From contig JAAYQC010000103.1 in NCBI GenBank assembly GCA_012519515.1, forward strand, positions 1 to 41,972: 41,972 bases of DNA. The letters run 5' to 3'. The notes under the pieces were generated by a model. The model was not told the origin of the DNA, made no database searches, and was given only the letters and a program-made list of their open reading frames with translations. The position numbers and the translations under genes are program-made. Shown piece by piece: positions 1-41,972 of this stretch (its first letter is position 1; each line of letters begins with the position of its first letter). The stretch comes from Bacteroidales bacterium. GTDB taxonomy: Bacteria; Bacteroidota; Bacteroidia; Bacteroidales; VadinHA17.

Positions 1-236
1 GAATGAAAACATTTAAAGACCGTGTGGTCTTTTGCCGTTGGCACCCAGGGAGAACATAAATCAGTGATGGTCGTTGCATTGTCCCATTCACTTTCTTCAA
101 TGTTCCCGTCCACTTGAATTTCCGAAGAACGGTGTTCAATTGGCAATATGTCCGGTTTCGTGTCCCGACAACCCTGTCCACACGATACCAGAACAAGTAA
201 ACTAATCCCAAAATTAATATTTCGCATCGAACTCAT
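1..236 (-). CDS. Partial lipoprotein with CBM9-like start (3' end outside window)
   Basis: An open frame on the minus strand starts at ATG 236 (a second in-frame ATG is at 227) and runs off the window edge, giving 78 residues. The first 20 or so residues are a lipoprotein signal ending in LVLVSC, so the mature protein is probably lipid-anchored at Cys19. The mature part contains EIQVDGNIEESEWDNA followed shortly by a PW pair. That is the usual opening of carbohydrate-binding family 9-like domains in secreted Bacteroidota proteins. It starts 23 nt after the DUF4838 lipoprotein gene on the same strand, so the two are probably one operon acting on glycans at the cell surface. The family call rests on a short N-terminus only. 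Confidence 0.6.
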   Translation of the reverse strand, partial: MSSMRNINFGISLLVLVSCGQGCRDTKPDILPIEHRSSEIQVDGNIEESEWDNATTITDLCSPWVPTAKDHTVFKCFH

Positions 237-259
237 AAAAATTACATTAGACCCTATTT

Positions 260-1324
260 TTAATTCCTTTTCAATGTAGAGCCATATTCGTTTAACACCT
301 TGATAGCTTCCTCGCGGCCATACAGTTCAAAATAGTGTTGATGTAACATCCATGTGGCAAAAGAGGTAAAAGAGCGTATCCCTAAATTTCGGTACAATTC
401 TATATCACGCCTGCAATAAACAGGATTCCAGGGGACTTTACTCCATTTATCCCTATCCCATGAAGAGAACATGGAGGCATCCAGCCAATATTCCAGCACG
501 TGTGCGGTTTCTTTCGGGAAAACTTCCAGGTTTTCTTTCAATGCTGAATATAGTTCGGAAGATAAGGGTACTTCATAATTTCGTTTAATTGGCGCGAATT
601 CGAGGAATATGCCTTTATCCGGTTTTATGTTTCCCGGGGCTTCTATTGTGCTCCTGTATGCTAAGTGGGCTAAAGTGGCTTTGGGATTAACTTTACGAAT
701 AATCTTTAACATCCTGTTCTCGTAAATTAAAGCTTGCTCACTTTGTGAATAAGATTTACATAAGTCACAATGACAAAATCCATCGGGAGAATCGTCAATC
801 CAAAAGAAATAACGATTTGTAGTCGGTTGCATCCATTCAAGCAATCCGTTTACATTTTTTTCGATAACGCCCCAGGCTTCCTCTGAGGAAAAACAGATAT
901 TGAGATCGTTTCTTCTTTCGCCATTGCTATCCATTCGAAAATATTCAGGATGATTATCAAATAAGGAGCGAGGCAGGATTTCTTGCAACACATGACATTC
1001 ATATTCCAAATCTATATTGTTTTTTTTGCATAAGTCAATTAATAATTGACCCTCGGGACCTTCAAGGAATACTTTCAAGCTATCCAGGTTTTCCGTTAAA
1101 GTATTGGAATGTAGTCCTAGCAGATTAATATCCGTCTTTTTCAAAATGTCAATAAGCTTCTCTGATCCGAGAGAGCGTATATCACTTGGATACAAAACGA
1201 TTCCGCGGAAAGCCTCCTTTGAATTTGGTGTTACACTACAACTGCAATAAAAACAAATCGGTATGAGATATGACAAAACAGATGTAATAAAATATAGTCT
1301 ATGCTTCATATGCTTATTTTTCAT
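260..1324 (-). CDS. DUF4838-type lipoprotein, putative glycan-acting protein
   Basis: The product has 354 residues. It opens with a basic and hydrophobic signal ending in a Cys pair (C27, C29) that could be a weak lipobox. M6 is an equally possible start. The body has the features of DUF4838 proteins, which are glycoside-hydrolase-like (alpha-glucuronidase/GH20-like TIM barrels) in polysaccharide-using bacteria. These are NICFSSEEAW near 142-151, then WIDDSPDGFCHCDLCK at 175-190, combining acidic residues with a C-x-C-x2-C cluster. A catalytic role for the DD pair and zinc binding by the Cys cluster are inferences. The gene is followed after 23 nt by a CBM9-like lipoprotein and is preceded by a dispersed repeat element in the same orientation. 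The substrate cannot be read from the sequence. Confidence 0.65.
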   Translation of the reverse strand: MKNKHMKHRLYFITSVLSYLIPICFYCSCSVTPNSKEAFRGIVLYPSDIRSLGSEKLIDILKKTDINLLGLHSNTLTENLDSLKVFLEGPEGQLLIDLCKKNNIDLEYECHVLQEILPRSLFDNHPEYFRMDSNGERRNDLNICFSSEEAWGVIEKNVNGLLEWMQPTTNRYFFWIDDSPDGFCHCDLCKSYSQSEQALIYENRMLKIIRKVNPKATLAHLAYRSTIEAPGNIKPDKGIFLEFAPIKRNYEVPLSSELYSALKENLEVFPKETAHVLEYWLDASMFSSWDRDKWSKVPWNPVYCRRDIELYRNLGIRSFTSFATWMLHQHYFELYGREEAIKVLNEYGSTLKRN

Positions 1325-1329
1325 CAGTA

Positions 1330-1379
1330 TATAATTTTTATTTCAATGGTCTGATCATAATATAATTTTTATTTTAATG
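1330..1379. repeat. Two 19-bp imperfect direct repeats
   Basis: The A/T-rich 19-mer at 1330-1348 recurs at 1361-1379 with one mismatch (C/T), spaced 31 bp start to start. Both lie between the DUF4838 start codon and the dispersed element at 1382-1465. This could be a local duplication or a tandem protein-binding site, but low complexity makes chance similarity possible. Confidence 0.5.
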
Positions 1380-1381
1380 TA

Positions 1382-1465
1382 TGATGCCTGTCTATCGGCA
1401 GACAGGGAGTCTATATGTTTGAAAATTAAATATATACGTGTTCGTGTATTTGATACATGTGGGTT
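1382..1465 (-). repeat. Dispersed intergenic element, copy A
   Basis: Read on the minus strand, 1465 to 1434 is a 32-nt block matching 40384-40415 at 30 of 32 positions. The following 52 nt align with the second copy without gaps but more loosely. This copy ends in a hairpin with arms CCTGTCT and AGACAGG (1387-1406 on the plus strand). The aligned length, 84 nt, is the same in both copies. It points toward the DUF4838 gene, whose start codon is 58 nt downstream. It resembles a small palindromic interspersed element or a structured leader. I do not recognise a named family. Confidence 0.75.
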
Positions 1466-1492
1466 TTATAATCACAGGTATTCATAAATTAC

Positions 1493-1505
1493 TTTATATT
1501 ATAAA
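1493..1505. promoter_or_regulatory. AT palindrome downstream of the winged-helix operon
   Basis: The 13-bp perfect palindrome TTTATATTATAAA lies 20 bp beyond the stop codon of the winged-helix gene. With three more bases (TTTATATTATAAACTA) it matches the sequence inside the promoter of the same operon (2418-2433, minus strand). It may be a second operator or part of the next gene's upstream region. A/T richness lowers certainty. Confidence 0.4.
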
Positions 1506-1524
1506 CTATATTGTTATAAAAAGA

Positions 1525-1815
1525 CTATTTTGCTGGTTTGATATACTGTTTCAGGTTCTCAACATAATCTTCAAATGCTTTAATTCCTTTGTTTGTTATT
1601 CTAAGAGAAGTGTTCTGGTAGTTATTTTTAAAGGATTTGATCACATCAATATATCCGGCATCCTGCAATTTTTTGATCTGAACACTGATATTGCCTGATG
1701 TGGCATTGGTTATATCTTTAATCTGATTAAAATCAACTTCCTCATGTACCATTAATAGTGAAATGATGGCAAGTCGTAATTGCGAATGTAGTAATGGATC
1801 TAAATCTTTATACAT
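1525..1815 (-). CDS. Winged-helix DNA-binding regulator (MarR/HTH_34-like)
   Basis: This is a compact 96-residue protein built almost entirely of a winged helix. Helical segments LHSQLRLAIISLLMV and FNQIKDITNATSGNISVQIKKLQDAGYI (about 9-57) match the helix-turn-helix with recognition helix. A wing with SLRITNKGIKAFEDYV follows at about 70-84. The fold is that of small MarR-like regulators that control an adjacent membrane protein gene in Bacteroidota. The start codon overlaps the end of the upstream membrane protein gene by 8 nt, so the two are translationally coupled. A palindrome in the operon promoter is the natural candidate operator, implying autoregulation (inference). No sensor domain or metal site is visible. 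Confidence 0.8.
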   Translation of the reverse strand: MYKDLDPLLHSQLRLAIISLLMVHEEVDFNQIKDITNATSGNISVQIKKLQDAGYIDVIKSFKNNYQNTSLRITNKGIKAFEDYVENLKQYIKPAK

Positions 1816-2392
1816 AACTTTCTTTATGTGAATAATTAATCACAATGCCAGGCAAGACAATCCCTATCAGGGAAACAATTGAGAGAACCAAAGGATGGTA
1901 TTCCATGCCAATAAAGAAAGAGCAATATGCAATGATATTTACTATCAACCCCAATGCAGTAAACAACCTGTTTCTGATTAGAACCCCGGTTAAGAAAGGC
2001 CATAGTGAAAACAAGATCAGCATGAATGGAAGTAAAGCAATATCAAATTTTTCCCAAAAGAAAAATCCGGCAATCGTCAGATTAAGACCCAAAATTACAC
2101 CAAATAAAGCAAGCAAAGTACCGATAATATTTTTTGATTTAACAGTGCTTCTTTTCTTTTTATAGTAAAAATAGGTAATAACACCGGCAACCGGCATAAT
2201 AAAGTATGGGTAATAGCTGACTTGATAATATTCAAGTTTGAGAAGTATGAATTGGCCCAAACTGGAAATAAAACAACATAAGCCTATAAAAATGAATGCA
2301 AACCCATTGTCCTTGAATCTTGACTTAGCCTCCAGTATTATATTGGTAATTAAATTCAGGCTTTCTGATGGAGTAAATTCTTTGTGTGTCAT
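1808..2392 (-). CDS. Integral membrane protein partnered with winged-helix regulator
   Basis: This 194-residue hydrophobic protein has about six predicted membrane segments (roughly 30-52, 60-77, 89-110, 115-134, 140-160 and 166-186). A basic KKKRSTVKSK loop after the second segment probably faces the cytoplasm. The N-terminal 25 residues are soluble and polar. I recognise no catalytic motif. Pairs of a small winged-helix regulator and a multi-span membrane protein are common in Bacteroidota, but their function is mostly unknown. It is the first gene of a two-gene operon with a good Bacteroidota promoter only a few bases upstream, so the transcript may be nearly leaderless. Confidence 0.7.
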   Translation of the reverse strand: MTHKEFTPSESLNLITNIILEAKSRFKDNGFAFIFIGLCCFISSLGQFILLKLEYYQVSYYPYFIMPVAGVITYFYYKKKRSTVKSKNIIGTLLALFGVILGLNLTIAGFFFWEKFDIALLPFMLILFSLWPFLTGVLIRNRLFTALGLIVNIIAYCSFFIGMEYHPLVLSIVSLIGIVLPGIVINYSHKESYV

Positions 2393-2405
2393 AATATATT
2401 TTTTG

Positions 2406-2435
2406 CAAATATAAATTAGTTTATAATATAAACAA
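2406..2435 (-). promoter_or_regulatory. Bacteroidota-type promoter with embedded palindrome
   Basis: Read on the minus strand, a TTG (2435-2433) is followed after exactly 19 nt by TATATTTG (2413-2406), matching the Bacteroidota -33/-7 consensus. The spacer contains the 15-bp perfect palindrome GTTTATATTATAAAC (2433-2419), which overlaps the -33 triplet. Occupation by a dimeric regulator would block polymerase. The start codon is at 2392, so the expected 5' leader is only around 8 nt. Confidence 0.6.
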
Positions 2436-2650
2436 AATTTTATTGCGAGTATTTATGAAAAAAAATCTGAGATAGTACCGCATATATGCTTTTTATTTTA
2501 CTTCGGGGAAAACCGGACCTTCGTATTCTGAATCATAACCCGCTAATTTATAATCATGTGAACCAGTTCGTCCCTGTTCTATCAGGCATATAAGCAAAAC
2601 TAAAGGATTCGTATATTGCAATGGTTATTGCGCATATAATAACAGCAAAC

Positions 2651-3301
2651 ATGACAAAAAGGATAATAACAGCATTGATAATCTTAATTGGCTTAAAATC
2701 ATACGGACAAGATGATAAAAAGCAGTTTATAGGATTGAATGTTTTACAATTGCCGGCTTCAACTATTAATTTCAATTATTCGTTCGGGTATAAACCATTC
2801 CTTACCCCGACAATTGACATTGGATATGCATTTGGATATAACCAGAATTACGATTTGATTGGCATCTTTCTGACACCGCACGTTAAATTGTATGATGGTT
2901 ATTCGATAGATAAACAATCAGGCGTATACCTTAAGCTTGGAGGATATTTTAATCTGCGTAAGGACTTTGAAAGACAAAATTTCTTTCATCTCGGATTATT
3001 CTTAACAAATTCAATTGTTCATGAGAAAGGATTGTATTTATCTCCGATTGATTCAAGACCATATTCTTATGCAGACAAGATTGAGCACACAGTTTTCTTA
3101 TTTGGTATTAGCTCATCACTTGGATACGAATTTAAACTAAGTAGTCGGTTAAAAACACATATTGACTTTCAGCTTTCGTTTCCAACTGACAAATATCTGG
3201 ATCTGTACGGTTACTCTAATTTTATTCCCGGAATGGGGTTTAAGGATACGGAGGGAAAATGGTTTCCAATGGTGATATTAAACTTAAAATACATATTATG
3301 A
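2651..3301 (+). CDS. Outer-membrane beta-barrel-like protein, unknown function
   Basis: Starting at ATG 2651, the product is 216 residues. It opens with a clean signal peptide, MTKRIITALIILIGLKSYGQ, cleaved after GQ as is common in Bacteroidota. An upstream in-frame ATG at 2621 would place ten extra residues before the signal and is less likely. The mature part alternates polar and aromatic or hydrophobic residues in strand-length stretches (INFNYSFGYKPF, TPTIDIGYAFGYNQNY, VYLKLGGYFNL, LGYEFKLSSRLKTHIDFQLSF) and ends MVILNLKYIL. These are typical of small 8- to 10-stranded outer-membrane barrels. There is no recognisable family motif. A strong hairpin terminator lies downstream. Confidence 0.65.
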   Translation: MTKRIITALIILIGLKSYGQDDKKQFIGLNVLQLPASTINFNYSFGYKPFLTPTIDIGYAFGYNQNYDLIGIFLTPHVKLYDGYSIDKQSGVYLKLGGYFNLRKDFERQNFFHLGLFLTNSIVHEKGLYLSPIDSRPYSYADKIEHTVFLFGISSSLGYEFKLSSRLKTHIDFQLSFPTDKYLDLYGYSNFIPGMGFKDTEGKWFPMVILNLKYIL

Positions 3302-3346
3302 ATTTTGCAAATATGAGGGAGAATGTAGGGCGGGGGTAGTTTGTTC

Positions 3347-3386
3347 AAATAACAAGCCACTGAATTCCAGTGGCTTGTTATTTTTT
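3347..3386. terminator. Bidirectional hairpin terminator
   Basis: A 16-bp perfect stem (3347-3362 with 3368-3383) around the loop AATTC is flanked by A and T runs on both sides. It lies between the plus-strand barrel gene and the minus-strand tRNA-Asp and is positioned to end both transcripts. Confidence 0.85.
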
Positions 3387-3390
3387 GTCG

Positions 3391-3464
3391 CGGTGCGGAC
3401 GGGACTCGAACCCGCGACCCCCGGCGTGACAGGCCGATATTCTAACCAACTGAACTACCGCACC
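3391..3464 (-). tRNA. tRNA-Asp (GTC anticodon)
   Basis: The minus strand reads a 74-nt cloverleaf. The acceptor stem is GGTGCGG/CCGCACC with discriminator G, the D-loop has AGTTGGTTAG, the anticodon loop is CCTGTCACG (anticodon GTC), and the T-arm is CGGGTTCGAGTCCCG. The discriminator G and GTC anticodon fit aspartate. CCA is not encoded, since the genomic sequence continues CGA, so it must be added enzymatically. A hairpin terminator follows at once. Confidence 0.96.
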
Positions 3465-3556
3465 AATTCAAAATCGCGATGCAAAATTAAAGGATTTTTT
3501 GATTAGTCAAAATTTATGCGGTGAAAAAATGCCGATTTTTCGGGTTGACCTGCAGA

Positions 3557-4426
3557 TCAGATCTTTTCACCTTTCAGATTTGTCCCGGTACCATTATTTT
3601 CTATTACATCCACGATCCTGTTGAATATTAATCCGACCGCTTTTGAAGCAAATGCCGTGTTGGGATGCGAATCTGTATCGGATGTCGCGTATTCTTCCTT
3701 AAGGTATAGTCCGCCTTCAGTCTCAAGTTCATAGAAATCCCAGATATGAATGTTGTCATCCGGCAAATCCCATTCCTGTTTGACCCAGTTGAAGAACTCC
3801 CTTGCCCTGGTAGCTGATTCTTCAGAAACTGCCCCTTTTGCCAGGGCTGCTCCGGTCCATACAATGAATTTCGTATTTGGAAATTCATGCAGCTTATCCC
3901 TCAGAGCGTCATACTGCAGTTTGTAATTGCCCAGCGACTTGTAATCCGAATTGATATCTGCAGAATCTTTGTCAGCTTGTATGTCGCTTACCGGAAAACA
4001 ATGCTTGAATACAATGACCTGATACTGTTTCGTAAGCATCTCCAGTGTTGGTTCCTCCATATATGGTTCATTTCCGGCATTCTTTACCCAAATGTTATAG
4101 TAGTCATATGGATAATTATGCCATCCGTATGGGGCTGCTTTGGGAAACGAGGTTTCTGTTATCAGATAGTTTTTGCCCTTATCCTTGTTGTATTGTTCAA
4201 AAAGAGCAGGCAATTTAGCCTGACTGCCAAGTTTGTCGGCAAGATTCGGACTTACTCTTTTGACAGCCCTGGTGAAAAGAGATGCTTTTTCTCCCTGCCA
4301 GATTACTCCCCCGGTACTGTGATGAATGTAAAGTATGTTCATATCAGATGTTTTTTCTTTTTCCTTGCATGAATTTAATGAAACAACCAATATAATCAGT
4401 ATGGCTGGTATTAATCTTAACTTCAT
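3557..4426 (-). CDS. SGNH-hydrolase-like lipoprotein
   Basis: The product is 289 residues with a lipoprotein signal ending in SLNSC (Cys20), so it is probably anchored in the envelope facing the periplasm or surface. The mature start has MNILYIHHSTGG, where HHSTGG occupies the position of the SGNH block I nucleophile. Near the C-terminus DTDSHPNTAFASKAV gives the D-x2-H-P-N block V of SGNH hydrolases. KFIVWTGAAL is a plausible central strand. This suggests a GDSL/SGNH-like fold, with an esterase or deacetylase role on glycans as the inference. The nucleophile block deviates from GDS, so activity is uncertain. It appears monocistronic, between tRNA-Asp and rsmD. Confidence 0.6.
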   Translation of the reverse strand: MKLRLIPAILIILVVSLNSCKEKEKTSDMNILYIHHSTGGVIWQGEKASLFTRAVKRVSPNLADKLGSQAKLPALFEQYNKDKGKNYLITETSFPKAAPYGWHNYPYDYYNIWVKNAGNEPYMEEPTLEMLTKQYQVIVFKHCFPVSDIQADKDSADINSDYKSLGNYKLQYDALRDKLHEFPNTKFIVWTGAALAKGAVSEESATRAREFFNWVKQEWDLPDDNIHIWDFYELETEGGLYLKEEYATSDTDSHPNTAFASKAVGLIFNRIVDVIENNGTGTNLKGEKI

Positions 4427-4500
4427 GATAAATTGTTTTTATGGTTTCTATATTTAGCAACTTAATTAACAAATATAAGCAAAAAAGTTGTCAGAACGAC

Positions 4501-5049
4501 TTATTCAGGAAGAACGGAGGATGAAAAGAAGCTGAAATTCACACTTCCGTAATTCCGGTGCTCAAAAAAGTATTTATGGTCTTTAAAACTGAAGGATCTG
4601 GGGTGCTCAAGGATTAAGAATCCATCAGCTTTCATAATCCCTGAACCGATTACCAGATCGGGTATGTCTTTAAGCCAGTCAAGGTCATAGGGAGGATCGG
4701 CATAGACAATGTCATATTTAAACTTGCATATTTTTAAAAAGGCTTTTACATCAATGTGAACAGGTTTGACATTCGTAATTCCCAGTTTCTGTATGTTTTG
4801 CCTGATGCCTGTGATGTGTTTGCGCTCTTTTTCTATCATATGAACCACTTCGGCTCCTCTGGATGAAAACTCAAATCCGATTGCCCCGGTACCCGAAAAA
4901 AGATCCAGCATGCTTACTGATTCAAGATCAACCCTGTTGACCAATATGTTGAAAAGGCTCTCCCTGGCAAAATCGGTGGTTGGTCTGATTTTCAGTCCTG
5001 AAATCGGAGTAATTATCCTGCCTTTATATTTTCCTCCTATTATTCGCAA
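4501..5049 (-). CDS. rsmD: 16S rRNA (guanine966-N2)-methyltransferase RsmD
   Basis: This 182-residue class I SAM-dependent methyltransferase modifies G966 of 16S rRNA during 30S assembly. The conserved N-terminus MRIIGGKYKGR, the SAM-binding strand and loop MLDLFSGTGAIGFE (about 62-75), and the catalytic YADPPYD motif (about 115-121) are all present, and the length is normal for the family. The start is TTG at 5049, the only codon that gives the family N-terminus. It lies inside the end of the upstream DUF3822 gene (10-nt overlap), implying translational coupling. Confidence 0.93.
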   Translation of the reverse strand: MRIIGGKYKGRIITPISGLKIRPTTDFARESLFNILVNRVDLESVSMLDLFSGTGAIGFEFSSRGAEVVHMIEKERKHITGIRQNIQKLGITNVKPVHIDVKAFLKICKFKYDIVYADPPYDLDWLKDIPDLVIGSGIMKADGFLILEHPRSFSFKDHKYFFEHRNYGSVNFSFFSSSVLPE

Positions 5050-5879
5050 TTCGCCGCGCTGAAAAGTAATAGAAACCTGTGGAGCTCCGCCTCGCTTAAG
5101 ACGTAACTGAAGGTGTAATTTCCCTGAGGCAGCGCGAAACGGACATCATTAAGATAAGCTGAAAACCCCTGTACCAGGGCTTCCTTTTCCCGGGTCTTGC
5201 CACTCAGATAGACAGTCTCATCCTGTCTTATATTCATTTTTTTTAGTACATATAATACATAGTACTCGATATCCGACCTGCTCCTGAAATAGAAAGTGTT
5301 GCAGAACCTTAGTTCATTGGGGTCAAAAATGACAGCGTAAAAATACTCTTTCTCAAAATGTATGTGGATATTATTTCCGGTCGACCTCTTGTTGAAATTG
5401 ATGTATTGAAACAGCGGCTTCAGTGAATGCATGATATTTGCTTCGGGGAACAATCCCCCGATCAAATCTGCAATTCCTTCCTGAAGCGAAAAAATATTGT
5501 AAATATCAGCATTCTTCATCTTGTCTATCAACACTTTCTCCCTGTCGTTCTTTTTCTGGTTGAAGTCGAGATATTCCTCGTTTCTTGAATCTTCATATAG
5601 TGGTCCGGGAACAAGGGTAGAACGTGACGTTGGCGTTATGATGCTGGTTTTTCTGAACTTTTTGGTGAGAAAGTCATCTTTCTTTATTATCTCAGACAGT
5701 CTGTATGGATCGAACCTGGAATTGTCCTCAGGTTCATATGACCTTAACATTACGAACTTGTTCCTGAGAGTATCCAGAATGCAAAAGGAAATATCATCGG
5801 AACTCATCTGAACAGATAGCTCATAGTTCTCGGTGGCATTGATGTCAAGCGTTTCGTCAAAGAGTTCCAGGAATGGCAT
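5040..5879 (-). CDS. DUF3822 family protein
   Basis: From ATG 5879 the product has 279 residues and begins MPFLELFDETLDINATENYELSVQ in two overlapping pieces typical of the family. The open frame extends 55 codons further upstream (to 6044), but that extension is Cys/Ile-rich and unlike the family, so the internal start is chosen. DUF3822 proteins are Bacteroidota-specific and actin/ASKHA-like in outline. Their role is unknown. Repeated association with rsmD, with a 10-nt overlap here, suggests a link to ribosome or RNA modification, or simply conserved operon order. The motif FKNTFYFRSRSDIEYYVLYVLKK is represented near the C-terminus by CNTFYFRSRSDIEYYVLYV. Confidence 0.75.
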   Translation of the reverse strand: MPFLELFDETLDINATENYELSVQMSSDDISFCILDTLRNKFVMLRSYEPEDNSRFDPYRLSEIIKKDDFLTKKFRKTSIITPTSRSTLVPGPLYEDSRNEEYLDFNQKKNDREKVLIDKMKNADIYNIFSLQEGIADLIGGLFPEANIMHSLKPLFQYINFNKRSTGNNIHIHFEKEYFYAVIFDPNELRFCNTFYFRSRSDIEYYVLYVLKKMNIRQDETVYLSGKTREKEALVQGFSAYLNDVRFALPQGNYTFSYVLSEAELHRFLLLFSAANCE

Positions 5880-6075
5880 GGTTTGGAATGATTTCAAACA
5901 AATGTAGAAAATATCAACGGGTTTGCAAGAAGGAAGGAGGAAATTATATGAGTCCGATTCGCGGTATGCGACTTGCGGTCTTATTTGTTTTGCTTGCCTC
6001 CTGCAGATTTTTATACTAATTTCGTACATCTCACTAACAGGCATTGACTAACCCGATAACCGACAACTTCCTGTA

Positions 6076-7485
6076 ATGCGCGATACCATAATATATAAGG
6101 GTCTCTGCAAAAACCTCGGCAACACCCCGACCTCCGATCAGTCTGTGGCGCTGAAGCTGATTGCCAGGTATATAACTGAAGGTAGCAATGATGTTATAGT
6201 CCTGATCACTGGCTATGCAGGAACCGGTAAAACAAGTGTGATAAGTGCCATAGTCAAAACACTGGATCTTCTAAGAATGAAATCAGTGTTGCTGGCTCCA
6301 ACAGGACGGGCGGCAAAAGTACTTTCATCATTTGCAGGGAAGCCGGCATTCACGATTCATAAGAAGATATATCGTCAGAAATCGATGAAGGAGGGGATAG
6401 GAAGCTTCGTCCTTGACCGGAACCTGAGCAGGGACACTTTTTTTATTGTGGATGAAGCATCGATGATATCCAATAACTCCCATGATGATTCGGTTTTTGG
6501 CAGCGGCCGGCTTCTTGAGGATCTGATAGAATATGTTTATTCAGGTACCGACTGCCGGCTTATACTGGTAGGGGATACCGCCCAGCTGCCTCCGGTCGGC
6601 TCGATCCTGAGTCCCGCTCTCGATCCAAACGCCCTTATGAAATTCGGATTTGGCATTATTACCGCTGAACTTAAGGAAGTTGTAAGGCAAAGCGAGACCT
6701 CAGGCATACTTATGAATGCAACCAGTATCAGGCTACAGATTGCTGACGGAAATCTTGAGCGGCCAAAACTGGATTGTTCAGATTTCAAAGATGTAATCAG
6801 ATTGTCAGGAGAAGACCTGATTGAGGAGATATCATCTGCTTATGGAAGATGCGGGCTGGAGGGAACGATAATCGTCGTTAATTCCAACAAACAGGCTAAC
6901 CGTTATAACCAGGGGATACGTAACAGGATCTTTTTCAGGGAGGAAGAGATATCCCCGGGCGATATCGTGATGGTTGTAAAAAACAATTATTCCCTTGCGA
7001 GTGAGGCGGATCCGGATCGATTCATCGCGAACGGAGATATTGCCGAAGTGAAAAGGATAAGGAAGTATGAGGAATTATACGGCTTCAGGTTCGCGGAAAT
7101 GGAACTCTGGTTCCCCGATTATGACATGGAAATAGAATCCAAAGTGATGCTTGATGTCCTGAATATGGATACTCCGGCTTTACCTTCCGAAAGAAACTCC
7201 GAACTATTCAGGAATATCCAGGCTGATTACCTTCATCTGAAAACCAGACAAAAGCAATATATGGCCGTCAGGGAAGATCCGTATTTCAATGCCCTCCAGA
7301 TCAAATTTGCTTATGCAGTTACGTGCCATAAGGCTCAGGGCGGTCAATGGGAGAGGGTTTTCATCGATCAGGGAATGTTCAACCGAACCGAAATCACTAT
7401 CGATTACCTCAGATGGTTTTATACAGCCCTTACAAGATCGACGGACAGGGTTTACCTGGTTAATTTTTCAGATGATTTTTTCTGA
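6076..7485 (+). CDS. RecD/Dda-like SF1 DNA helicase
   Basis: This 469-residue superfamily 1B helicase-like ATPase shows motif I GYAGTGKT (46-53), a GRAAK block (motif Ia), motif II FFIVDEASM (about 136-144), motif III LVGDTAQLPPVGS (about 170-182), an ATP-dependent exonuclease-like middle region, and a C-terminal UvrD-like block with FAYAVTCHKAQGGQW and RWFYTALTRS. The order and length match the short RecD-like/Dda-like helicases widespread in Bacteroidota rather than the longer RecD2. It would translocate 5' to 3' on single-stranded DNA in repair or replication restart (family knowledge). It is transcribed away from the DUF3822-rsmD pair. No RecB or RecC partner is nearby. Confidence 0.85.
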   Translation: MRDTIIYKGLCKNLGNTPTSDQSVALKLIARYITEGSNDVIVLITGYAGTGKTSVISAIVKTLDLLRMKSVLLAPTGRAAKVLSSFAGKPAFTIHKKIYRQKSMKEGIGSFVLDRNLSRDTFFIVDEASMISNNSHDDSVFGSGRLLEDLIEYVYSGTDCRLILVGDTAQLPPVGSILSPALDPNALMKFGFGIITAELKEVVRQSETSGILMNATSIRLQIADGNLERPKLDCSDFKDVIRLSGEDLIEEISSAYGRCGLEGTIIVVNSNKQANRYNQGIRNRIFFREEEISPGDIVMVVKNNYSLASEADPDRFIANGDIAEVKRIRKYEELYGFRFAEMELWFPDYDMEIESKVMLDVLNMDTPALPSERNSELFRNIQADYLHLKTRQKQYMAVREDPYFNALQIKFAYAVTCHKAQGGQWERVFIDQGMFNRTEITIDYLRWFYTALTRSTDRVYLVNFSDDFF

Positions 7486-7619
7486 CATTTCCCATGTATC
7501 CCCGGCATGAAAGGCCTGGTATAACGGTCACTGTGCAGGCAGAATAAAGCATTATGCATGTTCTTGCTGAGGGATTGGGAGGGATCCGCTGGCAAATGGA
7601 GAAAATTCTTTTTTTCAGA

Positions 7620-7650
7620 TTTGCCGGAATAATCCCGAATTGTATATTTA
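7620..7650 (+). promoter_or_regulatory. Candidate promoter of purC-yjbQ
   Basis: TTTG at 7620-7623 and TATATTTA at 7643-7650 are separated by 19 nt, close to the Bacteroidota consensus with one mismatch in the last -7 base. The purC start codon follows 27 nt downstream. Confidence 0.45.
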
Positions 7651-7676
7651 CAGGACTCAATTTAAACTGAAACCTT

Positions 7677-8510
7677 ATGGAAGAAAAAGACCTTGTATAC
7701 CGCGGAAAATCGAAGGATGTATTCAATATCACAGAAGGCCCCCATGCCGGCAAATACCGGTTTGTGTTTACAGATAAAGCCACAGGGTACATTGAAAACG
7801 GGAAGCCTGTCTTTGATCCTGGTTACGATGTAGTTGTGGGAAGTATACCAGGCAAGGGTTCCATAGCATGCAGGTTCGCTACGCATTTCTTTAAGTTACT
7901 GAAGGACAGGGGAGTTCCTACACACTATATCGATACCATTTCAGATAATGAAATGATTGTCGAACCGGCAATTCCTCTCGGCATGGCTGTTGAATCACCG
8001 GAATTCAAGGGATCTGCACCTTTAACCAACCTGGAATTCACCTGGAGGAACAATGCAACCGGCAGCTTCTGGAGACGGTATCCCTTTGTAAAACCCTGCA
8101 GGAATATTCACAGGGTTGTTGAAGCATGGACCAAGGGAGACGCTGACATCCTGATCACTCTTGAAGCCCTTGAGGAAACAGGAGCAATGACCAGGGAAGA
8201 GATTGAATTCAGCGTAAAGCTGGTCAGTGATATTGCAGAGATTGTCTCCGTTGAATTTGCATCTAAGGGACTTCATGTTATCGATGGAAAATTTGAACTG
8301 GGACGACTTAAGTATCGTGACGGCAAAATAGTCCTGATCGATGAAATTTCTCCTGATGTGCTTCGAGTTTGTAAAGGCTATGCCCCCGATGGCAAGGGAG
8401 ATTGCACCGTGTACAGGGAATGTGCTGTAACGAACTATTCCGAAGGAAAACGTACGATTAAAAACAAAAAGCAGGTAAAGGCGGCGGATTTTATAAATAT
8501 CTTCCTGTAG
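7677..8510 (+). CDS. purC: SAICAR synthetase (PurC), clostridial-like subtype
   Basis: This 277-residue enzyme would ligate aspartate to CAIR with ATP in purine synthesis. The N-terminus LVYRGKSKDVF is the ATP-binding glycine loop of the family. RFATHFFKLLKDRGVPTHYID, the GSFWRRYPF block and the acidic metal site KIVLIDEISPDVLR (about 219-232) follow in the expected order. Compared with the long PurC typical of many Bacteroidota (which starts with an extra N-terminal segment), this is the short subtype seen in Clostridia. A longer basic C-terminal tail (KRTIKNKKQVKAADFINIFL) is unusual. yjbQ follows after 53 nt. It could be a second PurC copy, which needs the whole genome to judge. Confidence 0.82.
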   Translation: MEEKDLVYRGKSKDVFNITEGPHAGKYRFVFTDKATGYIENGKPVFDPGYDVVVGSIPGKGSIACRFATHFFKLLKDRGVPTHYIDTISDNEMIVEPAIPLGMAVESPEFKGSAPLTNLEFTWRNNATGSFWRRYPFVKPCRNIHRVVEAWTKGDADILITLEALEETGAMTREEIEFSVKLVSDIAEIVSVEFASKGLHVIDGKFELGRLKYRDGKIVLIDEISPDVLRVCKGYAPDGKGDCTVYRECAVTNYSEGKRTIKNKKQVKAADFINIFL

Positions 8511-8563
8511 GACTTCTGTAAGCAGCAACAATAAGCAATAAACTTTTTAAAAGTTATACATAT

Positions 8564-8980
8564 ATGAAATCTTATCGAAAAGAACTCTGGTTCGAAACAA
8601 CCACCCGTCGTGCTTTTATCAACATCACTCCCGAGGTTGAAAAATGCCTTGTCGAATCAGGCATTAAAGAGGGTCTGATTCTTGTTAATGCCATGCATAT
8701 TACAAGCAGTGTATTCATTAATGATGATGAATCCGGGCTGCATCATGATTTTGAGGTGTGGCTCGAAAAGCTTGCCCCGGAAAAACCATATTCCCAGTAC
8801 CGGCATAATGGATTTGAAGACAATGCCGATGCCCATATCAAGAGAACCCTGATGGGCAGGGAGGTGGTTGTGGCTGTTACAAACGGCAGACTCGATTTCG
8901 GACCCTGGGAACAGATTTTCTACGGTGAATTCGACGGCAAAAGAAGAAAACGGGTGCTTGTCAAGATTATAGGTGAATAA
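8564..8980 (+). CDS. YjbQ family protein (UPF0047, thiamine-phosphate-synthase-like)
   Basis: This 138-residue member of the YjbQ/UPF0047 family is full length. Family landmarks are visible: [27 protein letters not shown] (about 43-69, cited here in part), the [20 protein letters not shown] region with its conserved N-x-D-A-H, and the C-terminal [19 protein letters not shown]. Family members have weak thiamine-phosphate synthase activity in vitro, but their physiological role is not settled, so no pathway is assigned. It lies 53 nt after purC on the same strand, probably co-transcribed, and convergent with the ABC exporter pair. Confidence 0.85.
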
Positions 8981-9032
8981 AAAGGACCGTTTCTCTGATC
9001 GGGCAATATGTAGCTTGCCGGATGTTTGTATT

Positions 9033-9767
9033 TTATTTGTTATCTGATTTCATTTTCCTTGTAAAGAAGTATACCGATAAAAGGAAAAATAATATTGCAT
9101 ATCCTGAAACTATTAATAAATGAATCCAGATATTGTCCGGCCTGTCAGACAATATGATTCGTGAAAACTCTATTGCGTGAGAGAAAGGCAAAAGCTTTGC
9201 AATACTTTCAATAGTGCCTCCAAGTATTTTTATATCCATCCAAGCACCGCCAAGTAATGCACTCGCAATTATGTAAATATTTCCTATTGTCAGAATTTGA
9301 GCTTCATTGCATACGACTCCCAGGAGAATACCAATAAATATTGAAAACAGTATGTAAGGAATGAAAGAGATCAGCGTATAAACGATTTTCAATGATACTG
9401 GTAGTCCAACAAATACACCAACAATTAAGCACACAACACCTATAATCAGAGCAAATGGTGAAAGAGGAATGGAATATCCTATAATAAAATCCTTAGGTTT
9501 AAGTGGTGAAATAAAAAGCCTGGTTAAAAATGATGTACTTTTATCTTTTGCAATTACCCCCCCTAAAAACATTGTAATAAACGTGAATCCAAATATTGTT
9601 ATTCCAGGTACAATGCTTACAGGTTTAAAAATTTCAATGGGAGCACTTTTTGATATTGTAGAAAACAATAAAATTAAGAAAACCGGTAACAGAACTCCCA
9701 ATATCAGGGACAAAGGATCTCTTAATATTTCTTTGGAATTTCGCCGGGCAAAATAGATGTACTTCAT
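9033..9767 (-). CDS. ABC-2 type transporter permease
   Basis: This 244-residue membrane protein has the ABC-2 permease layout: a cytoplasmic start with NSKEILRDPLSLILGVLLPVF, a first span at about 20-38, then spans near 52-70, 95-118, 125-150, 160-178 and 220-238. The re-entrant NEAQILTIGNIYIIASALLGGAWM segment is typical. It would form the membrane pore for the ATPase encoded just upstream. The start codon overlaps the ATPase stop (ATGA). The substrate is not predictable. Close relatives export drugs, lipids or peptides. This pair is more A/T-rich than purC or rsmD nearby. Confidence 0.85.
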   Translation of the reverse strand: MKYIYFARRNSKEILRDPLSLILGVLLPVFLILLFSTISKSAPIEIFKPVSIVPGITIFGFTFITMFLGGVIAKDKSTSFLTRLFISPLKPKDFIIGYSIPLSPFALIIGVVCLIVGVFVGLPVSLKIVYTLISFIPYILFSIFIGILLGVVCNEAQILTIGNIYIIASALLGGAWMDIKILGGTIESIAKLLPFSHAIEFSRIILSDRPDNIWIHLLIVSGYAILFFLLSVYFFTRKMKSDNK

Positions 9768-10489
9768 ATTGTATGCTCCTCCTCATTTAGTAAAACAAAT
9801 GCATCCTCAAGCTTATTTGTATTGGTTTGATTGAGGATTTCTGCAACTGTGCCAACTGCTTTAATTCTGCCTTTTTGTATAATGGCAACCCTGTCAGAAA
9901 GGGCTTCTGCTTCTTCCAGATAATGTGTTGTCAGGATAATTGTGGTTTTTTCCTTAAGTTTTTTAATGTTACTCCATAACTCTCTTCGGGCGATTACATC
10001 CAGGCCCAATGTCGGTTCGTCAAGAAATAATATTTCAGGGTCGGTGATTAATGCCATTGCAATACTTAAACGTCTTTGCTTTCCTCCTGAGAGCAATCTG
10101 GCTTTTTTCTTACGGACTTCAGAGAGACTAAATACGGTTATCATCTCCTCAACTTTGTCATAAATCATATCTTTTGAGATGCCATATATTCCTGCTATCA
10201 TTTCAAGGTTCTCCTGAACGTTCAGGTTTCGTGCAATTGCCGTTTCCTGAGGAGATACATTTATCCTTTGCTTAATGTATTGAGAATCTTCAAGTAAATC
10301 CTTGTTCAGTATTGTAGCTGTGCCACTTGTAGGAAGAATCAGGCATGAAAGCATTTTAATCGTGGTTGTCTTTCCGGCTCCGTTCAATCCAAGCAGTGAG
10401 AATAGTTCTCCCTTTTCAATTGAGAGATTTAAATCATCAACTGCAACAAAATCTCCAAACTTTTTAGTCAAATGTTTTGTTTCTATCAT
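9764..10489 (-). CDS. ABC transporter ATP-binding protein
   Basis: This 241-residue ATPase has Walker A GLNGAGKT (34-41), a Q-loop at INVSPQET (about 95-102), the signature LLSGGKQRRLS (about 138-148), Walker B EILFLDEPTLGLD (about 160-172) and the switch His in TTHYLEEAEALSD (about 193-205). The glutamine-rich CcmA/NatA-like class drives ABC-2 permeases, and the permease follows with a 4-nt overlap. The signature reads SGGKQ where many have SGGMK/Q, within family variation. No regulator gene is adjacent. Confidence 0.9.
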   Translation of the reverse strand: MIETKHLTKKFGDFVAVDDLNLSIEKGELFSLLGLNGAGKTTTIKMLSCLILPTSGTATILNKDLLEDSQYIKQRINVSPQETAIARNLNVQENLEMIAGIYGISKDMIYDKVEEMITVFSLSEVRKKKARLLSGGKQRRLSIAMALITDPEILFLDEPTLGLDVIARRELWSNIKKLKEKTTIILTTHYLEEAEALSDRVAIIQKGRIKAVGTVAEILNQTNTNKLEDAFVLLNEEEHTI

Positions 10490-10666
10490 AAACGTGTGAT
10501 TTTCGGTCTCCTGATGTTTTAATATTCCTGACTCTCATTCAGCTCCAGATGCCGGTTAATTTTGAGTCAGTATTTCAGTGATCTTCCGCAGATTCGTTGA
10601 AACGCCGGAATGAGTAATGCCACAATTGTAAAAATTGGGTTCTTCGTATTATATGTTTTTCCCCAG

Positions 10667-11869
10667 TTAGAGTTTTACAATGAATTTACCCGATGCAACA
10701 TGCCTTGCTCCACTTGTGATGTTAACAATATATAATCCGTCGCTAAACCCTGTTGTTATTATCTTATCAGGAAATCCTTCATTTATATAGTCAAAATCCT
10801 TTTTGAATAAAACCTTCCCCCACGAATCTAGTACAGTTACAGTTCCAGAAGGTATCTCCATATCGGGGATGATAATATTAAGAATGTCAGACGCAGGATT
10901 AGGATAGGTGCTTATTAGTTTAGGGGAGCTGACAGATGACTCTCCTTCAGGAGGTATTGTATTCCGGGTGCGCACTAAGACTGTTCCATTGTTTCCTACA
11001 ACATAATACTTGTTTCCTACTATATAAGAACCATTTAGTTTATTATTAACCGGGGATTCGTCTCTTTGCCATCCGCTTTCGTTGGTATAGGTCATAATCG
11101 TACCACCATGTCCTACAGTGATGCCCTCAGTTTTTCCCGTGAAGAATATATTTGTCAGGGCAGGTAACATTCCTTCAATTTCGATCCTTTGCCAGCCTGT
11201 CCAGTCTTTGCGGAAAATAGTTCCAGGTTTGCCGACAGCCCATACAATATCGATTTCGGGAGATGCCATACCAGCTATTTCAACATATCCGGGGTCGAAT
11301 ATTTTGGTAAAGCTATAGGAATTTCGATATATGACATCCATAATCGGAACAGTCAGATTCTCACGTCCGCCGGCAATCATCGGTGTTCCGTTATTCAGTG
11401 CAATGGCATAAAAGTGCCAGGGAGTTCGTGTTTCAGTCATCTCCCAGATACCGTTTCTGTAAGATAAAAAAGTACCGTTATTGCCAACTGCATATCCGTT
11501 ACCGTTGTTGCTGAAGCAAACAGTATGGAGTTCCTCCTTGGTAGGACTCTCTATTTTTTGCCATTGTGACCCTTTCAGGTGGAGAATAGTGCCACGCGCA
11601 CCAACAGCCCAACCTTCCGTCTTGCTTAATAGACAGACTGAATTAAGCTTTTCATCGGTTATAGCAGGATATTCCAACCATGAATTACCGCTCCGGTATA
11701 GCATTGTTCCTTTGTTCCCAACAATCCAGCCTGTTGTTTCCTCTGTAAAAGCAATAGCGTTAAGGTGATTCTTTGTCGGAACGTCTATTGCATTCCATTG
11801 TGCAATAGAGTTGATCACAATCAGTGAAGCAGAGACAGTGGTAAATAATACTTTCTTTATCGCTTTCAT
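10667..11869 (-). CDS. YCF48-like beta-propeller protein with type IX sorting domain
   Basis: The product is 400 residues with a signal peptide ending INSIAQ. Six or more repeats of the form W-x-V-G-x-x-G-T occur along the body (GWIVGNKGT, GWAVGARGT, GYAVGNNGT, VWAVGKPGT, GITVGHGGT, YYVVGNNGT). These are the pattern of YCF48/BNR-like propeller blades. The last 75 residues, from STYPNPASDILNI to GLYIVNI and GKFIVKL, are a Por/type A sorting domain, so the protein should be exported by the type IX system and end up on the surface or be released. It starts 16 nt after the stop of the 1110-residue putative deacetylase, so they are probably one transcript. The propeller may serve as a binding or scaffold module (inference). 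Confidence 0.85.
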   Translation of the reverse strand: MKAIKKVLFTTVSASLIVINSIAQWNAIDVPTKNHLNAIAFTEETTGWIVGNKGTMLYRSGNSWLEYPAITDEKLNSVCLLSKTEGWAVGARGTILHLKGSQWQKIESPTKEELHTVCFSNNGNGYAVGNNGTFLSYRNGIWEMTETRTPWHFYAIALNNGTPMIAGGRENLTVPIMDVIYRNSYSFTKIFDPGYVEIAGMASPEIDIVWAVGKPGTIFRKDWTGWQRIEIEGMLPALTNIFFTGKTEGITVGHGGTIMTYTNESGWQRDESPVNNKLNGSYIVGNKYYVVGNNGTVLVRTRNTIPPEGESSVSSPKLISTYPNPASDILNIIIPDMEIPSGTVTVLDSWGKVLFKKDFDYINEGFPDKIITTGFSDGLYIVNITSGARHVASGKFIVKL

Positions 11870-11885
11870 TCTTTATGGAATATCA

Positions 11886-14800
11886 TTAATCATTGACACA
11901 TATGTTTACAGGTATAGCTTTGTTTTGTACCCTGGGCAGGGTAACCAGTCTATGAGTAATCTGGCCTCCTGCTTCAGTGAAAAGATAACATTTGGTCTCC
12001 ATGTCATTAATGCCTGCTACTGAGATAGTTACCAAACCATTGTTTGAGCCCACAGCCCTTATCATCAGGTTACTTTTAGCCCTGATATACTTAACCGCAT
12101 CATCAGTTGACTTGTATTCAGGGTTATAGGGCGAGACACCGGTGGTAACACCTGATATTATCTGATGCCATTCAGAGGAAGTCATTGTTAACTGATCTTC
12201 ATGCGTGAAAAGCACAGGAAGAGTCATGCTGTTCAGGGACCGCCTCAGATGGCGGACACCCCTTGCGATTACTGAGTCAACACTGCCTGTGCCAGGATAC
12301 CATTCATACTGTGAAGTTGTTGTTCCGTCATCTCCTATTTCGGACAGACAAAGGAAAAACGGGGTGTTCAACCAGTTAATGCTGTCGGCATAAAAATGCG
12401 GTATTCCTGTTCCGGCCCAGCCATTCCTGTTGATCCTGTAGGGTTTGTTATTAAGCCAGTTTCCGGGGTAGGGAACAGGATCATAAGGAATCTTTGTTCC
12501 AAGGAACTCCACCCCCATATCCCTTATTCCAGGCAGAGCATCGGCAGTGAGATAGTAATAATGAGGCACCAGAAAATTGGATATAGCAATGCCATTTGTT
12601 GTAAATGTATTTCTGGCTTCAATTACATTATCGACTGCCGAAAACTGAGGATCCGATGACATATTATAGTAGATCAGACGATGGTATGTGAATGAGTGAG
12701 GAGAAGCGGTAGCCAGATTGTTATCAACAAATGTTTTTAATTTGGGAAAGAAACCGTCAGGGTCATGCCCTTCAGGTACTGTAAAAACCCCTACCCAGGG
12801 TATAAGCCCGTAATTATTGCAAATACTTATCCATTCAAGATTGACCATTTCTCGACTTCGGTCGTCAACATCGTCCACCCTCATTGTTACCATGGGGGGC
12901 AGACCCTGCATAACAAAAGGCTTTCTTGCTGCCCATACAATTCCCCTCCATAAGAGGTCGTCCATTCCCCAGACAGGTCCCAGATATTCGTCAAAGGTCC
13001 ATTGGTATGAGTTCCATTTTACTATGCGGCCATCACCATATTCAGCAACTTGCATCAGAGCTTCATTATTATCGCTTGTGCCAAGTGATGCCAATACGGT
13101 GTTATCTATAAGATCGTAGCTGTAGGCCCCGACTTGTAGAGGAGCTTTGGTTGCAATTGTGTCATTTGCAGGATTATAGATATCATTAGTATGGGCTTCA
13201 GTGATATAATGTGTTGTATTAAACCTGATCTCTGATGAGGAAAAGCCTGGATGAGAACCCACATGTTCACAAAATGCGCTTGGGAAGTCAAAAAGATGCG
13301 GATCAAAACTGTATAAGCCAGTACCTCCGCTTATCGCAGTTTCTAGTTGAGTCAAAGGGTATGCATTAGTGTATACCTCTCTGTGGCCCAAAATTAGAAG
13401 GGCGTAGTCGCTTAAATCCGGCAAAGGTTCAGCGCTGTTGACATCATAAGTATCATAAGGGATACCGAACCAATCAAGATATGGTTTGATAAAGTTTACA
13501 TAACCAGTGTAATATAGAGTAGATCCTGAATTGAACATTACCAGTGCATTCCTGTTATGGCTAACCGGATTTATTCCTGAGACCGTTACAGTTATAGGGG
13601 TCCCCGACGACAGAGGATGACAACCTAAAGCATCAGTAACTGAAGTAATTTCAAATTTATAAGTGCCGGCCGTCAGCAATCCGGTATTGATGTCTGCGCC
13701 GCTTTGATAGTTGGGTATTGTGAAAGAAGATGTATCGTTTATTGTATATTCAACCGTATATGGGGGAGTACCTCCAGTGATATCAACAGACAGGTTAGTT
13801 GATGTATTATCATAAATGGATATGGAACTTTGAAACTGGGCCAAAGGGAAAGGGTTGTTAACATTAATGAACACAGATGATGTATAAGATGTAAAGTCTC
13901 CGCTCATGACGGCTCTTCGGTAGTAGGTGCTGGAAGTAATGGAAGGTGGTTGGTATTCTGGGCCAGTTGCTCCGTCAATGTCAACCCAGTTCTGATTATC
14001 AGCAGAGGATTGCCACTGATATACATAATTACCAGATCCGCCTGATGCAGGTACTGACTCTGTGAGAGCAGAGGGCATTGAGTTATAACATGTAATTTGG
14101 TTTTGTCCGGCCGACCCTGCTGAGAATGGCACAAAAACCACATCTCTGAAGAAGCATTCTTGTGGATGAAGAAGCTCCTGTAAAGGTACAGTCCCAATGC
14201 CTCCCCCCCCGGATCTGATGTATCTTATATATTCGTTTGAGACGAGAGGGCTGAAAGAATTACTATGAGACCAATACTGATTGTTTTCACTGTTTGTAAC
14301 GCTGACAATATAATTCCGGTTTGCCTCGACTGTCAGCGGGGCAGGAAGATTGAATTCACGCCAACCCTGAGTGCCAGGGGTAAATGACCAGTCATAGGGT
14401 CCGGCTATCAGTTCAAATACTGATTGATCATTCTGTCTCCAAAATCTCACCTGGTGCAGTCCGGCTTCATCTACACCGGTGAAAATTCTTGCACTTACAA
14501 TAACTCCATTCACCAGAGGTTCAAACTGGGTCCCAAAATCCCATCTTATCCAGGCATAAAATGAGTTCGGAATCTCTGATGTGAAAAGGGTAATTGGATT
14601 TACGGATATTCTAATCGCGTTTCCGGCAGTCGATCCGCATGCTGCATCAATTACCCATTGTCTGAACCACCTGTCTTCAATCAATGCGCCAGAACTGTAT
14701 CCCGGTGCAGAAGCTCCTGGAATATCTGACCATGAAAGCCCGTCATCAGATACTTGCCATCTATAGGAATAGCTGCCACTACCTCCCGATGCTTCTGTGA

Positions 14801-15218
14801 CTTGAATCAGCGGAACAGGTGCTGTGCCATTATATATCGTCTGATCAGTGCCAATTACAGGTGCAATGAGATCAGTGGCGACACTAATCGATACCGCATT
14901 TGTTGTAGCGCTTGCTGAAACATTATCAGTCACGCGGCAACGGAAATGGGCTGTTTTTCCCAGAACAGGAGGTGAATAAGTTTGCCTTTGAGCTGTTGTA
15001 CCTGTGATGTCGTACCAGTCTGAACCGTTGTTTGATCGCTGCCAGCGATATGTGTATGGAGGAGTTCCTCCTGTTGGTTGTATCAAAAAGCTGAGAGTCT
15101 GAGGAGCAGATCTGTAGCATAAAACCTGGTTATTGCCTATCTGGCCAGGAGAAAGCGATTGACCAAAAACAATAACATTGACTGAAGCAAATATAAGAAA
15201 GGCAACAACTTTATGCAT
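11886..15218 (-). CDS. Multidomain secreted putative polysaccharide deacetylase
   Basis: The product is 1110 residues with signal peptide MHKVVAFLIFASVNVIVFGQ. Order seen: two Ig/SprB-like beta modules (about 25-113 and 115-208, each with a YRWQ.S..G..W.DI pattern), a DUF4082-like domain (about 212-365), two more beta modules (367-454 and 456-547), a ThuA/glutamine-amidotransferase-like alpha/beta domain (about 556-765) and a NodB-like deacetylase barrel (about 772-1015). The barrel has TMRVDDVDD (metal-binding D781/D782), HSFTYH (841-846) and LFTHEDQL (H1006). A short beta tail ends the protein. The pairing of an amidotransferase-like fold with a NodB barrel recalls PelA-type exopolysaccharide enzymes, but similarity is only in outline. 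There is no C-terminal sorting domain. The downstream partner has one. Confidence 0.7.
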   Translation of the reverse strand: MHKVVAFLIFASVNVIVFGQSLSPGQIGNNQVLCYRSAPQTLSFLIQPTGGTPPYTYRWQRSNNGSDWYDITGTTAQRQTYSPPVLGKTAHFRCRVTDNVSASATTNAVSISVATDLIAPVIGTDQTIYNGTAPVPLIQVTEASGGSGSYSYRWQVSDDGLSWSDIPGASAPGYSSGALIEDRWFRQWVIDAACGSTAGNAIRISVNPITLFTSEIPNSFYAWIRWDFGTQFEPLVNGVIVSARIFTGVDEAGLHQVRFWRQNDQSVFELIAGPYDWSFTPGTQGWREFNLPAPLTVEANRNYIVSVTNSENNQYWSHSNSFSPLVSNEYIRYIRSGGGGIGTVPLQELLHPQECFFRDVVFVPFSAGSAGQNQITCYNSMPSALTESVPASGGSGNYVYQWQSSADNQNWVDIDGATGPEYQPPSITSSTYYRRAVMSGDFTSYTSSVFINVNNPFPLAQFQSSISIYDNTSTNLSVDITGGTPPYTVEYTINDTSSFTIPNYQSGADINTGLLTAGTYKFEITSVTDALGCHPLSSGTPITVTVSGINPVSHNRNALVMFNSGSTLYYTGYVNFIKPYLDWFGIPYDTYDVNSAEPLPDLSDYALLILGHREVYTNAYPLTQLETAISGGTGLYSFDPHLFDFPSAFCEHVGSHPGFSSSEIRFNTTHYITEAHTNDIYNPANDTIATKAPLQVGAYSYDLIDNTVLASLGTSDNNEALMQVAEYGDGRIVKWNSYQWTFDEYLGPVWGMDDLLWRGIVWAARKPFVMQGLPPMVTMRVDDVDDRSREMVNLEWISICNNYGLIPWVGVFTVPEGHDPDGFFPKLKTFVDNNLATASPHSFTYHRLIYYNMSSDPQFSAVDNVIEARNTFTTNGIAISNFLVPHYYYLTADALPGIRDMGVEFLGTKIPYDPVPYPGNWLNNKPYRINRNGWAGTGIPHFYADSINWLNTPFFLCLSEIGDDGTTTSQYEWYPGTGSVDSVIARGVRHLRRSLNSMTLPVLFTHEDQLTMTSSEWHQIISGVTTGVSPYNPEYKSTDDAVKYIRAKSNLMIRAVGSNNGLVTISVAGINDMETKCYLFTEAGGQITHRLVTLPRVQNKAIPVNICVND

Positions 15219-15824
15219 ATGTTGGATGTTTTAATGAGTGAAAGTAATCTGTTGCACAACTTTAGCAAAGTACAGAATAAAATTAATATGTAAAGGTAAC
15301 AAAATACTGATTTTGACAAGTTGTATAAAAAAATTGATGAAAATATCATGTATTGATTTTAGTTGTATTTTATATTGTTTATCAGTGAATTAGATGATTT
15401 GTTAATTATTCTCTTTTAGCTGATCAGACCTGTTTTTTTAGATGCAGGATAATGAACCTCTTCATTTGTTTAGTTCCGGAATCCACATTGTTTTATCTCT
15501 TAGCTGAAGTCGTGCGAAATGTAGACAAAGGCTCAATCAAAAATTACATTTTCTCATTATGAATCCGAAAAAATATGAATTTGCTTTAATTGTTTCACAG
15601 TAAAGTAAAACGTATTTGCTATTATAGTTAAAATCCAAAAAACTCATCAGAAAAACCTGAATCTGCAACTTTTCTCTATGGAAAACGTTCAATGAACGTA
15701 AAGACATAAGTCAACATGATTTGATGAAAACCTAACTATCTGTAAACAATTAGATTTAAAATGTCATAATTCAGGCTTTTTTTGTATTTGGGATAAGATT
15801 AACTTTGACAGAAATATTTATATA
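15219..15824. other. 606-bp A/T-rich intergenic region without a gene
   Basis: No convincing coding frame or RNA gene is visible between the divergent 1110-residue gene and the FN3-like/SGNH lipoprotein. A small palindrome, ACGTTC-AAT-GAACGT, lies at 15685-15699. A candidate -7 element for the plus-strand gene is at 15800-15807. The remainder is A/T-rich and probably holds both promoters. Confidence 0.6.
15800..15807 (+). promoter_or_regulatory. Candidate -7 promoter element
   Basis: TAACTTTG matches TAnnTTTG perfectly and lies 17 nt before the lipoprotein start codon at 15825. A TTTG lies 15 nt upstream, shorter than the usual spacing, so the -33 assignment is weak. Confidence 0.4.
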
Positions 15825-17150
15825 ATGACAAATCGTATTCTGCTGTTTTTATCATTGATTCTTTTAACGTTATCCTGCAGACCTGAACAGTCTGGCTCAT
15901 TGCCTGTAGTTAATACGGATTTTGCTACTGAAATTACCTATAATTCAGCTAAATCAGGCGGGAATGTTATATCTGACGGTGGAACTGAAATCACGGCAAA
16001 AGGTGTCTGCTGGAATACTACAGGGAATCCAGCATTAACTGATTTTAATTCAAATGAAGGTCAGGGATCAGGTAGTTTTACAAGTAATCTGACAGGCCTT
16101 GCTGAGGGGACAAAATACTTTGTAAAAGCGTATGCCACTAATTCATCCGGAACTTCTTTCGGGGATGAAATAAACTTTACAACATTGACAAAATCCGATG
16201 GCCAGATTATAGCAGATCATTCAGTGGTTGACCGGTATGATGATATTCCTGCTGCTTACCTTAATGAGGTGAAAAAGATGTGGGTTTCAATAGCCGGTGA
16301 ATCTCACAGTCAGGCTTACAGGGCAGGCTTGTTGTTGTTGGAATCATTAAATTCAGCTTATTCTGTTAGTGTGGTTGAATCCGGAACACCTGAACCATAT
16401 ACAACATCCCATCTCAGATTTAGCGGTGCGACATGGGGCGATAAGGATAATTCGTCTGGGTGGATTTATAGCTATGGTGAAGAGGATTGGTATACAAATT
16501 CAACAGCCATATCCAGGACCAAAGCAGGTTTGCTGTACTGTAAGAACAATGGTCCTGCTCTCACGGCATTAGGTTTTGGCTGGTGCTGGGATGCGACCTG
16601 GCAGAATGACGTAGGTGGTAGTTATGATCCTGTTTATCATACAAGATGGGCCGGAGCATCAATGGGAGGTCCTGAAGGTAATCTTAGATGGGGTCTGGAT
16701 GCAGAAGATAAGGCATTGACGGGTAATTCGGTTTGCATGGACACTTATATTAATGCTACTCAATCATATATAGATTATTGTGCGGCTAACAATATTCCTA
16801 CAAAGATAATCTGGACAACAGGGCCTGTGGATAATGAAAACAATTGGGCTATTGGAGAGAGTGGTTACCAGCAATACTTAAAATGGGAGTATCTCAGGAA
16901 TCATGTCAGGAGTCTGAGTGAAGCTTATTTTTTTGATTATGCAGATATCTTAAGTTATAATGACGCCGGGGTTCAGGCTACAACAACATGGACGGATAAT
17001 AGTGGAACCTTGAGGACTTTCCCGATAATCAGTCCTGAAAACATGACAAGTCTGGACCCAAATTATCATATTGGTACTAACGGAGCTATTAAACTGGCAA
17101 AAGCCATGTGGTGGCTGCTGGCCAGAATGGCTGGTTGGGATGGTAAATAA
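15825..17150 (+). CDS. Lipoprotein with FN3-like module and SGNH-like domain
   Basis: The product is 441 residues. A lipoprotein signal ends LTLSC (Cys18). Residues about 30-125 form a beta module with ITAKGVCWNTTGNP and the terminal FGDEINFTTL, a repeat type very common in Bacteroidota surface lipoproteins. From about 150 onward, MWVSIAGESHSQAYRAG gives a block I-like G-E-S-H-S, and near the end DPNYHIGTNGAIKLAKAMWWLLARMAGWDG supplies a block V-like His. An SGNH-type esterase is the best guess. The nucleophile would be the Ser in GESHS, but no biochemical assignment is possible. It stands alone with a short 5' leader and divergent from the deacetylase operon. Confidence 0.6.
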   Translation: MTNRILLFLSLILLTLSCRPEQSGSLPVVNTDFATEITYNSAKSGGNVISDGGTEITAKGVCWNTTGNPALTDFNSNEGQGSGSFTSNLTGLAEGTKYFVKAYATNSSGTSFGDEINFTTLTKSDGQIIADHSVVDRYDDIPAAYLNEVKKMWVSIAGESHSQAYRAGLLLLESLNSAYSVSVVESGTPEPYTTSHLRFSGATWGDKDNSSGWIYSYGEEDWYTNSTAISRTKAGLLYCKNNGPALTALGFGWCWDATWQNDVGGSYDPVYHTRWAGASMGGPEGNLRWGLDAEDKALTGNSVCMDTYINATQSYIDYCAANNIPTKIIWTTGPVDNENNWAIGESGYQQYLKWEYLRNHVRSLSEAYFFDYADILSYNDAGVQATTTWTDNSGTLRTFPIISPENMTSLDPNYHIGTNGAIKLAKAMWWLLARMAGWDGK

Positions 17151-17291
17151 TTATTCTTTGTGCTATCGAATTTATTAGTTTGAAGTCCTTTGGTAAGGGG
17201 AGTTTATTTTTTATCGCTTTCCCATGCCAAGGTAACAACCGGTTTTTATCCATGAGCCGGCAAACCTATTTCAATAGGAGGCCTTAGTTAT

Positions 17292-19025
<1,734 letters not shown>

Positions 19026-19050
19026 ATGTCGGTTATTTTAATTATTATTT

Positions 19051-19929
19051 CTATTCTGTTGATTTAAGTAATATCTCCATACATTTTTTCAGGCTGCATC
19101 TCCAGTACGGTATTGTCAGGTTATAAGCTTCCTTTATCTTGCTTTTGTCCAACACTGAATAAAACGGTCTTTTGGCAACTGAGGGAAAATCCCTCGAAAG
19201 TATTGCATTCACTTTGCAGTTCAGTCCAGCTTCCTGCATTATCTCCATAGCAAAATCATACCAGCTGCATACTCCCTCATTTGAATAATGATAAATACCC
19301 GCAACAAAGGCAATCTGGTTTCTGATTACCCTCGACACGATATGCATGATTGCCTCAGCCAGATCACCTGCATAAGTGGGTGTTCCAACCTGGTCGAAAA
19401 CAACATCTACCGATTCCCTTTCCTTCCCCAGCCTGATCATAGTCTTTGTGAAATTGTTCCCGAACGGTGAATAAAGCCATGATGTCCTTATTATCATGGT
19501 TCTGTTATGAAGGAGTGCGTATTTTTCACCCTCAAGCTTCGAACGGCCATAGGCCGACAGGGGATTGACAGCTGAAGTTTCACTGTATGGAGTATTGGAG
19601 GAACCATCGAAAACATAATCGGTCGACAGGTGGATCAACTTGGTTTCAGTCTTTTCAATTGAATCTGCCAGATTTTTAACTGCCATGGCATTTACCCTGA
19701 CAGCAGTTTCAGTGTCTGTCTCCGCCCTGTCAACAAAATTATAGGCAGCACAATTAATGATCCAGTCAGGCTTATTCGCCGAAGTGAATATCTTAACCGC
19801 TTCCGGGTCAGTCAAGTCAAGTTCGTCGATATCAGTAAAAATAAACTCATATCCTGAATAGTTTCTGGATTCAGTTTTTATTTCACTGCCAAGCTGTCCC
19901 GATGCTCCTGTTATAAGAATAACTGCCAT
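19051..19929 (-). CDS. rfbD: dTDP-4-dehydrorhamnose reductase (RfbD)
   Basis: From ATG 19929 the product is 292 residues and begins MAVILITGASGQLGSEI, the Rossmann NADPH loop of extended short-chain dehydrogenases. The frame can start three codons earlier at TTG 19938, which I reject as less natural. The catalytic YGRSKLEGEKYA (Tyr/Lys) and THIS-type LSTDYVFDG and IIRTSWLYSPFGNNF blocks are typical of RfbD. It reduces dTDP-4-keto-L-rhamnose to dTDP-L-rhamnose for envelope polysaccharide. It follows rfbC by 9 nt and precedes the phosphohexomutase by 25 nt. Confidence 0.93.
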   Translation of the reverse strand: MAVILITGASGQLGSEIKTESRNYSGYEFIFTDIDELDLTDPEAVKIFTSANKPDWIINCAAYNFVDRAETDTETAVRVNAMAVKNLADSIEKTETKLIHLSTDYVFDGSSNTPYSETSAVNPLSAYGRSKLEGEKYALLHNRTMIIRTSWLYSPFGNNFTKTMIRLGKERESVDVVFDQVGTPTYAGDLAEAIMHIVSRVIRNQIAFVAGIYHYSNEGVCSWYDFAMEIMQEAGLNCKVNAILSRDFPSVAKRPFYSVLDKSKIKEAYNLTIPYWRCSLKKCMEILLKSTE

Positions 19930-19938
19930 GATGCTCAA

Positions 19939-20487
19939 CTAAAAATTCATCTCTGCTTCCCTGAAAAAGGGTTGTTTCTGGTCCTTGGGACTTATAACCG
20001 GTTCAATTCCTTCTATCCTCCAGTTAATGGCAAGGTCCGGATCATCCAATGAAATACCCCGCTCATATTGCGGATTATAGAGGTTGTCGCATTTATACTG
20101 TATTACCGCAATATCACTTAGAACGGAAAACCCGTGAGCGAAGCCCTTTGGAATGAACAACTGTGTCTTGTTTTCTGAATCGAGTATCACACCAAACCAT
20201 TTTCCAAAGGTCTTTGAATTTCTCCTCAGGTCAACAGCTACATCATATATTTTTCCCACAACCACTCTTATAAGTTTTGCCTGAGCAAAAGGATTCAACT
20301 GGTAATGGAGTCCTCTGATAACCCCTTTTACCGATCTTGATTCATTGTCCTGAACCGGATTAAACGGAATTCCAGACATAAGAAAGGTCTCAAGCTTAAA
20401 GCTTTCAAAAAAATAGCCTCTGCTGTCACTGAATACTTTAGGCTGAATTATGTACAATCCCTCAAATCCGGTTTCCGTTATTTTCAT
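19939..20487 (-). CDS. rfbC: dTDP-4-dehydrorhamnose 3,5-epimerase (RfbC)
   Basis: This 182-residue cupin enzyme converts dTDP-4-keto-6-deoxyglucose to its L-lyxo epimer. Landmarks are the opening FEGLYIIQPKVFSDSRGYFFESF, the catalytic His in GVIRGLHYQ, KLIRVVVGKIYDVAVDLR, and IPKGFAHGFSVLSD with Y/D residues after it. The length is normal. It sits between rfbA (45 nt upstream) and rfbD in one minus-strand operon. Confidence 0.95.
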   Translation of the reverse strand: MKITETGFEGLYIIQPKVFSDSRGYFFESFKLETFLMSGIPFNPVQDNESRSVKGVIRGLHYQLNPFAQAKLIRVVVGKIYDVAVDLRRNSKTFGKWFGVILDSENKTQLFIPKGFAHGFSVLSDIAVIQYKCDNLYNPQYERGISLDDPDLAINWRIEGIEPVISPKDQKQPFFREAEMNF

Positions 20488-20532
20488 TGATATGACTTAA
20501 TCATATGTAAATCCGTCTATTGTCTGGATATG

Positions 20533-21423
20533 CTATCGTGAGCTGGCAAATCCGTCTTCCTCGTTTGCTATTTTCAGGAGATATCTTCCATACTGGCTCT
20601 TTTTTACAGGTTCCGCAAGCGAAATTAATTGTTCCCTGCTTATAAACCCTCTTTTGTAGGCAATTTCTTCAATACATGATGCCTTGAGTCCCTGCCGCTG
20701 TTCAAGCGTGGAAATGAAATTAGCTGCTTGCAGCAGACTTTCGTAGGTTCCCGTGTCGAGCCATGCCATTCCCCGGCCCATTATTCTAACCTCAAGCGAG
20801 CCTTCCTCAAGGTATAGACGGTTCAGGTCGGTTATTTCAAGTTCTCCACGTGCTGATGGCTTAAGAGATTTAGCTTTTCCGATTACAGTATTATCATAAA
20901 AGTAAAGTCCGGTTACCGCATAGTTCGACTTTGGATTTTCCGGCTTTTCCTCAATGCTCACGGCTTTCATGTTTCTGTCAAATTCAACCACTCCGTAACG
21001 TGTCGGGTCATTTACATAATAACCGAAAACAAGAGCCCCTCTGGTAAGTTCAGCCGCCCTGAGCATGACATCCCCAAAACCTTGTCCGTAGAATATATTA
21101 TCGCCAAGTATCATGCAGACATTGTCGCTACCGATGAATTCTTCCCCTAATATAAAAGCCTGTGCCAGGCCATCAGGTGATGGCTGTTCCTTATAGCTGA
21201 ATCTGACTCCTATTGATGATCCGTCGCCCAACAGATTTCTGAACCCCGGCAGGTCTCTTGGTGTCGATATAACAAGTATCTCCCTGATCCCGGCCAGCAT
21301 CAGTACCGACAAGGGATAATAAATCATCGGCTTGTCATATACCGGAAGCATCTGCTTCGAAATTGCTGTCGTAATAGGGTAGAGGCGGGTCCCTGATCCC
21401 CCGGCCAGTATTATTCCTTTCAT
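20533..21423 (-). CDS. rfbA: Glucose-1-phosphate thymidylyltransferase (RfbA)
   Basis: This 296-residue nucleotidyltransferase makes dTDP-glucose from dTTP and glucose-1-phosphate. It starts [18 protein letters not shown], the nucleotide-binding loop. [30 protein letters not shown] (metal-binding Asp), and [11 protein letters not shown] follow in the family order. [15 protein letters not shown] marks the RfbA/RmlA class near the end. It is 94 nt downstream of ugd and heads rfbC and rfbD. The dehydratase RfbB is not encoded anywhere in the window. Confidence 0.95.
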
Positions 21424-21517
21424 TATCTGATGATTATATCATGTTCCTATAGATGTTGCAAGACCCGGGTTTTGGCGGGTTGTAGCAAGTTCAATATTGC
21501 AGCTCAAGCCTCAGGCC

Positions 21518-22834
21518 TTACTTTCTTCCTATTCCATAATAACAAAAGCCCTTCTTTTTCATCTCTTCCGGATCATAAATATTTCTTCCGTCAAAAATGG
21601 TCTTTTCATGCATTAGTTTCGACATTTTTTCAAGATCTGGAAGGTGAAACTCAGCCCATTCGGTCAAAAGAGCAAGGGCATCCACGCCTTTTATGGCATC
21701 ATAGTGATCCTCAGCATAATAAACACTGTTCCCCAGTTGTTTCCTGGTCTCGTCCATGGCAGCCGGATCGTAAACCCTTACATTCACGCCGGCGTCAACA
21801 AGTTTTTTTACAAGATATACAGCCGACGACTCCCTTATATCGTTTGTTTTTGGCTTGAACGATAGTCCCCACACACCGATTGACTTAGATTTCAGATTAT
21901 TTCCGAAATGCCTGCTGATTTTGTTGAATATCACGTTTTTCTGAAATTCATTGGCTTTTTCCACAGCAGAGATAACCTTGAGATCATATCCCTGGTCGGA
22001 TGCGGTTTTTATAATTGCCTTGACATCTTTTGGGAAACAGGATCCGCCGTAGCCGATACCCGGATATAAAAACCTGTTTCCTATCCTGGGATCGCTTCCG
22101 ATTCCCTTCCTGACATTGTTAATGTCAGCGCCGAGAAGTTCGCACAGATTGGCAATTTCGTTTATAAAGCTTATCCTTGTTGCAAGCATCGCGTTTGCTG
22201 CATTCTTGGTGAGTTCAGCCGATGGGATGTCCATGAATATTACTGTCCGGTTGTTAAGGAGAAAAGGCATATAGAGCTTCCTCATCAGATCGCCGGCCTT
22301 TTTGCTGTCAACACCTACAATGATTCTCTGGGGCTTAAGGAAATCCTCCACAGCCGAACCTTCCTTGAGAAACTCGGGATTTGAAGCGACATCGAAAGGT
22401 ATGTCCTGATTTCTTTCTGCAAGTTTGTTTTTTATTGCAATCCTTATCCTTTCAGCTGTGCCTACCGGGACTGTACTTTTGGTTGCAACAACCACATAAT
22501 GATCGAGCAGCGATCCTATTTCTGTTGCAACGCCCAAAACATGCTTCAGGTCAGCGCTTCCGTCCTCGTCAGGAGGAGTTCCGACCGCGATGAATATAAC
22601 CTTTGCTCCGGATATTGCTTCTTTTATGCTGTTTGTGAATGTAAGTCTTCCCTTTTCAATATTGGTAACCATCATCGGTTCCAGTCCGGGCTCATAGATC
22701 GGTACCTTCCCGGCCTGCATCATCTTTACTTTATTGAGGTCATTGTCAACACAAACTACATTGACACCTGTCTCGGCAAAACACGTACCTGTAACCAGCC
22801 CCACATAACCAGTTCCAATAACTGCAATCTTCAT
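21518..22834 (-). CDS. ugd: UDP-glucose 6-dehydrogenase
   Basis: This 438-residue NAD-dependent enzyme oxidises UDP-glucose to UDP-glucuronate. The Rossmann loop IAVIGTGYVGLVTG is at 3-16, the SNPEFLKEGSAVEDF block at about 151-165, and the catalytic Cys in GYGGSCFPKDV at C266. The C-terminal domain has WGLSFKPKTNDIRESSA. The length is normal. It is the first gene of the nucleotide-sugar operon and has a Bacteroidota -7 element just upstream. Its product and dTDP-rhamnose would feed capsule or O-antigen-type polymers. Glycosyltransferases are not in this window. Confidence 0.95.
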   Translation of the reverse strand: MKIAVIGTGYVGLVTGTCFAETGVNVVCVDNDLNKVKMMQAGKVPIYEPGLEPMMVTNIEKGRLTFTNSIKEAISGAKVIFIAVGTPPDEDGSADLKHVLGVATEIGSLLDHYVVVATKSTVPVGTAERIRIAIKNKLAERNQDIPFDVASNPEFLKEGSAVEDFLKPQRIIVGVDSKKAGDLMRKLYMPFLLNNRTVIFMDIPSAELTKNAANAMLATRISFINEIANLCELLGADINNVRKGIGSDPRIGNRFLYPGIGYGGSCFPKDVKAIIKTASDQGYDLKVISAVEKANEFQKNVIFNKISRHFGNNLKSKSIGVWGLSFKPKTNDIRESSAVYLVKKLVDAGVNVRVYDPAAMDETRKQLGNSVYYAEDHYDAIKGVDALALLTEWAEFHLPDLEKMSKLMHEKTIFDGRNIYDPEEMKKKGFCYYGIGRK

Positions 22835-22858
22835 ATATTTCTTTTAGTGTAAGTTGTA

Positions 22859-22866
22859 CAAATATA
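22859..22866 (-). promoter_or_regulatory. ugd: Candidate -7 element of ugd-rfb operon
   Basis: The minus strand reads TATATTTG (22866-22859), a perfect match to TAnnTTTG, 24 nt before the ugd start codon. No clear TTG is seen at the usual -33 distance. Confidence 0.5.
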
Positions 22867-22911
22867 ATAAATCCTTTCACAGTAATTCGATGACTTGAGC
22901 CACTAACTATG

Positions 22912-22925
22912 CACAGGGCACAGGG
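22912..22925 (-). repeat. Two heptanucleotide units (CCCTGTG on minus strand)
   Basis: Two perfect head-to-tail copies of the heptamer CACAGGG on the plus strand, which is CCCTGTG on the minus strand. They are the same unit that forms the 12-copy array at 37327-37410, in the opposite orientation. They lie between the divergent ugd and rpsA promoters. Confidence 0.75.
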
Positions 22926-22967
22926 CAAAGAACTACATTTCTGAAAACCATGAAAATCTTAATTATA

Positions 22968-22999
22968 TTGCGACATTTCAATAAAAAAACATATCTTTG
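22968..22999 (+). promoter_or_regulatory. rpsA: rpsA promoter
   Basis: TTG at 22968-22970 and a perfect -7 element TATCTTTG at 22992-22999 are separated by 21 nt, the Bacteroidota spacing. The rpsA start is at 23061, giving a leader of roughly 55 nt. Confidence 0.7.
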
Positions 23000-23060
23000 C
23001 AACCACTTTTTTACAAAATAATGTCTAACTTATTAATTATTAGTCCTTTTAATTGCCATT

Positions 23061-25121
23061 ATGACTGAAAGCAAAAAGAAACCTGTCAAGAAAGAAAAAC
23101 TTGAAATTGATGAAGAAGGTCTGACGACTGCGAAAAAAATCAAAGCCAAAGAGAAGCCTGTTGCACAAGTAATTGATGAAGAGATTCTTCCGGATGAAGA
23201 TTCGCAGAGTGAAGCTGATGAAATTGTTATAAAAGTTGTCGATGAGACAGAGGAAGCTGTCCGGGAAGCAAGATTACGCAAAAACATTCCTGAAGTTGAC
23301 AAGGTAAAGAAGTCCGAGGTTAAAACCGAAGGAACTCATGTTCCCTCAATTGAGGATTTTGACTGGGAAAGTTATGAAAGTGACGGAATAAAAAACTCAC
23401 CCAGGCACAAGGAATACGAAGAAATGTATAATAAGACTCTGTCAACTGTCGCAGTTGATGAGGTCGTTACCGGAACGGTAATCAATATGACATCCCGCGA
23501 GGTTGTTGTGAATATAGGTTACAAATCGGAGGGTGTTGTCAGCCTTAACGAGTTTCGCTACAATCCTAACCTGAAAGTAGGAGATACAGTTGAAGTTTAC
23601 GTAGAAAGTCAGGAAGACAAGAGGGGCCAGCTGGTTCTTTCACATAAGAAGGCCCGTGCAATTAATTCATGGGAACGTGTCAACGAAGCCCTGGCGAAAG
23701 ATGAAATTATTACCGGTTATATCAAGTGCAGGACTAAGGGCGGCATGATTGTCGATGTATTCGGCATTGAAGCATTCCTTCCCGGTTCTCAGATTGATGT
23801 CAAACCGATCCGCGACTATGACGTGTTTGTTGGCAAGACAATGGAATTCAAGGTTGTAAAGATAAACCAGGAATTCAAGAACGTCGTTGTGTCGCATAAG
23901 GCTCTTATCGAAGCTGAACTTGAACAGCAGAAGAAGGAAATCATTGCCAAGCTCGAAAAAGGACAGGTTCTCGAAGGAACTGTCAAGAATATCACATCTT
24001 ATGGTGTATTCATCGATCTCGGCGGTGTCGACGGCCTTATTCACATTACCGACCTGTCATGGGGCAGGGTGAATCATCCCGAGGAGATTGTTCAGCTTGA
24101 CCAGAAATTGAATGTAGTTATTCTCGATTTTGATGATGACAAGAAGCGTATTGCTCTTGGCCTGAAGCAGCTGACACCTCACCCATGGGATTCAGTCGAT
24201 CCCGATCTCAAGGTTGGTGACAAGGTTAACGGCAAGGTTGTTGTTATGGCCGACTATGGTGCATTTGTTGAAATTGCTGCCGGTGTGGAAGGTCTTATCC
24301 ATGTTTCCGAGATGTCGTGGTCGCAGCACTTGCGCAGCGCCCAGGAATTCCTGAAGGTTGGAGATGAGGTAGAAGCCGTGATTCTGACACTCGACAGGAC
24401 TGAAAGGAAAATGTCGCTTGGTATCAAACAACTCAAGCCCGATCCATGGCAGAACATCGAGGAGAAATACACTGTTGGTTCAAAACATACAGCCAAAGTC
24501 AGAAACTTTACCAATTTCGGCGTATTTGTCGAGATTGAAGAAGGAGTTGACGGACTAATCCATATCTCCGATCTCTCGTGGACCAGGAAAATCAAGCATC
24601 CTGCCGAATTCACCTCCATCGATTCGGAAATTGACGTTGTTGTCCTCGAAATTGACAAGGAAAGCAGGAGGCTCAGTCTTGGTCACAAACAACTTGAGGA
24701 TAATCCCTGGGATGTGTTCGAGAATCTTTTCACCATCGATTCAGTGCATGAAGGAACAGTGGTCGAGGTATTCGACAAGGGAGCTGTTGTTGCTCTTCCC
24801 TATGGCGTCGAAGGCTTCGTCACACCCAAACACCTTGTAAAGGAAGACGGAACAACGGCTAAAATCGATGAGAAACTCGAGTTCAAAGTCATTGAATTCA
24901 ACAAGTCAGCCAAGAAGATCATCCTCTCTCACAGCAGGATATTTGAAGACGAGAAGAAAGCTGCCGAGTCACCTGCCAGGAAGACCGAAGGGGATTCTCC
25001 AAGGAAGTCATCCAGGAAAACCAAGCTGAATGTTGAGAAAACAACACTCGGTGATATAACTCAATTGGCCGCTCTTAAGGAAGAAATGGAAGAAAAAGCT
25101 GGTAAAGCTTCAAAAAAATAG
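23061..25121 (+). CDS. rpsA: 30S ribosomal protein S1
   Basis: The product is 686 residues with six S1 RNA-binding domains at about 130-197, 213-281, 298-369, 385-456, 472-543 and 558-627. The last four carry strong GVFID/GLIH-type cores (SYGVFIDLGGVDGLIHITDLSW, cited as the clearest). S1 binds mRNA on the 30S subunit. It matters particularly in a phylum with few Shine-Dalgarno sites. The first 100 or so residues are a charged Lys/Glu-rich extension absent from E. coli S1, and the last 60 residues form a basic low-complexity tail. It has its own promoter and is followed by a STAS gene after 37 nt. Confidence 0.96.
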   Translation: MTESKKKPVKKEKLEIDEEGLTTAKKIKAKEKPVAQVIDEEILPDEDSQSEADEIVIKVVDETEEAVREARLRKNIPEVDKVKKSEVKTEGTHVPSIEDFDWESYESDGIKNSPRHKEYEEMYNKTLSTVAVDEVVTGTVINMTSREVVVNIGYKSEGVVSLNEFRYNPNLKVGDTVEVYVESQEDKRGQLVLSHKKARAINSWERVNEALAKDEIITGYIKCRTKGGMIVDVFGIEAFLPGSQIDVKPIRDYDVFVGKTMEFKVVKINQEFKNVVVSHKALIEAELEQQKKEIIAKLEKGQVLEGTVKNITSYGVFIDLGGVDGLIHITDLSWGRVNHPEEIVQLDQKLNVVILDFDDDKKRIALGLKQLTPHPWDSVDPDLKVGDKVNGKVVVMADYGAFVEIAAGVEGLIHVSEMSWSQHLRSAQEFLKVGDEVEAVILTLDRTERKMSLGIKQLKPDPWQNIEEKYTVGSKHTAKVRNFTNFGVFVEIEEGVDGLIHISDLSWTRKIKHPAEFTSIDSEIDVVVLEIDKESRRLSLGHKQLEDNPWDVFENLFTIDSVHEGTVVEVFDKGAVVALPYGVEGFVTPKHLVKEDGTTAKIDEKLEFKVIEFNKSAKKIILSHSRIFEDEKKAAESPARKTEGDSPRKSSRKTKLNVEKTTLGDITQLAALKEEMEEKAGKASKK

Positions 25122-25158
25122 AAAATAGTTTTAAATTTAAGCTGTTAAAATTATAACT

Positions 25159-25497
25159 ATGGATTTCAACATTGAGAATCGGAATAACAGCACCTTGATC
25201 CAGATTAAATCTGAGAAGCTTGATACTCATATAGCACCGGCTCTGAAATCAGAACTGGTGCTTATTTCAGGCAAGGGAGAAAAGAATATCATCCTTGATC
25301 TCGAAAAATGTCAGTATTGCGACTCTTCCGGACTGAGCGCGATCCTTGTTGCTAACAGGCTGTGCAAGAACGCCGGAGGAACTTTCGTGCTCTGCGGACT
25401 AAGTGAGGCAGTCGAAAGGCTGATTACTATCTCACAACTTGATACGGTGCTAACTATTACAAAGTCAGTTGCCGATGCTGAAAAAATGATTTCATGA
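25159..25497 (+). CDS. STAS-domain anti-anti-sigma-factor-like protein
   Basis: This 112-residue single STAS domain has the phosphorylation loop CQYCDSSGLSAIL, in which D55-S56-S57-G58 matches the DSSG motif. The second Ser (S57) corresponds to the residue phosphorylated in SpoIIAA-type proteins. The adjoining sequence ILDLEKC and FVLCGLSEAVERLI fit the fold. Such proteins switch partners with a kinase or anti-sigma factor according to phosphorylation. No cognate kinase or phosphatase gene is adjacent. rpsA is 37 nt upstream and rnz starts 21 nt downstream, so it is probably co-transcribed with translation and RNA genes. SiaB/SiaC lies 4 kb away. Confidence 0.88.
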   Translation: MDFNIENRNNSTLIQIKSEKLDTHIAPALKSELVLISGKGEKNIILDLEKCQYCDSSGLSAILVANRLCKNAGGTFVLCGLSEAVERLITISQLDTVLTITKSVADAEKMIS

Positions 25498-25518
25498 TCA
25501 AAGTATTGCAGATTGCAA

Positions 25519-26451
25519 ATGAAAGTCACGGTACTTGGTAGCAGTTCTGCATTACCGACATCGCAAAGATATCCATCCGCTCATGTGCTTACTGCACATG
25601 GGCGGATGTTTTTGATAGACTGTGGTGAAGGAACACAGATGCAGCTAAGGAAATGCAGTATAAGATTCGGTAGAATAAACGACATCTTCATCAGTCATCT
25701 GCATGGCGATCACGTGTTCGGGCTCTATGGACTTCTTTCCACTTTCAACCTGATGGGAAGGACTAATCCGATCCGCCTGCATGCTCCCGCAAACTATGAT
25801 CTGTTACTCCGGTCGCATCTCAGCGATTTTGACATACACCTGAACTTCGAAATTGTTTTTGTACCTCTTCAAGGCAATGATCCCGCTATCGTTTATGAAG
25901 ATAAACATCTTACAGTTGCTGCATTTCCGCTTAAACACAGGATTCAGGCATACGGTTTTGTCTTTCGCGAAAAACCTGCCGACAGGAATATTATAAAGGA
26001 AAAAATAGAAGAATATTCCATCCCTTCATATAGGATTCCGGGGATTAAGAAAGGACAGGACTTTGTAAACGACGAGGGAATGGTGATCAAAAATGATGAA
26101 ATAACAGTTCCGCCTCCCAAACCCCTCTCATATGCATATTGCAGTGATACAATGTATTTTGCCAGACTCTCGTCCTTCGTTAAGAGTGTTGACCTGCTAT
26201 ACCACGAAGCCACCTTTGACGGGTCCATGGAAAAACTGGCAAGGAAAGTAATGCATTCCACAACACTCGATGCCGCTAAAACAGCCCTGAAGGCAAATGC
26301 AGGAACCCTCATGATCGGCCATTTCTCTGCCCGTTACGATGATGTGACATCACTTGTCGAAGAGGCCCGAACGATCTTTCCGTCAACCATCCCGGCAATT
26401 GACGGAAATACCTATAATATAAAGGAACTTTCTGCAGGGAAGCAACCCTGA
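25519..26451 (+). CDS. rnz: Ribonuclease Z
   Basis: This 310-residue metallo-beta-lactamase-fold nuclease matures tRNA 3' ends. From ATG 25519 it begins MKVTVLGSSSALPTSQRYPSA. A TTG two codons earlier is rejected. The metal motif FISHLHGDHVFG (H60, H62, D64, H65) is followed by the LKHRIQAYGFVFREKP exosite-like region. Later come YCSDTMYF (metal-binding Asp), LLYHEATF and the HSTTLDAA His, and IGHFSARY closes the active site. Since the encoded tRNA-Asp lacks CCA, 3' processing by this enzyme and CCA addition are both expected. Confidence 0.95.
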   Translation: MKVTVLGSSSALPTSQRYPSAHVLTAHGRMFLIDCGEGTQMQLRKCSIRFGRINDIFISHLHGDHVFGLYGLLSTFNLMGRTNPIRLHAPANYDLLLRSHLSDFDIHLNFEIVFVPLQGNDPAIVYEDKHLTVAAFPLKHRIQAYGFVFREKPADRNIIKEKIEEYSIPSYRIPGIKKGQDFVNDEGMVIKNDEITVPPPKPLSYAYCSDTMYFARLSSFVKSVDLLYHEATFDGSMEKLARKVMHSTTLDAAKTALKANAGTLMIGHFSARYDDVTSLVEEARTIFPSTIPAIDGNTYNIKELSAGKQP

Positions 26452-26593
26452 CGGCAGGACTTATCCTGATCATTAAGCCGAATCTTTGTTTTGACCGGTT
26501 TAGTACCGAATCCCCCAAGGGGCCCGTAGGTAAATCCCGGAAGATAAGTCTCCGGAATCATGGCCCGGATATTGCTGTTACGACATTGTGCAT

Positions 26594-26632
26594 GGTGGTA
26601 TTGAAGCAAAGAATAATTATCTTTGCACCACC
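26594..26632 (+). promoter_or_regulatory. Promoter -7 element inside a long palindrome
   Basis: A perfect -7 element TATCTTTG lies at 26618-26625. It forms part of an interrupted inverted repeat: GGTGGT (26594-26599), then GCAAAGA (26606-26612), a 7-nt loop, TCTTTGC (26620-26626), ACCACC (26627-26632). The left arm has a 6-nt bulge. The protease start at 26668 follows. Either the transcript start or a regulator site may use this symmetry. Confidence 0.5.
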
Positions 26633-26667
26633 TTAAAAACATGCAGTAAGAAACATTGATACTCAAC

Positions 26668-28254
26668 ATGAAGAGATACACATTAATACCATACATATTC
26701 CTCCTTTTAAGCTATACAGCATTTTCCCAGACTCTTAATGAAGGCACTTTCAAAATTGGCCGGACACTGGGTCTTATTGATGCCTGGTATGTTGATACCA
26801 CCGATATTGACAAACTGACTGAGACAACCATCGTTGAATTGCTAAGGACTCTTGATCCTCATTCGGTTTATATCTCTGCCAAGGATGTGAAGGAGATGAA
26901 TGAACCACTGACGGGAAACTTTGAAGGTATTGGCATTCAATTCAATCTTTTAAGGGACACTATTATTGTTATAGAACCGATAGGGGGCGGACCCTCTGAG
27001 AAGGTTGGTGTTCTTGCCGGTGACCGTATAGTTGGAATAGACGGTGAGAATGTAGCCGGTGTGGGGATTTCGACAAACGGTGTGCGCGGCAAGCTTCTGG
27101 GCATGAAAGGAACTAAAGTGAATATCAGGGTTTTCAGAATTGGGGTCAGGGAATTGCTTGATTTCACAATTGTTCGCGACAAAATTCCGATAAACAGCCT
27201 CGATGCGGCTTATATGCTCGATAACCAGACCGCCTATGTGAAACTGAATAAATTCGCGGCAACCACAGCAAGAGAATTCACTTCTGCTGTCGACAGTCTC
27301 CGCAGGTACAACATGAAGAACCTTATCCTGGACCTCCGCTCCAACGGTGGGGGGTATATGGTGGCCGCAACAGATATTTCCGATATGTTTTTCCCCGACA
27401 AGAAGCTCCTGGTCTTCATCAGGGGCAGGAGAAACCCGCGTCAGGATTATTTTTCAAACGGGAAGGGCTCCCTTGCCGATACGAGGATTGCCGTTCTTAC
27501 CGATGAGGGATCGGCCTCAGCCAGCGAGATACTTGCAGGTGCTCTGCAGGATTGGGACAGGGGCCTGGTAATTGGTCGCAGGACATTTGGCAAAGGTTTG
27601 GTTCAGAACGGATTCTATCTGAATGACGGTTCAATGATCAGACTGACTATAGCACGATACTATACACCTACAGGCAGGCTTATCCAGAGTCCTTACAACG
27701 AGGGTTATGATAAGTATATGGAGAACTTCTATAAGCGTTATACAAACGGAGAACTGATTAGTGCCGACAGCATTCATATGCCTGACTCTCTCCGATTCAC
27801 GACCCTGGTAAATGGAAGAACAGTTTATGGCGGTGGCGGTATTATGCCTGATGTGTTTGTTCCGGCAGATACATCGGATTATTCCGATTATTACCGGAAC
27901 CTGGTAAGAAGAGGGATACTGAATTCATTTTCACTTGAATACTCTGATAAGAACAGGAAAAAACTTGCATCGGATTACAGGAACTTTGATGATTTCAGAA
28001 ATCGTTTCAGCTTCAGTCAGGAGGAAGTGAATTCCCTTATTGAGAAAGCCGAGAAGGACGGAGTGAAATATAATGAAGAGCAATTCAATATTTCAAAAAA
28101 CGCGATACTGAAAGTCACCAAAGCCCTTATCGCCTCAAACTTGTGGAGAACAAACGAATACTTCATGATTCTGAATGAGGACGATATCGTTATCGGGAAA
28201 GCCATGACGATTCTCAATAATAAGGCTGAATACGAAAGGATACTCGGATATTAG
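26668..28254 (+). CDS. S41 family C-terminal processing peptidase
   Basis: From ATG 26668 the product is 528 residues with signal peptide MKRYTLIPYIFLLLSYTAFS. A TTG four codons upstream is rejected. A short N-terminal segment precedes a PDZ domain (about 85-160, with GIGIQFNLL and SEKVGVLAGDRIVGIDGENV). The S41 protease core has the catalytic Ser in DEGSASASEIL (about residue 285) and the Lys in GRRTFGKGLVQ (about 310). It would act in the periplasm on proteins with hydrophobic C-termini. A C-terminal region of about 150 residues extends beyond the core. It has its own promoter. Confidence 0.92.
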   Translation: MKRYTLIPYIFLLLSYTAFSQTLNEGTFKIGRTLGLIDAWYVDTTDIDKLTETTIVELLRTLDPHSVYISAKDVKEMNEPLTGNFEGIGIQFNLLRDTIIVIEPIGGGPSEKVGVLAGDRIVGIDGENVAGVGISTNGVRGKLLGMKGTKVNIRVFRIGVRELLDFTIVRDKIPINSLDAAYMLDNQTAYVKLNKFAATTAREFTSAVDSLRRYNMKNLILDLRSNGGGYMVAATDISDMFFPDKKLLVFIRGRRNPRQDYFSNGKGSLADTRIAVLTDEGSASASEILAGALQDWDRGLVIGRRTFGKGLVQNGFYLNDGSMIRLTIARYYTPTGRLIQSPYNEGYDKYMENFYKRYTNGELISADSIHMPDSLRFTTLVNGRTVYGGGGIMPDVFVPADTSDYSDYYRNLVRRGILNSFSLEYSDKNRKKLASDYRNFDDFRNRFSFSQEEVNSLIEKAEKDGVKYNEEQFNISKNAILKVTKALIASNLWRTNEYFMILNEDDIVIGKAMTILNNKAEYERILGY

Positions 28255-28261
28255 TCGTCTA

Positions 28262-28284
28262 TGATCTCTCACGGGGGGAGATCA
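28262..28284. repeat. Small hairpin between protease and methyltransferase genes
   Basis: TGATCTC (28262-28268) and GAGATCA (28278-28284) form a 7-bp perfect stem with a 9-nt G-rich loop. There is no following T run, so it is not a standard terminator. Confidence 0.4.
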
Positions 28285-28327
28285 GGGTGAATGTGTACTG
28301 TTCACTGCATACCAATTAACCATCAAA

Positions 28328-29479
28328 GTGATACTGACAGCCAAAACCCTCTATGGACTCGAAAAAGTTCTTTCACGGGAGCTTGCAGCTCTTGGAGCTG
28401 AGAATATTCAGGCCGTAAACCGGGCAGTCACGTTTGAGGGTGACAGGTACATGCTTTACAAAAGCAATTATTGTCTTCGCACAGCTCTTTCGGTTCTTGT
28501 TCAGATCGCCGTTTTCAGGATTCGTTCAGCCAATGACCTTTATAGAAGATGCATGAAAATTGACTGGAGCCTGTATCTCGACAGCCGCAGCACCTTCGCG
28601 GTGTCGGCGGTTGTTAATTCACCTCTCTTCCGGCACAGCGGATTTGCAGGACTCAGGCTGAAAGATGCAGTGGCCGACTGGTTCCGTTCCAGAACCGGAA
28701 ACCGTCCGTCGGTCGATAGCGACAACCCGGATATCCTCATTAATCTTCATATCAGCAACGACCTCGTGACTGTTTCACTCGATTCTTCAACGCAGCCTCT
28801 TTTCAAACGCGGTTACAGACAGCAGCAGGGTACTGCCCCGATGAATGAGATTCTGGCAGCGGGGATAATTATGATCTCTGGCTGGAATTCACGTGTCCCG
28901 CTTATCGATCCGATGTGCGGTTCCGGAACCATTCCTGTTGAAGCCGCCCTTATCGCTTCCAATACTCCTCCGGGGAAATTCAGGAAGCGTTTTGGCTTCC
29001 AGAAATGGAGCGATTACGATAAGGATATGTTTATCGCCATGAAAGATGAGGCAGAATCGCTTATAAAACCATGTGAGGGAATGATTTTCTGCAGTGATAT
29101 ATCCGGGGATGCGGTGGAATTGTCGAATGCCAATATCAGATCGGCCGGACTTACGGATATGATTGACTGCAGGGTGGAGGATTTCCGAAATCTCAAAGCA
29201 CCGTCGGCAGAAGGTGTCGTGATAATGAATCCGCCTTACGGGCAGAGGATCAGAACTGATGACAGCAATGAATTTTATGGTATGATAGGTACAGTCCTCA
29301 AGCACGGATTTCCGGGCTTTGACGCCTGGATTATCTCATCCGACAGGGAGGCTTTAAAACATGTGGGACTCAAACCGTCAGCCAAAACAACCCTGTTCAA
29401 CGGAGCTCTTGAATGTCTTCTTGTCAATTATAAGCTGTACCGGGGATCAAAGAAACACTTTAAAGACAATCTATTCTGA
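28328..29479 (+). CDS. THUMP-domain 23S rRNA guanine-N2 methyltransferase (RlmL N-domain-like)
   Basis: This 383-residue SAM-dependent RNA methyltransferase has an N-terminal THUMP/ferredoxin-like part (about 1-160), including LEKVLSRELAALG and CLRTALSVLVQI. The catalytic part has SAM motif IDPMCGSGTIPVEAAL (D194) and catalytic NPPYGQRI (N301). It corresponds to the methyltransferase that makes m2G2445 in E. coli, RlmL, minus that protein's C-terminal second domain. This short form is usual in Bacteroidota. The start is GTG at 28328, since the next ATG would cut into the THUMP fold. Confidence 0.9.
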   Translation: MILTAKTLYGLEKVLSRELAALGAENIQAVNRAVTFEGDRYMLYKSNYCLRTALSVLVQIAVFRIRSANDLYRRCMKIDWSLYLDSRSTFAVSAVVNSPLFRHSGFAGLRLKDAVADWFRSRTGNRPSVDSDNPDILINLHISNDLVTVSLDSSTQPLFKRGYRQQQGTAPMNEILAAGIIMISGWNSRVPLIDPMCGSGTIPVEAALIASNTPPGKFRKRFGFQKWSDYDKDMFIAMKDEAESLIKPCEGMIFCSDISGDAVELSNANIRSAGLTDMIDCRVEDFRNLKAPSAEGVVIMNPPYGQRIRTDDSNEFYGMIGTVLKHGFPGFDAWIISSDREALKHVGLKPSAKTTLFNGALECLLVNYKLYRGSKKHFKDNLF

Positions 29480-29558
29480 TTTTTCCCGTTTATCAGATTC
29501 GGATACCGTTATTGGTGTAATAATTGTTTTGGCATAAAAATAATGCTTACATTTTTTA

Positions 29559-29566
29559 TATATTTG
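29559..29566 (+). promoter_or_regulatory. Candidate -7 element of siaB-siaC
   Basis: TATATTTG matches TAnnTTTG perfectly and lies 38 nt upstream of the siaB start codon. A TTG lies 27 nt further up, longer than the normal spacing, so only the -7 part is supported. Confidence 0.5.
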
Positions 29567-29604
29567 TTGACAAAATTATTGATTCTATTAAAAGCAAAGC
29601 TTAG

Positions 29605-30162
29605 ATGAGCTTTAATGTTGAGAGTTATTTTTCTGGCTTGTCAGACGGTAATCAGATCCTTTATTACAAGGGGAACATCGATTCAGACCTAATTACCAGA
29701 GTGCTTGATATGGTAGAGGAAAAACTGATAAGCTTTAATGAAAGTCCTAAGCTGAGAAAGAGGGTCTATAATGTTCTGGTTGAAAGTCTTCAGAACCTTT
29801 ATCACCATGCAGGAGCCGTTCCCGCGGGTTTTGAGGATCAGACATCCGAAAGGTTCGGTATCCTGTCAATAAACAAGATTCATGACGGATACAGAATAGT
29901 TACCGGAAATTTTATCGGGGCAGAAGAGACTGATGAGCTGGAGAAGAGAATAGCAAGGATCAATAACTCATCAAATGAAGAAATTATTGAACTTTATAAA
30001 CATATTTTGAATCATCAGTGCATATCAGTAAAGGGAGGAGGAGGACTCGGACTGGTGGACATTGCAAGGAAAACCGGAAACAAGCTTGGATATGTCTTCA
30101 ATAGTTATGATGCAGATACCTATTTCTTTTGTCTCGATATCCTGGTTAACAATAACAAGTGA
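29605..30162 (+). CDS. SiaB-type protein kinase (GHKL-like)
   Basis: This 185-residue cytosolic protein has the layout of SiaB kinases, which phosphorylate SiaC on a threonine. The ATP-binding N-box is in YNVLVESLQNLYHHAG (E60, N64, H67, H68), and a glycine loop KGGGGLGLVDIARK is at about 143-156. The N-terminal residues FNVESYFSGLSDG are family-like. The kinase is paired with SiaC 22 nt downstream, as expected. In Pseudomonas the module has a SiaA phosphatase (PP2C) and a SiaD diguanylate cyclase. Neither is beside it here. The output partner is therefore unknown. Confidence 0.85.
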   Translation: MSFNVESYFSGLSDGNQILYYKGNIDSDLITRVLDMVEEKLISFNESPKLRKRVYNVLVESLQNLYHHAGAVPAGFEDQTSERFGILSINKIHDGYRIVTGNFIGAEETDELEKRIARINNSSNEEIIELYKHILNHQCISVKGGGGLGLVDIARKTGNKLGYVFNSYDADTYFFCLDILVNNNK

Positions 30163-30184
30163 AACAAACTAAACTAACAAGCAT

Positions 30185-30565
30185 ATGGAACCCATACTGA
30201 TTGAAGGAACCCCAAAAACACCCACGATCAAGTTTGACGCATCAAGCGGCGTGTTCGAGATCAAGGGACGGTCAATACCCGAAAACTCAGTAGACTTCTA
30301 CAAGCCTCTCATCGACTGGCTTGACAGCTACAAGGAAGATCCTAATGACAAGACTATTGTTAACATAAGGCTTGAGTATTTCAACACGAGTTCTTCAAAA
30401 TGCATTCTTGATGTCTTCAAGAAACTGGAATCCATTTACAAGGCAAAAAATGAAGTGGAGGTAAACTGGTACTATGAGGAAGATGATGAGGATATGCTTG
30501 AAGCAGGCGAAGATTATGAATCCATAATCAGGGTGCCTTTCAAAATGATAGAGATCGTAGAATAA
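30185..30565 (+). CDS. SiaC-type regulatory phosphoprotein
   Basis: This 126-residue DUF1987/SiaC family protein starts MEPILIEGTPKTPTIKFDAS, the family opening, and contains LEYFNTSSSKCILDVF. The threonine at T68 aligns by number and context with the phosphorylated T68 of Pseudomonas SiaC. The acidic region YYEEDDEDMLEAGEDYE and C-terminal IIRVPFKMIEIVE also fit the family. It would bind a partner protein in its unphosphorylated state and be released on phosphorylation by SiaB. The gene is followed by stacked hairpins ending in a T run. Confidence 0.88.
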   Translation: MEPILIEGTPKTPTIKFDASSGVFEIKGRSIPENSVDFYKPLIDWLDSYKEDPNDKTIVNIRLEYFNTSSSKCILDVFKKLESIYKAKNEVEVNWYYEEDDEDMLEAGEDYESIIRVPFKMIEIVE

Positions 30566-30569
30566 ATAA

Positions 30570-30650
30570 CCCGGATTTACCGGTAGCCGGGAAAAACGAC
30601 TGGTGTTTTTCTTTAACGTGAGGAGAGTGTCTTTATGGCACTCTTTTTTT
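30570..30650 (+). terminator. Stacked hairpins ending in a rho-independent terminator
   Basis: Three hairpins follow siaC: CCCGG/CCGGG (30570-30591), GAAAAAC/GTTTTTC (30591-30611), and AGAGTG/CACTCT (30624-30644), the last running directly into a T run to 30650. The final hairpin is a standard rho-independent terminator on the plus strand. Confidence 0.8.
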
Positions 30651-30696
30651 GTATGTTAAGAAGACGGAAGATAAAAAAGGAAATAATTCTCACAGT

Positions 30697-33600
30697 TTAA
30701 TCAGGCAGCTTCGGCCTTCTGCTCAGCACTTTCTCTCCATAGCTGAGCATATTCCTCAGAATCCTGAAATATAGAAGAAGATAAGTGATCATGGTTACGG
30801 TCCAGATTACCAGTACGTTTACCCAGTAGGTGTCAATGCTGAGTCCAAAGATCCTTTTTTCAGGGGAATAGAAATGAGCTTTGATGAAACCGGAGGTGGG
30901 GTCCATAAATATGGGGTCGAATTTCTGGATCAGTTCGCCCTCGTATTCTATCGTCTTTTGTGTCTCATTTTTTAAAGTCACAAATTCATCAAGCGAAACA
31001 TTGAAATTATCATCCCTCAGCTTCTGGTAAGCTTCCTTGTTATCCGCTTCCATTTTGCTTATCAGACCATCCTTCTCATTGTTGGCCTTGTTGTATAGCT
31101 TTACAAAATACCTGCGGACAATTTCCACATGTGCAATAGCATCCTTTATGATCTCAGATGTTACCAAATCGGGTTTCAGACTTTCCGCGTTATCAAACCT
31201 TATCCCCGGGATCCGGTCTTGAAGCTTCTTTATTTCATTGTAAACAAGTTCAAGGTCATCATTGAAATCCTCATCTCTTTCTCCCTTGTTTAGATCGATC
31301 AGAAGCTTGTCGAGATTGCCCTTTACCTTTGAGCACCAGTAGTCCTTCACAAACCTCGACTCGCTCATCTTCTTGTCATACTCGTAAAACACAGCTGCAT
31401 ACCTGTTGTCCTTGTATTGCTTGACAGCCAGTGCCTCGTATCCCCAGCGTGCTACAATAGCTTCACCGTAGAAGGGGATCGTGGTCGGGTTTGATATATT
31501 GGGATTCAGCTTTTCAAACCTGACAAGCACCCCGCTGAGTATGATCTGGGGAATAATCAGGAAAGGTATCAGAATATATATGGTAACTACTGCCTTGAAA
31601 CTGTCGGAGATGAGCAATCCCAAAACGTTGGCTGAGGCCCAGCAGGAAAACAGAACCAGCCAGTATTCGAATGTCATGCCCTTTATTCCGGTAATTACAT
31701 TTCCCAGTATGACGAATGTAAAAGCCTGTATGGCTGAAATGCCGAACTGCACGCTCACCTTTGACATCAGGTAACTGTTCCAGCTTAGATTAAGAAATGC
31801 TTCACGCTTGAGTATCTTGCGGTCCTTGAAAATCTCCTCTGCGCTGACTGTCAGTCCCATGAACAGGGCCACAATCACCGACATGAAGATGTAAACAGGC
31901 AGGTTGCTGTTGTCAATCAGGAGGTATTCAGGACTTTTTACATTTTCATCATAATATCTTATCAGGAAAGCCAGGAAAAAGGCAAGCACAGGAGCTTCAA
32001 AAAGAGTTATTAGAAGATACTGGGAATCAGAAAGTTTAGAGAGGATATCTCTCTTTGCATAAATCAGAAACTGCCTCAGCTTGCTGGGAGGCTTAAAGGT
32101 AATCTCCGGCAGCGTTCCTCCCTTGTCAAGTTTCTCTTCCTTCTTATCCGATTCATACAATTCTCTCCATTCGTCAGGCGATATCCTCCGGGTATCGGTG
32201 GGCTTACCGCTTTCAGTCATTACCTTGGTTTCTACAATGTTGAAAATCTGCTCCGGATTTATATTGCCGCATGAGTGACACACACTGTCGGAGTAGTTTG
32301 GCTGTCCGATTTTCTTCTTGAAGTATTCAATGGATTCGACCGGATTACCATTGTATATTAAGTACCCGCCTGTATCGAGGATTATCAGCTTGTCGAACAT
32401 CTTGAATATGTCCGATGATGGCTGATGGATCACTATAAACAGAAGTTTCCCTTTCCTTGCAAGTTCATTAAGAAGATCCAGTATATTCTCGGAGTCTCTC
32501 GATGATAGTCCCGATGTAGGTTCATCCAGAAACAGCACTGCCGGTTCCCTTATCAGTTCGAGCGAAATATTGAGCCTTTTTCTCTGACCTCCGCTAATCT
32601 TCTTGTTAAGCGGCGATCCTACCTTCATATTCCGGATTTCATACAATCCAAGGTTTCTGAGAACATTGTCAACTTTTTCACGTATTTCTTCATCTGTAAT
32701 ATTGCCGAAGCATAGCCTGGCATTGAAATACAGGTTTTCAAAAACTGTAAGATCTTCGATCAGAAGGTCATCCTGCGAAACATACCCGATATGTCCCTTG
32801 ATCTTGTCCTTTTCCTTGTGGATGCTAATCCCGTTCAGCAGAACCTCGCCTTCCGATGGAGGATTGCTACCGTTCAGAACGCTGAGAAGAGTTGACTTCC
32901 CAGCTCCGCTCGCCCCCATGATACCTATCATTCTTCCCGACTCTGCCTTGAACGACATGCTGTGAATTCCAACCTCGCCGTTCTTGAACCTGTATTCCAG
33001 GTTGTTTACCTCATACATTACCCTCGAAGAAATGAATTCTTCCTTGATGAAAAGCATGGTGATATCCCAGTGGTATATGGGGGCGATGTTGTATCCTTTT
33101 ATTGATGCTCCGTGGCTGATCGGGTATACCTTGTCCTCCGTGAGGAGCAGACCGTTCATCGTAAGTTCCCCCGACCGTGCATACCTGAGAAAATACATGT
33201 TTACCGACGGAACGTACAGAATCCAGATCTGTCCCTTCAGCTGATCCCTGAATGCATATTTCGTTTTTCCCGTATCGTCAGCCTTTTCTCCCGAAATAAC
33301 CAGGAGATTCTGTGAGACAGGGATATCAGTGAAAGGATTCAGTACAAATTTTTCCAGGATGTCATATTCCTCTTTGGATATGTTAAGGCTTTCCGCGAGT
33401 GTTGCAATGAATCCCCTTTCAAGGGATGTGGCGGATCCGTTACCTGATTTGCAGAATTCAAGGGCCAGAAGGGTAACAACTATCCTCTGATCCAGTCCAA
33501 GCAGCCCTTCTTCGTTTATCTCATGACAAAGTTTGGTTATCCTTATCGCGATAGCCCCTTCGCGTCTCTCCCTCGTACTCTTTTCAAGCTTAAGTTGCGC

Positions 33601-33768
33601 TTCCCTGTAGGCCTCATCATAAATCCCCAGATATTTATTTACCAGTTCATTGTTGAAATGCTGATGCAGGAATGCCTCCACTACAGCCCGCCTTTCATTC
33701 TGATCGCCTTCAGGATTGGCAATAATGGCAAATAATTGTATCAGGGTATTGATAATCTTCTCACTCAT
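30697..33768 (-). CDS. ABCG-like ABC transporter with TerB-like and FHA-like N-terminal domains
   Basis: This 1023-residue fusion begins with residues about 1-150, an acidic-helical TerB-like region. Residues about 170-240 resemble a degenerate FHA-type beta domain (YARSGELTMNG, SHGASIKG, IYHWDI). The ABC domain has Walker A GASGAGKS (285-292), signature ISGGQRKR (391-398), Walker B VLFLDEP (411-417) and switch His in VIHQPSSD. A CHSC pair (497-500) lies in the linker. The ABC-2 membrane part spans 575-600, 628-645, 670-690, 703-720 and 728-748. A roughly 220-residue charged, coiled-coil-rich extracytoplasmic region (760-975) then precedes a last span (983-1002). The layout matches half-size ABCG-type transporters of cyanobacteria and Bacteroidota. 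The substrate is unknown. Confidence 0.8.
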   Translation of the reverse strand: MSEKIINTLIQLFAIIANPEGDQNERRAVVEAFLHQHFNNELVNKYLGIYDEAYREAQLKLEKSTRERREGAIAIRITKLCHEINEEGLLGLDQRIVVTLLALEFCKSGNGSATSLERGFIATLAESLNISKEEYDILEKFVLNPFTDIPVSQNLLVISGEKADDTGKTKYAFRDQLKGQIWILYVPSVNMYFLRYARSGELTMNGLLLTEDKVYPISHGASIKGYNIAPIYHWDITMLFIKEEFISSRVMYEVNNLEYRFKNGEVGIHSMSFKAESGRMIGIMGASGAGKSTLLSVLNGSNPPSEGEVLLNGISIHKEKDKIKGHIGYVSQDDLLIEDLTVFENLYFNARLCFGNITDEEIREKVDNVLRNLGLYEIRNMKVGSPLNKKISGGQRKRLNISLELIREPAVLFLDEPTSGLSSRDSENILDLLNELARKGKLLFIVIHQPSSDIFKMFDKLIILDTGGYLIYNGNPVESIEYFKKKIGQPNYSDSVCHSCGNINPEQIFNIVETKVMTESGKPTDTRRISPDEWRELYESDKKEEKLDKGGTLPEITFKPPSKLRQFLIYAKRDILSKLSDSQYLLITLFEAPVLAFFLAFLIRYYDENVKSPEYLLIDNSNLPVYIFMSVIVALFMGLTVSAEEIFKDRKILKREAFLNLSWNSYLMSKVSVQFGISAIQAFTFVILGNVITGIKGMTFEYWLVLFSCWASANVLGLLISDSFKAVVTIYILIPFLIIPQIILSGVLVRFEKLNPNISNPTTIPFYGEAIVARWGYEALAVKQYKDNRYAAVFYEYDKKMSESRFVKDYWCSKVKGNLDKLLIDLNKGERDEDFNDDLELVYNEIKKLQDRIPGIRFDNAESLKPDLVTSEIIKDAIAHVEIVRRYFVKLYNKANNEKDGLISKMEADNKEAYQKLRDDNFNVSLDEFVTLKNETQKTIEYEGELIQKFDPIFMDPTSGFIKAHFYSPEKRIFGLSIDTYWVNVLVIWTVTMITYLLLYFRILRNMLSYGEKVLSRRPKLPD

Positions 33769-33910
33769 TGAAGAAAGGGAATTCTCAAGGATAAAACTAT
33801 TGAGATACCATTTCCTACAAAACGGCTATTCGCGTTAATTGTTGTGATTCTGAGAACTTAGGACCCTGAAATATTTTCTTTGGCAGGGTATTGTTTAATC
33901 TGTGTGAAGT

Positions 33911-34498
33911 TTATTTCTTTCTGACGGCTTTTTTCTTTTTTTGGACCGAAAATCCGAATTTGCCTATCAGGCTTCCTGTTTCATAGTACTTGCCATGGAT
34001 ATAACAGACCGGATCAGCATCCAGGAGCCTGAAGACCCCCGATTTCTTATCCAACAACGATTCCTCGGCATTCACCGCAACCACTTCGGAAATGAACATG
34101 TGATGGGTCCCTAGTTCCTTGATTTCCTTTACAATGCATTCGATGTTGACAGGCGATTCCTTAATAAGGGGCGCCTTAACCCTTTCAGCTTTTTCCGGTG
34201 TCAGCCCCATCTCCAGAAACTTGTTGTGATCGGCTCCCGACTTTACTCCGCACCAGTCGGTGGCATATGCCAGCGACTCCGTGGTCAGGTTGATAACGAA
34301 TTCAAGATTTTTCCTTATTATGCCATACGAATGCCTTGACGGCCTCACTGAGATATAGCACATCGGAGGATCGGTGCAAATGGTGCCTGTCCACGATACA
34401 GTGATTATGTTGTATTCATCGGGAGTTGAACCGCAGCTGACCATCACTGCCGGCAGGGGATAAATCATTGTCCCAGGCTTCCAGAGTATTTTTCCCAT
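33911..34498 (-). CDS. Flavin reductase-like FMN-binding protein
   Basis: This 195-residue protein has the flavin reductase/DIM6-NTAB split-barrel fold. PLPAVMVSCGSTPDEYNIITVSWTGTICTDPPM carries the flavin-binding core, where TVSWTGTICTDPPMCYISVRPSR is characteristic. It is followed by NLEFVINLTTESLAYATDWCGVKSG. The length is normal and the basic KKKKAVRKK tail is unusual. It may reduce flavin or act as an unspecific oxidoreductase. It is likely monocistronic, with a -7 element just upstream and a clpB gene divergent. Confidence 0.85.
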   Translation of the reverse strand: MGKILWKPGTMIYPLPAVMVSCGSTPDEYNIITVSWTGTICTDPPMCYISVRPSRHSYGIIRKNLEFVINLTTESLAYATDWCGVKSGADHNKFLEMGLTPEKAERVKAPLIKESPVNIECIVKEIKELGTHHMFISEVVAVNAEESLLDKKSGVFRLLDADPVCYIHGKYYETGSLIGKFGFSVQKKKKAVRKK

Positions 34499-34511
34499 AA
34501 ATGCTTTTTCT

Positions 34512-34519
34512 CAAATATA
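34512..34519 (-). promoter_or_regulatory. Candidate -7 element of the flavin reductase gene
   Basis: The minus strand reads TATATTTG (34519-34512), a perfect TAnnTTTG, 13 nt before the start codon at 34498. No good -33 TTG is seen. Confidence 0.45.
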
Positions 34520-34701
34520 GTATTATCACGGCATATTCCGGAAGGTATCTGCTTAATTTGTCATTATGACACGATCAGCCATGATTCACGTGTCAAACTG
34601 GCAGTTTTAAGAACTGGCAGAAAAATTGATCTCTTTTGTTCCGTCAGCCTGATGGTTGCTATTATCCCACTTTCTGGCTCTAACATTAAAAATTTTATGA
34701 T

Positions 34702-37299
34702 ATGAATCTCAATAATTTCACACTCAAGGCACAGGAATCAATTCGGAAAGCCTTCATGATTGCAGATGCAAAAGGGCAGCAGGCTGTTGAATGCGCTCAT
34801 TTGCTTCACGGGGTGATAAGTGAGGCCGAGAACATCAGCGATTGGCTTTTCGGAAAGCTTGGTGTCAGTACTGCAACGGTCATGAAAGACCTTGAAAAGA
34901 TTATCGACTCCTATCCCAGGGTAAGCGGAGGTGAACCATATATATCTTCAGGCGCATCTGAAGCGCTGCGAAAGGCAAACGATCAGGCTGCAAGCATGAA
35001 GGATAAATTCGTTACCACCGAACATATTCTAATCGGGTTGCTCGACACATCCGACAGGTCATCCCAGCTTCTGAAAGACTATGGCATTACAATGAAGGAC
35101 CTGAAAGCGGCTGTAAATGAGTTGAGGAAAGGAGCTACTGTTGATAATCCGACCTCTGACGACACTTTTGATTCTCTCAACAGGTACGCGATAAACCTTA
35201 ATGAGAGGGCAAGGACAGGAAAGCTTGATCCTGTTGTCGGCCGTGATGAGGAGATAAGGAGAATATTGCAGATACTTACCCGGAGAACCAAGAACAATCC
35301 CATAATGATAGGCGAACCGGGTGTCGGTAAAACAGCCATTGCAGAAGGGATTGCACACAGGATTATCAGGGGAGACGTTCCTCAGGATCTGAAATCGAAG
35401 ACCATTTATTCGCTCGATATGGGCGCACTGATTGCCGGTGCCAAATACAAGGGGGAGTTTGAGGAGAGACTTAAGTCGGTTGTGAATGAAGTCGTATCTG
35501 CTGACGGAGAAATAGTGCTTTTTATCGATGAGATACACACCCTTGTCGGGGCCGGTAAATCGGAAGGAGCCATGGATGCCGCGAACATACTGAAACCGGC
35601 TCTTGCCAGGGGCGAACTGAGGGCCATCGGAGCAACAACCCTGAACGAATACCAGAAATATTTCGAGAAGGACAAGGCCCTTGAAAGGCGTTTCCAGGTG
35701 GTAATGGTTGATGAACCCGACAGGGAAGACTCAATCTCAATACTGAGGGGGGGCAGGGAAAAATATGAAACCCATCACAAGGTGATTATCCGCGACGAAG
35801 CAATTATTGCAGCCGTCGATCTGTCGACCCGCTACATCACCGACAGGTTTTTGCCCGATAAGGCCATCGACCTTATTGATGAAGCCGCTTCGAGACTAAG
35901 GCTGCAGATGAATTCGGTTCCTGATGAAATCGATGAGGTTGAAAGGGCCATTACAAGGCTGGAAATAGAAAGGGAAGCCATCAGGCGCGATGAAGATAAG
36001 GTAAAGGAGGATGCGATATCTGCTGAACTGGCCGAACTGCAGTCTAAGAGAGATGAACTTACGGCTGCATGGAAAAATGAGAAGGAAATGATCGAACAGG
36101 TGCAGGAAAAGAAAGAGGAGGTTGAAGCACTCAGGTTTGAAGCCGATGAAGCGGAACGAAGAGGCGATTACGGCAAGGTTGCCGAGATACGCTATGGAAA
36201 GATAATTGGCCTGGAAAAGGAGATTGAGCTTCTAAAGGAACAGATTAACCGTAAAAGAAGCAAGGGCTCACTCGTCCAGGAGGAGGTGAGATCGGAAGAC
36301 ATTGCTGAGGTAGTTGCAAAATGGACAGGCATTCCTGTTGCCAGGATGCTTGAAAGTGAAAAGGAAAAACTTCTAAGGCTCGAGGAGGAACTTCACAAGA
36401 GAGTGGTTGGTCAGGATGAAGCCGTCAGGGCAGTGTCGGATGCTGTAAGACGTTCGAGGGCAGGCCTTCAGGATGCAAAAAAGCCGGTTGGTTCTTTTAT
36501 CTTCCTGGGAACAACGGGAGTGGGAAAGACGGAACTCGCGAGAGCTCTGGCCGGCTTCCTTTTCAATGATGAAAACCTGATGACAAGGATTGATATGTCG
36601 GAGTATCAGGAGCGCCATTCGATTTCGAGACTAATCGGAGCGCCTCCCGGATATATCGGTTATGAGGAAGGAGGCCAGCTGACGGAAGCTGTACGGCACA
36701 AACCATATTCGGTTGTGCTTCTCGATGAGATTGAAAAAGCACACCCTGATCTTTTCAACCTCCTGCTTCAGGTCCTCGATGAGGGAAGGCTTACCGACAA
36801 TAAGGGCCGGACGGTAAACTTCAGGAACGTTATCATAATCATGACATCCAACCTTGGTTCCGATCTGATCCGCGACAGGATGGACAAATGGAATAACAAC
36901 ATGCCTGAAAAGGAGATAGAAGACCTTCGCGAGGAGTTGTTCATGCTGCTCAGACGTTCGCTCAGACCTGAATTCCTTAACAGGGTCGACGAAATAGTCA
37001 TATTCAGCCCGCTAAACCTTGAACAGATAAGGGAGATTGTGGTAATTCAGCTGAATAATCTCAGGAATGTCCTCTCGGGCAGCAATCTGAAACTCGATGT
37101 GTCGGATGAAGCCATCGACTGGCTTGCTACCAACGGATATGATCCCCAGTCCGGAGCCCGTCCGGTTAAGAGACTGATCCAGAAGGCACTAGTAAATGAA
37201 CTGTCAAAGGAGATAATAGCCGGCAATATACCCAGGGAAAGTACCGTAACAGTGGATGTGGAAGATGACAGGCTGGTATTCGGCAACAGCAGTAATTAA
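34702..37299 (+). CDS. clpB: ClpB disaggregase
   Basis: This 865-residue Hsp100 chaperone has an N-domain at 1-145, AAA1 with Walker A GEPGVGKT (204-211) and Walker B VLFIDEIH, a long middle coiled coil (about 410-525), and AAA2 with GTTGVGKT (603-610), VVLLDEIEKAHP and a C-terminal lid. The length and the middle domain place it with ClpB rather than ClpC or ClpA. It would rescue aggregated proteins with DnaK. I see neither a CIRCE operator nor a heat-shock sigma-type promoter upstream. A heptanucleotide repeat array lies 28 bp after the stop codon. Confidence 0.97.
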   Translation: MNLNNFTLKAQESIRKAFMIADAKGQQAVECAHLLHGVISEAENISDWLFGKLGVSTATVMKDLEKIIDSYPRVSGGEPYISSGASEALRKANDQAASMKDKFVTTEHILIGLLDTSDRSSQLLKDYGITMKDLKAAVNELRKGATVDNPTSDDTFDSLNRYAINLNERARTGKLDPVVGRDEEIRRILQILTRRTKNNPIMIGEPGVGKTAIAEGIAHRIIRGDVPQDLKSKTIYSLDMGALIAGAKYKGEFEERLKSVVNEVVSADGEIVLFIDEIHTLVGAGKSEGAMDAANILKPALARGELRAIGATTLNEYQKYFEKDKALERRFQVVMVDEPDREDSISILRGGREKYETHHKVIIRDEAIIAAVDLSTRYITDRFLPDKAIDLIDEAASRLRLQMNSVPDEIDEVERAITRLEIEREAIRRDEDKVKEDAISAELAELQSKRDELTAAWKNEKEMIEQVQEKKEEVEALRFEADEAERRGDYGKVAEIRYGKIIGLEKEIELLKEQINRKRSKGSLVQEEVRSEDIAEVVAKWTGIPVARMLESEKEKLLRLEEELHKRVVGQDEAVRAVSDAVRRSRAGLQDAKKPVGSFIFLGTTGVGKTELARALAGFLFNDENLMTRIDMSEYQERHSISRLIGAPPGYIGYEEGGQLTEAVRHKPYSVVLLDEIEKAHPDLFNLLLQVLDEGRLTDNKGRTVNFRNVIIIMTSNLGSDLIRDRMDKWNNNMPEKEIEDLREELFMLLRRSLRPEFLNRVDEIVIFSPLNLEQIREIVVIQLNNLRNVLSGSNLKLDVSDEAIDWLATNGYDPQSGARPVKRLIQKALVNELSKEIIAGNIPRESTVTVDVEDDRLVFGNSSN

Positions 37300-37326
37300 A
37301 AGTCTAAAGGAATCTGACATCTTCCT

Positions 37327-37410
37327 CCCTGTGCCCCGCACCCCGCGCCCTGTGCCCCGCGCCCTGTGCTCTGTGCCCTGCGCCCCGTGCCCTGTGCCCT
37401 GTGCCCTGTG
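37327..37410 (+). repeat. Heptanucleotide tandem repeat, 12 units
   Basis: Twelve contiguous 7-bp units fill 37327-37410 with consensus CCCTGTG. Variation is confined almost entirely to the 4th (T/C), 6th (T/C) and last (G/A) bases, with one unit also changed at its second base. The array occupies most of the 114-bp gap between the convergent clpB and STAS genes, ending 3 bp before the STAS stop codon. It is much more G/C-rich than the surroundings. Two more units lie at 22912-22925 in opposite orientation. Confidence 0.9.
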
Positions 37411-37413
37411 CCC

Positions 37414-37758
37414 TTACCTGAATGACCTGATGCAGGTATTCAGATCATCATATATATCAAAAATGGTATGAAGGTGAAGGGTTTGGAACAATTCCTTCGC
37501 CCTTGGTTCGGGATTCGCAAATTTCATGATTCCGAAATTGCCTTTTGCTGCCTTGTGAAGCGACAGAAAGCAGGCAAAACCTGAACTGTCGATGTATTCC
37601 ACCCCCTTAAGGTCGATAATGACCCTGGCACCTGAGGTGGCAAAAATCTTGCTTACGCCTTCCTTGATCTCATCTATTGTGGTGGAGTTGATCTTTTTGA
37701 CGGCAAAAGTGATGATATCTATCTTACCCCTTTTCTCAATATTGATCATGTCTGTCAT
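37414..37758 (-). CDS. STAS-domain protein paired with an HPt gene
   Basis: This 114-residue single STAS domain has the phosphorylation loop VEYIDSSGFACFLSL with D57-S58-S59-G60. The preceding GARVIIDLKG is a typical strand before it. It would work as an anti-anti-sigma-like partner switch, with Ser59 the likely phosphosite by family comparison. Its start codon overlaps the HPt stop (ATGA), so both are made together. Its stop codon abuts the heptanucleotide array. This and the STAS gene at 25159 are separate paralogs. Confidence 0.87.
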   Translation of the reverse strand: MTDMINIEKRGKIDIITFAVKKINSTTIDEIKEGVSKIFATSGARVIIDLKGVEYIDSSGFACFLSLHKAAKGNFGIMKFANPEPRAKELFQTLHLHTIFDIYDDLNTCIRSFR

Positions 37759-38111
37759 AACTCACGGCTTTTTACGAGTTCATCGAGTTCCTCAAGCGCA
37801 TGCATCGTATCATTCTCAAAGCGTATCAGATAGGATTCATACTTTTCACTATTCCTGCCATCCTTTGCTTCCAGCTCAAAGGTCTTGAGCATATTCGCCA
37901 GACTGTCCATACCCATAATGGCAACCGACGATTTTGCTTTGTGAGCAAGGTTGCCCAGGGCTTTGTAATCATACTGACCGTATAACTCTTTAAGCTCGGT
38001 GTTGAACTCGAAAACCTGATCGCGAAACATCCCGATCAGCTCCTTTAGCAGATCGAAATCACCACCTGCTACCATTTCGAGATATTCGGTATTGATATAT
38101 TTGAATTCCAT
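37755..38111 (-). CDS. Histidine phosphotransfer (HPt) protein
   Basis: This is a four-helix HPt domain with the motif LGNLAHKAKSSVAIMG, whose His (residue 57 from the chosen ATG 38111) is the phospho-acceptor. Five codons upstream an ATG at 38126 is also possible. The chosen start gives MEFKYINTEYLEMVAGGD, a normal HPt opening. Such proteins shuttle phosphate between response regulators. No histidine kinase or receiver is adjacent, so its partners are elsewhere. The downstream STAS gene overlaps by 4 nt, coupling phosphorelay and partner-switch proteins in a single operon. Confidence 0.85.
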   Translation of the reverse strand: MEFKYINTEYLEMVAGGDFDLLKELIGMFRDQVFEFNTELKELYGQYDYKALGNLAHKAKSSVAIMGMDSLANMLKTFELEAKDGRNSEKYESYLIRFENDTMHALEELDELVKSREL

Positions 38112-38133
38112 GATTTGATGGCCCATAATACTT

Positions 38134-38176
38134 TTATCAGAATTGTATATATAATTTATCAGAACTGTATATATAA
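38134..38176. repeat. Tandem 21-bp direct repeats upstream of HPt-STAS
   Basis: Positions 38134-38154 and 38156-38176 carry the same 21-bp sequence with one mismatch (T/C), a 22-bp period equal to about two DNA turns. Each contains TTATCAGAA followed by an A/T palindrome TATATATA. They lie 23-65 bp upstream of the chosen HPt start and could be a two-site operator. Confidence 0.55.
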
Positions 38177-38360
38177 CAGATTAAACAGGGTTTTATTTTA
38201 CCTGAATGATCTATCTTTTATCACTCCGGAACGGTTAATATAGTGTTGAATAATCCTTTTGGAAATATGAAATATATTCTATTTTTATCAGTTAATACTT
38301 CAGGCTGCCTTTGTCTGATCCGGGGTGGCATTACGAGTTACAAAACTTAATTCTCCACTG

Positions 38361-39464
38361 ATGAAGAATACCGTCTTTACTAAATTCCATGAGGAAGCCG
38401 GAGCCAGGATGATTCCTTTTGCCGGTTTCAATATGCCGGTTGAATATGCCGGGATAAACGAGGAACATCTTGCAGTCCGTCAGGGAATTGGCGTGTTTGA
38501 TGTTTCTCACATGGGTGAGTTTTGGGTTTCAGGTCCCTCAGCTCTCGGATACCTTCAATATATAACATCCAATGATGTCTCCGCCCTTTGGGACGGCAAG
38601 GTGCAGTACGCCTGTTTCCCCAACGGCCGCGGCGGTATTGTCGACGACCTCCTGATTTACAGGTTCAGTCAGGATAAATACCTTTTGGTTGTCAACGCGG
38701 CCAATGTTGAAAAGGACTGGACATGGTGCGTGAAGAATGCAGAAAAGTTCGGAATCGAACCGGGAAGGGATCTTATCAATGCTTCGGACGATATTGCCCA
38801 GCTTGCCATCCAGGGTCCTTTGGCCATGAAGGCAATGCAAAAGCTCACTGCATCGCATGTGATGGAAATGGAGAATTACTTCTTCCGGATCATTGAGTTT
38901 GCAGGAATAAAGGATGTGATCTTCTCCACTACAGGCTATACCGGAGAACCCGGATGCGAAGTATATGTAAGGAATGAAGAGGCTCCCAAATTGTGGAATG
39001 CCGTCTTTGAAGCAGGCCGTGAATTTGGAATCAGGCCTGTTGGACTTGGAGCCAGGGATACACTGAGGCTTGAGATGGGATTTTGCCTGTACGGCCATGA
39101 TATTGACGACACAACATCACCAATCGAGGCTGGCCTGGGCTGGATTACAAAATTCGCACCCGGCAAGGATTTTATTGATAAGGAATTTCTGCTCCGGCAG
39201 AAGGAAGAAGGAGTGAACCGCAGGCTCAAGGGCTTTGTGATGATCGATCGCGGTATTCCCCGCCAGCATTATGAAGTGGTGGATGCAGAAGGCAAAATAA
39301 TAGGAGAGGTGACATCAGGTACCATGTCGCCTATGCTGAAACAGGGTATCGGTTTGGCTTACCTCCAGAAAGGATACTGGAAACCGGAAACTGAAATCTT
39401 CATAAGGATCAGAAATAAGGATCTGAAAGCAAAAGTTGTAAACTTGCCTTTTTATAATAAATAA
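38361..39464 (+). CDS. gcvT: Glycine cleavage system T protein
   Basis: From ATG 38361 the product is 367 residues. It begins [31 protein letters not shown], partly cited, which is the family N-terminus. A GTG 12 codons earlier is rejected. Folate- and lipoyl-arm-contacting features are [14 protein letters not shown], the [11 protein letters not shown] loop, [15 protein letters not shown] and [15 protein letters not shown]. It transfers the methylamine-derived carbon to tetrahydrofolate, releasing ammonia. comB follows after 21 nt. The other cleavage-system genes (gcvP, gcvH, lpd) are not in the window. Confidence 0.95.
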
Positions 39465-39485
39465 AGGTCAATCTACCTTCCGTTA

Positions 39486-40211
39486 ATGTATAAACTGAAT
39501 CTCGAGACTTGTTTTTCTCCTGCTCTTTATGAACCTGAAAGACATTCAGGAGCCATAGTGGTCGTCATTGATATTTTCAGGGCCACCTCTGCAATGTGTA
39601 CAGCCTTCGAACACGGAGCTCAGGCAATTATTCCCGTTGCCACCGTGGATGAAGCCAGGGAATACAAGGGAAAGGGCTACCTGGTCGCTGCCGAACGTGA
39701 TGGTTTTGTTCTTGACTTTGCCGATTTTGGCAACTCGCCTTTTAATTTCACTCCTGAAAGGGTTGAAGGAAAAACAATAGTCTACAGTACAACCAACGGA
39801 ACCAGAATTATTTCATTAGCAGCTGCCGCCGATTCAATTATTATAGGGTCATTTCTTAATATAAGTGCGGCAGTCCGCTGGATAAAAATGCAGAAGAAGG
39901 ATGTTGTCCTCTTTTGCTCAGGATGGAAGAACCGCTTCAATCTCGAAGATACGATCTTTGCCGGAGCTATGGCCGCCAGGCTTTTATCAGGGACGGCTTA
40001 TACAACAATCTGCGACTCAACTTATGCAGCTCTCGACCTGTGGTCGCTTGCCAGCACCGATCTCATCGGTTATGTCGAAAAGGTGGCGCAGCGTTCGCGG
40101 CTCAGGGATAAGAATCTCGACGACTGCATTCCCTTCTGCCTGGGAATGGATTTTACACGCAAGCTGCCTGTTTACTGCGACGGTATACTTATAGGCATTG
40201 AAGTTCAGTAG
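39486..40211 (+). CDS. 2-phosphosulfolactate phosphatase-like protein (ComB)
   Basis: This 241-residue ComB family member has VVVIDIFRATSAMCTAFEHGA, in which the Asp before IFRATS and the Thr/Ser region are the conserved core. GNSPFNFTPERVEGKTIVYSTTNGTR and CSGWKNRFNLEDTIFAGAMAARL follow. In methanogens ComB acts in coenzyme M synthesis. In bacteria the family is widespread and its real substrate is uncertain, so I do not claim the CoM pathway. It follows gcvT by 21 nt and is probably co-transcribed with it. Confidence 0.88.
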   Translation: MYKLNLETCFSPALYEPERHSGAIVVVIDIFRATSAMCTAFEHGAQAIIPVATVDEAREYKGKGYLVAAERDGFVLDFADFGNSPFNFTPERVEGKTIVYSTTNGTRIISLAAAADSIIIGSFLNISAAVRWIKMQKKDVVLFCSGWKNRFNLEDTIFAGAMAARLLSGTAYTTICDSTYAALDLWSLASTDLIGYVEKVAQRSRLRDKNLDDCIPFCLGMDFTRKLPVYCDGILIGIEVQ

Positions 40212-40304
40212 AACTTCCGACCGGGATACAAATCTTATATCAGATTATCCTGTTGGTTATTAATGTATAAGCTGATATTAAGCTATCGCTTTATCTTTCT
40301 GTTC

Positions 40305-40333
40305 TTGCCGATACCGAAATTTCCTTACTTTTG
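40305..40333 (+). promoter_or_regulatory. serC: Candidate promoter of serC
   Basis: TTG at 40305-40307 and TACTTTTG, a perfect TAnnTTTG, at 40326-40333 are separated by 18 nt. The serC start at 40495 is about 160 nt downstream, so the transcript would carry a long 5' leader containing the dispersed element. Confidence 0.6.
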
Positions 40334-40381
40334 TGATCAGAGCGTTTTAATCAAATAAGCTATAAACCATCTTTCGAATAT

Positions 40382-40467
40382 GGAACCCACATGTATCAAA
40401 TGCACTAACACGTATTTATATAGTATTCAGTCATGTGGGTTCCCCTGCCCGAGTGGGGCAGACATCT
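40382..40467 (+). repeat. Dispersed intergenic element, copy B, in the serC leader
   Basis: The 32-nt block 40384-40415 matches copy A (1465-1434) at 30 positions, and the rest aligns over the same length. This copy folds more strongly. A perfect 12-bp stem GGAACCCACATG (40382-40393) pairs with CATGTGGGTTCC (40432-40443). A second hairpin, CTGCCC/GGGCAG (40445-40461), follows at once. It lies in the predicted serC 5' leader, ending 27 nt before the start codon. Confidence 0.8.
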
Positions 40468-40494
40468 TACCATTAAATTAAAAATTATATACTG

Positions 40495-41565
40495 ATGAAG
40501 AAACATAACTTCTATGCCGGTCCGTCAATACTTTCTCAGTACACACTGGATAAGACAGTTGAAGGGATCAGGGATTTCGCGGGTACGGGTCTTTCGGTTC
40601 TTGAGGTCTCGCACAGGAGCAAGGAATTTGTTGCCTGCATAAACGATACAATGGCGCTAGTAAAGGAGCTGCTTGAAGTTCCGGAAGGCTATAAGGTCAT
40701 TTTCCTCGGAGGAGGCGCCAGTATGCAGTTCACAATGGTTCCGATGAACCTGATGAATAAAAAGTCGGCTTACCTTAACACCGGAGAGTGGGCAGGCAGG
40801 GCTCTCAGGGAAGCCCGCTTCTATGGCGAAGCTGTTGAGGTTGCTTCTTCAAAAGACAAGATGTTCAATTACATACCTAAGAACTACGTGGTTCCGGCCG
40901 ATGCCGACTACTTTCATATAACTACTAATAATACCATTTACGGCACAGAACTGAAAAAAGATCCGGATGTAGGTGTCCCTCTTGTTGGCGACATGTCATC
41001 CGATATCTTTAGCCGTCCGGTTGATGTATCGAAGTATTCGGTTATTTATGCCGGCGCACAGAAAAATATTGCGCCCGCCGGTGTGACACTCCTTATTATA
41101 AAGGAGGATGCTCTGGGTAAAGTGTCGAGGCCAATCCCCACAATTCTCGACTACCGCAGTCATATCAAAGCTGAGTCGATGTTCAATACTCCGCCTGTAT
41201 TTGCCGTTTTCGCTGCTCAGCAAACTCTTCGCTGGCTTAAGGAACTCGGCGGTGTCAAGGCTATTCAAAAGATAAACATTGAAAAGGCAGCCATGCTCTA
41301 TGACGAGATTGACAGGAACAAGCTTTTCGTTTCAACAATAAAGGATCCGGAGGACAGGTCGCTCATGAATATCTGCTTTGTCATGGCTGAAGAATACAAG
41401 GATCTTGAGCAGGCATTTGTTGATTTTGCCAAATCGAAGGGAATAATTGGAATTACAGGTCATCGTATAGTGGGCGGTTTCCGTGCTTCGACCTATAATG
41501 CACTGCCCGTGGAAAGCGTTAAAGCGCTTGTCGATGCAATGAAGGAATTTGAAGCCAGAACATGA
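40495..41565 (+). CDS. serC: Phosphoserine aminotransferase
   Basis: This 356-residue PLP enzyme of serine synthesis begins [18 protein letters not shown], the usual SerC start. The PLP-binding lysine is in [15 protein letters not shown] (K190). The N-terminal [11 protein letters not shown] and [15 protein letters not shown] glycine loop and the C-terminal [19 protein letters not shown] complete the match. It converts 3-phosphohydroxypyruvate and glutamate to phosphoserine. In many Bacteroidales serC is followed by serA then a DUF1015 gene. Here DUF1015 comes directly, with no serA between. Confidence 0.96.
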
Positions 41566-41615
41566 TTGGGGGAAAGTGGAAATTCAGGGTAAATAAAATG
41601 TTTTAATAGTTTTAT

Positions 41616-41972
41616 ATGACTGTTGTGAAACCTTTTAGGGGACTTCGTCCGCCTCCATCAATCGCCAGGGAGCTGACATGCCTTCCCTATGACGTCATGA
41701 ATACCGAAGAAGCCCGGCTTATGGCGGAAGGAAAGGAATGCTCTCTTCTTCATATCACCAGATCAGAGATCGATCTGCCCCGTGATACGGATATCCATAG
41801 CGAAGAAGTCTATGAAAAATCCAAAAGCAACTTTGCCCTCTGGAGAAAGAAAGGCTGGCTCGTGCAGGATAAAGAACCTCACTTCTACATATATGCCCAA
41901 ACCATGAAGGGCAGAACACAGTACGGAATCGTAGGCTGCGCTTCAGTCGACGACTATCTCAACGGAGTTATA
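41616..41972 (+). CDS. DUF1015 family protein, 5' part (truncated by window end)
   Basis: ATG 41616 opens a frame that stays open to the last base, giving 119 residues. It begins MTVVKPFRGLRPPPSIAREL with CLPYDVMNTEEARLMAEGKE close behind, the typical DUF1015 opening. FALWRKKGWLVQDKEPHFYIYAQTMKG then IVGCASVDDYLNGVI follow the family pattern. DUF1015 proteins have no firm function and are often located with serine-biosynthesis genes in Bacteroidota. It starts 50 nt after serC on the same strand. The 3' end is outside the window. Confidence 0.9.
   Translation, partial: MTVVKPFRGLRPPPSIARELTCLPYDVMNTEEARLMAEGKECSLLHITRSEIDLPRDTDIHSEEVYEKSKSNFALWRKKGWLVQDKEPHFYIYAQTMKGRTQYGIVGCASVDDYLNGVI

Follow-up and report, generated by a model that had tools for sequence, protein, structure and literature searches.

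Hairpin elements that reach the start codons of unrelated genes in a Bacteroidales genome: a probable mobile element with an ATGAA target

The window, by which we mean the entire stretch of 41,972 nucleotides analysed here, lies on contig C40 of the draft genome (3.2 Mb in 255 contigs, 97% complete) of an uncultured Bacteroidales member. Two of its genes are preceded by copies of a repeated element: a gene for a DUF4838-domain protein on the minus strand (copy A) and serC on the plus strand (copy B), whose closest relatives are found in Bacteroidales MAGs. A unit of this element is about 118 bp long (range about 98-125 bp, with one subfamily at 152 bp) and consists, in order, of the word ATGAAA, a long stem-loop (hp1), an optional G+C hairpin (hp2), an A/T-rich stretch and a pairing that closes this stretch (hp3). 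The features are as follows, with bit scores from the covariance model R1.

260..1324, minus strand: gene behind copy A, 354 aa, with a DUF4838 domain (PF16126, E 9.3e-19); start codon at 1324-1322
1325..1355, minus strand: second unit, lacking hp1 and nested at the end of copy A, with an ATCAG box and a CTG before the gene's ATG
1353..1469, minus strand: copy A, a full-length unit with the degenerate left codon ATA and a decayed hp1 (99.3 bits over model positions 1-118, R1 having been trained with copy A included)
1354..1385, minus strand: hp3 of copy A, the ATCAT box (1385-1381) paired with ATGAT (1358-1354), a pairing that covaries over the copies
1387..1406, minus strand: hp2 of copy A, of the CCTGTCTGCCGATAGACAGG type
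1408..1417, minus strand: 3′ arm of hp1 of copy A, decayed (CATATAGACT)
1456..1465, minus strand: 5′ arm of hp1 of copy A, AACCCACATG
3391..3464, minus strand: tRNA gene, the window's single Rfam match at gathering score
40380..40497, plus strand: copy B, a full-length unit with its left ATG at 40380-40382 (124.8 bits, copy B likewise among the training copies)
40384..40393, plus strand: 5′ arm of hp1 of copy B
40432..40441, plus strand: 3′ arm of hp1 of copy B
40443..40461, plus strand: hp2 of copy B, CCCTGCCCGAGTGGGGCAG
40464..40497, plus strand: hp3 region of copy B, with the ATCTTACC box, an A/T-rich stretch and CTGATG; triplet mismatched
40495..41565, plus strand: serC (phosphoserine aminotransferase), 356 aa, Aminotran_5 at E 2.8e-34; the gene name comes from the sequence-only reading and from relatives

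The two copies had been noticed through a match of 30 out of 32 bases between 1465-1434 on the minus strand and 40384-40415, which we reproduce; in six single-base shuffles of the window, each searched on one strand, the 32-mer reached 18-20 matching bases at best. Copies A and B share 64 identical positions among 94 aligned, and they are the sole covariance-model finds within the window, with two weak opposite-strand shadows besides (E 0.047 and 0.081). Both contain the hairpins that had been described. In copy B, hp1 is intact, the fold has a z-score of -4.58 and the hp3 triplet is mismatched (CTT with CTG); in copy A, hp1 is decayed and both hp3 triplets pair. The earlier proposal that copy A is a decayed long stem agrees with its 3′ arm, which differs from CATGTGGGTT by transitions only. 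The distances of 58 and 28 nt to the start codons were also correct. The proposed extent of about 84 bp captured the similarity and drew the boundaries too short, as both units continue to the start codon: the right ATG of copy B (40495-40497) is the start codon of serC. This reach to the start codon is the element's most telling feature.

The element is abundant in its own genome. A blastn search with copy B returned 50 rows, comprising 40 places at E ≤ 1.4e-8 (copy B itself counted) and ten further rows at E ≥ 0.0136, mostly on the opposite strand over copies already listed. R1, which was built from 41 own-genome copies and then used to find own copies, placed 69 at E ≤ 0.0064 among 92 rows up to E 1, and 60 at E ≤ 0.01 under stricter filters. 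The 3′ module, when searched for with at most 3 mismatches, occurs at 53 places, and a reversed-pattern control gave none. The idea that the two leaders resemble one another by chance or by A/T-rich convergence could be entertained while just two copies were visible; faced with the shuffles, which stay at or below 20 of 32, the 69 places and the empty control, it is refuted, and we give it practically no weight. Searching the genome with a covariance model, the check suggested in the sequence-only reading, yielded many copies upstream of unrelated genes, the outcome which that reading had named as deciding for an interspersed repeat.

The anatomy is shared among these copies. The hp1 stem has 9-10 bp, its loop contains the words ACACAAAC and ATGAA or similar, and a TTC follows. 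The optional hp2 takes the form CCCCGCTTGAGCGGGG, CCTGTCTGCCGACAGGCAGG or others and is missing from some copies. The 3′ part runs (C)ATNNNACC, about 20 A/T-rich bases and N′N′N′ATG, so that hp3 is a pairing of AT-NNN with N′N′N′-ATG. The left codon is ATG in 54/69 own copies and in 93/108 copies from other genomes, and the right word is ATGAA in 57/69 and 98/108, respectively. The 3′ module occurs also without hp1, and many such modules give the visual impression of internal deletions (in L156, for instance, ATGAAAC passes straight into the module). Unrelated hp2 forms, CCCCGCTTGAGCGGGG or CCTGTCTGCCGACAGGCAGG, occur within the own genome (L008, L011, L014, L114), as if a separate palindrome had been exchanged inside the element. 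A 150-152-bp form, found in L388, L390 and L393 of genome G067 and in L392 of G072, has its hp1 loop enlarged by a further palindrome, ACCGAGCTTGCGAGCTCGAC, and is nearly identical between places, a recent burst. Degenerate heptad arrays (of the CCCTGTG/CCCTGAG/CCCCGTG type) lie just before genes in L010, L019, L153, L161 and L164, and some of them adjoin the element.

We quantified the pairing in two ways that are independent of any hand-set alignment. From 177 copies, 18 that do not end in ATG and 48 without a recognisable AT-NNN-ACY box were set aside, leaving 111 for hp3. In 84 of these 111 copies (22/35 own, 62/76 others), the triplet that follows the AT of the box is complementary to the triplet preceding the final ATG; 2000 shuffles gave a mean of 23.4 and a maximum of 40, and shuffles within genomes a mean of 47.3 and a maximum of 63. 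The pairs include CAT/ATG, CCG/CGG, CAG/CTG, ACG/CGT, GTG/CAC, CTG/CAG and GCG/CGC, among others. For hp1, at least 8 of 9 arm positions pair with the partner in the same copy in 99 of 152 copies, as against 25% when the arm is taken from a copy of other sequence. From one genome to another, AACCCACAT is replaced as the arm by AACACCCAT, AACATCCAT and AATATCCAT, the partner side changing to match, and the arm AACGAGCAT pairs poorly. RNAalifold on the raw alignment recovered only 5 pairs; the three stems were then set by hand from one copy, and counts based on that alignment lean towards its structure. The copies are related, and each covariation count is a count of non-independent events. The earlier claim that the fold is kept while the sequence changes, made from two copies, holds in both counts.

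We next consider where the element sits. Where at least 200 nt follow the copy, the right ATG is the start of a reading frame of 50 or more codons in 59/67 own copies and in 80/108 sampled copies from 20 other genomes, the latter taken from stretches chosen by score. Six copies were excluded from the counts (L213, which contains N, and L216, L221, L239, L366 and L388). As a crude background, sites outside gene interiors in 281 kb of the own genome are start-like at 83/187 ATGAA (0.44) and 42/78 ATGAAA (0.54), where the gene calls are rough (213 ORFs in 281 kb) and the start-like count is generous. Against this background, binomial probabilities are 1e-13 to 2e-9 for own copies and 4e-10 to 1e-5 for the others. 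The excess at start codons reflects retention as well as targeting, and insertions inside genes may have been purged. The right flank is ATGAA in 128/139 copies at starts and in 26/36 of the others, while the first ATG is ATGAA in 42/160 background ORFs. Since copies away from reading frames also end mostly in ATGAA, the target is more likely a DNA word than a working start codon that is recognised as such. These 36 of 175 copies have no ORF of 50 codons or more directly behind them. At least 5 are the first members of stacks, and in own copies C48 and C152 a reading frame follows after 40-90 nt.

With an ATG at its left end, the element might instead work through an upstream reading frame, a short peptide starting at the left ATG whose end is coupled to the gene's start. 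In 14/53 own copies that frame does stop in a TGATG overlap with the gene's ATG, an overlap that other genomes do not preserve. In a set of 145 copies, the frame ends within 20 codons in 60, between there and the start region in 37, near the start in 32 and past it in 9, and is fused to the gene in 7. Across 37 copies there is no third-position bias (84/100/94 changes; 87 silent versus 69 expected), and a conserved peptide from the left ATG is rejected for this lack of codon-position bias. We regard the upstream-frame explanation as very improbable.

Comparison with relatives reveals the sites without the element. At serC, none of 80 relatives' loci has a model match, and the 35 leaders inspected each present a short A/T-rich leader before the ATG (locus L087, with just 26 bases ahead of the gene, is little informative). 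At gpmI, 2/30 loci are filled upstream of the gene, the own one and that of G032, with a weak hit in L289 lying elsewhere and an N in the leader making L284 little informative. The nearest gpmI relatives, in G076 (91% identity) and G072 (88%), are both empty, and the own leader can be aligned along theirs up to the left ATG. The own and G032 elements differ in form (with versus without hp2), which means either two insertions at one codon or losses. At a cytochrome gene, 1/12 loci is filled and the G072 leader lines up to the left codon. In all three cases, the native leader ends where the element begins and relatives lack the element there. The left codon of the cytochrome-gene copy is GTG. 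Its reading as a retained native GTG start is ruled out, because relatives have ATG at that position, and decay is therefore a better explanation for left codons other than ATG than the retention of a native start.

Positions are also specific to species. Behind the relatives' copies, 52 of 59 proteins, which were picked by pattern and may include a few opposite-strand shadows, lack a match of at least 75% identity to any of 60 own element-bearing genes; the other 7 involve 5 of the 60 own genes. None of the 7 copies compared in G076 shares an own element-bearing gene. One of the seven matching cases, contig C44 of G067, is a contig-end fragment with the element and a gpmI start 93% identical to the own one, and the same assembly holds a full gpmI elsewhere that is 86% identical; the fragment possibly derives from a contaminating organism closely related to the window's species. 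Stacked units with one common ATG occur in G028, G104, G322, G213 and the own genome. Copy A is one such stack, in which a full unit with a decayed hp1 is followed by the unit without hp1 and then by the gene; the second unit (1325-1355) would be a second insertion whose hp1 and hp2 were deleted. Near-identical copies within one genome are found in G032 and, in the 152-bp form, in G067.

These positions bear on a cis-acting regulatory RNA, in which the leader binds a protein or metabolite, gates translation through a paired start codon and has spread because it is useful. Uniform orientation, a seat before genes and covarying stems are all consistent with such an RNA. Over 158 copies, the right ATG has a predicted mean unpaired probability of 0.21, compared to 0.70 for the left ATG, and the median fold z-score is -2.64 over 175 copies. 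Signal-peptide-like proteins stand behind 41/59 own copies, versus 42/160 background ORFs. However, this excess stems largely from ATGAA starts (22/42 background ATGAA ORFs), own copies fold only modestly (median z -1.97), and most positions vary from one close relative to another, with only the 7/59 relatives' copies noted above at a gene shared with the own genome. The genes behind six scanned copies are unrelated: serC, gpmI, Sir2, an amino-acid-kinase-family protein, SusD and DUF4838. A regulon of one pathway is ruled out by these unrelated genes and varying positions. Of the two suggestions in the sequence-only reading, a REP/MITE-like family thus stands, with many copies before unrelated genes, and a structured regulatory RNA, in the sense of a regulon, is not supported. 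We judge the regulatory-RNA explanation to be improbable.

In its place, we consider it highly probable that the element is a non-autonomous mobile DNA element that inserts at ATGAA, above all at start codons, and re-supplies the gene's leader and start codon. Comparison of genomes finds a precise seat at three genes, species-specific positions, ATG-sharing stacks and pairing kept despite base changes. Insertion would take place between the native leader with its ATG and the rest of the gene. The element brings its own A/T-rich translation-start region and ends in ATG, and the reading frame behind it consequently stays intact. It would be transcribed as a 5′ leader from the native promoter, and translation of the gene would restart at the new ATG, behind a hairpin and, by prediction, partly base-paired with the CAT/AT box. 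We expect changed, perhaps lowered or buffered, expression of the gene rather than a conserved switch.

The mobilising enzyme may act in trans and read single-stranded hairpins, with the box comparable to an IS200/IS605 guide sequence; this proposal draws on the pairing seen here together with what PMC5934647 and PMC6006769 describe, in the parts consulted, for IS608 and REP. A narrower form of the mobile-element explanation names that enzyme as a Y1 (HUH) transposase acting on an IS200/IS605- or REP-type single-stranded DNA element, with the AT-NNN box as guide and N′N′N′-ATG as the cleavage site. The box pairs with the unit's end and both change together, and paired guide and cleavage tetranucleotides are given as a hallmark of the IS200/IS605/REP family in the portions of PMC5934647 and PMC6006769 available to us. 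PMC6006769, to the same extent, describes a Bacteroidetes enzyme subclass whose flanking structures are atypical and recur elsewhere in the genome, together with a subclass 1.2 that lacks known structures. Y1_Tnp genes occur in 30/36 genus genomes. However, none is found in the own genome, a draft that holds the most copies, nor in G076 or G213, and the element is absent from all of 20 + 30 Y1 loci; two of four stretches chosen for nearness do contain one. IS608, moreover, goes in next to its tetranucleotide, in contrast to the ATG found at both ends here, and only on the other strand would the guide fall on the correct side of hp1. A linked Y1 mobiliser is rejected, given the lack of linkage at 50 Y1 loci and of Y1_Tnp in those three genomes, and this narrower form as a whole appears doubtful. 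The own genome may have such a gene that the draft misses, or may have lost the enzyme after the burst.

Other movers fared no better. Reverse transcriptase (RVT_1) is found in 2/14 genomes and not in the own one, and is rejected on that absence. We saw no long autonomous form and found no parent transposon. As separate observations, the Y1_Tnp proteins of L266 and L267 have a Y..NQ/TQ..HH motif that, as we read it, resembles the orphan subclass 1.2 as covered in the consulted part of PMC6006769, and beside their genes lie tandem repeats (L266 at about 600-1900, L267 at about 3050-3450) whose frames give repeated 'TNRSPLWGSG' and 'RTPHAAN' peptides.

The element is frequent within its genus and sparse beyond it. 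It occurs in 28/35 other members of the genus and in 0/24 other genera of a first set. Across Bacteroidales, scoring the best 12 candidates per genome, it is found in 23/295 genomes and 19/183 genera, the own included; phylum-wide, with the best 9 candidates scored per genome, it is found in 4/395 genomes, the own and three besides. The copies in those three (G547, G539, G472) have the same layout at E 4e-5 to 8e-4. Five phylum-wide copies were inspected: behind two lie ORFs of 142 and 365 codons, behind the other three ORFs of at most 37. Rfam at E ≤ 10 returned 8 rows for eight loci with copies, all chance families far below gathering scores, including RF03535 (E 2.4), which overlies the L326 copy, and for the window nothing but the tRNA. 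With the queries used, phages gave no match to one own copy and plasmids none to a 70-base piece of a G032 copy; viral contigs gave no match to the two exact patterns of the AACCCACATG subfamily that were tried. A phage or plasmid vehicle is rejected on these searches. Literature titles and abstracts, with thin coverage of subscription papers and preprints, do not name such an element, and we found no description of this family of tiny hairpin elements in Bacteroidota.

Several known systems resemble the element in part. HEARO / IscB omega-RNA elements insert next to ATGA or GTGA and have a structured RNA. They are much longer and have a protein partner, and the element has no Rfam match beyond the chance families at E ≤ 10. 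REP/REPIN sequences with RAYT (TnpA-REP) are likewise short palindromic repeats in many copies, without coding capacity and with covarying stems. REPs, however, have a GTAG-type foot and lie anywhere between genes (PMC6006769, as far as seen), whereas the element has ATG ends, a single orientation, a start-codon seat and no Y1 gene in its richest genome; the left foot of hp1 is ATGAA in the 152 copies used, with no GTAG. IS200/IS605 elements and their non-autonomous derivatives share the subterminal hairpin and apparently the short fixed target, and the box that pairs with the unit's end may correspond to their guide and cleavage site; the element differs in having no linked tnpA, its target word on both sides and a rebuilt translation start. 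The presence of ATG at both ends points to a duplication of 3 bp or, alternatively, to an ATG that travels with the element.

MITEs (Correia, RUP, ERIC and others) are also small, non-autonomous and A+T-rich with species-specific positions, and the element shares their filled and empty sites, many copies and lack of coding capacity. It appears to differ in having none of the classical terminal inverted repeats that go with a variable target duplication; its ends are ATG and ATG, and its palindromes are internal only. The consulted portions of the MITE reviews PMC10969869 and PMC2229807 do not mention 'start codon'. Rickettsia palindromic elements are similarly small and palindromic and leave host genes readable. 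They lie in frame inside reading frames and have a conserved peptide (PMC10969869, in part), in contrast to the element's start-codon seat without one.

The genome comparisons show an insertion that is specific for ATGAA and carries a replacement start. A broader proposal, tentative and in our judgement a serious possibility, is that a Bacteroidota mobile class spanning several orders uses the start codon as a safe harbour: it would target ATGAA, supply a replacement start, comparable to the tRNA-gene 3′ ends that many integrases restore, and carry a start-complementary box (CAT-NN/N′N′-ATG) that may act twice, guiding the next insertion at the DNA level and locking the start codon in the mRNA.

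Translation in Bacteroidota starts mostly without Shine-Dalgarno pairing (PMC3155529 and PMC8710568, in the parts seen), and what makes a start codon work there is accordingly an open question. The family provides natural experiments on it, in which one replacement start region stands before dozens of unrelated genes whose orthologues in relatives are unmodified. Gene annotation is affected, as each insertion leaves two candidate starts about 115 nt apart and a long new 5′ leader. Through the covarying box that pairs with the start codon, a guide or lock role can be put to a direct test, and the element would be a mobile element that targets a functional landmark of genes.
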